Source: Candidatus Aenigmatarchaeota archaeon (GTDB taxonomy: Archaea > Aenigmatarchaeota > Aenigmatarchaeia > QMZP01). From it: a stretch of DNA of 45,235 nt. Numbering within the stretch: position 1 is the first letter of the stretch; each line of letters starts with the position of its first letter. The notes beneath the pieces are model-generated. The model was not told the DNA's origin and did no database searches. It saw only the letters and a list, made by a program, of their open reading frames with translations. The translations under genes and the position numbers were made by a program. The stretch spans positions 1 through 45,235 of the forward strand of contig JADHWJ010000007.1 in the NCBI GenBank assembly GCA_016783545.1. The letters are read 5' to 3'. Positions 1-45,235 of the stretch are shown in pieces.

Positions 1-119
1 GAAGTGAGTTCTATTCTTTGGGATAATACAATTCTCTGTTTTCTTGGAAATTTGTTAACAGTAGGATATATCCATTTAACCAAATCATATGCTTTCTGAA
101 AGAGCAAACTATATGACAT
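1..119 (-). CDS. avd: Avd-like accessory protein of a DGR (N-terminal part only)
   Basis: Reading leftwards from the ATG at 117-119, an open frame runs off the window edge (39 codons visible). It begins MSYSLLFQKAYDLVKWIYP and continues VNKFPRKQRIVLSQRIE. The pattern of an N-terminal helix, a K-FP-x-x-R turn and an R-I-E helix is that of bAvd / S23-like four-helix-bundle proteins, which bind the reverse transcriptase and the template RNA of diversity-generating retroelements. The TR lies immediately upstream and the target gene further upstream on the same strand, the classic target-TR-avd-RT order. An in-frame ATG at 143 and another at 272 (inside the TR) are alternative starts; 119 is chosen because family members start close to this point. 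The rest of avd and the RT should lie beyond position 1. Confidence 0.8.
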   Translation of the reverse strand, partial: MSYSLLFQKAYDLVKWIYPTVNKFPRKQRIVLSQRIELT

Positions 120-147
120 AAGTATAAACTGTCCAGACAGCATTGAA

Positions 148-276
148 CTATTCACAGGAGAACGACCAATCCTGTTGTTCAGGTCAAATGTCTCTGATTT
201 CCTGTTGTCAGGATTCCTGTTGGCGTTCAAGTTGAACCGACCATTATCAGAGTTGAAGAACCTACGGCTCATGATA
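148..276 (-). repeat. DGR template repeat (TR)
   Basis: This 129-nt segment is a near copy of 607-714, the 3' end of the target gene. On the minus strand it reads like coding sequence rich in AAC/AAT codons, the hallmark of a DGR template whose adenines are mutagenised. Over the 108 aligned positions there are 10 substitutions to VR; nine are at TR adenines (TR plus-strand positions 151, 175, 203, 205, 206, 221, 227, 233, 244) and one at a cytosine (204). TR also carries 21 nt (about 181-201) that VR lacks. Both outer ends are otherwise identical, and similarity stops abruptly at 148 and 276. Confidence 0.93.
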
Positions 277-602
277 TAATCTTATAGCCCGATTACCGAA
301 TACATCACTGTTAATATTCATCTATTGATGCGCACCATAACTTTAGCTTCACTTTATAATATTCTACTATTGATATTGAATTTTATGACATAGACAACCT
401 ATGCGCTATAACCAGGCATGTAGTTCAGGCACACGCTAGGCAATGTCAACAGCTAAATCAGTGATTCAACTGTCATAGGCACTGCGTCCTTGGACACACC
501 TACACTGGTGCATAACTGTCTGGGACAGCTGCCCCTACTCTTAGGGACAATAAAGAATTGTATAATATAACTTATATCTTACTCCTGCCTCGCTCCGCTC
601 GG
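277..602. other. Spacer between DGR target gene and TR, GC-richer and hairpin-containing
   Basis: No convincing coding frame is seen. The stretch from about 400 to 550 is richer in G and C than the surrounding DNA and holds short inverted repeats: CTGTC/GACAG at 516-520 and 524-528, CCCTA/TAGGG at 533-537 and 542-546, and GTCC/GGAC near 486-495. A GC-rich imperfect palindrome (about 586-605) directly follows the VR, where several known DGRs carry a hairpin that promotes homing. A role as part of the template RNA or as a homing hairpin is inference. Confidence 0.45.
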
Positions 603-1382
603 CTACCTACTCACAGGAGAACGACCAATCCTGCTGTTCCCAGCGTCAGGATTCCTGTCGGCGTCCAAGTAGAACCGACCACTATCAGAGTTGAAGAACC
701 TACGGCTCATGATAACTTTTCCTTCATATTCATTTCTGCCCCATGAATATGATACTGCATCTCTTGCAAACTCTTCATCTGCTCCAATATCCACCCATGT
801 TCTTTCAGCAGTTTTTCTATCTGGGTTTGTTTTTATTGGAACTCCGTCTTCATCATAAGAACCATCGCATGTTCTTTCTGCATAACCGTTGGCTGGCCAA
901 AGCTTTGGTTTTCTTTCCCCGCCTTTGACTTCTTTTATTATTCCATTTTCAATTACAAGAAGTTCAGGCCTGTTTATAAGCAGAACTCTTTTATAACCTT
1001 CTGGGGCAGGTTTTGATTTGTCTCCGTTGTCAAAATCAACAACAGTCTCTAGTATGTTTCCATGGCCAATTCTGTCGAATTTGTGGCTTAGGTATTCTCT
1101 CTGAGGTTCTGTTAGTCCTATTGCACCTCTTCTTGAAAGTAGATAAATGTTAAATAATGCAACCTCTCCTCCCAGTGTTAAAGAACCTTCTTTGAAAAGA
1201 TCTTCAAAAGTTTTTCCATAGCCTTCTGTTTCACTAACTGTTCCTTCAAATGAGAGCGGCTTTAAGTCTCTTGGTTTCAGTGTCTGTTCTTCAAAACCAT
1301 AGGTTTTGACTGTTTTTCTTTCTTCATGGCCTAGTGGAAGCTCGCTCATATTAAAGTATACGCCTGAATTTTCTGTTGACAT
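603..1382 (-). CDS. DGR target protein with C-terminal variable region
   Basis: 259 residues, no signal peptide and no membrane segment, so probably cytoplasmic. The N-terminal ~145 residues match no family I recognise. The C-terminal ~110 residues contain W-P-A-N-G-Y-A, SYSWGRNEYEG and a final R-F-F-N-S-D-S-G-R-F-Y block, resembling the C-type-lectin/formylglycine-generating-enzyme fold common in DGR targets; the fold assignment is inference. Residues from about 223 to the end are encoded by the VR. A TATA-like box on the minus strand lies about 25 nt before the ATG, so the mRNA is probably leaderless. The displayed residues in the VR are expected to contact an unknown ligand. Confidence 0.88.
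   Translation of the reverse strand: MSTENSGVYFNMSELPLGHEERKTVKTYGFEEQTLKPRDLKPLSFEGTVSETEGYGKTFEDLFKEGSLTLGGEVALFNIYLLSRRGAIGLTEPQREYLSHKFDRIGHGNILETVVDFDNGDKSKPAPEGYKRVLLINRPELLVIENGIIKEVKGGERKPKLWPANGYAERTCDGSYDEDGVPIKTNPDRKTAERTWVDIGADEEFARDAVSYSWGRNEYEGKVIMSRRFFNSDSGRFYLDADRNPDAGNSRIGRSPVSR
607..714 (-). repeat. DGR variable repeat (VR), 3' end of the target gene
   Basis: The last 36 codons of the target gene. Compared with TR, Asn codons have become Ser (AAT to AGT), Tyr (AAC to TAC), Asp (AAC to GAC, twice), Ala (AAC to GCT) and Ser (AAC to AGC), and an Arg codon has become Gly (AGG to GGG). Non-adenine positions are almost all conserved. The repeat runs to the stop codon, as expected for a target with a C-type-lectin-like variable domain at its C-terminus. 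VR is 21 nt (seven codons) shorter than TR, in frame. Confidence 0.93.
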
Positions 1383-1400
1383 AATTATGATTGAAGTTAT

Positions 1401-1414
1401 GCCTTTTAAATGTT
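1401..1414 (-). promoter_or_regulatory. TATA-box promoter of the DGR target gene
   Basis: On the minus strand the AACATTTAAAAGGC stretch is an archaeal TATA-like element centred about 25 nt before the ATG at 1382, implying a leaderless transcript. Confidence 0.55.
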
Positions 1415-1466
1415 ATTCTCCCGTTAATTGACAAAAAATAGAAATATTGCACCACATATCACAGGT

Positions 1467-2009
1467 TCATTGCCTTACTTTCTCACTACCTTTACCTTTA
1501 TTTCTCAAACCACGGCTTTTCTTCTCTGCAGATGTAAGACCTCTAAAAGCTCTTCCTTTTTGCTTATCAGAACAAATCCATTTAATATTTCTGTCTTTTT
1601 TTATAACAGGATGATTAGGATCTACCAATATACATTCAAACCACTTATGTGTACCGTCTTCACCCACATAATAACTGTTAAGAACTCTTAAGTTTGGATA
1701 GCTTCTTGACACTTTCCTCTCAGCAACAGCCTGTTTGGATGTATTCAAACTGAAATATCTTCCTGATTTTTTAGGCACTCTTCCACCAGACACTTTTGGT
1801 CTCTTTCTCCTGCCTTTTTTTATCCTCACTCGTGCAATAATAAACCCCTGTTTGGACTTATAACCAAGACTCCTAGCTCTATCCAATCTTGTGGGCCTAT
1901 CCATTCTTACAACCGTTCCTTCTTCTCTCCACTTAATAAGCCTATCTTTTTGAACTTTGCCAAGATTTTCCATTGGCTTTCTCCAGAGTTTTGCAATATA
2001 TTTGTGCAT
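1467..2009 (-). CDS. rpl15e: Ribosomal protein eL15 (L15e)
   Basis: A large-subunit ribosomal protein of archaea and eukaryotes. The opening [12 protein letters not shown], the basic central part ([14 protein letters not shown]) and the conserved [17 protein letters not shown] segment identify eL15; the C-terminal [11 protein letters not shown] is also typical. Start chosen at ATG 2007-2009 because family members begin M-x-K-Y-I; an in-frame ATG three codons upstream (2018) is possible. Length about 180 residues, as usual. It stands alone here, separated from the large ribosomal cluster, and is divergent from the small membrane protein gene that follows. Confidence 0.95.
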
Positions 2010-2119
2010 AATAACCATTTTTACATTAATTAAATTATTTATGATGTTATTAAAGGGGTATTATAGATATATAAATGTTATTAATAATAAACTAATATTC
2101 ATAAAAATAAGGAGTTTAT

Positions 2120-2392
2120 ATGCACGCTGCAGTAAAAGTATTGGTAGGACTTATACTGATAATAATTGGTCTTGGATTTTTCGTTGACGAAGTAACAGGC
2201 GTAATAAGCAAATATCCAGGAATACCTGCAATAAAATGGCTTACAAACTTTGTAGTGGTTCTTACAGGTGTAATACCGGTATTGTTAATATTAATTGGGC
2301 TATTTGTTGTCTGGCTTGAACTTGACGAATTAAAGACCGAAAAAGAGCTTAAAAAAGAAGAAGAGTCCGAGAAGAAAGAAGAAGGGGAATAA
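2120..2392 (+). CDS. Small two-helix membrane protein
   Basis: 90 residues of unknown family. Two hydrophobic segments are seen: residues about 5-23 (VLVGLILIIIGLGFF) and about 42-66 (FVVVLTGVIPVLLILIGLFVVW), followed by a highly charged Lys/Glu tail of about 20 residues. A Shine-Dalgarno-like AAGGAG lies 7 nt before the ATG, supporting the start. The short loop between helices contains two prolines and glycines (YPGIPAIKW). Probable inner-face tail; function unknown. Confidence 0.7.
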   Translation: MHAAVKVLVGLILIIIGLGFFVDEVTGVISKYPGIPAIKWLTNFVVVLTGVIPVLLILIGLFVVWLELDELKTEKELKKEEESEKKEEGE

Positions 2393-2490
2393 TCCTATTC
2401 TTTTTCTTTATTTTATTTGTTCTACAATAGACGATTCTCTCTTTTGAAGGTTTAAATATATTCATTTGTATAATTTTCCTATGGTGGCTT

Positions 2491-4482
2491 ATGACTGAGC
2501 TTCTTTGCGAATCTACAAGTTTTTGTGCAGGTTGTGGGGTTTCAATAGCTATAAGGCTGATTTCAAAGGGGTGTCCGGAAAATGTTATAGTTTCTCAAGC
2601 AACAAGTTGTGCTGAAGTTTGCACAAGCATATACCCAAAAACCAGCTGGAATGTTCCATGGGTGCATGCAGCATTTGAAACAGCCGCATCTGTTGCTTCA
2701 GGTATTGAAGCTGCTGTAAAAAAGCTTGGTAAGGACTGGAAAGTGCTCGCAATAGCAGGTGATGGTGGAACAGCTGATATAGGCTTTCAAGCCTTATCAG
2801 GTATGTTGGAAAGAGGGCATAAAGTCACGTTCGTATGCGTAGATAACGAGTCGTATTCTAACTGTCTAAGCCTTTCTACAACTGTAATGACAAAAAATGG
2901 ACTTAAGAAAATAACTGAAATTAAAAAAGGTGATGAAATATATGCCTTTGACCAAAAAAATTATCAGTTGGTTATTAAAAAATGTGATGGTGTATTTGAT
3001 AACGGGAAGAAACGGGTATTTGAAATAGAAACATTACATCACAACATAAAAGCGACATCAAACCATCCATTTTTAGTTCTAGAACACAATGGGCGTGGCA
3101 AATCAAATGGATTTGTATGGAAAACATTATCCAAATTAAGAAAAGGTGATGAAATAGTAGTTCTAAAAAATTTAGATGAAGGGAATTCATATACTTTTAA
3201 ACCAACCAAAATCTCCAGAAAAGGTGACTATAAAGTAAATAAAATAAATCATTCAATTATTCCAAAAAAATCAAGCAAAGAATTGATGGAGTTTCTAGGT
3301 ATCTATGTTGGTGATGGTTGGGTTCGTTCAGGAAAAGGTAGAACAGAAACCGGATTTTCAGTCCCAGAAGATAATAAAACCAGAAAAAGACTATTGAAGC
3401 TAATTGACAACGTATTTGAAGCAAAATCAACCACATCAAAGAATGAAGTTCATATACAATCAATAAATGTTTCTATGTTTATTCGTTCATTGGGGTTAGG
3501 GAAAGGTTCAAAAAATAAAACAATACCAAGTTGGATATTTACATTACCAATCGAAGAAAGAGAAGCATTTATTAAAGGTCTTTTGGCTTCAGATGGCTAT
3601 ATTAGCAATAAAACTAGTATGAGATATGTCTCAGTGAGTTATGATTTGCTTAAGAGATTAAGATTATTACTACAAACAATGGATTATAGAGTAGGGAAAA
3701 TTCATTGGAGAAAAACTCCAAAAGGTACCCATTGTGTTTATAGAAAATTATTAAAAGATTCGTGGAGTGGGTATGTTTGTTTTAGTAAAAAACATAATTG
3801 GAATATAAAAGATTATAGCTCTCAATATCGTTATCAAAATTTTCTCATAGAAAATAAACATTTCAACACTGAGATTATAAAATCTAAAAAACCATGTGGC
3901 ATTGAACCTACATTAGATCTAAGAATTGAAGGAGAACATAATTTCATTGCAGATGGTATAGTTGTTCATAATACCGGTGTCCAGCGTTCAGGTGCAACAC
4001 CATACGGTGCATGGACAACAACATCTCCTCCTGGAAAAGAGAATCCAATAGGTAACAAAACATTCAAAAAACCCATAGCAGAAATTGCAGCTGCTCATGG
4101 TATTCCATATGTGGCCACAGCGTCTATTGCATATCCTGCTGATTTAATAGAGAAAACAAAAAAGGCTTTTGAAAACCAGCCGTCGTTTTTGCACATACAC
4201 TGCCCATGCCCGGTTGGCTGGAAATCTGACACAGCAAAGGTTGTGGGAACAGCAAAACTCGCAGTTGAAACAGGAATGTGGGCTCTTTTTGAGATAAATA
4301 ACGGCCAAATGGTAATTACCAAAAGGGTTGGAAAAAAGAAGCCTATAGAAGAATATCTTGCAGGCCAGGGTAGATTTAAGCATATTCTTGGGAATAAAGA
4401 AGAGATTAAGAAGATACAAAAACATATAGATTCTGAATGGGAAAGATTCGAAAGAATAGAAAAATCTGGCACTAGGTTCTAA
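2491..4482 (+). CDS. porB: Pyruvate/2-oxoacid:ferredoxin oxidoreductase beta subunit, intein-interrupted
   Basis: The beta subunit of 2-oxoacid:ferredoxin oxidoreductase binds thiamine diphosphate and an Fe-S cluster; with alpha/gamma/delta subunits it oxidises pyruvate to acetyl-CoA. The N-terminal extein (residues 1-124) has the cluster ligands CAGCG and the TPP/Mg motif GDGGTADIG ... DNESYSN. An intein (residues 125-494) follows, and the C-extein resumes with TGVQRSGATPYGAW. The spliced protein would be 293 residues, the normal family size. No porA, porG or porD lies beside it, so the partners are encoded elsewhere. A TATA-like element (about 2451-2459) precedes the start with a very short leader. 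The annotation as PorB rather than another 2-oxoacid class rests on overall similarity. Confidence 0.93.
   Translation: MTELLCESTSFCAGCGVSIAIRLISKGCPENVIVSQATSCAEVCTSIYPKTSWNVPWVHAAFETAASVASGIEAAVKKLGKDWKVLAIAGDGGTADIGFQALSGMLERGHKVTFVCVDNESYSNCLSLSTTVMTKNGLKKITEIKKGDEIYAFDQKNYQLVIKKCDGVFDNGKKRVFEIETLHHNIKATSNHPFLVLEHNGRGKSNGFVWKTLSKLRKGDEIVVLKNLDEGNSYTFKPTKISRKGDYKVNKINHSIIPKKSSKELMEFLGIYVGDGWVRSGKGRTETGFSVPEDNKTRKRLLKLIDNVFEAKSTTSKNEVHIQSINVSMFIRSLGLGKGSKNKTIPSWIFTLPIEEREAFIKGLLASDGYISNKTSMRYVSVSYDLLKRLRLLLQTMDYRVGKIHWRKTPKGTHCVYRKLLKDSWSGYVCFSKKHNWNIKDYSSQYRYQNFLIENKHFNTEIIKSKKPCGIEPTLDLRIEGEHNFIADGIVVHNTGVQRSGATPYGAWTTTSPPGKENPIGNKTFKKPIAEIAAAHGIPYVATASIAYPADLIEKTKKAFENQPSFLHIHCPCPVGWKSDTAKVVGTAKLAVETGMWALFEINNGQMVITKRVGKKKPIEEYLAGQGRFKHILGNKEEIKKIQKHIDSEWERFERIEKSGTRF
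2863..3972 (+). mobile_element. Intein in PorB with LAGLIDADG homing endonuclease
   Basis: 370 residues. It begins with Cys1 (CLSLSTTVMTKNG, block A), has the block B motif TSNHPF, two LAGLIDADG helices (LMEFLGIYVGDGW and EAFIKGLLASDGY, both with acidic residues intact), and ends FIADGIVVHN with the penultimate His and terminal Asn. The +1 residue of the C-extein is Thr. It sits between Asn and Thr of the N-T-G segment of the TPP/Mg-binding motif, so the precursor cannot fold an active site until splicing. The endonuclease looks functional by its motifs. Confidence 0.93.
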
Positions 4483-4553
4483 AATCCCACAAATATGGGA
4501 AAGCTTTAAATACCCTTATTACTAATTATAGCATCTGAGTACGGAGTGATATT

Positions 4554-4751
4554 ATGAATTTTGAAATAGTTTGTAGAAAAGTGGAACATCTTACTACTTT
4601 AGGAGTAGATTCAGATTTAATAATGAATGCTACCAAGTCAGCTGGCACTGAATTCGCATCAGAGTATAGAACTTCATCCGAAGGTTATAATAATGCTTAT
4701 TATAGCCATGTTTACCATGCATTGTCAGTACTACAAGCAGAGTATATATAA
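4554..4751 (+). CDS. Hypothetical 65-residue protein
   Basis: No family recognised. The sequence is soluble and mixed (two Tyr-rich helices near the C-terminus, NAYYSHVYHALSVLQ). Evidence for being real: a good GGAGTGAT Shine-Dalgarno 4 nt before the ATG, a TATA-like TTTAAATA at about 4504-4511, and a hairpin terminator right after the stop. It is the last plus-strand gene before the convergent ftsZ. Confidence 0.6.
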   Translation: MNFEIVCRKVEHLTTLGVDSDLIMNATKSAGTEFASEYRTSSEGYNNAYYSHVYHALSVLQAEYI

Positions 4752-4762
4752 AAATTAAATCA

Positions 4763-4781
4763 GGAGCAGATTAACTGCTCC
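4763..4781. terminator. Bidirectional hairpin between convergent genes
   Basis: Perfect inverted repeat GGAGCAG / CTGCTCC (7-bp arms, ATTAA loop) between the stop of the 65-residue gene and the stop of ftsZ (4791). Its symmetrical position between two convergent genes suggests a shared transcription end. Confidence 0.5.
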
Positions 4782-4790
4782 AATAAATTC

Positions 4791-5903
4791 TTACAAGATT
4801 ATTGGTATTCCAAGTTCTTGTGTGTAGTCTTTCTTTTGTGACTCTGTCATTACTGCAGGTCCTAAAATCCATGGGCTCTTGACCCCGGTTACTATTGTTA
4901 TTACTCTTATTTTTCCTTGAAATTCAGGGTCTATTCTACTACCCCATATCACATGCGCACTTGGGTTTAACTGTTTAGAGACAAACTCTCCCACCACATT
5001 CACTTCATCCAGTCTCATATCCGGACCACCTGTCACATGTATCAATGCACCTGTACCTCCTTCATAACTGACTTCAAGCAATGGATTTGACATTGCCTTT
5101 GTTACTGCATCTTCTGCTCTGTTTTCAGAGTTTGATTCACCAAAGCCAACGGTTGATACACCACCAGATCTCATTATTGCTTTCACATCTGCGTAGTCTA
5201 GATTCACAAGACTTGGTTCTGCTATTGTTTCTGTCACTCCTTTTATTGTAGATGCTATGAGGTTATCTGCAACGCCGAATGCCTGCTGTACTGGCAGGTC
5301 TCCTGCTATTTTTAATAACCTATCGTTTTCTATTACAATTACTGTATCACATACCTGTCTTAGACTGTGCAATCCTTCTTCTGCCTTTCCTATTCTTGCA
5401 CCCTCTATCTTAAAGGGCATTGTTACACATCCTATTACTATTGCGCCCATTTCTTTTGCAATTTTTGCAACAACGGGTCCAGCGCCTGTTCCTGTTCCTC
5501 CACCGAGTCCTGATATGAGGAATACCATATCTGTTTCTTCAAGTAGTTTTTTCAGCTCTCTTTCACTTTCTTCAGCTGCTTTCCTGCCAACTTCAACATA
5601 TCCTCCACTACCAAGGCCTTTTGTTGCTTCCTTTCCTATTAGAATTTTTTTGTCTGCATTTGTTATCTGCAAATGCTTTACATCTGTATTTAGTGCTATT
5701 GTCTGTGCACCGTTTATACCCATATTAGTTAGCCTCGTGACACAGTTGTTGCCTGCACCACCAACACCTACTACAAGTATTCTTGCTTCTTTCACATCAA
5801 CACCAAACTCCTCTTGAATGGGTTGTTTAGAAACTGCTTCTTGTTTCTCTTCCTCCTTTTTCTCAAAAACTCTCTCAAATACATCTTGGACCAAAGGTTC
5901 CAT
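4791..5903 (-). CDS. ftsZ: Cell division protein FtsZ
   Basis: Tubulin-like GTPase that polymerises into the cytokinetic ring. Seen: the nucleotide-binding start ILVVGVGGAGNN (residues 42-53), the tubulin signature GGGTGTG (134-140), and the T7 loop NLDYADV (234-240) with the catalytic aspartates. A ~35-residue acidic/Lys-rich N-terminal extension precedes the core. The protein is 370 residues and ends GIPIIL. A strong Shine-Dalgarno (GGGAGGTG) precedes the ATG and a TATA-like element lies at about 5959-5973, so unlike many neighbours this mRNA has a leader. It is not embedded in a cell-wall cluster. Only one FtsZ is in the window. Confidence 0.97.
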   Translation of the reverse strand: MEPLVQDVFERVFEKKEEEKQEAVSKQPIQEEFGVDVKEARILVVGVGGAGNNCVTRLTNMGINGAQTIALNTDVKHLQITNADKKILIGKEATKGLGSGGYVEVGRKAAEESERELKKLLEETDMVFLISGLGGGTGTGAGPVVAKIAKEMGAIVIGCVTMPFKIEGARIGKAEEGLHSLRQVCDTVIVIENDRLLKIAGDLPVQQAFGVADNLIASTIKGVTETIAEPSLVNLDYADVKAIMRSGGVSTVGFGESNSENRAEDAVTKAMSNPLLEVSYEGGTGALIHVTGGPDMRLDEVNVVGEFVSKQLNPSAHVIWGSRIDPEFQGKIRVITIVTGVKSPWILGPAVMTESQKKDYTQELGIPIIL

Positions 5904-6171
5904 ATCTCACACCTCCCTTAAATCATGCCACGTTAAGATGAGATTACTCTCAACACAGCATGTTAAATATATTGACTTGAACATATACATCCAAATCGCG
6001 AAATCTTTATTAATAAAGATTTCAAATATTAACTAATCTTTTTTGTAAGAAAAAGTCCAAAATTCCCCCAGACTAATTCAATCCCCCAATTGAATGCAGT
6101 CTACTAATTCTAACACGGTTTAAAATATGTTGAATTATTTTTGTATTTATTATTTATAAAGTTTATGAAAA
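5904..6171. promoter_or_regulatory. ftsZ upstream region with palindromes
   Basis: 268 bases without a gene. It holds the ftsZ TATA element and ribosome-binding site, a perfect 24-nt palindrome at 6000-6023 (half-site GAAATCTTTATT), and a two-tier hairpin at 6070-6102 (outer AGACT/AGTCT, inner ATTCAAT/ATTGAAT with a C-rich loop). The hairpin could end transcription from the gene at 6172-6582 on the same strand; the palindrome looks like an operator for a dimeric regulator. Both roles are inference. Confidence 0.45.
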
Positions 6172-6582
6172 TTAGATCTCAGTGCATCCAGAACCCTTGG
6201 TGCATACATAGCTAACAACTGTTTCTATTCCTTTGCCGTTTATTGTAAATTTTATGGTAGCTGGGTTTGGTGTTTCCTCACCCCTACCAGCATCCCTGCA
6301 GTTAAAACTACTTTCCTGTGATATGCTTTCTATATTTACTGAAAACCCAGTATTCGGGGATTGTTTTTTTATAAATCCTGCAAGCTCTGTTAATTCTCTA
6401 CATGTGAAATCTTTTTCCACAGCATCGCTTAGTATATTTTTTATGTTCTGTATCATATGAAAATCATCTTCCAATATAGATGAAGAGAGATCAATTGCAA
6501 AACCCTGTAACAATGACTGCTGAACAGCAAAAACTAAAACAACAAGAAATATTGTTGTCACAATAAACATCTGGCCCTTCAT
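6172..6582 (-). CDS. Membrane-anchored protein with pilin-like N-terminus
   Basis: 136 residues. It starts MKGQMFIVTTIFLVVLVFAVQ: a short basic end, a G-Q-M-F motif and one hydrophobic helix, then a ~115-residue domain outside. This KGQxF plus helix arrangement recurs in archaeal pilin-like or surface proteins, but I cannot name the family. Four cysteines (CRELT, NCRD, VCTKGSGC) lie in the outer part and could form disulfides. It precedes ftsZ on the same strand with a 268-nt gap. Confidence 0.7.
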   Translation of the reverse strand: MKGQMFIVTTIFLVVLVFAVQQSLLQGFAIDLSSSILEDDFHMIQNIKNILSDAVEKDFTCRELTELAGFIKKQSPNTGFSVNIESISQESSFNCRDAGRGEETPNPATIKFTINGKGIETVVSYVCTKGSGCTEI

Positions 6583-6622
6583 ACTTCATTATTTGTTTTC
6601 TTGATTAAAGAATTATTGGAAG

Positions 6623-7924
6623 TTAAGGTGTTAATCTTTCCGGGTCTCTTGGTAGAAGTATGGCCTCTCGTATGTTTTCAAGCTTTAGCAGACATTCTAC
6701 GAATCTATCCAGTCCGAAGCCTGTCCCTCCATGCGGCATTGAGCCAAACAGGAATATATTACCATAATCCTTCATCTCATCCAGGTTTACTCCTTTTTCT
6801 TTTGCCTGTTTCTTAAGAATATCATATCTATGTTCTCTCTGAGCACCTGTTGAGATCTCAACACCATTCCAGATTAGGTCAAAGGAAGATGTAATACTTG
6901 GATCATCTTCAGGTTTCATATGATAGAAAGGCCTTTTTTCCCATGGGTAATTATAAACAAAGACAAAATCCTCACCGGTTTTTTCATTCATTAACTTACC
7001 TAGTAACTTTTCTCCTTCAGCATCCAGATCATCCTTCTCACCTAGTTTCTTACCTTTCTTCGCAAGCATCTCTTTTGCTTCTTTCATTGTTATTCTTGGA
7101 ATTTTCTTTGGAACTTTAAGTTTTATGTCAAATATTTTCAACTCTTCATCGCATTTTTTCAGAATATGTCCAATTATATGTTTCATCAGATTTTCATTCA
7201 CATCCATAACATCATGTACATCTTTTATGAAACCCATTTCAAAATCAATTCCTGTAAACTCTGTTAGATGTCTTGTTGTGTGGCTTTTTTCTGCTCTGAA
7301 AACAGGTGCTATTTCATAGACCTTTTCAAAACCGCCCATAACCATCATCTGCTTGTATATCTGCGGGCTCTGTGAAAGGAATGCCTCTTTGTTGAAATAC
7401 ATCACTGGGAATAGCTCTGCTCCAGATTCAACTCCAGCAACAGTGAGCTTTGGTGTGTTAATGTTCATAAAGCCCTGAGAATCGAAGAAATCAGTTGTTG
7501 CCTTGAACATCTGAGATCGTATCTTGAATATTGCCATATTTCTTGGATTTCTTAGATCAAGAAATCTATAATCCAGTCGTTTATCCAGACCTGTCTTTAT
7601 TTTACCATCAAACTCTATTGGCAATGGTGTGTCTGCTTTGCTTATTATTTCAATAGCTGTTGGTTTAAGCTCAACTCCGCCAGGTGCTTGTTTTGATTTA
7701 ACAACAGAACCTTCAACAGAAAAGCAATCTTCCCTGTTCATTTCCTTCACTATTTTAAGAATCTTATCATCTGTCTCGCCTTTTTTTAGAGTAACCTGAA
7801 CAGAACCTTCCCTGTCAGCTAATTGTATAAATATTAATCCGCCTAACTCTCTTATGTTTCTTGCCCAGCCCATTACAAGAACTTTTTTTCCTGATTTCAA
7901 TTCGCTTGTATACGTTCTTTCCAT
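6623..7924 (-). CDS. aspS: Aspartyl-tRNA synthetase (archaeal type)
   Basis: Class II synthetase charging tRNA-Asp (and possibly tRNA-Asn if non-discriminating). An N-terminal OB-fold anticodon-binding domain covers residues about 13-100. The catalytic core has motif 2 (APVFRAEKSHTTRHLTEF, 206-223), the archaeal-type amino-acid site VEISTGAQREHR, and motif 3 (GTGFGLDRF, 400-408). It ends LLPRDPERLTP as archaeal/eukaryotic enzymes do. At 433 residues it lacks the bacterial GAD insertion, as expected. It is divergent from the adenosylhomocysteinase gene, with only 56 nt between start codons. Discriminating versus non-discriminating specificity cannot be settled here. Confidence 0.96.
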   Translation of the reverse strand: MERTYTSELKSGKKVLVMGWARNIRELGGLIFIQLADREGSVQVTLKKGETDDKILKIVKEMNREDCFSVEGSVVKSKQAPGGVELKPTAIEIISKADTPLPIEFDGKIKTGLDKRLDYRFLDLRNPRNMAIFKIRSQMFKATTDFFDSQGFMNINTPKLTVAGVESGAELFPVMYFNKEAFLSQSPQIYKQMMVMGGFEKVYEIAPVFRAEKSHTTRHLTEFTGIDFEMGFIKDVHDVMDVNENLMKHIIGHILKKCDEELKIFDIKLKVPKKIPRITMKEAKEMLAKKGKKLGEKDDLDAEGEKLLGKLMNEKTGEDFVFVYNYPWEKRPFYHMKPEDDPSITSSFDLIWNGVEISTGAQREHRYDILKKQAKEKGVNLDEMKDYGNIFLFGSMPHGGTGFGLDRFVECLLKLENIREAILLPRDPERLTP

Positions 7925-7980
7925 ACTATCACTTATTTATTTACTATAATACATTTAAAGTTTACTTCTTAATAAAAGAT
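7925..7980. promoter_or_regulatory. Divergent promoter region aspS / ahcY
   Basis: 56 AT-rich bases separate the two start codons. CATTTAAAG (about 7950-7958) is a TATA-like element suitable for a leaderless or nearly leaderless ahcY transcript; the aspS promoter must overlap the same stretch. Confidence 0.45.
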
Positions 7981-9228
7981 ATGTCTGATTACTCGGTAAA
8001 GGATATAAAGCTTGCTGATCAGGGAGAGAAAAACATTGAATTTGCAGAACATCATATGGGTGCTCTCTTAAAGATAAAAGAAAGGTTTGAAAAGGAAAAA
8101 CCTCTTCAAGGAATAAGAATTGGGATGGCACTACATGTAACAAAAGAGACAGCAGTACTTGTTAAAACCCTTATTGGAGGTGGTGCTGAAGTTGCTATCA
8201 CAGGATGCAATCCATTATCAACGCAGGATGACATTGCTGCTGCTTTGGCAAAACAGGGTGTAAAGGTCTGGGCATACAAAGGTGAGACAAAAGATGATTA
8301 TTATAAATTTCTGACAGCTGTGATAAATACAAAACCGCATATAACTATTGATGATGGCTGTGATTTAGTTTCTGAGATACATAAAAACCATCCGGGTTTG
8401 ATAAAGGATATAATTGGCGGATGTGAAGAAACCACAACAGGTATTATAAGATTGAACTCAATGGAGAAAGATAGTGCTTTAAAATACCCTGTGATTGCAG
8501 TGAATGATAACAAGACAAAACATCTTCTGGATAATTATTATGGAACCGGGCAATCAACATTGGATGGTATTATAAGATCGAGCAATATTCTTTTTGCAGG
8601 CAAGAATGTGGTTGTTGTAGGATATGGATCATGTGGAAAGGGTGTGTCAGTAAAAGCAAAAGGTCTTGGAGCGAGTGTAATTGTAATAGAAGTTGATGCT
8701 TTTAGGGCTCTGCAGGCTGCAATGGATGGTTTCAGAGTTATGCCCATGGCAGAAGCTGTAAAAATTGGTGATATTTTCATAACAGTAACAGGGAACAAGC
8801 ATGCCATAAGTTTGGAGAATGTAAAGCAAATGAAATCAGGCGCAATACTTGCAAATTCCGGTCATTTTGATATTGAGATAGATGTAAAAGGCATGGAAAC
8901 CGAAGCCGAAAGTAAAAGAAAAATAAGACCATTTCTTGACGAGTATGTAATTTCTGGAAAGAAGATATTTCTTTGCGGCGAAGGTAGGTTGGTCAATCTT
9001 GCAGCAGCTGAGGGTCACCCATCTGAAGTAATGAGTACAAGCTTCTGCGGACAGGCACTTGCATGCGAATATCTAGCCAAGAACAAGTTAGAACCAAAGG
9101 TTATACAATTACCTGAAGGAATAGATAACAAAATAGCAGAGCTCCAATTAGAAGCAATGGGTATTGAAAAAGATTCTATGACAGAGGAACAGGAAAAGTA
9201 TATGAACAGCTGGGATGAAGGTACATAA
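7981..9228 (+). CDS. ahcY: Adenosylhomocysteinase
   Basis: Hydrolyses S-adenosylhomocysteine to adenosine and homocysteine, closing the methylation cycle. 415 residues. Seen: the substrate-domain DDGCDLV (124-130), GGCEETTTG (146-154), NDNKTK (175-180), the NAD-binding GYGSCGKG (214-221), and the late segments GHFDIEID, GEGRLVNLAAAEGHPSEVM. ATG 7981 (MSDYSVKDIKLADQG) matches the family start; an extended frame to 7861 overlaps aspS and is not credible. Length fits the short archaeal/bacterial form. Confidence 0.97.
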   Translation: MSDYSVKDIKLADQGEKNIEFAEHHMGALLKIKERFEKEKPLQGIRIGMALHVTKETAVLVKTLIGGGAEVAITGCNPLSTQDDIAAALAKQGVKVWAYKGETKDDYYKFLTAVINTKPHITIDDGCDLVSEIHKNHPGLIKDIIGGCEETTTGIIRLNSMEKDSALKYPVIAVNDNKTKHLLDNYYGTGQSTLDGIIRSSNILFAGKNVVVVGYGSCGKGVSVKAKGLGASVIVIEVDAFRALQAAMDGFRVMPMAEAVKIGDIFITVTGNKHAISLENVKQMKSGAILANSGHFDIEIDVKGMETEAESKRKIRPFLDEYVISGKKIFLCGEGRLVNLAAAEGHPSEVMSTSFCGQALACEYLAKNKLEPKVIQLPEGIDNKIAELQLEAMGIEKDSMTEEQEKYMNSWDEGT

Positions 9229-9292
9229 TTAGTTGTTTCTGAATAAATTACAAAACCCATCCAAATATAAAACTTATTTCTAATATTTCTGT

Positions 9293-9637
9293 ATGCCAGA
9301 AGAAGAAAATTCAACAGGGCCACAAGTACAAGAATTTCAAAGAAGAGTGCCTTTTGTTGATAGAAAGGTTTCTGAAATAAAACCAGAAGATATAAGAATT
9401 AGAATTATGGGAACTATTGTTGATAAAAAGGGAAATGTTGTTGTTATAGATGATGGTTCTGGGAAAATTAATGCAAATTTTGAGGAACCTGTTAAATTGG
9501 AAGCAAATACACTGGTGAGGGCATTTGGAAGGGTTGTGCCTATAGAAGCTGGGTTTGAACTCCAAGGTGAGATAATACAAAATATGGCTGAACTAGACAT
9601 GGAACTCTTTAAGAAAGTAAAGGAACTTGGAGGATAG
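9293..9637 (+). CDS. Small OB-fold nucleic-acid-binding protein (RPA-like)
   Basis: 114 residues. After a ~30-residue polar leader, the segment IRIRIMGTIVDKKGNVVVIDDGSGKI followed by LVRAFGRVVP has the beta-barrel pattern of an OB fold, as in small RPA subunits. It lies just upstream of PCNA and 45 nt separate them, suggesting a replication context. A TATA-like ATATAAAAC is about 25 nt before the ATG (leaderless). A second, longer RPA-like gene lies at 13886-14587; the two could form one single-strand-binding complex (inference). Confidence 0.75.
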   Translation: MPEEENSTGPQVQEFQRRVPFVDRKVSEIKPEDIRIRIMGTIVDKKGNVVVIDDGSGKINANFEEPVKLEANTLVRAFGRVVPIEAGFELQGEIIQNMAELDMELFKKVKELGG

Positions 9638-9681
9638 TTATAAAAAACTTACTTTCAATTTTAGATTAATGAGGTTTTTAT

Positions 9682-10431
9682 ATGGTGTTTAAGGCAGTTT
9701 TAAGTGATCCGGAATTATTGAAGAGTTCAATACCAATAATAGCTGAAATAATCGATGAGGGCATATTCAAGGTTGATAAAGACGGTATAAAGCTTCTTAG
9801 CCCAGACAGGACAATGGTTTCTGTTGTTGATTTGAAAATACTATCATCTGCGTTTGATGAATTTAAAGCAGATGAACCTGCTGACATAGGAGTTAATATG
9901 GCAAATTTTGTTGCCATACTGAAAAGAATTAAAGGTACAGACAAACTTACACTGGAATTGGAAAAGAACAAACTAAAATTCACTGTTGAAGGTGATGGTA
10001 AAAGAAAATTTGACCTTCCATTGCTAGATGTCAAGGTTGAAAAGCCTCCTGTTGATCAGCTGAATTTTACAGGCAAAATTGAATTGGAATCATCTGTCAT
10101 CGAGGAAGGCGTTGCTGATGCAGAGGTTATTGGAGATTCTGTTTTCTTGGAGGCAAAGCCTGAATCATTTAAAATGTTTGCAAAGGGTGATGTAAGTTCT
10201 ACAGAACTGGAGCTTACAAAAGATAGCAAATCACTTCTGGGGCTCGAAGTAAAGGAAGCGATTAAAGCCCAATATCCGATAGAGTATCTGAAGAAGATGA
10301 TAAAAGCAGCAAAGATCTCTCCGCAGATAGTTCTGGAATTCGGAACCGATTACCCAATGAGACTGAGCTTTAAGTCTTTGGATAAATTGAGCCTGGCATT
10401 TGTTCTTGCGCCAAGAGTTAGTGAGGATTAG
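9682..10431 (+). CDS. pcn: DNA polymerase sliding clamp (PCNA)
   Basis: Homotrimeric clamp tethering polymerases, ligase and flap nuclease to DNA. 249 residues, the normal size. Seen: FKVDKDGIKLLSPDRTMVSVVDL, the KRIKGTDKLTLELEK strand of domain 1, the interdomain loop after FDLPLLDVKVEKPP, and the C-terminal FVLAPRVSED. A Shine-Dalgarno-like GAGG precedes the ATG. The window also encodes the ligase and OB-fold proteins that would work with it. Confidence 0.96.
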   Translation: MVFKAVLSDPELLKSSIPIIAEIIDEGIFKVDKDGIKLLSPDRTMVSVVDLKILSSAFDEFKADEPADIGVNMANFVAILKRIKGTDKLTLELEKNKLKFTVEGDGKRKFDLPLLDVKVEKPPVDQLNFTGKIELESSVIEEGVADAEVIGDSVFLEAKPESFKMFAKGDVSSTELELTKDSKSLLGLEVKEAIKAQYPIEYLKKMIKAAKISPQIVLEFGTDYPMRLSFKSLDKLSLAFVLAPRVSED

Positions 10432-10484
10432 CGCTTCTCAAAAAAATGAAATGATTTTTATTTCAGAAAAACAATATCTTAGAT

Positions 10485-10904
10485 ATGAAAGCAAAAATTC
10501 CGGATAAAGGGGTTTATTGTATTGTAATGAACCTTGATAAAGACACAAAAATGCAAATAGGAAAACTTGGAGCAATCCAATTCTCAGAAGGTTCTTATTG
10601 TTATGTTGGATCTGCACTGAATAACCTCAAGGCAAGATTAGAGCGGCATGCTTCAAAGAATAAAAAAATGCAATGGCATATTGATTACTTTCTTAAAAAA
10701 GCAAGGCTTGTTCATATGAAAACCATTAAAACAAACAAAAAGATAGAATGCAAGCTGAACAAAGCAGTATCAGAACTTGCTGATGAAACTCCAATAAGGA
10801 AATTCGGCTCAAAAGACTGCAAATGTAAAAGCCATTTCCACTATTTCAAGCTAAATCCTATTTTTGAGAAAGAGTTTCATGACATATTTGAAAAGGTGAA
10901 GTGA
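10485..10904 (+). CDS. GIY-YIG-like protein, DUF123 family
   Basis: 139 residues. DKGVYCIVMNL and, about 30 residues later, GSYCYVGSALNNLKARLERH form the degenerate GIY-YIG pattern of the DUF123 family (also found fused to endonuclease III in some archaea). The C-terminal part has HWHIDYFL-like spacing (QWHIDYFLKKARL) and a cluster of Cys and His (CKCKSHFHYF) that might bind metal. A role in DNA handling is plausible but unproven. It sits between pcn and tatD, all on the plus strand. Confidence 0.85.
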   Translation: MKAKIPDKGVYCIVMNLDKDTKMQIGKLGAIQFSEGSYCYVGSALNNLKARLERHASKNKKMQWHIDYFLKKARLVHMKTIKTNKKIECKLNKAVSELADETPIRKFGSKDCKCKSHFHYFKLNPIFEKEFHDIFEKVK

Positions 10905-10935
10905 TCTTTTTATTATTCATCATCTAATTCTTAGT

Positions 10936-11691
10936 ATGTTTGATACTCATTGTCACCTGGCATACAAGGGCATGGACTCAGAGAAAGCCATAGGGAATGC
11001 AAAGAAAGCAGGCCTACAGGGAATAGTGAACTGCGGATATCCAAGAGACTTGGATAAGGCAATGGAGATAGCTGAAAAGCATAAGGGGTTTGTTTTTCAG
11101 ACTTTTGGTCTCCATCCAGTGGATATAATAGACATGAGTGAAAAGGAGATAGCTGACTATTTTGAGTTCATAAGAAATAACTGGAGAAAGTGCATTGCCA
11201 TTGGTGAGTGTGGGCTTGATTATCATTGGTTTAAAAGAAGAGATTCGATAGAAAATCAGTTATTCAAAAAGACATTTTCGAAGTCTTTGAAACTGGCGAA
11301 AGAACTGGATCTGCCAATCGTTCTGCACACAAGAAAAGCAGAAGAGGAATGCTATAAAATGGTAATTGAGCACGATATTGAGAAAGCTGTTTTTCATTGT
11401 TATTCTGGGAATCTTTCACTAGCTGACAAAATTTTTGATTCTGGATTTTTTATCTCTATTGCAACAAATCTTTTGAGATCAAAGACAACAAAAAAGCTTG
11501 CGCAGAGATTTCCGCTTGAATATATTCTGACTGAAACAGATTCACCATTCTTGAGTCCTGTTCCAGGACAGAAAAACGAGCCTGCGAATGTTAAAATGGT
11601 TGTGGAGGAGATTGCAAAGGCAAGGGAAGTTTCCTTTGAATTAGTAGATAAACATGTTATAAAGAACGCAAAGAAGTTTTTTAAAATATAA
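10936..11691 (+). CDS. tatD: TatD family metal-dependent hydrolase/DNase
   Basis: TIM-barrel amidohydrolase-like enzyme; TatD proteins act as 3'-5' exonucleases or related phosphoesterases. Metal ligands are visible: DTHCHL (H5, H7), the glutamate in GECGLDYHW, HTRKAEEE, HCYSG and ETDSPFL. 251 residues, the normal length. The gene follows the DUF123 gene by 31 nt. The exact substrate cannot be read from the sequence. Confidence 0.93.
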   Translation: MFDTHCHLAYKGMDSEKAIGNAKKAGLQGIVNCGYPRDLDKAMEIAEKHKGFVFQTFGLHPVDIIDMSEKEIADYFEFIRNNWRKCIAIGECGLDYHWFKRRDSIENQLFKKTFSKSLKLAKELDLPIVLHTRKAEEECYKMVIEHDIEKAVFHCYSGNLSLADKIFDSGFFISIATNLLRSKTTKKLAQRFPLEYILTETDSPFLSPVPGQKNEPANVKMVVEEIAKAREVSFELVDKHVIKNAKKFFKI

Positions 11692-11709
11692 TATCAATAG
11701 TTGATAATT

Positions 11710-11979
11710 ATGGAAAAAGAAAAAGAATTTACAGAAGAAGATGCAAAAGAAATCGGCGAAAAGTTAGGGATTAAATGGGACAAGTTTGATGTAGACCAGT
11801 TCAGAAGAGGCATGAACGTAGAACTGGAACATGGAAATGTAACACCGCAAACAAATGTTACTAATGATGATGCCCTGATGACAGGAAAGATTGCTCTAGC
11901 ACACCTTCTTGAATTTCCTGACTACTACGACAGGCTTGGTAAAATGGAAGAAGAAGCTGATGAATTCTGGGGAAAATAA
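11710..11979 (+). CDS. DUF5661-type protein
   Basis: About 89 residues. The arrangement EEDAKEIGEKLGIKWDK, QFRRGMNVELEHG, TNVTNDD and TGKIALAHLLEFPDYY matches the DUF5661 family of small proteins of unknown function. Start chosen at ATG 11710 rather than the TTG at 11701. It ends one base before the convergent DUF151 gene begins its stop, so the two genes meet tail to tail. Confidence 0.8.
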   Translation: MEKEKEFTEEDAKEIGEKLGIKWDKFDVDQFRRGMNVELEHGNVTPQTNVTNDDALMTGKIALAHLLEFPDYYDRLGKMEEEADEFWGK

Positions 11980-11980
11980 T

Positions 11981-12553
11981 TTAACAGATCTTTTCACCAT
12001 CTTCCATTAATGTTGTGTTTACATATACAGGGGAACCGGTTCTCACAGCAACCGCAACACCATCAGAAGGCCTTATATCCATTATCAAAATCTTTTCTTT
12101 TTGTTTTAGTACAATATCTGACAGGTACATCCCATTTCTTATGCTATATATTTTCAGCATTGAGACACTCATATTGAAGTTTTCTGACAGCTGGGAAACA
12201 ATATCATGCATTAAAGGCCTTATTCCCATTGCCTTCTTGATTCCCATTGATATGGCTTCTGACTGGGATATGTCTGTTGTTGCAATAAGCCTGTGACACT
12301 CAGATTCCATTGTGATAAAACCAGGGGAAACATCTATCTTCACCTCTTCAAATCCATCCAGGCTGAGCTTTTTGTTCATATCACCTGAAGCTAATGGAAG
12401 AGGAAATTCAGGTTTAATCGAAAGCATCATATAGACATTAAAGATAAAGCTAATCAGAAGCAGGGAAACTATTATAATAATTGCATATGATTTGAATGAT
12501 TTTCCATTTGAAAATAATCTTATGGTATTAAAAGAAATATTCCAATGCATCAT
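11981..12553 (-). CDS. Membrane-anchored DUF151 (bifunctional nuclease-like) protein
   Basis: 190 residues. One hydrophobic helix (residues about 22-46, SYAIIIIVSLLLISFIFNVYMML) is followed by an extracytoplasmic DUF151 domain: EEVKIDVSPG, a helical part IGIKKAMGIRPLMHD-like (SMGIKKAMGIRPLMHD), and the diagnostic DIRPSDGVAVAVRTGSPVYV near the end. DUF151 proteins are reported as bifunctional nucleases in plants/bacteria; a membrane-tethered form is unusual. It overlaps the end of the S16 protease gene by 26 nt, so both are probably co-expressed at the cell surface. Confidence 0.82.
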   Translation of the reverse strand: MMHWNISFNTIRLFSNGKSFKSYAIIIIVSLLLISFIFNVYMMLSIKPEFPLPLASGDMNKKLSLDGFEEVKIDVSPGFITMESECHRLIATTDISQSEAISMGIKKAMGIRPLMHDIVSQLSENFNMSVSMLKIYSIRNGMYLSDIVLKQKEKILIMDIRPSDGVAVAVRTGSPVYVNTTLMEDGEKIC

Positions 12554-13262
12554 TTATATCACCAACCTCCTTTATTTCAATATCAACCTCATTTCCGACT
12601 ATTCTTTTTATTGGAATTGTTTCAATTGTACATATCTCATTAAAGCCAACATGTTCACAGTGTCTCCTGGACTTGTATGTAATCTCATATGCCTGCCCTG
12701 AAGGGACTAGGAATATCTTCGCACCAACATCTTTTGCTGCCTTTGCTTTTTCCAAAACCCCGCCTATGGGACCTATTGAACCATCGGGATTTATTGTCCC
12801 TGTTATCATTATCTCAGGATTTATTGTTGTGTTTCTCAATGCAGCTATTGTTGCTATTGTCAGAGCAGCTCCTGCAGAACCCCCTCCTATGAGACTCGCA
12901 TTTGCATTTATACCATAACTGAAGTCATATATAGATGCGTCCTTCCCTGTGATACTTTCAGCAACATCTACTGCTGTTCTTATACTATACTGGGTATCCA
13001 CCCAAAAAAGCAGACTATTTATATCAACCAGATTTTTTCCTGTACCTGGCTTCACTCCCACCACCAAATCTGTTGCAACTCCTAGACCATTCTGGTCAAC
13101 AGCAGGGACCTTTATTGAAGCCAATGAAATATTTTCATTAGGATTTATTGTATTGGTTTGTATTGTTTCAGTATAAACATATACTGTCTTTGAACCCAGA
13201 TATCCGCCTAACAAAAAGCCTGTAAATAGTCCTATTACTAAAAAAGTATAGATTTTTCTCAT
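12528..13262 (-). CDS. Membrane-anchored Lon-like (S16) serine protease
   Basis: 244 residues: an N-terminal membrane helix (about residues 5-23, TFLVIGLFTGFLLGGYLG), then a single S16 proteolytic domain without an AAA+ module. Catalytic Ser129 lies in GGGSAGAA and Lys172 in GGVLEKAKAA; the 43-residue spacing equals that of Lon (Ser679-Lys722). TGTINPDGSIGPIGGV is the typical loop. ATP-independent, extracytoplasmic action is inferred. Upstream of, and overlapping with, the DUF151 gene. Confidence 0.88.
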   Translation of the reverse strand: MRKIYTFLVIGLFTGFLLGGYLGSKTVYVYTETIQTNTINPNENISLASIKVPAVDQNGLGVATDLVVGVKPGTGKNLVDINSLLFWVDTQYSIRTAVDVAESITGKDASIYDFSYGINANASLIGGGSAGAALTIATIAALRNTTINPEIMITGTINPDGSIGPIGGVLEKAKAAKDVGAKIFLVPSGQAYEITYKSRRHCEHVGFNEICTIETIPIKRIVGNEVDIEIKEVGDINDALEYFF

Positions 13263-13340
13263 ACAGATTATTTGATTCGGCCCTCTAATATATCTGATAT
13301 TTAATTAGATAAAAACAGCGTATTATTGAGGAAATAATCA

Positions 13341-13349
13341 ATTTAAATA
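13341..13349 (+). promoter_or_regulatory. TATA box of the SRP RNA gene
   Basis: ATTTAAATA lies about 25 nt upstream of the inferred 5' end of the SRP RNA, the usual archaeal TBP-site spacing. Confidence 0.6.
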
Positions 13350-13365
13350 CTGACTCCAAAATTAA

Positions 13366-13602
13366 ACCGGTAGGGATAGGTTGGGGTGTTAGGCGTGCCC
13401 TTTACTCAAATCGTCTTTATGGAGAACCGAAGCCTAAGGGCGATATATATCTGTAAGCCAGCCCAATTTACCAACTGAGAAGCCTTGTCCTGATGGGTTG
13501 ATATCATGGTGAACCAGGTCAGGGTCGGAAGGCAGCAGCCTTAAGCTTTGAGTTTAGCGTTATTAGGGTATCAGGGTGGAGAAGGTAGGTTGATAAACTG
13601 GC
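13366..13602 (+). ncRNA. ffs: Signal recognition particle RNA (7S RNA)
   Basis: The helix 8 core is plain: GGTGAACCAGGTCAGG, then TCGGAAGG (GGAA tetraloop) and CAGCAGCC at about 13508-13541, the SRP54-binding symmetrical loop. The 5' part (GGTTGGGGTGTTAGGCG) fits the Alu-type domain. CCGGT at 13367-13371 can pair with ACTGG at 13597-13601 as the closing helix 1, which sets the ends. About 237 nt is shorter than the ~300 nt of many archaea. Ends are approximate. Confidence 0.9.
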
Positions 13603-13650
13603 TTATTTGGTATATATTCACCGAAGGTGTTCCCTGCCATTTTTAATTAT

Positions 13651-13794
13651 CTATACAATTGGGTTCCAGCAAACAGCCCAGAATTCGCATTTGTGTCCAT
13701 TATCAGCTATACAGCAATGCTTACATATTTTTTCATGTCCGTTTTTCGCGCAATTAGTTTTGTTATTACCCAAACCGCATTTAACACATGACAT
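13651..13794 (-). CDS. 47-residue Cys/His-rich putative zinc protein
   Basis: A very short gene: MSCVKCGLGNNKTNC..., with Cys at 3, 6, 15, 24, 27, 28, 36, 42 and His at 20, 26, 34. The spacing (CxxC, x8, C, x4, H, x3, C-x-H-CC, x5, H-x-C) would allow two zinc sites, resembling B-box/treble-clef mini-domains, but I recognise no family. Support for being real: eight ordered cysteines and three histidines in 47 codons, an intact frame, and a TATA box (TTTATAAAA) 25 nt before the ATG (leaderless). It lies between SRP RNA and the RPA-like gene, on the opposite strand. Confidence 0.72.
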   Translation of the reverse strand: MSCVKCGLGNNKTNCAKNGHEKICKHCCIADNGHKCEFWAVCWNPIV

Positions 13795-13814
13795 ATATTT
13801 TATTGCAAGAATGA

Positions 13815-13823
13815 TTTTATAAA
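13815..13823 (-). promoter_or_regulatory. TATA box of the Cys-rich mini-gene
   Basis: Minus-strand TTTATAAAA centred 25 nt upstream of the ATG at 13794, suggesting a leaderless transcript. Confidence 0.55.
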
Positions 13824-13885
13824 CTTTCCCACTATTTTCCCAAAGGTCTCAATAACAATATAAAATTTAAATACAATTTTTTGGT

Positions 13886-14587
13886 ATGCCTATAGAAAGA
13901 ATGACTGCAATGAAAGTGAATATTTCTGATATAATAAATGGTAGATGGGTTCAGAAAGAGGGTATGGAGCCAAGCTTTGTCACAACTCAATATGGTATGA
14001 ATGTGTCAAGGACAAGGATTCTTGGAACAATTGTTGCTAAATTTCTAGCAGAAGATGGAAATTTTGCAAGCATGACAATTGACGACTCTTCTGAAACCAT
14101 AAGAGCAAAAACTTTTAAGACAACAAAACCATTAGACAGTTTCAATGTGGGAGATTTGGTTGATTTGGTTGGAAAGGTGAGAGAGTATAACGGAGAGATA
14201 TATGTTATACCAGAGGTTGTGAGAAAAATCACACCCAATGAAGAGCTGTTAAGAAGACTGGAAATACTTTCTATTAAAAAGAATAGGAAACCAGAAGTTA
14301 TTCCAGCCGGAGAGATAGTGAATACAAATGAAGCAGAGGAACAGCCAAAAGTGGAAACAAATATTCCAAAAACAGAACAGAAACCTGTAGAAAAGAAGGG
14401 AATTGATAAGGATACCTTGAGAAAGGAGATAATAAAAATAGTGGAAGCAGAGAAAGAAGGTATCCAATACACTGAAATAAGCAAAAAGGTGAATGCTTCA
14501 GAAGAGATGGTCGAGTCAATAGTGAATGACATTCTTTCTGAAGGCATTTGTTATGAGCCTTCGCCTGGCAAGATTAGGAAAATTTAA
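13886..14587 (+). CDS. RPA-like single-stranded-DNA-binding protein (OB fold plus winged helix)
   Basis: 233 residues. An OB fold spans about residues 40-115 (SRTRILGTIVAKF, MTIDDSSETIRAKTFK, FNVGDLVDLVGKVREYNGEIY). A Pro/Glu/Lys-rich linker (about 135-170) leads to a C-terminal winged helix (about 173-233, DTLRKEIIKIVEAEKEGIQYTEISKKV), the layout of the eukaryotic RPA32 subunit. Likely part of a replication/repair ssDNA-binding complex, perhaps with the OB protein at 9293-9637. It ends 4 nt into the convergent sugar transferase gene. Confidence 0.85.
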   Translation: MPIERMTAMKVNISDIINGRWVQKEGMEPSFVTTQYGMNVSRTRILGTIVAKFLAEDGNFASMTIDDSSETIRAKTFKTTKPLDSFNVGDLVDLVGKVREYNGEIYVIPEVVRKITPNEELLRRLEILSIKKNRKPEVIPAGEIVNTNEAEEQPKVETNIPKTEQKPVEKKGIDKDTLRKEIIKIVEAEKEGIQYTEISKKVNASEEMVESIVNDILSEGICYEPSPGKIRKI

Positions 14588-15204
14588 ATACCATATCCTT
14601 TAATCATAACAGCAACTGTTCTGCACAATAATCTAATATCTTCCAATAGAGAATAATTACCTGATTTATATGCATCTATATAAGGTCTATCAAGTTCCAT
14701 TTTCTTTTGTGGTGTTGCTATTGAAGAATCTTCTTCCAAATTGGAATAACATACAATGCCTTGTGGTATATCAAACCTGTCATCAAATCCAAGTGCTATC
14801 ATTTCTTTAGCATTTAATTCTTGATATGCCCTTGGACCAACCATGCTTAAATCGCCAGTAAGGGTGTTTAAGAGTTGTGGTAGTTCATCTACCCTATATT
14901 TTCTTATAATTTTTCCCACCCTTGTTAATCTTTCATCATCACTATCAACAGGAACTGGCTGATTATCATTTCCAGAATACATAGTTCTTAATTTATACAC
15001 TGTAAATGGTTCTTTATTTTGGCCATATCTTTTCTGAGAGAATATTATAGGTCCTTCAGATTCCATTTTAATTAAAGCCATTATGGGTAATATTATAGGC
15101 AGAGATACAAGAAAGAATAATCCAGATGAAACGATATCCAAAATCCTTTTCGATGGATATCTAGGATGTAACTCCTGACTGTATAACTTTAATACCGATG
15201 ACAT
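14584..15204 (-). CDS. Polyprenyl-phosphate sugar-1-phosphate transferase
   Basis: 206 residues of the bacterial sugar transferase (PF02397-type) family, which starts glycan assembly on a lipid carrier at the membrane. Seen: SKRILDIVSSGLFFLVSLPIILPIMALI (re-entrant hydrophobic helix), the catalytic-core segments GPIIFSQKRYGQ, YKLRTM, RKYRVDELPQLLN and LSMVGPRAY. It lacks the long N-terminal multi-helix domain, so it is the minimal form. Probably used for surface glycan or S-layer glycosylation; no other glycosylation genes are nearby. The 3' end overlaps the RPA-like gene by 4 nt (convergent). Confidence 0.92.
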   Translation of the reverse strand: MSSVLKLYSQELHPRYPSKRILDIVSSGLFFLVSLPIILPIMALIKMESEGPIIFSQKRYGQNKEPFTVYKLRTMYSGNDNQPVPVDSDDERLTRVGKIIRKYRVDELPQLLNTLTGDLSMVGPRAYQELNAKEMIALGFDDRFDIPQGIVCYSNLEEDSSIATPQKKMELDRPYIDAYKSGNYSLLEDIRLLCRTVAVMIKGYGI

Positions 15205-15282
15205 TATATATTTTGAACAAATAAATTTTTAAGCGCTTTTATAGCTATATTTCAATATAAAATTTAGTTACAATAATCTTCT

Positions 15283-18200
15283 ATGATAACAAAACTAAAA
15301 CTAAAGAACTGGAAATCTCATCTGGATTCTGATTTTGATTTCACCAAAGGCGTCAATGGATTAATGGGAATTATGGGAGCAGGTAAGTCTATACCCAGCA
15401 ATGAAATTATACTTGTGAAGAAAAATGGTGTATGGAAAAAATGTGAGATTGGTGAACTTATAGAAAATGAAATAAAAAAGTCAAAGAATGTTACTAATTC
15501 GAATGGTAGTTTTTTTTTGACAAACACCAAAAATATAGAAGCTCAGACACTAAATTGTGAAAATTTAAAAATGGAGAAAAGAAAAATAAAGGGGTTTATA
15601 AAACATACTTCACCAAGAAAGCTTCTAGAGATTACTACAAGAAGTGGGAGAAGAATCACTATAACAAAAGATCACTCAATGCTATCCTTTAAAAATGGAG
15701 CAATAGTTCCTTTCAAAGGTTCTGATCTTAGATTAGGTGATTTTATACCTTGCGTAAAAAAGATGAATCTAAAAACCAATAAAAAATCAATTAATTTATA
15801 TAAAACCCTACCAGAATTTAGGGAAACCACCAATATAATTGAAGGATTGAAACTTGTTAAAGATAATTTATCTCCATATAAAGCATCAAAGATTACAGGA
15901 ATAACAGAAAGTACTTTTGAATATTGGAGACAAAAAAATAATCTTCCAATGAGTAATCATATTATAGGGAAAACCATAAAAACTGCAATTTCAAAAAATA
16001 TAAATTTTTCTGATAATTTCACCAAATTAGCAGGAGCATATTTATCAGAAGGTCATGTTCAATATAATTTAGAAAAATATAGATATGGGGTAAAGATAAC
16101 AAATAATGATATAAATTTTATAGAAACAGTAAAGAAATGCTGGATAGATGTTTTTCCATACATACCATATAATTATATTCAAAATGATCTGCAAATGAAC
16201 GGGAAAGTTGTTTCTGCTCTATTTTCAAGATTATTTGGAAAGAAATCTGGAAATAAAAAAATTCCTGATTTTCTATATGGAGTCGATAATAAATTAATAT
16301 CAAATTTATTAATGATGTATTTTGAAGGTGATGGTTGGGTTGTTGCAGATCGTGAACTAGCATGCTCATCTAAAAGCCTAAAATTAATAGATGGCTTGTC
16401 TACATTGTTTTCTAAATTTGGTATAATAACAACTATCAGAGAAAGAAAAATTAAAGATAATTCATATTACAATTTAAAAATTCTACCTAAACATGCCAAC
16501 GATTTTGCTAAGAATATAAATTTTCTAACAGAAAGGAAAAAGAAAAAATTGGACACTTTTGTTAATATGATAAATAATAGAAAAAGCTGGGATGGTATAG
16601 ATGTTATACCAAACATAGATGGTTTATTACAAAAATTAATTTATGAATATCATCTTTATTCTAAAAAAATACCAGAAATGCGCTCTTTAGCTATGCAATT
16701 TAGAATTTATATGAGATATGAAACTATAGGCAGAGAGAAACTAAAAAGGTCATTAAAAATAATATTTGAACGTTTTGGATTTAAAACAAAAACATTCAGA
16801 TTACTTGAAAAAATCATTGAATCTGACATATTCTTTGACAAAATAAAAGAGATAAAGGAGATAGACGCACCATCTAAATATGTTTATGATTTATCTGTAG
16901 AAGATACAGAAAACTTTGTAGCTGGTATAGGTAATTTAATTACACATAACAGTTCAATAGTTCAAGGTATAAGCTTTGCTCTTTTTGGAACATTCCCAGG
17001 GCTTCAGGCAAGAAAGCTAATTCTAGATGACCTCATAATGAGGAAGCCTAATAAAAAGAATTTCGCGCAGATTGAACTGGAATTTATTGTAAATGGCGAT
17101 ACCTATAATGTTCTAAGAGAAATTGTGATTGGAAAGGGTACAACAAAAACCGATCTAAGGAAGAATGGTAGTATGATAGAGGTTTCACCGAAGGCTGTTA
17201 CAAAAGTTATTGAAGATCTGCTCCAGATGGATTACGAACTATTCTCAAAGGCTGTTTATTCAGAACAGAATGGAATTGATTATTTTCTTAGGATTCCAAG
17301 AGGGCATAGAATGGAACATATAGATAAAATGTTAAAAGTTGATAGATTCGAAAAGGCAAGGGAACAAACAGTTTCTGTTAAAAATAAATTGAAAATAAGC
17401 ATAGAAGAAAAGCTAAGATTTATCTCAGAGATGGAAAAAGAGGGTTTGGGTGAAAAAATAAAAGAAGAGGAAAAGGAAATAACCAGATTAGAGAATAAAT
17501 CTAATGATTTGCAAAAGAACATGCTGAAACTTAAAGAAATAACAGAAAAACTTGTCAGCAATATATCAGCATATGAAACCAATGAAAACAAACTAAATGA
17601 AATGAAAATAGAGGTTAAAGGTTTGACATCAGGGATATCTGAGATTGAAAAAAATTTAAATGGGGCTTCTGGAGATTCTGAATCAGTGTCAAAAGAAATT
17701 GAAATTTCTGAGAGGATCATGAGCCGTATAACAAATAGTTTGGATAATAAAACAAGACATGTTGAAAAAATAAGGGATAAAATAGCTTCTATGAACACTG
17801 AAATGAAAATAATAGATGAATCCATATTGGAATTGGAAAGGGTTAAAGGAAAGTGCCCTGTCTGTGAGACAGAGATCACAGAAAACAAGAGAGATAAGAT
17901 TGCTTCTGACAGATTAAAGGAACAAGAAAAGCTCAGGGAGGGTGTCAAGAATTTTGTGGCAGAGCTTGATGATGCTGATAAAGAGAAAGAATCCCTGGAA
18001 GAAAAGCTAAAAGAAAATGAAACAAAAAGGCAAAAAATGATTAATCTTTTAGATGAAATGAACAAGATAGAGGAACTTAGGAAAAGGAAAGAAGAATACA
18101 AAAAAAGAAGCGATTTTTTAAAATCAAAAATTAGTTCTCTGGAAAATAAATCAAAAAAGGTTGATATAAATTCCCTTAAAGAAGAACTACATGAAAAGAA

Positions 18201-18837
18201 AAAATTAGAAGGTTCTATTTCAACTGAACTCGATAGTTTAACAGAAAGATTAAAGGAGAAAGATAATACGCTAAGAGACCTTAAGGAGAGAGAAGGGAAA
18301 TTGAAAGATTATAAAAAAGAGGCAGAAATAGATGAAAAATTAATAGGAGCGTTGATTTCATTTGAGAATGTGCTAAAGATAACACAAGACCAATTAAGGG
18401 ATGAATTCCTTAAAACAGTCAACCAAATAATGAATTCTGTATGGAATGAGCTCTATCCATATGATGATTTTCCTGAAATAAGGTTATTTATAGAGGGTGA
18501 TTATATACTTCAATTAAGGGCCTCAGATGGAAACTGGCTCTCTGTAGAGGGCATAGTTTCTGGCGGAGAGCGTTCTATGGCCGCCCTGGCTTTGCGCATT
18601 GCCTTCAGTCTTGCTTTTATACCCAATCTGAAGTGGTTAATACTGGATGAACCTACCCATAATTTGGATAGTGCTGCAATCGATCGTTTTTCAGAAGTTC
18701 TTGGAGAGAAGATGGAAAGCTTTGCAGAACAGGTTTTTTTGATTACACACGAAGAAAGGCTTTCAGAAGGAATAACAGGTAAATTGTATAGATTGGAAAG
18801 GGATAAGGAAAGTGATGGGGTTACAATATTCAAATGA
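15283..18837 (+). CDS. rad50: DNA repair ATPase Rad50, intein-interrupted and short-armed
   Basis: SMC-like ATPase that works with Mre11 at DNA double-strand breaks. Precursor 1184 residues; removal of a 521-residue intein (residues 36-556) leaves 663. The N-extein ends GIMGAGK and the C-extein starts SSIVQGISFALFG, rebuilding a perfect Walker A. Zinc hook CPVC at residues 858-861 (337-340 spliced); signature VSGGERSMAAL and Walker B WLILDEPTHNLD near the end. Coiled-coil arms are much shorter than in the ~880-residue archaeal proteins. mre11 is not adjacent, unlike in many archaea. Start ATG gives the family N-terminus (KLKLKNWKSH). Confidence 0.95.
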   Translation: MITKLKLKNWKSHLDSDFDFTKGVNGLMGIMGAGKSIPSNEIILVKKNGVWKKCEIGELIENEIKKSKNVTNSNGSFFLTNTKNIEAQTLNCENLKMEKRKIKGFIKHTSPRKLLEITTRSGRRITITKDHSMLSFKNGAIVPFKGSDLRLGDFIPCVKKMNLKTNKKSINLYKTLPEFRETTNIIEGLKLVKDNLSPYKASKITGITESTFEYWRQKNNLPMSNHIIGKTIKTAISKNINFSDNFTKLAGAYLSEGHVQYNLEKYRYGVKITNNDINFIETVKKCWIDVFPYIPYNYIQNDLQMNGKVVSALFSRLFGKKSGNKKIPDFLYGVDNKLISNLLMMYFEGDGWVVADRELACSSKSLKLIDGLSTLFSKFGIITTIRERKIKDNSYYNLKILPKHANDFAKNINFLTERKKKKLDTFVNMINNRKSWDGIDVIPNIDGLLQKLIYEYHLYSKKIPEMRSLAMQFRIYMRYETIGREKLKRSLKIIFERFGFKTKTFRLLEKIIESDIFFDKIKEIKEIDAPSKYVYDLSVEDTENFVAGIGNLITHNSSIVQGISFALFGTFPGLQARKLILDDLIMRKPNKKNFAQIELEFIVNGDTYNVLREIVIGKGTTKTDLRKNGSMIEVSPKAVTKVIEDLLQMDYELFSKAVYSEQNGIDYFLRIPRGHRMEHIDKMLKVDRFEKAREQTVSVKNKLKISIEEKLRFISEMEKEGLGEKIKEEEKEITRLENKSNDLQKNMLKLKEITEKLVSNISAYETNENKLNEMKIEVKGLTSGISEIEKNLNGASGDSESVSKEIEISERIMSRITNSLDNKTRHVEKIRDKIASMNTEMKIIDESILELERVKGKCPVCETEITENKRDKIASDRLKEQEKLREGVKNFVAELDDADKEKESLEEKLKENETKRQKMINLLDEMNKIEELRKRKEEYKKRSDFLKSKISSLENKSKKVDINSLKEELHEKKKLEGSISTELDSLTERLKEKDNTLRDLKEREGKLKDYKKEAEIDEKLIGALISFENVLKITQDQLRDEFLKTVNQIMNSVWNELYPYDDFPEIRLFIEGDYILQLRASDGNWLSVEGIVSGGERSMAALALRIAFSLAFIPNLKWLILDEPTHNLDSAAIDRFSEVLGEKMESFAEQVFLITHEERLSEGITGKLYRLERDKESDGVTIFK
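15388..16950 (+). mobile_element. Intein in Rad50 (inside Walker A) with LAGLIDADG endonuclease
   Basis: 521 residues. It begins with Ser1 (SIPSNEIILVKKNG), carries the block B motif TKDH, two LAGLIDADG-type helices (LAGAYLSEGH and LLMMYFEGDGW), and ends GIGNLITHN with penultimate His and final Asn; +1 is Ser. Junctions fall between Lys and Ser of G-K-S in the P-loop, the most conserved point of the protein. A long region before the endonuclease helices (about residues 180-235) looks helix-turn-helix-like (KASKITGITESTFEYWR), perhaps a DNA-recognition part. Base composition is more AT-rich than the exteins. Confidence 0.93.
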
Positions 18838-18883
18838 ATCTGAAATTATTTTTAACAGGATTTGGAAATATAGACTTATTAAT

Positions 18884-19477
18884 CTACCTAGCACCTTCGG
18901 CTTCTTTTTCAATTCTGTTTCTTTCAGAAACCGCATGGTTGTTCCCATCTGCTTTTGATGCAGCAATAAGCTCTTCTGCTATAACCTGATAGAGCTGCTT
19001 TTTCTTTTGAAAATCAGCCTTGTATATTCCCTGAGTTAGATGTCTCAAAGCAATGTCAATCCTTCTTCCTGGCCCCATGACAACAGCCTTTCGTGCTATT
19101 ATACCACCAAGCCTGTATGCAGCAACTTCTTCCAAAGGTGCTGAATTTTCTATTGCTTTTACAAGAATCTGAACAGGGTTTTGTTTTGTTTTGTTTTCTA
19201 TCTCTGTAAACGCTTTTTTCATTGAAATCATTATACTCTCTGTATTGCCAGAACACTTACCTGAAGTGAGCTTGTGTTTCTTTCCTTTATGTCCAGGAAC
19301 CATCAATTTGTTCATGAATCTTTCAACAATTGGCATTTTCTTTTTATGTATAAATTCTGTGCTATATCTTCCGTATGTTTTTGGCACTACAACCGGCTTT
19401 ATGTTTATTAGTTTCTCAAGTCCACCATCTTCTACTTTTACACCAGACATATCCCATTTGTTGAATAATAATAGCAT
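18884..19477 (-). CDS. rps7: Ribosomal protein uS7
   Basis: 197 residues. LFNKWDMSGVKVEDGG, INIKPVVVPKTYGRYS, the rRNA-binding NPVQILVKAIENSAPLEEV and GGIIARKAVVMGPGRRIDIALRH are uS7 hallmarks; the archaeal C-terminus ends in RNRIEKEAEGAR. An AGGTGA Shine-Dalgarno just before ATG 19477 supports the start. Follows uS12 by 7 nt, the conserved str order. Confidence 0.97.
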   Translation of the reverse strand: MLLLFNKWDMSGVKVEDGGLEKLINIKPVVVPKTYGRYSTEFIHKKKMPIVERFMNKLMVPGHKGKKHKLTSGKCSGNTESIMISMKKAFTEIENKTKQNPVQILVKAIENSAPLEEVAAYRLGGIIARKAVVMGPGRRIDIALRHLTQGIYKADFQKKKQLYQVIAEELIAASKADGNNHAVSERNRIEKEAEGAR

Positions 19478-19484
19478 ATTTCAC

Positions 19485-19907
19485 CTATGTTCCCTTTGGC
19501 TTTTCTTTCTTTCCTTTTGAAAGCTCGCTAAGAGCAACATTATTAATTGAAACGACTTTATATTTTATTCCATGCATTGAACCAATTGCAGATTTCTGAG
19601 AACCGCCAACGCCTTCAATCAAAACTTCATCATGCTCATCTATAAATTTTATTGAATTTGTGCCTGGTACAAAGGCAGTTACTTGTATACCGTTCTTAAC
19701 AATCTGACATCTTACTGCTTTAATAACACCTGAATGCGGCTGCTTTTGTTCAACGCCTTTCTTTTTAAGAACAATTGCCTTTCCTCTTGGTGCTCCTTCT
19801 AGGGGATCTTTTGTCCATAGTTTCAAAAGTTGTTTTTTCCTTCCAAGAGACTTCCATCTAAATTTGTTCCTTCTCTTCTTCATTTCTCTTGCACCAAATG
19901 CGCCCAT
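19485..19907 (-). CDS. rps12: Ribosomal protein uS12
   Basis: 140 residues. KFRWKSLGRKKQLL, DPLEGAPRGKAIVL, the decoding-centre loop EQKQPHSGVIKAVRCQ and the C-terminal IGSMHGIKYKVVSINNVALSEL identify archaeal uS12. First gene of a two-gene unit with uS7; a TATA-like stretch lies upstream (about 19950-19970). In many archaea eL30 and NusA directly precede uS12; here the RpoD and HAD genes intervene. Confidence 0.97.
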   Translation of the reverse strand: MGAFGAREMKKRRNKFRWKSLGRKKQLLKLWTKDPLEGAPRGKAIVLKKKGVEQKQPHSGVIKAVRCQIVKNGIQVTAFVPGTNSIKFIDEHDEVLIEGVGGSQKSAIGSMHGIKYKVVSINNVALSELSKGKKEKPKGT

Positions 19908-19987
19908 AGAACCCTTCTGTTATTTATTACTCGTATAGTTTTCTTTATGTATAGACATATATAGAATAAAAGGTTTAAAAGTCTGAT

Positions 19988-20725
19988 TTAATCCTGAGTA
20001 AGGGCTTTATAAACTTCCCCTCTTGCAGGTGTTCTTACTTTATGACCATATGTTGAAGCCATACGCTGCCTAAATTCGTCAGTAGCAAGCGGAGGTACAA
20101 CAAATATATCTGCAAATTCTGCACATGGTTCATCCCTGAAATCATTTCCCATATACACACATGCATCTCCAACGCTATATCCTGATAAATCCAAAAGCAC
20201 TTTAGCCCTATTGGAATAATTCCTTAGGTCCACTCTATGGGCTTCATGCCCATCATTTTCCAGCCAGCTTCCATAAACCAGCAAGTTGCCACATCTTTTT
20301 CCAAACTTTTTCCTTAGGACAGCACGAACGCCCAGATCCAATGCAGATGTTAATATCGAAAACATGTCCCCAGTGACCAATTCTTGTATTTCATCAATTG
20401 ACGTATCCAGTTTATCAACAGCTCTGGTTGCATATTTTTCAACAGATTCTGCTATCCTGTTGATTGGAACACCGCTTATCACATTTCTATTGAAAAGTTC
20501 ATATGTACGTCTTAGAAGCACTTCTTGTGATTGCGGGTCATCTCTATATTGTTCGACTAGCTTTTCAAGATTTCTTTTTAAAAGCAATAACCTGAAAAAT
20601 TTTCTGAATTCACATGATTTGAAAGAATAAACAAGTTCATCCATTGCCATCTGCTTCAGAACAGCTTTGTCATCCTTCTCTGTTGTAAGCGTTCCACTCC
20701 AGTCACTGAAAAATATTCTTCCCAT
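19988..20725 (-). CDS. HAD-superfamily hydrolase-like protein
   Basis: 245 residues. Motif I is FFSDWSGTLT: the nucleophile Asp8 is present, but the usual second Asp is Ser, as in a minority of HAD enzymes (phosphonatases have Ala there). A helical cap follows (about 20-120), and motif IV is seen as YMGNDFRDEPCAEFADIF near residue 190-207. A role as phosphatase is possible, the substrate unknown. TATA-like element (20745-20755) 27 nt before the ATG suggests a leaderless transcript, so it is its own unit between RpoD and uS12. Confidence 0.75.
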   Translation of the reverse strand: MGRIFFSDWSGTLTTEKDDKAVLKQMAMDELVYSFKSCEFRKFFRLLLLKRNLEKLVEQYRDDPQSQEVLLRRTYELFNRNVISGVPINRIAESVEKYATRAVDKLDTSIDEIQELVTGDMFSILTSALDLGVRAVLRKKFGKRCGNLLVYGSWLENDGHEAHRVDLRNYSNRAKVLLDLSGYSVGDACVYMGNDFRDEPCAEFADIFVVPPLATDEFRQRMASTYGHKVRTPARGEVYKALTQD

Positions 20726-20823
20726 AAATTTCTTTGGAAAAAAAGATTTATAAGTTTACCTCTTGATATCGGTCTTGGTATCATGGATAATAGTTGTGCA
20801 CTAATAAATAATTTTAAAGGCTT

Positions 20824-21606
20824 TTACAGCTTGCCAAGCTCTTTTATGAATTCCTTTCCTTTTTCTCCTAGTATTTCAGCTGCTTTTTTGACTATGTATT
20901 CTGGTTCAAGACCTGATACAGATTCAACTGAGAAAATGAATTTGCTCGGATTTCCGGTTATTTTTAATGTACCACCAGAAACTTCTTCGCAAGAAAGGCA
21001 AAGATCACAGCTATCAGGTTTTGTTATGGTTGCTTTGTTGCCTATTATTTTAATTATTTCTTTTGGACAGGCATTTTCTATCTTTGTTTGCAATTTTGAT
21101 ATGTCGCCTTTAACTTCAACCTCAGGATAATATTGATAACTAGCATTTGTTGCCTGATATTTCATATGTTTTTTTCCAGTGCCCAAAGTGGCAACGGCTT
21201 CTAATTTTACGCTCTGGCCTGCCAACAGCTCTACTATAACAAACCTTGGGTCCATTGGCTGGACATCGGTATTTGAGGATTTGAAATCACCAGAATAAAC
21301 CATGCAAGGACCTGTTTTCTCTAATGCTAGAACAACCTGACATGATACACAGCCTTTTCCTTTGCATTTGCATTCTTCTTCCACTGTAAATTTTTCTGGA
21401 CTGCATTTAAGTGGTATAAGACCTATTCTGTGTGCGATTATCTCATCAAAAAGTATGGAATTGTTCGCACGGAAATCTACTCTATCAACTGCCAATGTCG
21501 GAATTTCACTTATCATTATTCTTCTGAGTGCATTTGCAAAAGCTGGATTTGAATCTTCCAAAACAAACCTCAATACACCTTTTTTCTGCAAAACTTTAAT
21601 GTTCAT
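20824..21606 (-). CDS. rpoD: DNA-directed RNA polymerase subunit D (Rpo3)
   Basis: 260 residues; archaeal counterpart of the alpha/Rpb3 subunit, forming the assembly platform with subunit L. Seen: FALRRIMISEIPTLAV-like start (FANALRRIMISEIPTLAVDRV), the DEIIAHRIGLIPL motif, and an Fe-S domain with Cys180 plus C200, C203, C206 (CDLCLSC) giving a [4Fe-4S]-type set, and extra cysteines C79, C81, C86, C89. Retention of the full cysteine set is a feature of some, not all, archaea. Follows nusA directly. Confidence 0.96.
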   Translation of the reverse strand: MNIKVLQKKGVLRFVLEDSNPAFANALRRIMISEIPTLAVDRVDFRANNSILFDEIIAHRIGLIPLKCSPEKFTVEEECKCKGKGCVSCQVVLALEKTGPCMVYSGDFKSSNTDVQPMDPRFVIVELLAGQSVKLEAVATLGTGKKHMKYQATNASYQYYPEVEVKGDISKLQTKIENACPKEIIKIIGNKATITKPDSCDLCLSCEEVSGGTLKITGNPSKFIFSVESVSGLEPEYIVKKAAEILGEKGKEFIKELGKL

Positions 21607-21608
21607 AT

Positions 21609-22013
21609 CTATCTTACCCTGAAATCAGTTATATGGAAATTTCTTTCCAAAAGCTTCCTTATGGCCTTTATGTTTTCACCGCCCTTGCCAATTATAACAA
21701 CCTTGTCTTTTCTGTCCACTTTCGCTATTAAATGACCATTGTTTGTTTCTATTTTCTTTATATTTGGCATGTTGCTTTTTATAAAGTCTTCTGCGGTATC
21801 TAAATAACCCAGTATTTTAATGTTTTTCCTAAGTGATCTGTTCAATTTTTTAACATTTTGACCGCTTTTACCAACTGCCAGACCTACTTTATCATTATTT
21901 ACAAGGAAATAAATGCAATTTTCTGTTAATATGCAATCCCTTGCATGTACTCCTGTAACACTTTCAAATACTGATATTATATTTATTATATCATTACTTA
22001 GTTTTACTGTCAT
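21609..22013 (-). CDS. nusA: Archaeal NusA-like KH-domain transcription factor
   Basis: About 134 residues: two KH domains only, as in archaea. GLAVGKSGQNVKKLNR and VVIIGKGGENIKAIRKLLER are the two GxxG RNA-binding loops. Start chosen at the second ATG (MTVKLSNDI), the family start; an ATG two codons upstream is also possible. Lies between eL30 and RpoD. Confidence 0.94.
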   Translation of the reverse strand: MTVKLSNDIINIISVFESVTGVHARDCILTENCIYFLVNNDKVGLAVGKSGQNVKKLNRSLRKNIKILGYLDTAEDFIKSNMPNIKKIETNNGHLIAKVDRKDKVVIIGKGGENIKAIRKLLERNFHITDFRVR

Positions 22014-22052
22014 AAACATCTTTATATATGTATATTATTTAATAGCATAAAT

Positions 22053-22343
22053 TTATTTTCCTATTCCAATTACTAGCACGTTAAATGGCTTTCCACAAGC
22101 CTCTCCAAGTTTTTTTGAATCACTTTTGGATTTTTCAATTTCTATTTTTGATATCTTTGAATAATGAGCTAATTCCATTTCCAGGTTCTCTGGGCAATTT
22201 GATGCGTAAATAATACTACCCACTTTCCCATTTTTTATGTTTTTTTTGACTGTTCTTGTGCCTATCAAAAGCGTTTTTTCCTTTTTTGCATCATTTATTT
22301 TTTTCTGAATATCAGAAACTTTACTAATTATTTTCTTTGACAT
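22053..22343 (-). CDS. rpl30e: Ribosomal protein eL30 (L30e)
   Basis: 96 residues of the L7Ae/L30e RNA-binding family. KEKTLLIGTRTVKKNIKNGKV, the SIIYASNCP strand and the GKPFNVLVIGIGK end identify eL30 rather than L7Ae. An AGGTGA Shine-Dalgarno precedes the ATG. In most archaea eL30 follows the large RNA polymerase subunits; here it follows uS8. Confidence 0.93.
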   Translation of the reverse strand: MSKKIISKVSDIQKKINDAKKEKTLLIGTRTVKKNIKNGKVGSIIYASNCPENLEMELAHYSKISKIEIEKSKSDSKKLGEACGKPFNVLVIGIGK

Positions 22344-22351
22344 ATATTCAC

Positions 22352-22726
22352 CTACCAGACATAGCCCAGAAGCACTCCGCCAACATTGTCCTTAACCGCT
22401 TCCCCCTGGCTAACTATACCTTTGGATGTTGATATTATTAATACACCAACATTGGCCGAAGGGAGAAATCTTTTTTCAAACTTTATGATATCATCTATAT
22501 TTACAGAAAATCTCGGTTTTATAACACCACAGTCATTTATCTTTCCCAGAAGCTTCACATTGAATTTGTTTTTTTTCTGTTTAAATTCACCTATATAATT
22601 ATTGTTCTTCATAACAGCTAGAATACCCTCTATAATCTTGGAACTAGGCATATCACATTCCTTTCTACCTTCCTTTTCCATAGATTTTATGATATTAAAT
22701 ACATCAGCTATTTGATCGTGTAACAT
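22352..22726 (-). CDS. rps8: Ribosomal protein uS8
   Basis: 124 residues. MLHDQIADVFNIIKSMEK, the PSSKIIEGILAVMKNNNYIGEF helix and the C-terminal GVLIISTSKGIVSQGEA identify uS8. A GAGGTAA Shine-Dalgarno lies just before the start. Next gene downstream is eL30, not uL6 as in the standard archaeal order. Confidence 0.96.
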   Translation of the reverse strand: MLHDQIADVFNIIKSMEKEGRKECDMPSSKIIEGILAVMKNNNYIGEFKQKKNKFNVKLLGKINDCGVIKPRFSVNIDDIIKFEKRFLPSANVGVLIISTSKGIVSQGEAVKDNVGGVLLGYVW

Positions 22727-22747
22727 AGTTTACCTCAGAAGCATGAC

Positions 22748-22981
22748 TTAGTCATATTTTTTGAATCCAAGCTTCTCAGCCTCCTCTCTGAAGCACTGTC
22801 TACAATATAAAAGTCCATACTTGTATATAACCCCTCTGCCAACTCTTCCGCATTTTCTACATTTCCTTGTAACCTTGCCGAATTTTCTTTTCTTTGGTGA
22901 ATTGAATTTCATAAATCTTTCTAATTTTTCCGGTTTCTTCTCAATCTGTTTTTTTACTTTTTCAAAACTCATATTACTCAT
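22748..22981 (-). CDS. rps14: Ribosomal protein uS14 (zinc form)
   Basis: 77 residues, longer than the usual ~55 by an N-terminal Lys-rich extension of about 28 residues ([19 protein letters not shown]). The zinc site CRKCGR ... YCRQCF and the C-terminal [11 protein letters not shown] are typical. Overlaps the end of uL5 by 8 nt, indicating coupled translation. Confidence 0.94.
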
Positions 22982-23516
22982 CTTCTTCTATTTTAGTTCC
23001 AAATTCCTTCTTTATAAACTTCATTGCATCTTCTTTTGCGATCATATGTGATTTTCCTATTTTATCAGGATTTTTCCTTCTTTTTATTCTAAAACCAGGT
23101 CTTTCTAATGTAATTGCGACATCCAATCCCAGAATACCAACTTCTGGGTCATACTTTGCACCAGGTATATTGATATATTCCTGTATACCAAAAGAAAAAT
23201 TACCATTTACATCAAAATTATTAGGGTTTATCTTGTTTTCAAGTGACTCTAATAATCTCTTAAGAATATCACATGCATCTTTGCCTCTTAAAGTTACCAT
23301 GGCACCTATCTCTCTTCCTTTTGTAACACCGAATGTACTTCTTTTCTTGCTTTTAGTTATAGTGATTTTCTTTCCTGTTATTATTTCAAGTGTCTTTTTT
23401 GCAGCATTCAACTTTGGACCCGGCTCCCCTGCGCCCATATTCAATGTAACTTTTTCTACTCTTATCTGTTTCATAGGGTTTTGGTCTGACTCTGTTTTAG
23501 AGTTTTTGGTTTTCAT
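22974..23516 (-). CDS. rpl5: Ribosomal protein uL5
   Basis: 180 residues. [43 protein letters not shown] and the 5S-rRNA-binding [41 protein letters not shown] are archaeal uL5 hallmarks. Start overlaps the eS4 stop by 4 nt (ATGA). Confidence 0.96.
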
Positions 23517-24196
23517 TTCTTACCCCCTGTAACAAAGATGTAATCTTTAGGTGTTTCTATATCCTTTCCTTCGGATTGAATGACTATGTTACTTTTCTCT
23601 GTCATAACCTTTCTTAAATTCATTTCTTTTACAATACCTTTTGTACCCACGTTTCTCCCGGATATTATAACAACATTTGCAGACTTTTCAAGTTTATAAT
23701 GCTCAAGGATTTTCTGTTTGGGTAGTTCTATCAGAATAGAATCAAATGTCTTATATTCATCCTTTTCTATTGTTAAATTCCTTCCATCATGAAGATTTAA
23801 TTGAACCTTACCACCTTTTGATACTGTTTTGTCTTTAATCATGCAAATTTTCTTTTTTGATTCTGCTTCATTTATCTCTTCTAATGTAAGGCCTTTTGAA
23901 GAAGTAACAACTCTGTAATATTTTTTTATATCAGGGAATTCTACAACATCCATGAATCCAACAGGATAATTGGGATCTCTCTTCAGTTTTTTATCAATCA
24001 ACACTTTCTTTGAAGCAATTATACTCTTTGCTTCCTTGGCTATCTCTGCAATTTTTAAAACATCTCTGATTACTATCTGAAGCGGTATGCATAAGCTCTT
24101 TTTATGAGGGCCGGCTCTTGGAACAACTACCCATTTCCCCTTCTTTACGCCCAAAGGCCATGCCTTTGGCATTGAATATCTTTTTAGATGTGTCAT
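23513..24196 (-). CDS. rps4e: Ribosomal protein eS4 (S4e)
   Basis: 227 residues. THLKRYSMPKAWPLGVKKGKW, an S4-like RNA-binding part (IVIRDVLKIAEIAKEAKSIIASKKVLIDKKL) with PVGFMDVV, and a C-terminal KOW-like segment (NVVIISGRNVGTKGIVKEM) show eS4. Start overlaps the uL24 stop (ATGA). Confidence 0.96.
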   Translation of the reverse strand: MTHLKRYSMPKAWPLGVKKGKWVVVPRAGPHKKSLCIPLQIVIRDVLKIAEIAKEAKSIIASKKVLIDKKLKRDPNYPVGFMDVVEFPDIKKYYRVVTSSKGLTLEEINEAESKKKICMIKDKTVSKGGKVQLNLHDGRNLTIEKDEYKTFDSILIELPKQKILEHYKLEKSANVVIISGRNVGTKGIVKEMNLRKVMTEKSNIVIQSEGKDIETPKDYIFVTGGKK

Positions 24197-24648
24197 TTGG
24201 ACTCCCTTTTCTTTTCATGTTCTTTTTTCTTTTTAGATATCTTGACCATCTCTTTTTCAGAAACATTTTCCTTTCTTTTTAATACCTTTAATCTCATCTT
24301 ATCATCTGTCTTAATGTCTACAATTCTAAGATTCGATGGATCTATTGGTCTGTGAACTTCTGAACCGTCCACCTTCTTTACTTTTATTGAATCAATATAA
24401 ACCTTTGCTTTTTTCAGGTCAATTCTATCCACACTGCCCTTTAACCCCTTATCAGATCCTCTCATAACCTCAACATCATCTCCTTTTCTTAATGGCAATG
24501 ACCTTCTTTTGAATCTCTCTCTAAGATTTGATGCAAGGTGTGCTGAAAGGAATTTGTGCCTTATATGAAGTGGTGCGTTGTACCTATATTTTCTTTGTTT
24601 TCTTGGCTGCACACTGCTCTTCCACTCTTTTGAGAATTTTTGTTTCAT
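24193..24648 (-). CDS. rpl24: Ribosomal protein uL24
   Basis: About 151 residues. SSVQPRKQRKYRYNAPLHIRHK is the archaeal N-terminus, followed by the KOW motif LRKGDDVEVMRGSDKGLKG and the late PIDPSNLRIVDI. Start chosen at ATG 24648, preceded by GGAGAT; the upstream TTG is unlikely. A Lys/Glu-rich C-terminal tail of ~25 residues is present. Confidence 0.95.
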   Translation of the reverse strand: MKQKFSKEWKSSVQPRKQRKYRYNAPLHIRHKFLSAHLASNLRERFKRRSLPLRKGDDVEVMRGSDKGLKGSVDRIDLKKAKVYIDSIKVKKVDGSEVHRPIDPSNLRIVDIKTDDKMRLKVLKRKENVSEKEMVKISKKKKEHEKKRESK

Positions 24649-24670
24649 ATTATCTCCGATATTATACAAA

Positions 24671-25000
24671 TCACATTACCTCAGTACCTTCTGGCACTTC
24701 CTTATCTGGCTTTAATAGGAATGGTTTTCCATCAGAATCAGCTGCAAGAAGCATCCCCTGGCTTAAAACACCTTTAAGTTCCTTAGGTTCCAAATTAGCA
24801 AGGACAACAATCTGACTGCCTTCTAATTCTTCTTTGCTATATGAATCTTTTATTCCTGCAGCGAGTGTTCTTTCTTCATCGCCCAGGCTTATTGTAAGCT
24901 TGTAAAGTTTGTCAGCGCCTTCAATGTCTTCAGCCTTTATAATTTTTGCTATCCTTATATCCAGCTTCTGCCAATCACCGAAATTAATTGTTTCTTTCAT
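24671..25000 (-). CDS. tRNA-binding domain protein (MetRS beta / Arc1p C-terminal-like)
   Basis: 109 residues, a complete EMAPII-type OB domain: FGDWQKLDIRIAKIIKAEDIEGADKLYKLTISLG, then RTLAAGIKDSYSKEELEG and VVLANLEPKELKGVLSQGM. Such proteins bind tRNA non-specifically and are found either as the C-terminus of MetRS or as a free dimer that stimulates it. It sits inside the ribosomal operon, between uL14 and uL24, 3 nt after uL14; this insertion breaks the usual archaeal gene order. A link to MetRS is inference. Confidence 0.9.
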   Translation of the reverse strand: MKETINFGDWQKLDIRIAKIIKAEDIEGADKLYKLTISLGDEERTLAAGIKDSYSKEELEGSQIVVLANLEPKELKGVLSQGMLLAADSDGKPFLLKPDKEVPEGTEVM

Positions 25001-25003
25001 AAT

Positions 25004-25402
25004 CTAAACCACGACACTTGCTATCTTCCCTATAGCAGGGAACCTTTCAACAGCTTCTTTTGCAACAGGACCTTTGATAAGCTTTCCTTGAGGTTCATGT
25101 TTTTCATTAACTATGACAGCTGCATTATCTTCAAAGCATATTCGTATACCATTTGCTCTTTTGTATTCCTTTCTCTGCCTTATTATAATAGCCCTGAACA
25201 CCTGATGCATTACCTTCTCTGTTCCGATTAAAACTCTACACATTACAACATTTCCTATTCCACCAGTTGGCTGCATCTTTCTTCTTGTTTTTATATTCCT
25301 AACAGATATTATCTGCAGTTTCTTTGCACCTGTATTATCAGCACAAACCAATTCTGCACCTGTTGGAAGATTTTTTGAAATTTTAGTACTCATCGCTTTC
25401 AT
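25004..25402 (-). CDS. rpl14: Ribosomal protein uL14
   Basis: About 132 residues. GAELVCADNTGAKKLQIISVR, GIGNVVMCRVLIGTEKV and the C-terminal EAVERFPAIGKIASVVV identify uL14. Start chosen at ATG 25402 with AGGTG upstream; a GTG three codons earlier is possible. It begins right after uS17. Confidence 0.96.
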   Translation of the reverse strand: MKAMSTKISKNLPTGAELVCADNTGAKKLQIISVRNIKTRRKMQPTGGIGNVVMCRVLIGTEKVMHQVFRAIIIRQRKEYKRANGIRICFEDNAAVIVNEKHEPQGKLIKGPVAKEAVERFPAIGKIASVVV

Positions 25403-25411
25403 AATAGACAC

Positions 25412-25813
25412 CTACTTTGTTTTTGAAGACTCTACTTTTTCATCTTTTTCTTTAACAATAAGATCTTCTCCCTTAATTTCAATTTCACCACTTCCCAATT
25501 TTTCAATTATTATAAATTTCTTTGTTTTGGACAATGGCCTGCACTCAGCTACTATAACCAATTCATCATCCTTTGCGTGAATACAAGGAGGATTATGTGC
25601 AATTACTCTTGAATGTCTTCTTTCGTATCTTTCATATTTTGGAACATATTTGCTAAATTTCCATTCAATTATTGCAGTATTATGAGTTTTCGCAGACTTT
25701 ACAGTACCCCTGAACACCCTTCCTCTTACCTTCAAATTTCCATGCCAAGCACAATTTTTGTCTTCACATGCATTTTCTGGAGGCTTTGCAGTAACGCCTA
25801 TATTATTTTTCAT
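25412..25813 (-). CDS. rps17: Ribosomal protein uS17
   Basis: 133 residues. NIGVTAKPPENACEDKNCAWHG, LKVRGRVFRGTVKSAKTHNTAIIEW and YERYERRHSRVIAHNPPC are archaeal uS17 signatures (C-terminal tail extended and acidic/Lys-rich). It is the first gene of the cluster; its start codon is buried in a hairpin (25811-25831). In most archaea rnp1/uL29 precede it; here nothing ribosomal lies upstream. Confidence 0.96.
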   Translation of the reverse strand: MKNNIGVTAKPPENACEDKNCAWHGNLKVRGRVFRGTVKSAKTHNTAIIEWKFSKYVPKYERYERRHSRVIAHNPPCIHAKDDELVIVAECRPLSKTKKFIIIEKLGSGEIEIKGEDLIVKEKDEKVESSKTK

Positions 25814-25831
25814 ATAAACTCCGTTTATATG
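25811..25831 (-). promoter_or_regulatory. Hairpin enclosing the uS17 Shine-Dalgarno and start codon
   Basis: On the mRNA (minus strand) a perfect 9-bp stem CATATAAAC / GTTTATATG closes a GGA loop. The last three bases of the 3' arm are the uS17 start codon, and the Shine-Dalgarno GGAG spans the loop. Such a structure would block initiation unless opened, and a ribosomal protein could bind it to self-regulate. The role is inferred. Confidence 0.6.
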
Positions 25832-25832
25832 T

Positions 25833-25855
25833 ATATGGAAACCCAGTCTCCATAT
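25833..25855 (-). promoter_or_regulatory. Second leader hairpin of the ribosomal cluster
   Basis: 7-bp perfect stem ATATGGA / TCCATAT with a 9-nt loop, one base upstream (5') of the start-codon hairpin. A TATA-like CTATAAATT (about 25883-25892) would start transcription near 25860, so these two hairpins make up nearly the whole leader. Confidence 0.5.
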
Positions 25856-25925
25856 CCCATACTAACCACTATTGTTATTATTAAATTTATAGTATAGAAT
25901 AATGGATTAATATATTAAAAAGGCT

Positions 25926-26729
25926 TTATTCTACTAAATTAGAAGCAGATTTCCATATTTGCGTAAAAACAGAGTCTCCAAGGTTCTTAACAGCATGCTC
26001 TGAATTCGCCCAAAACATTACATCTTGTGTCTCATGGACCTTGTTATCATCAGAAAGACTCATTATAATATGCTTATCATCAACAGTATAGACCCTTCCT
26101 TTACCATCTTTTACGTTCTTTATTTCAGCCACTGAAGAAAAATCATTTGCAATCTTTTTATCACTAAATGGAGCGGCAATCTTTATTTTAACACCATTTT
26201 TTGACATTTTCTTAAGAACTCTGAAATGATTTAAATGAAGTTTTTCTAGCCCAGTTTCAGTTGTAGCAATACTAATTGTTTTTTGAGCTTCTTTGAAAAC
26301 AGATTTTAGCTGCCTGTTAATGATATTGCTACCTTTTAGTGTTCCTGTCATTTCATATGGCTGAATCATACTAAGGCCTTCTTTGTGAATAGTTTTGAGC
26401 TCTTCCATAGTACCAGAAGCTTTTATATCATCTATTCTTGCAACCATTTCTTTGTGTTTTTTCTCCATATTTTGCTTTGTTCTTTCCATTGCTTCAATAG
26501 GTGCTAAAGCAACATATTTAATTGGCTTTGATGGCTGCATTACAACAAATCCCTTTTCTGAAAGGGACTGAAGAACATCATAAGATCTCGATCTTGGAAC
26601 TCCTGAAATTTCAGAAACTATTGCAGCAGATGCAACACCCTTTGCTAATAGGGCTATGTAAATCTTCCTTTCATATAGGTTTAAACCTATATTCTTCAGT
26701 GAATCCAAAACCTTATTTGAACCTATCAT
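25926..26729 (-). CDS. TrmB-family transcription regulator
   Basis: 267 residues. An N-terminal winged helix (about 1-75: LGLNLYERKIYIALLAKGVASAAIVSEISGVPRSRSYDVLQSLSEKGFV, read in parts) is typical of TrmB/sugar-specific regulators; a ~35-residue coiled linker (EAMERTKQNMEKKHKEMV) and a C-terminal domain of phospholipase-D-like sensor type follow. Targets are unknown; possible inverted-repeat operators lie upstream (26884-26906). Confidence 0.87.
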   Translation of the reverse strand: MIGSNKVLDSLKNIGLNLYERKIYIALLAKGVASAAIVSEISGVPRSRSYDVLQSLSEKGFVVMQPSKPIKYVALAPIEAMERTKQNMEKKHKEMVARIDDIKASGTMEELKTIHKEGLSMIQPYEMTGTLKGSNIINRQLKSVFKEAQKTISIATTETGLEKLHLNHFRVLKKMSKNGVKIKIAAPFSDKKIANDFSSVAEIKNVKDGKGRVYTVDDKHIIMSLSDDNKVHETQDVMFWANSEHAVKNLGDSVFTQIWKSASNLVE

Positions 26730-27027
26730 ATTATACCTTATTTTTCACTTTTCGATAATGACAATGAATATATTTTGTATTATGACTATATAAAGGTTTC
26801 TATACAAGACTTTAATGCTTTATTAAGCCTTTATATAGAATAATATTGCATTTTTAGATCAAATAAAGATTAAATATTGTTTATTTATTCATAATAAGTG
26901 AATAAAAATCTATTTAAACTCTTATAATCAATTTAATCAAATATAAAAAAGGCTTATTTTTACTGAATTTTTTTGTTTTTAACTATTTTTTGGTTACTAA
27001 GCCAATTATCTGATACCTTTCTGCAAT
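26730..27027. promoter_or_regulatory. AT-rich region upstream of the TrmB gene
   Basis: About 300 bases without a coding frame. It should hold the TrmB-gene promoter (minus strand). Seen: an 8-bp inverted repeat TTTATTCA / TGAATAAA (26884-26891 and 26899-26906), and several TTTATATAG-type stretches (about 26790-26845). No RNA gene is recognised. Confidence 0.4.
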
Positions 27028-27339
27028 TTATACATGCTCAATTGCATATCTTAGCTTTCTATGTACCATTTTATAGAATGGATTTCCTACATCATTCAGC
27101 TGAAATCCATCATACAAGAATATTCCAACATGTGGAGGCTTCATTACCATCACATCAGGTATCATTCCAATTGTATATTTTTTTAATGTGTTCCAGAATC
27201 TTTGAAGTTTTGTATAAATAGCATCATTCTCATCTATTATTAGCCCACGATTTTGTTTTATTTTTTCTCTTAACATTTCTCGCTGATCAACATCCAAACT
27301 GTAATGTTCACACCACTCATCAACATAATCTGGACTCAT
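27028..27339 (-). CDS. Hypothetical 103-residue protein
   Basis: Soluble, no family recognised. It begins MSPDYVDEWCEHYSLDVDQREM and contains IPDVMVMKPPHVGIFLYDGFQL. Start chosen at ATG 27339, because a TATA-like element (27358-27367) lies about 24 nt upstream, typical of leaderless genes here; an ATG at 27348 is also in frame. It follows the DNA ligase gene by about 25-35 nt but has its own promoter. Confidence 0.6.
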   Translation of the reverse strand: MSPDYVDEWCEHYSLDVDQREMLREKIKQNRGLIIDENDAIYTKLQRFWNTLKKYTIGMIPDVMVMKPPHVGIFLYDGFQLNDVGNPFYKMVHRKLRYAIEHV

Positions 27340-27373
27340 ATATTTCATTTAGAATTAAAGTTTTAAATGTTTA

Positions 27374-29083
27374 CTATTTCTTTCCCTTTTGGATATTATA
27401 AAGGTGTTTCAATTTATTAATAGTATCACACTGTTCAATTTTTTTATCCAAATTCCTCATCCTTACCACACGAGGGAATCTTAAGGCATATCCAGAATCA
27501 TAATTAACACTCTTTTGTATCTCTTCATAAGCAACTTCCATAACGATTTTTGGCTTTATTTCTATTCTATCATTATCTTCATCAATTATGAGTGGTTTGA
27601 GTAGTTTTGTCAGGTCTTTGAAACTGACACCTTCTTTGGATTTTTCCTTTATTCCAGTACCTATCATTCCACATTCTAGGAATTTTCCTGTTCTTGCATC
27701 TTTACATCCAAGTATGTAAGAGCCCATCCAACCAGCTCTCTTACCAGTGCCCCATATTGCACCTATTATTGCCAAATCAAGTGTTTCCATTATTGGTTTA
27801 ACTTTAAGCCAATATCCAACCCTTCTTCCTGGCTGGTATTTTGCATCCATGTTTTTGATTATAAGGCCTTCTTGGCTTGCAGCAAGCGCTTCCTTGTAAA
27901 AGCTGTCAGCGATTTTCAAATCCTTTGTAATTATATGCTTGGCAAGTTGAAGTTTTTTTTGAATAGGTCTTACTGATTTCTTTAGTAGTTCCCATCTATC
28001 TCTCAATAGAACTTTAAACAGAGATTTTCCGTCCAGATATGTTATATCAAAGAGGTTCACCTGTATAGGTATATTTTTTGCTATCTTCTCTATGTCATAT
28101 TTTCTTTTTATTCTCTGCGAAAGCATTTGAAAAGGCATTGGCTTTCCTGTTTTCTTGTCTATAGCAAGCATCTCGCCTTCAACTATGCACTTTTTTGGTT
28201 TCAGTGCCTTTTTTGCCCATTCAACTAATTCAGGGAACTGAATTGTTATGTTTTCCAGGCTTCTTGTAAAAAGCCAGACCCGGTTTCCATCCCGTTGTAT
28301 TATGATCCGCGCGCCGTCATATTTATATTCAAGAACACAGTTTTCAAATTTATTCAATGCATCTTCCAGTGATGGTGATCTGTCTGCCAATAGAACATGA
28401 TAAGGTTCCCCTAATTTAAGGCCAACACCTTTCAGGCCTTTCATTCCATTTTCTTTTGCTATTAATGCCACTTCACCATAATCAGGTCTTAGGAACCATG
28501 CCCATTCCACTGCCTTGACAGCATCTTTCTTTTCAATTTTCGGTAAATATGCCTTTGCGATCGAATCTCTTATAACACCAGCTGCCACGCCTATTCTCAA
28601 ATCACCGATAACTGTTCTGACAATATACTTTGCTTCTTTTGGCTTTGCAGAGCTCAATAATTCAGAAACAAGAGAAAACTTTCTTTCCTGAGAACCAGTG
28701 CCTGTTATCCCAGCAAGTTTTTGCAGGTTTGAAAAAACCTTTTCTATTGTAAGCTTTTTCTGGAACAGTGTCTGTTGTTTTTTCTTCTCCATCATCTTTT
28801 CTATTATGAGACCAAAATCACCGATTTTGTTAAATTTCTTTTTTATTTCATCTTTAGAGTAGCCAGTAGCTATGTGTATTATATTTATCATTAAGAGATT
28901 TGCAATTCCTATTTCCCTATTGTCCCATGTTGGAAAAACCTTTCCCTGTAAAAGCAACACAATATTTGGAAGATTTTCTGTATCTGTTCCCTTAAGCAAT
29001 TTACCGATTTCATCTATCTTCGCAAGTCTTGCACTTGTTTTTTCAAGATATTCATAGGTTTTCACTAATTTTGAATAATCCAT
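27374..29083 (-). CDS. lig: ATP-dependent DNA ligase
   Basis: 569 residues. N-terminal alpha-helical DNA-binding domain (about 1-215), then the adenylation domain with the nucleophile in KYDGAR (Lys254), VEGEMLAID and EGLIIKN motifs, and the OB-fold domain ending with motif VI-like RFPRVVRMR. It seals Okazaki nicks together with PCNA. Size and motifs match archaeal replicative ligases. Preceded by a TATA-like stretch around 29090-29110. Confidence 0.97.
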   Translation of the reverse strand: MDYSKLVKTYEYLEKTSARLAKIDEIGKLLKGTDTENLPNIVLLLQGKVFPTWDNREIGIANLLMINIIHIATGYSKDEIKKKFNKIGDFGLIIEKMMEKKKQQTLFQKKLTIEKVFSNLQKLAGITGTGSQERKFSLVSELLSSAKPKEAKYIVRTVIGDLRIGVAAGVIRDSIAKAYLPKIEKKDAVKAVEWAWFLRPDYGEVALIAKENGMKGLKGVGLKLGEPYHVLLADRSPSLEDALNKFENCVLEYKYDGARIIIQRDGNRVWLFTRSLENITIQFPELVEWAKKALKPKKCIVEGEMLAIDKKTGKPMPFQMLSQRIKRKYDIEKIAKNIPIQVNLFDITYLDGKSLFKVLLRDRWELLKKSVRPIQKKLQLAKHIITKDLKIADSFYKEALAASQEGLIIKNMDAKYQPGRRVGYWLKVKPIMETLDLAIIGAIWGTGKRAGWMGSYILGCKDARTGKFLECGMIGTGIKEKSKEGVSFKDLTKLLKPLIIDEDNDRIEIKPKIVMEVAYEEIQKSVNYDSGYALRFPRVVRMRNLDKKIEQCDTINKLKHLYNIQKGKK

Positions 29084-29176
29084 ACTATATATTTGATTTA
29101 AAAAATAATATAGTTATACCTAAAAAAAGTCAATTTCTGATCAATTCTGTTTTCTTACTGAACATTTTGAATTCAC

Positions 29177-29245
29177 TTAATAGTCTTCATCTGTACAATC
29201 CCATTCAAAGTCTTTCCAATCCCATTCCTTCTTTTTTCCTTTCAT
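29177..29245 (-). CDS. Possible 22-residue acidic mini-protein
   Basis: ATG 29243-29245 to TAA 29177-29179: MKGKKKEWDWKDFEWDC... ending TDEDY. The alternating W-D/E pattern is protein-like, and the frame lies in a gap otherwise free of genes, but 22 codons is very short and no ribosome-binding site is visible. Confidence 0.25.
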   Translation of the reverse strand: MKGKKKEWDWKDFEWDCTDEDY

Positions 29246-29318
29246 AGTAATCCAAGCAGAACGCGGGGGAAAAGAATGAGACACGTATTGGGAAAGTCGC
29301 ATCCTCTGCCCCACGATC

Positions 29319-29402
29319 TTGACAAGAGCTAAACTTAGGCCACTGGTAAACTCGATTGTAGTGGCCAGGTTTTAGTCTATAGGCTGTGTACACTCTTGAC
29401 AA
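29319..29402. other. Long nested inverted repeat (possible structured RNA)
   Basis: Outer arms TTGACAAGAG (29319-29328) and CTCTTGACAA (29393-29402) pair at 9 of 10 positions; inner arms GGCCACT (29338-29344) and AGTGGCC (29360-29366) pair perfectly, with CTAAA/TTTAG between. The right part overlaps the last ~30 nt of the zinc-ribbon gene. I could not fit it to tRNA, RNase P RNA or a clear box H/ACA or C/D RNA. Could be a terminator, an attenuator or an unknown RNA. Confidence 0.4.
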
Positions 29403-29848
29403 ACCCATCTGCCGTTGATGAGCATAAGCTCCTCGGAATATTCTCCACAATCGTCGCATATACCGAGTTCCTTTTCTTCGTTTTCATGTTCAGTGATTGG
29501 TTGAAACATATGATTTTTCATAATCGCCTCGTGTTTTTTGAAATTAAAATGAAATATTTTGTTATCAATCTCAGATAAGATGCCTGAATCTTTGCCATTG
29601 AACCAATCATGGACCTCATTCATATAGCAATCCAAACATACAGATGCTGAATCAGTTGATCTGCAGCTCAGGCATGGCCTGAACTCATCTGAACTGGATT
29701 TAAAATGATTTGAAAATAATTTATGAAACTTTAGGAATAATTTTGAAAAGTTAGAAGGCAGCCATTTGGTTATTCCTTTAGCTAAGCAATCTGGACATAT
29801 GAAATTCCAGATTGGTTCCCTGCATATTTTGCATATATATATTTGCAT
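29372..29848 (-). CDS. Multi-zinc-ribbon protein
   Basis: About 158 residues. Six CxxC knuckles are visible: CKIC, CPDC, CLSC, CLDC, CDDC and CQEC, forming three likely zinc sites spread over an N-terminal, a middle and a C-terminal module. No enzyme motif. Start chosen at ATG 29848 (MQIYICKICREP); the longer frame adds only three residues. Members of this general type are common in archaea; function unknown. Confidence 0.8.
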   Translation of the reverse strand: MQIYICKICREPIWNFICPDCLAKGITKWLPSNFSKLFLKFHKLFSNHFKSSSDEFRPCLSCRSTDSASVCLDCYMNEVHDWFNGKDSGILSEIDNKIFHFNFKKHEAIMKNHMFQPITEHENEEKELGICDDCGEYSEELMLINGRWVCQECTQPID

Positions 29849-30065
29849 AGTGATCACATCTTCCTATATCTTTATGTGGGCCAAGTGGGAACTTTATACA
29901 CATACAGTTAATTATAAGATTACCCGATTTTTAAAGAACTATGCAAAAAAAATTTGAATACTTTTTGGGAAATATGTGGGCATTAAGAGGTATTCTTTTA
30001 TGAAAAAAATTGTAATATTATAAAAAAAATTATAAAAGTTTTTAAATCTATTTATTATATAAAGC
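29849..30065. promoter_or_regulatory. Divergent promoter region
   Basis: 217 bases between the divergent zinc-ribbon and HTH genes, very AT-rich with A and T runs (29942-29950, 30005-30050). A TATA-like TTTTTAAAT (about 30037-30045) lies about 25 nt before the ATG at 30066. No gene is seen in it. Confidence 0.4.
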
Positions 30066-31031
30066 ATGGGAAAGCCGGTGTTTTGCATGCCTAGTAATGG
30101 AATACAGTTAATTGAGAATGATGGGAATTTGTCTAAGGTATACGAATCTATTCTAATACCTCCTGAAAAGCTTGGTGTTTTACACAGCAAACTCTCTATG
30201 AAAATCATCAAAGAGCTCTCAAATGGTAATGTTTCTGCAATAGATATTGCGAGAAGTCTGAAACAGCACGAACAGAAAATATACTATCATATGAGGAAAC
30301 TGGAAAACGCAGGGATAATAAAGCAGGTTGATGAAGAAATAAGATATGGAATGACAGCGAAAATCTATCATCTTGTATCTCCTATTGTTTCAACAAAGCT
30401 CTATGATAATGGGCGTATTGTGAAGAACAAGTTAACAGGTGATCCAACTACATTAGAATTCTTAAAACCGTTCATTGAAAACGGCAAATTAAATGCTCTT
30501 ATAATAATAGGATGGCCTTATCCACATGGTGAATTTAATCATGGCGGTATTGATGGTTCATATGCAATTGACCTCGGGTTTCTTTTTGGCAATATGGTAA
30601 GTGAGATACATTTCCCATGTTATAAACTCGATACAAAGGTAAAAAAAGACGAGCTTGAAAAAAATAATATCATACTGATAGGAAATCCGAAAACTAATAC
30701 AATAGTAAATAAGATAAACACTGACATGGATATATCATTTGAGAAAGGTGAGAACTGTTCAATAATATCCAAGGTAACAGGAAAGAAATATAATGATGAT
30801 AATGTTGGAATGATATTGAAATCTAAAAACCCATTCAATAAAAACAAAGAGATGATTCTTTTAGGCGGCAAAAGAAGTAGGGGGACCCTGGCCGCTATAA
30901 TAGCATTTACACAGAATACAGAAGAGATAATGAAAGGCAATGCCTTTAATGATAAAATAAAAGGCAAGATATTCATTGCACTGGATAAAGATTCTGACGA
31001 GCACATTGACAGTGTAAAGTTTTTGGAGTAA
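30066..31031 (+). CDS. ArsR-type HTH protein with C-terminal S-layer-like domain
   Basis: 321 residues. Residues about 40-100 form a winged helix (KLSMKIIKELSNGNVSAIDIARSL, QKIYYHMRKLENAGIIKQV). The C-terminal half has NIILIGNPKTNTIVNKIN, IISKVTGKKYNDDNVGMI and ILLGGKRSRGTLAAIIAF: an I-L-x-G-x-P-x-x-N segment plus late G-G-x-x-x-x-G-T as seen in archaeal S-layer-type domains. A DNA-binding protein carrying this domain may sense something or act as a scaffold; that is inference. Leads a three-gene cluster. Confidence 0.78.
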   Translation: MGKPVFCMPSNGIQLIENDGNLSKVYESILIPPEKLGVLHSKLSMKIIKELSNGNVSAIDIARSLKQHEQKIYYHMRKLENAGIIKQVDEEIRYGMTAKIYHLVSPIVSTKLYDNGRIVKNKLTGDPTTLEFLKPFIENGKLNALIIIGWPYPHGEFNHGGIDGSYAIDLGFLFGNMVSEIHFPCYKLDTKVKKDELEKNNIILIGNPKTNTIVNKINTDMDISFEKGENCSIISKVTGKKYNDDNVGMILKSKNPFNKNKEMILLGGKRSRGTLAAIIAFTQNTEEIMKGNAFNDKIKGKIFIALDKDSDEHIDSVKFLE

Positions 31032-31035
31032 AGGT

Positions 31036-31656
31036 ATGAATAGACTATTGACAGATGAACAAGCAGGTGAATACGTGAATTTAGTTGATACTTTAGCAGA
31101 AGGTAGAAGAGTTGTGTTAATAACAGTAAAATCCAGAGGTGAACTATACAGCAAAGAGTTAAAAGAGCTCATGGAAGCCAGTGGTATTAATACAGTTCTG
31201 TTTGCCGCTGAGAAGGCTCAGAGATATCCTTTGGGAAATAATGATTATAGGGAAATAAAACTTCCCTGGAGATGTAAAATAAAAGATGATGATTTTGTTA
31301 TCACTCTTGATGACTCTTCAACAAAAGGTCAGACTCAGATAGGTCTTTTCATTGCCGCTCTTGAGGCTGGTGCAGACAATGTCTTAGTCACATTATATAA
31401 AGATTGCTGCGGTGTCTCTGATTATTGCTGCGTTGAAGAATGTAATGGGCTCCCATTGGGTCCGGAAATGTTTATGAGTTCAAGAGCTCATATTGGTGAA
31501 TTTGTTGAAACGCTTAAATATATTGAAGATAATGGTTTGCAAAGAATAACACATTATTCAGAACATCCTTTTGTCAGAAACCTGTACAATACTAGATATG
31601 AGATTGGATCTGACACGCATGAAGTTGAACTTAGTGAACAGTGTATAAGAGAGTAA
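31036..31656 (+). CDS. Putative phosphoribosyltransferase-like protein
   Basis: 206 residues. FVITLDDSSTKGQTQIGLFIAALEAGA resembles the PRPP-binding loop (hydrophobic strand, D-D, then T-x-G-x-T) of type I phosphoribosyltransferases, and RRVVLITVKSRGELYSKEL may be its first strand; the family cannot be named. Cysteines cluster at DCCGVSDYCCVEEC, which might bind metal. It starts 4 nt after the HTH gene, so the two are co-transcribed. Confidence 0.6.
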   Translation: MNRLLTDEQAGEYVNLVDTLAEGRRVVLITVKSRGELYSKELKELMEASGINTVLFAAEKAQRYPLGNNDYREIKLPWRCKIKDDDFVITLDDSSTKGQTQIGLFIAALEAGADNVLVTLYKDCCGVSDYCCVEECNGLPLGPEMFMSSRAHIGEFVETLKYIEDNGLQRITHYSEHPFVRNLYNTRYEIGSDTHEVELSEQCIRE

Positions 31657-31660
31657 AGCT

Positions 31661-32167
31661 ATGGCATATGGAAACTACAGTGAAGCAGCAAATAAAATAA
31701 AGGCATTAAGGGCATATATAGCGCCTGAAGACAGTTCATGTAGACATATCAATGTCTGTGCTGTAAACATGGGCCAAGAGTATGAAGCTGGTTATGCCAG
31801 AGATCGTGCGCATCAATTTGCTGCTGCTCTGGGAATCCTGAGGGAACGGGATCCGCCTATACAATATGATTTTACTGAGATTGTTATACGAAATGAGAGA
31901 ATCGCGTATGGCTCACCAGAACATGAAGGCGATGAAATATATTTTGACAATGACTGTGATCACAAAGCAAAACGTGCTATAGCAAACGATGTTAGAACAA
32001 GAAAAATTCAGGGAAAAAATATAGATAGAATTGGATATGTTTGGTTTACTCCAAGTGTCGATTTGAATATAAAACTAAAAGATCTTGATCTTAGCACATA
32101 TGAATGGGATGATTTCGAATATAATGAAGGCAAAGGGATTTGGTTGCCAAGAGAAAACGGAGATTAA
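31661..32167 (+). CDS. Hypothetical 168-residue protein
   Basis: No family recognised. Soluble, acidic, rich in Asp/Tyr (YFDNDCDHKAKRA, STYEWDDFEYNEG). Starts 4 nt after the phosphoribosyltransferase-like gene, forming a three-gene unit with it and the HTH protein. Conservation of this trio is the obvious test of a shared function. Confidence 0.65.
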   Translation: MAYGNYSEAANKIKALRAYIAPEDSSCRHINVCAVNMGQEYEAGYARDRAHQFAAALGILRERDPPIQYDFTEIVIRNERIAYGSPEHEGDEIYFDNDCDHKAKRAIANDVRTRKIQGKNIDRIGYVWFTPSVDLNIKLKDLDLSTYEWDDFEYNEGKGIWLPRENGD

Positions 32168-32198
32168 TAGCTTTTAATACACCCATCTAATTCTAATT

Positions 32199-32849
32199 AT
32201 GGAAATATTCGAAGGTGTCTGGAAAGAGAAGAAAAAGCTTCTGACAAAGAACCTTGTTCCTGGAAAAAGGGTCTACAAAGAAAAATTGATCAAAATCAAG
32301 AATATAGAATATAGAGAATGGATACCTAATAGAAGCAAGCCAGCTGCGGGAATAATGAAAGGACTGAAAAACTTCCCATTAAAAAAAGGTATAAAAATTT
32401 TATACCTTGGACTGGCTAGTTCTACAACTGCCTCTCATTTCAGTGATATAATTAGCAAAGAAGGCATATTATATGGAGTGGAAATAAGTAAAAGGAGTTT
32501 GAGAGATTCTCTTTCAGTTGCTGAAGCCCGTGGTAATATCGTCTGTATTAATAAAAATGCCAGAAAACCCCAAGACTATCCATGGGTTGAGAAGGTTGAT
32601 TTTGTTTTTCAAGATATAGCTTCGAACGACCAGCCAGAGATCTTAATAAGAAACTGCAAGACATTTCTAAAGCCAGGTGGCTATGCAATGCTATCTCTAA
32701 AGTCAAGATCAATGAATGTTGTTAAAGAACCTAAAGATGTCTACAAAGAAGTTGGAGAAAAGCTAAAGAAAGAATTCAAGATAATTGAAAAGGTTGAGCT
32801 AGATCCATATGAAAAGGATCATATGCTTTTTGTTCTTAAATGGAAATAA
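32199..32849 (+). CDS. flpA: Fibrillarin (rRNA 2'-O-methyltransferase)
   Basis: 216 residues; the methyltransferase of box C/D RNPs. Seen: the N-terminal part with RSKPAAGIMKGLKNFPLKKG, SAM-binding ILYLGLASSTTASHFSDI, GVEISKRSLRDS, and KVDFVFQDIASNDQPEIL. The usual partner nop5 is not adjacent. TATA-like TTTTAATAC lies close before the ATG. Confidence 0.95.
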   Translation: MEIFEGVWKEKKKLLTKNLVPGKRVYKEKLIKIKNIEYREWIPNRSKPAAGIMKGLKNFPLKKGIKILYLGLASSTTASHFSDIISKEGILYGVEISKRSLRDSLSVAEARGNIVCINKNARKPQDYPWVEKVDFVFQDIASNDQPEILIRNCKTFLKPGGYAMLSLKSRSMNVVKEPKDVYKEVGEKLKKEFKIIEKVELDPYEKDHMLFVLKWK

Positions 32850-33362
32850 TCACCTATAAACAATTTCAAATTCTCTTTCGCAATAATGACATCTTGCTGT
32901 TAATGGCGGCCCTTTGGAAACAATATGATACTTTTTTCTCCCTTCTTCATGATTAGTTATACAATCTGAATTTTCACAATTTATTGCATCTGATTCAACA
33001 TAATCTCCAGCACATTCAAATGCTCTCTTCTTTTTTATAACACTTCTATTAAATATCCAATTAACAGTGCACCCAGGATCTATTGCAGCAATTTCAGTTA
33101 AAACATCAGAAGCTTCTTCCAGGTGCATGCCATATATTTTTACAACACCTTTTGGAAGTTTCCCTTCTCTTCCTCTTCTTTTTGCCACCTTTGAGCTTTG
33201 AAAACCCACTGCTTGTGTTATTATAGGAGTATTTCCATTTACCCATGTTCTATTGACAAGCACATTACAAATGCTACCTAATCTATCAGGATATGCATGA
33301 TCAAAATTCATTCCCATTTCCATGTCAGGTAGTGGTATGTATTCATTTCCCATATTAATCAT
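32850..33362 (-). CDS. pyrI: Aspartate carbamoyltransferase regulatory chain
   Basis: 170 residues. The nucleotide-binding domain is divergent at its start (IPLPDMEMGMNFDHA), but the zinc domain is clear: CENSDCITNHE and RCHYCEREFEIVYR supply the four cysteine ligands that hold it to PyrB. Overlaps pyrB by 8 nt, an operon. Allosteric control of the de novo pyrimidine pathway is the family role. Confidence 0.92.
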   Translation of the reverse strand: MINMGNEYIPLPDMEMGMNFDHAYPDRLGSICNVLVNRTWVNGNTPIITQAVGFQSSKVAKRRGREGKLPKGVVKIYGMHLEEASDVLTEIAAIDPGCTVNWIFNRSVIKKKRAFECAGDYVESDAINCENSDCITNHEEGRKKYHIVSKGPPLTARCHYCEREFEIVYR

Positions 33363-34356
33363 GCCTCATCCTATACAGCAAAGCCTTTCTTAAATGATAT
33401 CCATTTTCAGCTTCCTTGATATACCCACAATAGGAGGTTCTGTCAATTTCATGCTCTACTATACAGGGATGTTTTCTGTCAACAGGAAGTGCGTGATAGA
33501 TTTTAAAACCATCTTTTGGTTTAATGGATTCCATCATTTTTCGATTGATAACAGCAAAATCCCTAACTTCTCTTTTTAATTCTTCACCTTCTGCTGTTTC
33601 TGGATATCTATTTTCCTGATTCCTTGAGCCATATACAAAATCAACAGTTGGCAACACATCAGGAAGCGCCTCTGGGTCAAAAATCTCTTGAAATTTCACA
33701 CCTCTTTCAGTCAAAGTCCCTCTTATATCATCAGCTAAAGCTAATCTTGGGTGTGAAAGAAAGGTAACTTCCAGATCTCCAAAAAGTGAAAGAGGAAGAA
33801 CAAACCTTATACTTCTCCCATAAAGAAGGTCGCCAAAAACAAGGCAATTTAATCCATCTAATTTTCCATACTGCTCACGAAATGTATAAAGATCTAGCAT
33901 ATTCTGGGTTGAATGATCTTTGTTTCCTGTACCACCGTCAATAACCCAAACTCTTTTGTCTGTCAGACCTGTTTCAAAATCAACATCTAGTGCATCTGCT
34001 AGATATAAAGCAGCGCCATCATGCGGACTTCTCGTAATAATCACATCTGCACCATATCCTCTATACATCTGACCTGTGGCAACAACACTTTCCCCCTTTT
34101 CCAAAGAGGTGCCTGAAGGGCTTCTAAAACCCATCCGTGCTTTAGCACCTAAATCTTCTGCAGCTTCACGAAAAGATTCAAAAGTTCTTGTGCTGTTACT
34201 GATGAACATTTCAGCAGCTTTCCAGCCCACTAAAGAATCTCTATATACCTCAGGATTAGACTTCATAACGCTAGTAAATGATATAAGTTCTAAAAGTGCA
34301 TCTTTGGAGAAATCGTTTATTGATATTACATGCCTATTATTTCTATCTCCAAACAT
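33355..34356 (-). CDS. pyrB: Aspartate carbamoyltransferase catalytic chain
   Basis: 333 residues; makes carbamoyl-aspartate in pyrimidine synthesis. Seen: the carbamoyl-phosphate loop FISNSTRTFESF (S55-T58), HSTQNMLDLYTF (148-159; the usual HPTQ is HSTQ), SRNQENR for aspartate binding, and IYHALPVDRK where HPLPR is usual. These two substitutions make it divergent, yet the other motifs and the attached pyrI argue for a working enzyme. No other pyr genes are here; the operon starts with the DHH gene upstream. Confidence 0.93.
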   Translation of the reverse strand: MFGDRNNRHVISINDFSKDALLELISFTSVMKSNPEVYRDSLVGWKAAEMFISNSTRTFESFREAAEDLGAKARMGFRSPSGTSLEKGESVVATGQMYRGYGADVIITRSPHDGAALYLADALDVDFETGLTDKRVWVIDGGTGNKDHSTQNMLDLYTFREQYGKLDGLNCLVFGDLLYGRSIRFVLPLSLFGDLEVTFLSHPRLALADDIRGTLTERGVKFQEIFDPEALPDVLPTVDFVYGSRNQENRYPETAEGEELKREVRDFAVINRKMMESIKPKDGFKIYHALPVDRKHPCIVEHEIDRTSYCGYIKEAENGYHLRKALLYRMRHD

Positions 34357-34387
34357 CCTAATCTTTGATATTTTAGTAATAAGTTTT

Positions 34388-35461
34388 TTATTGTTGTTGG
34401 TTGATTTGTTCTAGAAATCTTTTTTTGAAGTCTTCAATATCTTTTATAAGACCACCAGCTGCCTTTTCATGGCCTCCACCAGAATCACCTTCAGAAAGGC
34501 AGCTCTTCACTGTTTCTCCAAGGTTTATATCACCCTTCTGATACCTAAGGCTAATCTTCCACATGCCGTTTGCTCCTTTATAGATAAGTATTACCCTATC
34601 AGGATACCTCTCAGAAAGATATCCAGAAACCATTGCGCTTAGGCCATATTCAGTTTTTAATTCATAGATTATCACTTTACCTTGATCTTCCTTTTTTGTC
34701 TCAAACATTTCAATAACCTTTTTGAACTCTTTATCAACATCATTGCTCCATTCTTTTAATGTTTTGTCAGATTCTATATCTTTCAAATCTTTTGCATCCA
34801 ATAGTTTACTTAATACAGTAGTTATGCCTTTGTAATCCTTGAATTTTGTTGTCGCTGAACTAAGCATATTAGCTATTTCCCTTAAATTTGACTCTGAATA
34901 TTCTTCAGATTCTAACATTAGATCCTTGCAATTATCATATGCGTGATCGCCTATAACACCCAATAAAGCTATCCATATATATTTTTTAATATCATCAAAA
35001 GTCCTGTTACCAAGAGATAGGCCTGATTTGTTTAAACTGAAAAAAAGCCTGTACATGATATAGCTTGCTGGTATATATGCTTCCTTTAGCTTGAACCTTG
35101 GATTTATATGAAGAATATTCTTTGAATTCATATCATTTTCGATTATATGATGATCTATTATGATAAATCTGCATGAAGGAAGCCTTGCTTCTAGCTTTTT
35201 TATTGCATCCTTTTCCTGGTCCATTGGAAGGTCAAGAAATACTATCAATAATGGATCTTTCTTCACCATGGTTTTAATGAAAGCATCATCTGTCTTTGGT
35301 CCTTTTCTACTCAGTGTTTCAAAGTTAGGGAAATACTTCAATAATATCGCAGAAGCTGTGACACCGTCTAAATCTTTATGGTAAGCCAATACTTTTTTAC
35401 CTTCTACATTCATAAATTCTTTGAATCTTTCCAAGTCCCCTGAACTAAATATTGCAGGCAT
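34388..35461 (-). CDS. DHH/DHHA1-family phosphoesterase
   Basis: 357 residues. Motif I AYHKDLDGVTAS (H28, D30, D32), the DHH motif IIIDHH (103-105), and the C-terminal DHHA1 loop GGGHEKAAGG (328-337) are intact, as in RecJ-like nucleases and oligonucleotide/cyclic-nucleotide phosphodiesterases. Two-metal catalysis is expected; the substrate is open. It lies 31 nt upstream of pyrB on the same strand and is divergent from the AMMECR1 gene. Confidence 0.93.
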   Translation of the reverse strand: MPAIFSSGDLERFKEFMNVEGKKVLAYHKDLDGVTASAILLKYFPNFETLSRKGPKTDDAFIKTMVKKDPLLIVFLDLPMDQEKDAIKKLEARLPSCRFIIIDHHIIENDMNSKNILHINPRFKLKEAYIPASYIMYRLFFSLNKSGLSLGNRTFDDIKKYIWIALLGVIGDHAYDNCKDLMLESEEYSESNLREIANMLSSATTKFKDYKGITTVLSKLLDAKDLKDIESDKTLKEWSNDVDKEFKKVIEMFETKKEDQGKVIIYELKTEYGLSAMVSGYLSERYPDRVILIYKGANGMWKISLRYQKGDINLGETVKSCLSEGDSGGGHEKAAGGLIKDIEDFKKRFLEQINQQQ

Positions 35462-35491
35462 AGGGTTATGCTTGATTATTGTACTTAAATA

Positions 35492-35501
35492 CTTTTATAA
35501 C
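35492..35501 (+). promoter_or_regulatory. TATA box of the AMMECR1 gene
   Basis: CTTTTATAAC lies about 24 nt before the ATG at 35521, marking a leaderless transcript and deciding the start against the longer TTG-initiated frame. Confidence 0.5.
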
Positions 35502-35520
35502 ACCAATTCAAACCTTATTC

Positions 35521-36045
35521 ATGAATCCGGAAGAAGGTAGATTACTAATAGGAATTGCAAGGAATGCTATTGAATGGTGGGTAAAAAAAGGAACTGAATT
35601 TAAACCAAAAGATTATCCTGAAAGTTTTAATGAAAAACAAGGTGTTTTTGTTTCTCTACATACCAAATCCAATCAATTAAGAGGATGTATTGGTTTTATA
35701 GAACCTGAAAAACCCCTAATAAAAGGATTGGTTGAGGTTGCCATATCAGCATCCCAGGACCCAAGATTTCCTAATGTTTCTAAAGATGAGCTGGATAATA
35801 TTGATATTGAGGTTTCTATTCTCACAAAACCAGAACCGGTTGAGATCAATAACATAAAAAAAGGCGATGGTATAATAATTGAAAAGGGTTTTAACAGGTC
35901 TGTATTCCTGCCTCAAGTATGGGAAGAGCTTCATGATAAAGAGAATTTTCTAAATCAGTTATGCATCAAGGCTGGACTTGCTCCAGATGAGTGGAAACAT
36001 GATATAAAGGCATACAAATTCAATGTTGAGATTTTTAAAGAATAA
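35521..36045 (+). CDS. AMMECR1-family protein
   Basis: 174 residues. LRGCIGFIEPEKPL is the diagnostic motif, with GVFVSLHTKSNQ and ASQDPRFP typical of the family, found in all three domains; biochemical function is uncertain (often linked to radical-SAM and MEMO-like genes, neither of which is nearby). Start at ATG 35521 by TATA spacing. Confidence 0.93.
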   Translation: MNPEEGRLLIGIARNAIEWWVKKGTEFKPKDYPESFNEKQGVFVSLHTKSNQLRGCIGFIEPEKPLIKGLVEVAISASQDPRFPNVSKDELDNIDIEVSILTKPEPVEINNIKKGDGIIIEKGFNRSVFLPQVWEELHDKENFLNQLCIKAGLAPDEWKHDIKAYKFNVEIFKE

Positions 36046-36061
36046 CAACCAAATATATAAT

Positions 36062-36502
36062 ATGTTTACATTTGCTCTAGCACAAGCTGATATTCTGAAC
36101 TCAGTTCTTGATTTTGCAATCACTCAAAGTGCGACAGGGTGGATAAACCTTGGAGTGAATTTGATTATCTCAACAATTATTGGCGGACTGGTTCTCATAT
36201 TATTGATGAAAGTTGTTGAATACGAGTGGGGTGAGAGTTTCAACCCAGCAAATGCATTTTTTGTTGTTCTTATAATCAATGCGATAAGTATTTTTGGAAT
36301 TGTTAAATATCTTGTTCCTATTATACCAGCAGGCGGTTTGATTTTACCAGTGGTTATATGGATAGCCCTTATCAAAGCATTCTTTAGTGGGCTCACATGG
36401 AAGCATGTCCTAGTAGTCGCTATAGTTGGATGGATAATTAGCATATTTTTAATTCCATACTTAGTGGGAATCATTAAAGGATTTATACCAGCAATTATTT
36501 AG
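36062..36502 (+). CDS. Four-helix membrane protein
   Basis: About 146 residues with four hydrophobic segments (NLGVNLIISTIIGGLVLILLM; AFFVVLIINAISIFGIV; LILPVVIWIALIKAFF; LVVAIVGWIISIFLIPYLV). No family recognised. Start chosen at ATG 36062 (MFTFALAQ), leaving 16 nt after AMMECR1. Could be co-transcribed with AMMECR1; function unknown. Confidence 0.7.
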   Translation: MFTFALAQADILNSVLDFAITQSATGWINLGVNLIISTIIGGLVLILLMKVVEYEWGESFNPANAFFVVLIINAISIFGIVKYLVPIIPAGGLILPVVIWIALIKAFFSGLTWKHVLVVAIVGWIISIFLIPYLVGIIKGFIPAII

Positions 36503-36504
36503 AA

Positions 36505-37020
36505 CTAATTTTCAACTACCCTAGATGGTACAGGTAACTTTGAAGCAGCTACTTTCAAGGCTCTTTTTGCTACATCTCTTCTTTCTTTTATAGTGGAAAT
36601 TGTTATTAATCTTTGATCTTTCTTAATTCTTGCGGCAATTCCTATGGGTTTTCCATACGCTTTTTTCATACCTGTCTGATACCTGTCTGCACCAGCACCA
36701 GTCGCAAGCGTATTTTCTCTTAGAACATGATAAGGAACTATCAATATTTTAAGCATAAAATTCTCCACACCCACATTATCTGTCATTATCTTATTCGCTG
36801 CTATTCTTAGAGATTCCAATGCATTACTTCTGACCTGCGCTTCTTCTTTTGATACCAGGGTCAGTTTTAAAGGAAATTTTTTCTTTTTATTACCTGACTC
36901 AAATTTTGTTATCTTTGATGCTGGAACACCTTTGACATAGCCTTTTCTAGGCTTTTTTCTGCTCTGCCTTGTATAAGGCCTTTCCAATTTTTTATAACAT
37001 TTAGCTGGTCTCATTGCCAT
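36505..37020 (-). CDS. rpl10e: Ribosomal protein uL16 (archaeal L10e)
   Basis: 171 residues. MAMRPAKCYKKLERPYTRQSRK is the archaeal start (chosen ATG 37020; the GTG at 37029 is not needed), with VPYHVLRENTLATGAGADRYQTGM, GIAARIKKDQRLITI. It stands alone between the membrane protein gene and dcd, its own TATA-like element lies near 37078-37090. Confidence 0.96.
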   Translation of the reverse strand: MAMRPAKCYKKLERPYTRQSRKKPRKGYVKGVPASKITKFESGNKKKKFPLKLTLVSKEEAQVRSNALESLRIAANKIMTDNVGVENFMLKILIVPYHVLRENTLATGAGADRYQTGMKKAYGKPIGIAARIKKDQRLITISTIKERRDVAKRALKVAASKLPVPSRVVEN

Positions 37021-37152
37021 AATAATCACTAATTATTGAAAATATCAATACTATGTAGAATAAATGAAGATTAGTATATATAAATATTAAAGGGCTGGTA
37101 ACTATTACAAGCAATCAATATTATTAGAAAATACCCAGTTATTTTATCATTT

Positions 37153-37719
37153 TTATACATTATCAGAATCTTTATGCATTTTGCTCTGGATTATCTCATT
37201 TTGGTCCTTGTATTTCGCATCCTCTCGCATGTTATAGGGCGTCTCGGATGGAGAACTCATTTTAAGGAGTATTAACTTGCACATTCTGGAGCCAGGGAAC
37301 AGTTTAACAGGCATTTTACCTAGATTAGCTATCTCCAACACTAAATTACCACTAAAACCTGGATCTAGGTATCCAGAAGTTATGTGTGCTGTTATACCCA
37401 ATCTTCCTAATGATGACCTACCATCTATGTAACCTGTTATATCAGCAGGAAGTGTTATTGATTCTTTTGTCAAACCTAATATAAACTCTTTGGGATGAAG
37501 AATAAATGGCTCTCCTCGTGTATTCATCTTCTCAGTATATTCCTTTGGATCCCTGGAATCTATAAAAGCCTCTTTTGTATGTTTAAAAACTTTGAACTCA
37601 TTACCTAATCTAAGGTCAATACAAGAAGGTTGTATTTGAGTATCGGGATCATCCAACGGTTCTATAACAATTTTCCCATCTTTTAAGAGTTGCTTTATCT
37701 CATGATCTGGAAGTATCAT
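37153..37719 (-). CDS. dcd: dCTP deaminase
   Basis: 188 residues. IQPSCIDLRLGN, GRSSLGRLGITAH (catalytic loop), TSGYLDPGFSGNLVLEIAN are family motifs. Converts dCTP to dUTP (or to dUMP if bifunctional), feeding thymidylate synthesis. It lies 52 nt after the thymidylate synthase fusion gene on the same strand, a clear pathway link. Confidence 0.95.
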   Translation of the reverse strand: MILPDHEIKQLLKDGKIVIEPLDDPDTQIQPSCIDLRLGNEFKVFKHTKEAFIDSRDPKEYTEKMNTRGEPFILHPKEFILGLTKESITLPADITGYIDGRSSLGRLGITAHITSGYLDPGFSGNLVLEIANLGKMPVKLFPGSRMCKLILLKMSSPSETPYNMREDAKYKDQNEIIQSKMHKDSDNV

Positions 37720-37771
37720 AGATATAGTTAGAAATTAGATTTAAATTACTTTGTGTCCATTTTACTTTTTT

Positions 37772-39460
37772 TTAATTTTTATCTTGTTCATATTTTTTTT
37801 CTTTTTTAAGAGCTGTCTCTGCTTTCCCAAGCTCAGAACCAACATACATAGCATGTTCTGTGTCAATATGTCCACTGGAAGCTATCTGAATATAGACTTC
37901 TTTTGCTGTTTTTCCCTCATATTTCTCCAATTCCTTTCCGGTGTGTGGATCTGTCAGAGCAACAACAATTTTTTTATCTTTGATTTCAATAATAAATCTT
38001 CCCACAGGATCATCGAATCTCTCCTCTCTCTTTCTGAATTTTTTCAACATGTCTTCAACCTGTTTATAGTAGTGATTGTATATATGGGCACTGCCGGAAA
38101 TTAGTGTTAGTATTCCTGGCTCAACTCCAATACCATCTGCAATCTCTTTTTGTATGGCAGCCATTCCATACGTATTATCAGGCCATCCTTGAACCATTTC
38201 ATGGCTTCTGAAATAGACCATAAGATTTAATTTCTCATCTTGTATAATCGGCTGCAAAAGAACCAGACATGGACTACTTTTATGTTTCCTCATTAATTCA
38301 TTCTGTACATGCCATGTTATTGCAACAGCAGCCTTTGAATAAGGATCCCTTTTCAGCGCGTCTATTATATCCCGAACCTGATTGATTTCACATTTTCCAT
38401 CAAGATATTTTATATTACTATCCAAATGCGATCCTTTGCCAAATTCAAAATCCTTAAATTCTTTTGAATTAACAAGATCTTTTATCTCTTTTGAATTAGA
38501 ATGAAGGAACGCTCTTAGCTTATTTCCATATGTATAAGCCTTTCCTTCAGGAAGTTCTGGTGACATTATTTCCTTTACATATGCATCTATCTTTTCTTTT
38601 GTTAATGGTACAAGGAATGGGTTAACCGAAAGGTCTATATTTTGAGGATCATGTATGACCGCAATAAGATTGTTTATCTCCTTTACCCATCTATCAGTAT
38701 CAGCATTCATTAGATTATCTCTTCCATATCTGTAGATATTATGCATTATTTCTATCCATGTTTTTGGTATTGTTGAACCTCTAACCATTAATGGTCCGCC
38801 AGCAAATGGAAAGCTTTCCTCTGATTCTTCATAATCAAAAACTATTGGGTTTTCCATAAACGCTGGTTTTTTTTCGAGTGTTTTCAGAAGCCTGTTTGCT
38901 TCATCTATCTTTTCATCCAAAGAGCTATCAGGCATCTTTTTATTCAGGTCAATAAGCTCTATATTTTTCCTAACCCTTTCTATCATCTCTGAAGTGATAT
39001 TATTATCAAAGTGAACTGCTGTCTCAAATCCAGGAATTTTTCTATTTTCATCTATTCCTTTTTCAAAAAAGGCTCTTATAGCATTAGCGCTTGTAAGTTC
39101 GCTGCAGCTCTTTCCGTCACAGACCCCTTCTTTTTTTCCACCACAATTATCAGCGCAATTATCTGGCCTTTTTGATGAATATTCGTTTCCAAGAAGTATA
39201 AGGTACCTGATATATGGATTCCCTAGAATATTCCTTACCATTCCTTCCAATCCTGCCGGTGTGTAGAAATTTGTTGCAATTATTAGGTTTTCTTTTTCCA
39301 GTTTTGGAATAACCTCATCCCTCATTGTCCATAGGAATGTAATAGCAACATTTGCTTTGGATGGCTTTGCATAAGAGATTCTATCCTTTACACAGACAGG
39401 CCATCCCTTTTTTCCATCTGAACCGGTCTGTTTTGAAATGAGCTCCAGAATATCAGACAT
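37772..39460 (-). CDS. thyA: Thymidylate synthase fusion (MtrA-like + ThyA + DUF4346)
   Basis: 562 residues in three parts. Residues about 15-200: GWPVCVKDRISYAK ... FYTPAGLEGMVRNILGNPYIRYLILLG resembles the tetrahydromethanopterin methyltransferase subunit A fold, including a Cys-rich insert (CADNCGGKKEGVCDGKSC). About 215-470: ThyA core with the nucleophile Cys398 (SSPCLVLLQ), FRSHEMVQGWPDNTYG and SAHIYNHYY. About 475-550: a DUF4346-type domain (DDPVGRFIIEIKDKKIVVAL, HAMYVGSELGKAETAL). The fusion suggests use of a folate/methanopterin-like carbon carrier tied to dTMP synthesis. Upstream of dcd. Confidence 0.88.
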   Translation of the reverse strand: MSDILELISKQTGSDGKKGWPVCVKDRISYAKPSKANVAITFLWTMRDEVIPKLEKENLIIATNFYTPAGLEGMVRNILGNPYIRYLILLGNEYSSKRPDNCADNCGGKKEGVCDGKSCSELTSANAIRAFFEKGIDENRKIPGFETAVHFDNNITSEMIERVRKNIELIDLNKKMPDSSLDEKIDEANRLLKTLEKKPAFMENPIVFDYEESEESFPFAGGPLMVRGSTIPKTWIEIMHNIYRYGRDNLMNADTDRWVKEINNLIAVIHDPQNIDLSVNPFLVPLTKEKIDAYVKEIMSPELPEGKAYTYGNKLRAFLHSNSKEIKDLVNSKEFKDFEFGKGSHLDSNIKYLDGKCEINQVRDIIDALKRDPYSKAAVAITWHVQNELMRKHKSSPCLVLLQPIIQDEKLNLMVYFRSHEMVQGWPDNTYGMAAIQKEIADGIGVEPGILTLISGSAHIYNHYYKQVEDMLKKFRKREERFDDPVGRFIIEIKDKKIVVALTDPHTGKELEKYEGKTAKEVYIQIASSGHIDTEHAMYVGSELGKAETALKKEKKYEQDKN

Positions 39461-39507
39461 AGCTATTTTTTATTTCTAAAGTATTAATTAGTTAAATACT
39501 AAATTAG

Positions 39508-39891
39508 GTGATTATTATTGATGGTGTATCTGTTGTTATTGAAAAAGCTGGTAAATATCTAATGATACAGAGAGCAAAAGAAGTACCACTCCCGCTGAAA
39601 TGGACATGTGTTGGTGGTAAAATAGAGGCTGGAGAAACACCTGAACTAACAGCTATCAGAGAGGTTAGAGAAGAGGTTGGTCTGGAAATAGAGATAATAG
39701 AACAACTTGCAATGTTAAAAGGCGATATTGTTGAAAAATTATATTTTCTCCTTGCTAAATGGAAAGATGGTGAAGTTGAAATGGAAAAGAAAGAGATAAG
39801 GGATTTTGGATGGCTGAATCCAGAAGATGTATTAAGATTAGAGCTATTACCAGCAACCAGAAAATTCTTTGAGGAATATTTAAAACATTAA
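39508..39891 (+). CDS. Nudix hydrolase
   Basis: 127 residues starting at a GTG (no in-frame ATG early enough). The Nudix box spans about residues 36-58 (GGKIEAGETPE, then REVREEVGL) with all key glutamates. Short single-domain enzyme of the MutT/ADP-ribose class; substrate open. Overlaps the end of smc by 4 nt (convergent); divergent from the ThyA fusion. Confidence 0.93.
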   Translation: MIIIDGVSVVIEKAGKYLMIQRAKEVPLPLKWTCVGGKIEAGETPELTAIREVREEVGLEIEIIEQLAMLKGDIVEKLYFLLAKWKDGEVEMEKKEIRDFGWLNPEDVLRLELLPATRKFFEEYLKH

Positions 39892-42359
39892 TTGTTCTTT
39901 TGCTCTTCGGGTAGTTGTATGCCAACTATCTTGCTTTCCCCGTCATCCATTGTAACACCATATATCTGATCTGCTTCTCTTACAAGATCATCGTTATGAG
40001 AAACTATAACAAACTGTGCAAACTCTGACTGCTTCTTTATCAATGCAGCAATCTTCTTTGTATTCTTCTTATCCAGAGCAGCATCTGCCTCATCAAGTAT
40101 ATAAAATGGAGAAGGTTTGTGCCTTTGTATTGCAAAAAGGAATGCAAAAGCAGTAAGCGTCTTCTCTCCACCAGACATGCTATCTATGCTCAGAAGCTTC
40201 TTTCCAGGTGGCTGGGCTTTTATAAGAAGACCAGTATTTATATCATCAGGTAATTCCAAATCCAGCTCTGCATCTCCTCCTGTAAGCTCTCTATAGACTT
40301 CTTTGAAGTTTCTTTTAATCTGAACAAGGCTTTTCATGAATGTCTCTCTTCTTCTTGATTCAATTGTTTCGATTGTCCTCAATATGGATTCTCTCTCTCT
40401 AACAATTTCATCGACCTTTTCCTTAAAATCATCAAAATCTTCCTTTAGGTTCTCAAAATCTTCCAGGGATTTCAAGTTTACTGGACCTATATTTCTTAGC
40501 TTTGACAGCGTATCCTTTTCTATGCCACTTAATTCTGACACATCTTTTTTCATTAGTTCTTTTATCTCCTTGTCATTCTTTCTTTCATCTTCCATACCAT
40601 CTAATTGAACTTTATTATTGTCAAAATCTGCTTCCAGTCTTGCTTTCTGTATGTTTAATTTTCCTATCTGTTGCTGGTAGATAAGTTTCTTCTCGTAGAC
40701 ACTCTTTCTTTTTTCCCTTGTCTTCTTTAGCTTCTCATCAGAATTTATTCTTGTCTTTTCAAATGACATTGTTTCTGTTCCCTGCTCTTCAGAAGCAAGC
40801 ACCTCTACCTCATTGTTAATTTTTATCAGCTCAGCTTCCAGCTGCTCTATCTCTTTGCTTAGTCTGGTTTTCTCCTCAACGTATTTGCCTGTATCAGCAG
40901 AACTGCCTTTTCTTTTATAAAATCCACCTGTCATTGCACCAGAAGCTTCTACAAGATCACCATCGAGTGTTACCATCCTGACCCTGTTACTTCTTGCAAT
41001 GTTTTTTGCAATATCTATATTATCAACACATGCTGTGCTTCCAAAAATATATTTCATTGCATTTTCATATTTAGTGTTGTATTTCACTATATCTGAGAGC
41101 CATTTTGTTCCTGCCGGAGCTGGTCTTGAAAATGACTGTATTTTATCCAATGGTAAAAATCTTGCCCTGCCTATTTTCCTGCTTTTCAGATACTTTATGC
41201 ACCTCACAGCAATATTTGAGTTTTCAACAACAATATCATTTAAATGTCCTCCAGCAGCAACCTCTACAGCAACAGAGTGCTTTCCAGGAACAGTTACAAG
41301 ACTAGAAACCTTTCCATATACACCTTCTAATCCCAGTATCTCTTTTTGTCCTGGGTGCGTTGTACCTGAACCACTAAGTCTTTCTATCAATTCATTAATT
41401 CTTTCTATCTGCCGCTTGTTTGAGAATATTCTCTCTTGTTTTGTCTCTATTTGAGAAGAGAGTTTTGCAAGCTTCTTTGTTGCCTCTATACTATCAGAAG
41501 CCTTTATAACATCTTTTGTCAACTTCTCTAGTTTTTCTTCTTCTTCGTCTATTTCCTGGTCCATCTTTTTAATTTCCTCTTCAAACTTTTCCAGTTCTTT
41601 TGTTTTCTCTTCAAGACCTTTGTTTATTTCTCCTAGACCGTCTTCACATACAGAGAATTTTTTATAGATAAGCGCATATTTCACATCAGAAAGTAATTTT
41701 TCAAGATTTTTATAATTCAATGCGGCTTCCCTTTCTTTACCGAGTTTTTCCATGACCTCTGATTTCTGTTTGAGTATTATTTCAGCCTCTTTCACCTTTT
41801 CATCTACCTTTAAAAGCTCTCTTTCGGCTTTTATTTTTTTGTCATCAAATTCCATTATTCCTGATATTTCATCTATTATCTCTCTTCGTTCAACAGCATC
41901 CATCTCCACTATCTGTGTCACTTCTCCTTGTTTTATTATATTATGACCATCTGCCCTGATACCTGCCTGCGAAAGTATATCAACTACCTGTTGCCTTGTC
42001 ACAACACTCCCATTGAGCCTGTATGTGCTCACTCCTTTCTTATTTACTTTTCTACTCACTGCAACCATAGGTTCATTTACAGGTAATTCTTTTTTCGAAT
42101 TGTTGAGATGGAGAATAACATTCGCAAAGTCAGAACCAGGCTTGTTCTTGCTTCCGTGGAAAATAAGATCTTGTGTTTTCTTTGCCCTAAGCTTTCTTGA
42201 GGACGATCTACCTGTTACAAAAGAGATGGAATCACCTAGGCAAGATTTTCCAGAACCGTTCGGACCTGTGAAAATAGAGACACCATCTGATAATGGTATT
42301 GAAACCTTCCGCTTGAAACTCTTAAATCCCTGCAAGACAATTTTTTCTATCTTTACCAT
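39888..42359 (-). CDS. smc: Chromosome segregation protein SMC, short-armed
   Basis: 823 residues. Walker A GPNGSGKS (32-39), Q-loop IIKQGEV (141-147), hinge about 343-478 (GVYGKVSSLV ... LDGDLVEASGAMTGG), signature SMSGGEK (727-733), Walker B FYILDEADAALD (752-763). All functional motifs are intact, but each coiled-coil arm is only ~165-175 residues against ~300 in the usual ~1,170-residue archaeal SMC. No scpA/scpB is adjacent. The start region is duplicated (see repeat at 42355-42382). Confidence 0.96.
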   Translation of the reverse strand: MVKIEKIVLQGFKSFKRKVSIPLSDGVSIFTGPNGSGKSCLGDSISFVTGRSSSRKLRAKKTQDLIFHGSKNKPGSDFANVILHLNNSKKELPVNEPMVAVSRKVNKKGVSTYRLNGSVVTRQQVVDILSQAGIRADGHNIIKQGEVTQIVEMDAVERREIIDEISGIMEFDDKKIKAERELLKVDEKVKEAEIILKQKSEVMEKLGKEREAALNYKNLEKLLSDVKYALIYKKFSVCEDGLGEINKGLEEKTKELEKFEEEIKKMDQEIDEEEEKLEKLTKDVIKASDSIEATKKLAKLSSQIETKQERIFSNKRQIERINELIERLSGSGTTHPGQKEILGLEGVYGKVSSLVTVPGKHSVAVEVAAGGHLNDIVVENSNIAVRCIKYLKSRKIGRARFLPLDKIQSFSRPAPAGTKWLSDIVKYNTKYENAMKYIFGSTACVDNIDIAKNIARSNRVRMVTLDGDLVEASGAMTGGFYKRKGSSADTGKYVEEKTRLSKEIEQLEAELIKINNEVEVLASEEQGTETMSFEKTRINSDEKLKKTREKRKSVYEKKLIYQQQIGKLNIQKARLEADFDNNKVQLDGMEDERKNDKEIKELMKKDVSELSGIEKDTLSKLRNIGPVNLKSLEDFENLKEDFDDFKEKVDEIVRERESILRTIETIESRRRETFMKSLVQIKRNFKEVYRELTGGDAELDLELPDDINTGLLIKAQPPGKKLLSIDSMSGGEKTLTAFAFLFAIQRHKPSPFYILDEADAALDKKNTKKIAALIKKQSEFAQFVIVSHNDDLVREADQIYGVTMDDGESKIVGIQLPEEQKNN

Positions 42360-42382
42360 AATATAGTCACCATAATATAGTC
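42355..42382 (-). repeat. 14-nt tandem duplication at the smc start
   Basis: Two exact head-to-tail copies of ACCATAATATAGTC (42355-42368, 42369-42382). On the minus strand each contains an ATG; the downstream one is the smc start, the upstream one opens a six-codon frame (MVTILW) that ends just past the smc ATG. The duplication may be recent. Confidence 0.85.
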
Positions 42383-42477
42383 TGAGCTGCTATACCAATT
42401 ACTATTTAATATAATTACAGCCACTTAAATATTGTCTCTGAAATCTTAAATATAATCTAAAACAAATAATTCTAAGA

Positions 42478-42578
42478 TTGCTATGATAGAATCTGTCCGC
42501 AGGGCTTTTGGGTGCAGCATTTTTCAGGAAATAAAATCTAATGGAGGTAACCAATAAAGGGTTGCTATGATAGAATCT
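42478..42578 (+). repeat. 17-nt direct repeat pair around two start codons
   Basis: TTGCTATGATAGAATCT occurs at 42478-42494 and again at 42562-42578, 84 nt apart and in the same frame. Each copy contains an ATG followed by Ile-Glu-Ser: the first starts the upstream ORF, the second the SpoIIM-like gene. Confidence 0.9.
42483..42557 (+). CDS. 24-codon upstream ORF before the SpoIIM-like gene
   Basis: ATG to TAA, MIESVRRAFGCSIFQEIKSN + four residues. Its first four residues repeat those of the following gene. A TATA-like CTTAAATATA (42445-42454) is about 30 nt upstream, so this short frame is likely the first translated on the mRNA. Its stop lies 9 nt before the next start, and GGAGGT (42543-42548) sits inside its end, so ribosomes leaving it may reinitiate. 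Either a leader peptide or the relic of a duplicated start. Confidence 0.45.
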   Translation: MIESVRRAFGCSIFQEIKSNGGNQ

Positions 42579-43364
42579 TTTGTTAATATAAAAGAAATCC
42601 ACAAAAAGCCATATTACATGTTTATTTGGGCTGTTATTCTTGGCTCTATTTCGGTTTTTATTTCAAATACAATATCGTACCAGATAGAAGGACCTGTTTC
42701 AATAAATCTTTCAGGTTTCTTCACGATTCTTTTCATTGTATTTCCCTCAGCATACTTCATTACGCGCCTTATACATCATGAAGAGGTTATTGAAGAGAAT
42801 TATATAGAAAAACATTCCAAGAAAAGTATGTGGAAACGGCATGAAAAATACCTGCTCGCCTTTCTTTTTTTCTTTTTAGGGCTAACTATTACATTTGCAT
42901 TCTGGTCTAGTGTATTACCATCTGATTTCTTTCAAATGCAGGTATTAAAGATTAACCAGATACAAGGAAAAGCAACGGATGTCAATGCCAGCTTTAATTC
43001 GTTTGGAAATATATTTATGAACAATATACAGGTTATGCTCTTTTCATTCATATTTTCCTTTATATTTGGAGCCGGAGCAGTCTTTATAATTGTCTGGAAC
43101 GCGAGTATACTCGGTGTATATGTTGGTATGATATCAAAATCTATATGGGAGATACCCTTAGTATCTATGTCGTTTCTTCCGCATGGGATACCAGAGATAT
43201 CCGCATATCTATGCGCTGGTCTTGCTGGAAGCCTTATTTCTGTTGCTATAATAAGAAGGAATAAGATGGAAGTTGTCAAAGGTGTTGCTCTGGATGCTTT
43301 GAAATTATTTGGTTTGGCAATACTTCTTATTTTTATTGCAGCTGTTATAGAAGTTTATCTCTAA
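42567..43364 (+). CDS. SpoIIM-like (DUF95) integral membrane protein
   Basis: 265 residues with about six hydrophobic segments (e.g. YMFIWAVILGSISVFISNTI; LAFLFFFLGLTITFAFW; IQVMLFSFIFSFIFGAGAVFIIVWNASILGVYVG; LFGLAILLIFIAAVIEVYL). The FLPHGIPEISAYLCAGLAG motif is diagnostic of the stage II sporulation M family, widespread in archaea with unclear role. A GGAGGT ribosome-binding site lies in the upstream ORF. Confidence 0.9.
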   Translation: MIESFVNIKEIHKKPYYMFIWAVILGSISVFISNTISYQIEGPVSINLSGFFTILFIVFPSAYFITRLIHHEEVIEENYIEKHSKKSMWKRHEKYLLAFLFFFLGLTITFAFWSSVLPSDFFQMQVLKINQIQGKATDVNASFNSFGNIFMNNIQVMLFSFIFSFIFGAGAVFIIVWNASILGVYVGMISKSIWEIPLVSMSFLPHGIPEISAYLCAGLAGSLISVAIIRRNKMEVVKGVALDALKLFGLAILLIFIAAVIEVYL

Positions 43365-43390
43365 TTTTGCCCAAAGGGGGGTATTTGTAG

Positions 43391-43548
43391 TTTAAATACT
43401 TTTCGGTGGGTAAAGCTTAAAAGTCATTGTTTGATAATTGTAGTAATTGACTGCACATTATTTCGTTATAAGACGTTAAACAATACAGTCAATGAATTGA
43501 GAGGAGAGAGCTCCTCTTACTATAGGCTTAAAAATAGGAGGTATACTT
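43391..43548 (+). promoter_or_regulatory. Promoter and long structured leader
   Basis: TATA-like TTTAAATAC (43391-43399) would start transcription near 43420, giving a ~130-nt leader, long for this genome. It holds a stem ATTGACTG / CAGTCAAT (43446-43453, 43486-43493), then a stem AGAGGAG / CTCCTCT (43500-43506, 43511-43517), then the strong Shine-Dalgarno AGGAGG (43536-43541). The CTCCT of the second stem can alternatively pair with the Shine-Dalgarno, so two mutually exclusive folds are possible. A regulatory role is inferred. Confidence 0.5.
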
Positions 43549-43815
43549 ATGGAAGCTATCTTAGCAGGAGTAGCAGTCCTTGCAATCCCAGTACTTGCAG
43601 AATACGCAAAACTTAGAGTAAAAGCAGAAAAAGCATTCAACTTGATTGCTGGTGCAGGTATTATGTCTGTTCTTTCAGCAAACATGATTGGTTTGAACAC
43701 AATTAGTGGTACTGAAGCAGTTGTATCAAGCGGTTCAATGCTTTTCAGCGTAATTTCATGGATTTTGCTATTAGTTGGAGCTCTTTGGGCTACATACAAA
43801 CTAACAATGAAATAA
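43549..43815 (+). CDS. Small membrane protein with strong ribosome-binding site
   Basis: 88 residues: hydrophobic segments at about 1-18 (ILAGVAVLAIPVLAEY), 32-48 (LIAGAGIMSVLSANMIG) and 62-83 (SMLFSVISWILLLVGALWATY). No family recognised. Very regular codon choice, a near-perfect AGGAGG site and a strong T-rich terminator suggest high expression. Cytoplasmic loop carries Lys/Arg (KLRVKAEKAF). Confidence 0.75.
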   Translation: MEAILAGVAVLAIPVLAEYAKLRVKAEKAFNLIAGAGIMSVLSANMIGLNTISGTEAVVSSGSMLFSVISWILLLVGALWATYKLTMK

Positions 43816-43829
43816 ACCGATTAATTTAG

Positions 43830-43864
43830 TTTTTTTATTTTTTTCTATATTTTTTTATTTTTTT
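43830..43864 (+). terminator. Oligo-T transcription terminator
   Basis: Three T runs of seven or more (43830-43836, 43838-43844, 43851-43856 and on to 43864) follow the stop codon by ~15 nt, the usual archaeal intrinsic terminator. Confidence 0.6.
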
Positions 43865-43926
43865 AGTTATAGGTTTCTTTCGTGAACCTTTCTTGTAGGA
43901 AGTCGGAAGACTCCAAGAAATGTTCT

Positions 43927-43951
43927 TTTAATAGTTTTAAAAACTATTAAA
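43927..43951. promoter_or_regulatory. Perfect 25-nt palindrome upstream of the ferredoxin gene
   Basis: Arms of 12 bp (half TTTAATAGTTTT) around a single central base. It lies 88 nt before the ferredoxin start, upstream of its TATA box (44004-44013). A dimeric regulator site or a terminator hairpin are both possible. Confidence 0.4.
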
Positions 43952-44038
43952 CAATAAATATATTCAATAATGCTGACTATTCATTCCTAGCGTTTTGTCA
44001 GAAACTATAAATATAAAATTTAATGGTAAAAATATCAT

Positions 44039-44209
44039 ATGATACGAATAAATGGTAAGAAATGTCTGAAATGTGCTGGATGTGTAGGGATATGTCCAGT
44101 AAATGCACTTACACTAAAAGATGAAATAAAATGCAGTGAAGACTGCACTGATTGCGGGATATGTGTAGATTTTTGCCCTGTTGCGGCGATTTCATTGGAG
44201 AGTGAATAA
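44039..44209 (+). CDS. Dicluster [4Fe-4S] ferredoxin
   Basis: 56 residues with two CxxCxxCxxxCP motifs: C9, C12, C15, C19 and C36, C39, C42, C46 (CPVNAL and CPVAAI), the classic 2[4Fe-4S] fold. TATA-like ACTATAAATA ~26-30 nt before the ATG (leaderless). Its stop is one base before the geranylgeranyl reductase start; such reductases take electrons from a ferredoxin, so a functional pair is likely. Confidence 0.93.
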   Translation: MIRINGKKCLKCAGCVGICPVNALTLKDEIKCSEDCTDCGICVDFCPVAAISLESE

Positions 44210-44210
44210 T

Positions 44211-45227
44211 ATGTTTCCTAAATTTCCAGACAGTGTAGATGTTCTTGTTGTTGGTCTAGGCCCGGCAGGTTCAGCTATATGCAAAACATGTGCAAAAACT
44301 GGTCTTAATGTTCTTGGTGTTGAAAAAAGACCTGAAATTGGCGCTCCAAAGCGATGTGCAGAAGGACTAAGCAAAGGCAGTCTGGAAAGGATTGGTATTG
44401 ATTATAGTGATAGGTGGGCAAGGCAGCCTATACATGGCGCAAGAGTTTATGCACCAAATGGAAAGTTTGTTGAGGTTAATTATAATGGACCTGAAGGGTG
44501 GATAGTTGATAGAAAGGTTTTCGATAAATTCCTTGCAGTTGATGCTGTGAATGCAGGTGCAAAAGTCTTTTCAAATGCAGAGGTTGTTTCTCTGATAAAA
44601 GAAGATGAAAAGGTTGTTGGGGCAAAGATTGAATTTGATGGTGAAGTTTTTGAAGTAAGAGCAAAAATCGTGGTTGCATCTGACGGTGTTGAATCAAAGA
44701 TAGCAAGAGAGGCTGGTCTTATGACAAACAACAAACAGATCAATTACACATCAGGAGCACAATTTGAAATGGCAGGTCTTAAGCTTAAAGATGAAAATTT
44801 CATGGAATTATTTTTTGGAACAGATATAGCAAGTGGTGGTTATGTCTGGATTTTCCCAAAAGGTGATGGTACAGCTAATGTTGGAATCGGTATCAGAAAG
44901 CCATGGGCAAAGAAGACAGCACTTGAATATCTACAAAAATTTGTAGAAAAACATCCTGGTCTTAAAGACGGATCCATTGTTGAAGTGAATGCTGGTGGAG
45001 TGCCTGTTGGTGGACTTTTAAAGGATATGGTTCTTGATAATTTTGTGGTTGTTGGGGATGCAGCTCATCATGTAAATCCAATACATGGTGGAGGTATTTC
45101 ATTATATTTGCTCAAAAACTCTTTTGAAGTATCACCTGATTTTATTGCTTCTGAAACAACTTCTCCTGCAATCCTTCCACCCACATATGCTTCTGAAATA
45201 CCTCCACCATGTATTGGATTTACATGA
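44211..45227 (+). CDS. Geranylgeranyl reductase family flavoprotein (3' end scrambled)
   Basis: FAD-dependent enzyme saturating isoprenoid chains of archaeal membrane lipids. Seen: VDVLVVGLGPAGSAICKT (FAD Rossmann), GAPKRCAEGLSK, WIVDRKVFDKFLA and VVVGDAAHHVNPIHGGGIS. The authentic frame ends at 45101: from there the sequence is reverse-oriented, and the last ~40 encoded residues (LYLLKNSFEV...) are spurious. The true continuation, EAYVGGRIAGEVVSEAIKSG and on to FLSKY, is readable on the minus strand from 45193 to 45102. Start ATG 44211 overlaps the ferredoxin unit with a 1-nt gap. Treat as a partial gene. Confidence 0.9.
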   Translation: MFPKFPDSVDVLVVGLGPAGSAICKTCAKTGLNVLGVEKRPEIGAPKRCAEGLSKGSLERIGIDYSDRWARQPIHGARVYAPNGKFVEVNYNGPEGWIVDRKVFDKFLAVDAVNAGAKVFSNAEVVSLIKEDEKVVGAKIEFDGEVFEVRAKIVVASDGVESKIAREAGLMTNNKQINYTSGAQFEMAGLKLKDENFMELFFGTDIASGGYVWIFPKGDGTANVGIGIRKPWAKKTALEYLQKFVEKHPGLKDGSIVEVNAGGVPVGGLLKDMVLDNFVVVGDAAHHVNPIHGGGISLYLLKNSFEVSPDFIASETTSPAILPPTYASEIPPPCIGFT

Positions 45228-45235
45228 TGAGCTGC
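45060..45235. repeat. Fold-back inverted duplication at the right end
   Basis: 45060-45101 (42 nt) is repeated as a perfect reverse complement at 45194-45235, and the 92 nt between encode, in reverse, the natural continuation of the reductase. This is a template-switch/chimera pattern (multiple displacement amplification or misassembly) rather than natural gene structure. Confidence 0.93.

Follow-up and report, generated by a model that had tools for sequence, protein, structure and literature searches.

The template repeat (TR) of a diversity-generating retroelement (DGR) in an archaeal chromosome is interrupted by a short insert that resembles a bulge-helix-bulge (BHB) intron and has no counterpart in the variable repeat (VR), and similar interruptions recur across the phylum. 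TR/VR alignments and RNA folds make it very likely that the tRNA-splicing endonuclease acts on the TR RNA, which would thus be spliced ahead of mutagenic retrohoming. The locus lies in the window, i.e., the whole 45,235-nt stretch of DNA analysed here, which makes up all of contig C15 in a genome of 886 kb that is 70% complete; both the genome and its endonuclease are archaeal. Because archaeal DGRs have already been described (PMC4372165, PMC5006420), the headline of the original prediction, a DGR in an archaeal chromosome, is not new; the TR introns appear to be the novelty. A literature search, which was not exhaustive, found no report linking DGRs with bulge-helix-bulge motifs or template splicing.

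The DGR-A cassette and its genome

The locus in the window, DGR-A, was confirmed as a chromosomal DGR, with target, VR, TR and avd following one another on the minus strand. The target (variable) protein gene (603–1382, 259 aa) carries at its 3' end the 108-nt VR (714–607), and the 129-nt TR (148–276) lies 330 nt downstream on the same strand; the alignment bore out these originally predicted repeats and their coordinates. A structured template RNA leader (279–457, minus strand) matches the Rfam family RT-16 RNA (RF03019). As had also been predicted, nine of the ten substitutions fall at TR adenines, with 9 of 31 adenines changed vs 1 of 77 other positions in the gapped TR/VR alignment (Fisher p = 4e-5). 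The Avd-like gene start proved real: the 5' part of avd (1–143, minus strand), which continues into contig C16, matched the Pfam profile bAvd (PF22296) with an E value of 1.7e-13 and 51.4 bits (cut-off 40). The reverse transcriptase (RT) expected past position 1 is present on C16 (43490–44566, minus strand, 359 aa), downstream of avd and after a tract of 10 G. It contains GMPIGNLTSQ, in which IGNLTSQ is the [IVL]GxxxSQ-type motif of DGR RTs, as well as YVDD, and it scored 72 bits against RVT_1. Its best PDB match, by a wide margin, is 8ub7 (5e-50); enzymes of the retron type and of group II reach about 1e-23. The 8ub7 entry is named 'Reverse transcriptase', and we take it to be the RT of the BPP-1 DGR. 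The adenine bias, one-strand layout, RT motif and avd profile match thus support the original interpretation. A possible hairpin read from the sequence after the VR (GCCGAGC-GGA-GCGAGGC, 587–603, minus strand) has a GGA loop and a tandem G.A in the stem.

The N-terminal domain of the target was described at the outset as lacking a recognisable family, and searches of Pfam, NCBIfam and PHROGs likewise returned none for the protein. No profile match to AvpA or other C-type lectins was obtained, and the low-confidence AlphaFold model (pLDDT 62, built from 7 sequences), examined for the C-type lectin or Ig fold of DGR targets, gave no Foldseek/PDB match. Proteins related to this target serve as targets in further DGRs of the phylum. 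Among such targets, the homologous proteins of loci L079 and L081 match in swapped order (residues 142–242 with 14–115, and 9–133 with 124–231), resembling a circular permutation or a cassette rearrangement.

The join between C15 and C16 is probably correct. The first 36 nt of the window are identical to the end of C16, and avd can be read from one contig into the other without a break. The join is graded only as probable because this contig end sits inside a repeat of 114 nt that a second cassette, DGR-B, carries in identical form on contig C18. Since C18 was assembled through the repeat, C15 and C16 remain as partners; a swap is still possible. Elsewhere in the window, two regions of the plus strand (2491–4482 and 15283–18837) look like intein insertions with endonuclease-like motifs, their hosts being a 2-oxoacid:ferredoxin oxidoreductase beta-like gene and the Walker A region of a Rad50-like gene.

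In total, the genome carries three DGR cassettes. DGR-A (window and C16) consists of target, TR, avd and RT; DGR-B (C18, 2666–4504) has target, TR and avd, with no RT after avd; and DGR-C (C17) has target, TR and RT, with no avd. Substitutions affect 14 of 27 TR adenines in DGR-B vs 0 of 77 non-A positions, and 20 of 25 in DGR-C vs 0 of 69. The parts may work in trans, for example with DGR-B using the RT of another cassette.

G runs of at least 8 nt occur in the 886-kb genome only in these three cassettes (C16:44555–44564, C17:1756–1768 and C18:2698–2706). Across the phylum, 17 of about 31 DGR loci have runs of at least 9 inside them or close by, located either between target and TR or where avd meets the RT gene; none was found upstream of the RT in 40 loci of the sister phylum. 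Tracts of 9–13 G were also seen at L040–L046, L073, L074, L078, L080, L083, L084, L086 and L088, in many cases where avd gives way to the RT gene, directly at its start codon. The DGR-A RT starts with ATG GGG GGG GGG; slippage there could turn RT expression on or off, and the tracts possibly act as a phase-variation switch for the RT or have some other function. Their position differs between cassettes, which counts against a simple phase-switch reading.

Interrupted templates with BHB-like geometry

Comparison of the DGR-A TR (129 nt) and VR (108 nt) revealed that the difference is a single clean 21-nt gap (window 198–178, minus strand), which the original prediction had passed over; it divides the TR into exons 276–199 and 177–148. 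In the TR the insert stands in the context CAGG AA^A tcagagacatttga CCTG AA^C. The minimum free energy RNA fold, CAGG - AAA - UCAGA(gaca)UUUGA - CCUG - AAC, shows a central helix in which the end of the exon pairs with that of the intron (4 of 4 bp), followed by a 3-nt bulge and a 5-bp inner helix. Cutting after nt 2 of each bulge and joining would give GACAACAGGAA|CAACAGG, which is compatible with the VR. Slippage between the two copies of ACAACAGGA was rejected as an origin of the insert, because the copies are 30 nt apart and the loss is 21 nt. ARAGORN detected no tRNA for a tRNA-intron comparison in the window or in nine fetched loci.

An RT search of 156 genomes in the window's phylum gave strong matches in 25, or 23 at a stricter cut-off, and TR and VR were aligned at 23 loci using a splice-aware aligner without structural knowledge. 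Introns were found in the TRs of 20 of these loci, i.e., 20 DGRs from 18 genomes; the TRs of DGR-B and L046 are uninterrupted, and L071 gave neither call. The 20 DGRs contain 41 gaps of 15–58 nt, at most three per TR, and the gaps are always in the VR and never in the TR. Exon mismatches in the interrupted DGRs affect 346 of 615 adenines vs 8 of 1737 other bases. Exons of at least 28 nt match, within their own locus, only themselves and their one VR. The uninterrupted TRs of L046 and DGR-B run straight through CAGGAAC, as an empty site would. A search of viral contigs showed no close RT, and two DGR RT genes have one in-frame stop codon each (G090:C4:116192–117235 and G119:C4:1401–2399).

Structural analysis of the gaps indicated a shared geometry. 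A null in which the junction sequence was held fixed was judged too generous and was replaced by one with shuffled inserts and VR-compatible junctions. A perfect 4-bp central helix is formed in the canonical position at VR-consistent junctions in 29 of the 41 gaps (null mean 1.7, maximum 8 in 2000 shuffles), the other 12 having a mismatch, and 25 gaps combine the central helix with an inner one of 3 bp or more (null mean 0.07, maximum 2). The distances from helix to cut are symmetric on both sides, falling on the grid diagonal with a peak at 2–3 nt. Nucleotide 3 of the 5' bulge and nucleotide 1 of the 3' bulge are A in 41 of 41 cases, and since the nucleotide there is always A, cuts at bulge nt 2/3 and 3/4 look the same. 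The inner helices covary, and the central helices CAGG/CCUG and UGCG/CGCA are unchanged. The 5' bulge and the inner helix stand out clearly. The outer helix is mostly short or missing, with 0–3 bp beside the 3' bulge and often an open loop on the 3' side, so the motifs are relaxed BHBs. Written unmutated into the VR, the spliced TR would leave the target ORF intact in 20 of 20 DGRs; the unspliced TR would break it in 8 of 20.

In the sister phylum (the Woese- and Pacearchaeota group), the TRs of 24 of 28 DGR loci are without BHB introns, and four loci have them (L133, L134, L135 and L153, with gaps inspected singly). The gaps of L152 and L163 were rejected as alignment run-on beyond the TR end, and those of L143 and L162 as small differences of 3–6 nt. 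The TRs of all three bacterial DGR loci examined are uninterrupted. At L135 (G324:C22), one TR (5837–5942) serves two VRs (2956–3058 and 5484–5567), all on the RT strand. The 18-nt intron is gone from one VR; in the other it is kept, 3 A shorter and with its adenines changed to G. Intron loss is therefore optional at this locus, the TR having fed one VR with and one without the intron, and the adenine-mutated copy places the insert in the template when that VR was written.

Proposed splicing of the template RNA and its alternatives

The EndA gene of the genome (L098:848–2023, 392 aa) gave a full-length match to the epsilon2 enzyme of ARMAN-2 (PDB 4fz2, E 3e-101), and the splicing endonuclease family PF01974 is present in 21 of 21 genomes searched. 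Enzymes of the epsilon2 type have broad BHB specificity and accept relaxed substrates (PMC12397907, PMC7714728). The ARMAN-2 complex has its scissile phosphate at the third nucleotide of the bulge, which is likewise an A; R275 and W384 clamp the first bulged A between them (PMC12397907). Of the 21 genomes searched, 17 encode RtcB; it was not seen in the present genome, which is 70% complete. We infer that the insert is removed at the RNA level by EndA. In the proposed mechanism, the template RNA, consisting of the RT-16 leader and the TR, would be transcribed with the short BHB-type intron inside the TR; the cell's epsilon2-type endonuclease would cut in both bulges, and a ligase, presumably RtcB, would join the exons. 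The RT-Avd complex would then copy the spliced template into adenine-mutagenised cDNA, which would replace the VR in the target gene.

The main rival to splicing is that the RT itself jumps the hairpin while copying the TR RNA, so that the insert is lost during cDNA synthesis with no endonuclease involved. Almost every insert is a hairpin, most of them with 3 bp or more in the inner helix, and the optional loss at L135 would also fit such jumping. However, a jump across the stem base would drop both strands of the central helix, whereas the 5' strand (e.g. CAGG) and two bulge nucleotides always stay and the 3' strand alone is lost, as in BHB splicing. Inserts are also absent from the bacterial DGR loci examined, and we regard jumping as improbable. 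An even smaller probability, close to negligible, is given to a late arrival of the inserts in TRs whose present VRs already existed, or to DNA deletion from the VRs, either of which would dispense with splicing. The repeats are snapshots, and a single indel could explain each pair alone; this reading is nevertheless disfavoured by the one-sided placement of all 41 gaps, nearly all with BHB-like geometry, and by the retained, mutated intron of L135.

DGR-A may be currently active, although changes at only 9 of the 31 TR adenines count against recent activity. That low number would suit a relic in decay whose TR, intron and RT have ceased to cooperate, as would a target that stops at a TAG, matched by TTG in DGR-B, and is missing the C-terminal tail found in homologues, and an RT that follows a poly-G tract in a frame different from that of avd. 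On the other side stand RT and avd ORFs that, given a correct contig join, are intact, and a TR and VR that are almost identical at non-A positions, and we consider decay rather unlikely. With template splicing as the preferred reading, L135 is the first hint that the process could be regulated, the intron being kept or removed to yield target loops of different length. This extension is doubtful, a shade less so than decay of DGR-A; if true, combinatorial alternative splicing would form a second layer of diversification atop adenine mutagenesis.

Comparison with known systems

In the excerpts considered here, the archaeal DGRs of the DUSEL4 Nanoarchaeota and the Woese- and Pacearchaeota (Paul 2015; AvpA, Handa 2016) resemble the present ones: target, TR and RT share a strand, often with avd, the substitutions are adenine-specific, a small genome carries several DGRs, the target proteins are orphans and a GRA-loop hairpin follows the VR; the GRA-loop hairpins (PMC4372165) are comparable to the post-VR hairpin candidate of DGR-A. 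They differ in that these excerpts make no mention of a TR interruption.

The leader directly upstream of the DGR-A TR scored 61.1 bits against RF03019 in a full-length covariance model match, above the gathering score of 50; the DGR-C leader scored 80 bits and the DGR-B leader 42, below that score. To our knowledge, the RT-16 RNA family has been defined solely by nearness to RT genes. Here, in contrast, it can be placed immediately 5' of an intron-bearing DGR template, which makes RT-16 RNA the 5' leader of archaeal DGR template RNAs and may give the family a role.

Canonical archaeal BHBs have a 4-bp helix and two 3-nt bulges, and tRNA introns span 11–129 nt (PMC4090602). The TR introns, at 15–58 nt, share with the BHB introns of tRNA, rRNA and a few mRNAs (e.g. 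cbf5) the 4-bp central helix, the 3-nt bulge or bulges, a predicted cut within the bulges and the presence of an epsilon2-type endonuclease. They differ in sitting in a retroelement template, where a TR of about 110 nt can hold as many as three, and in often having no outer helix. The archaeal tRNA-splicing endonuclease thus gains a new class of likely substrate. Two questions are raised: does EndA control the timing of target mutation, and does the intron shield the TR from overwriting?

Among the protein diversifiers of prokaryotes, none more powerful than DGRs is known. DGR finders that seek near-identical ungapped repeats would detect interrupted templates poorly, so DGRs of this kind may be under-counted in archaea. 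As far as we know, demonstrations of the RNA step in retrohoming have all used engineered introns. In work on phage BPP-1 ascribed to Guo et al. in 2008, the TR was reportedly tagged with a td intron whose loss in the VR is said to prove an RNA intermediate. The likeness is that an intron in the TR is gone from the VR; the difference is that the intron there was an engineered group I intron, whereas those described here are natural and BHB-type. The natural TR introns would amount to that intron-tag experiment done many times by nature.
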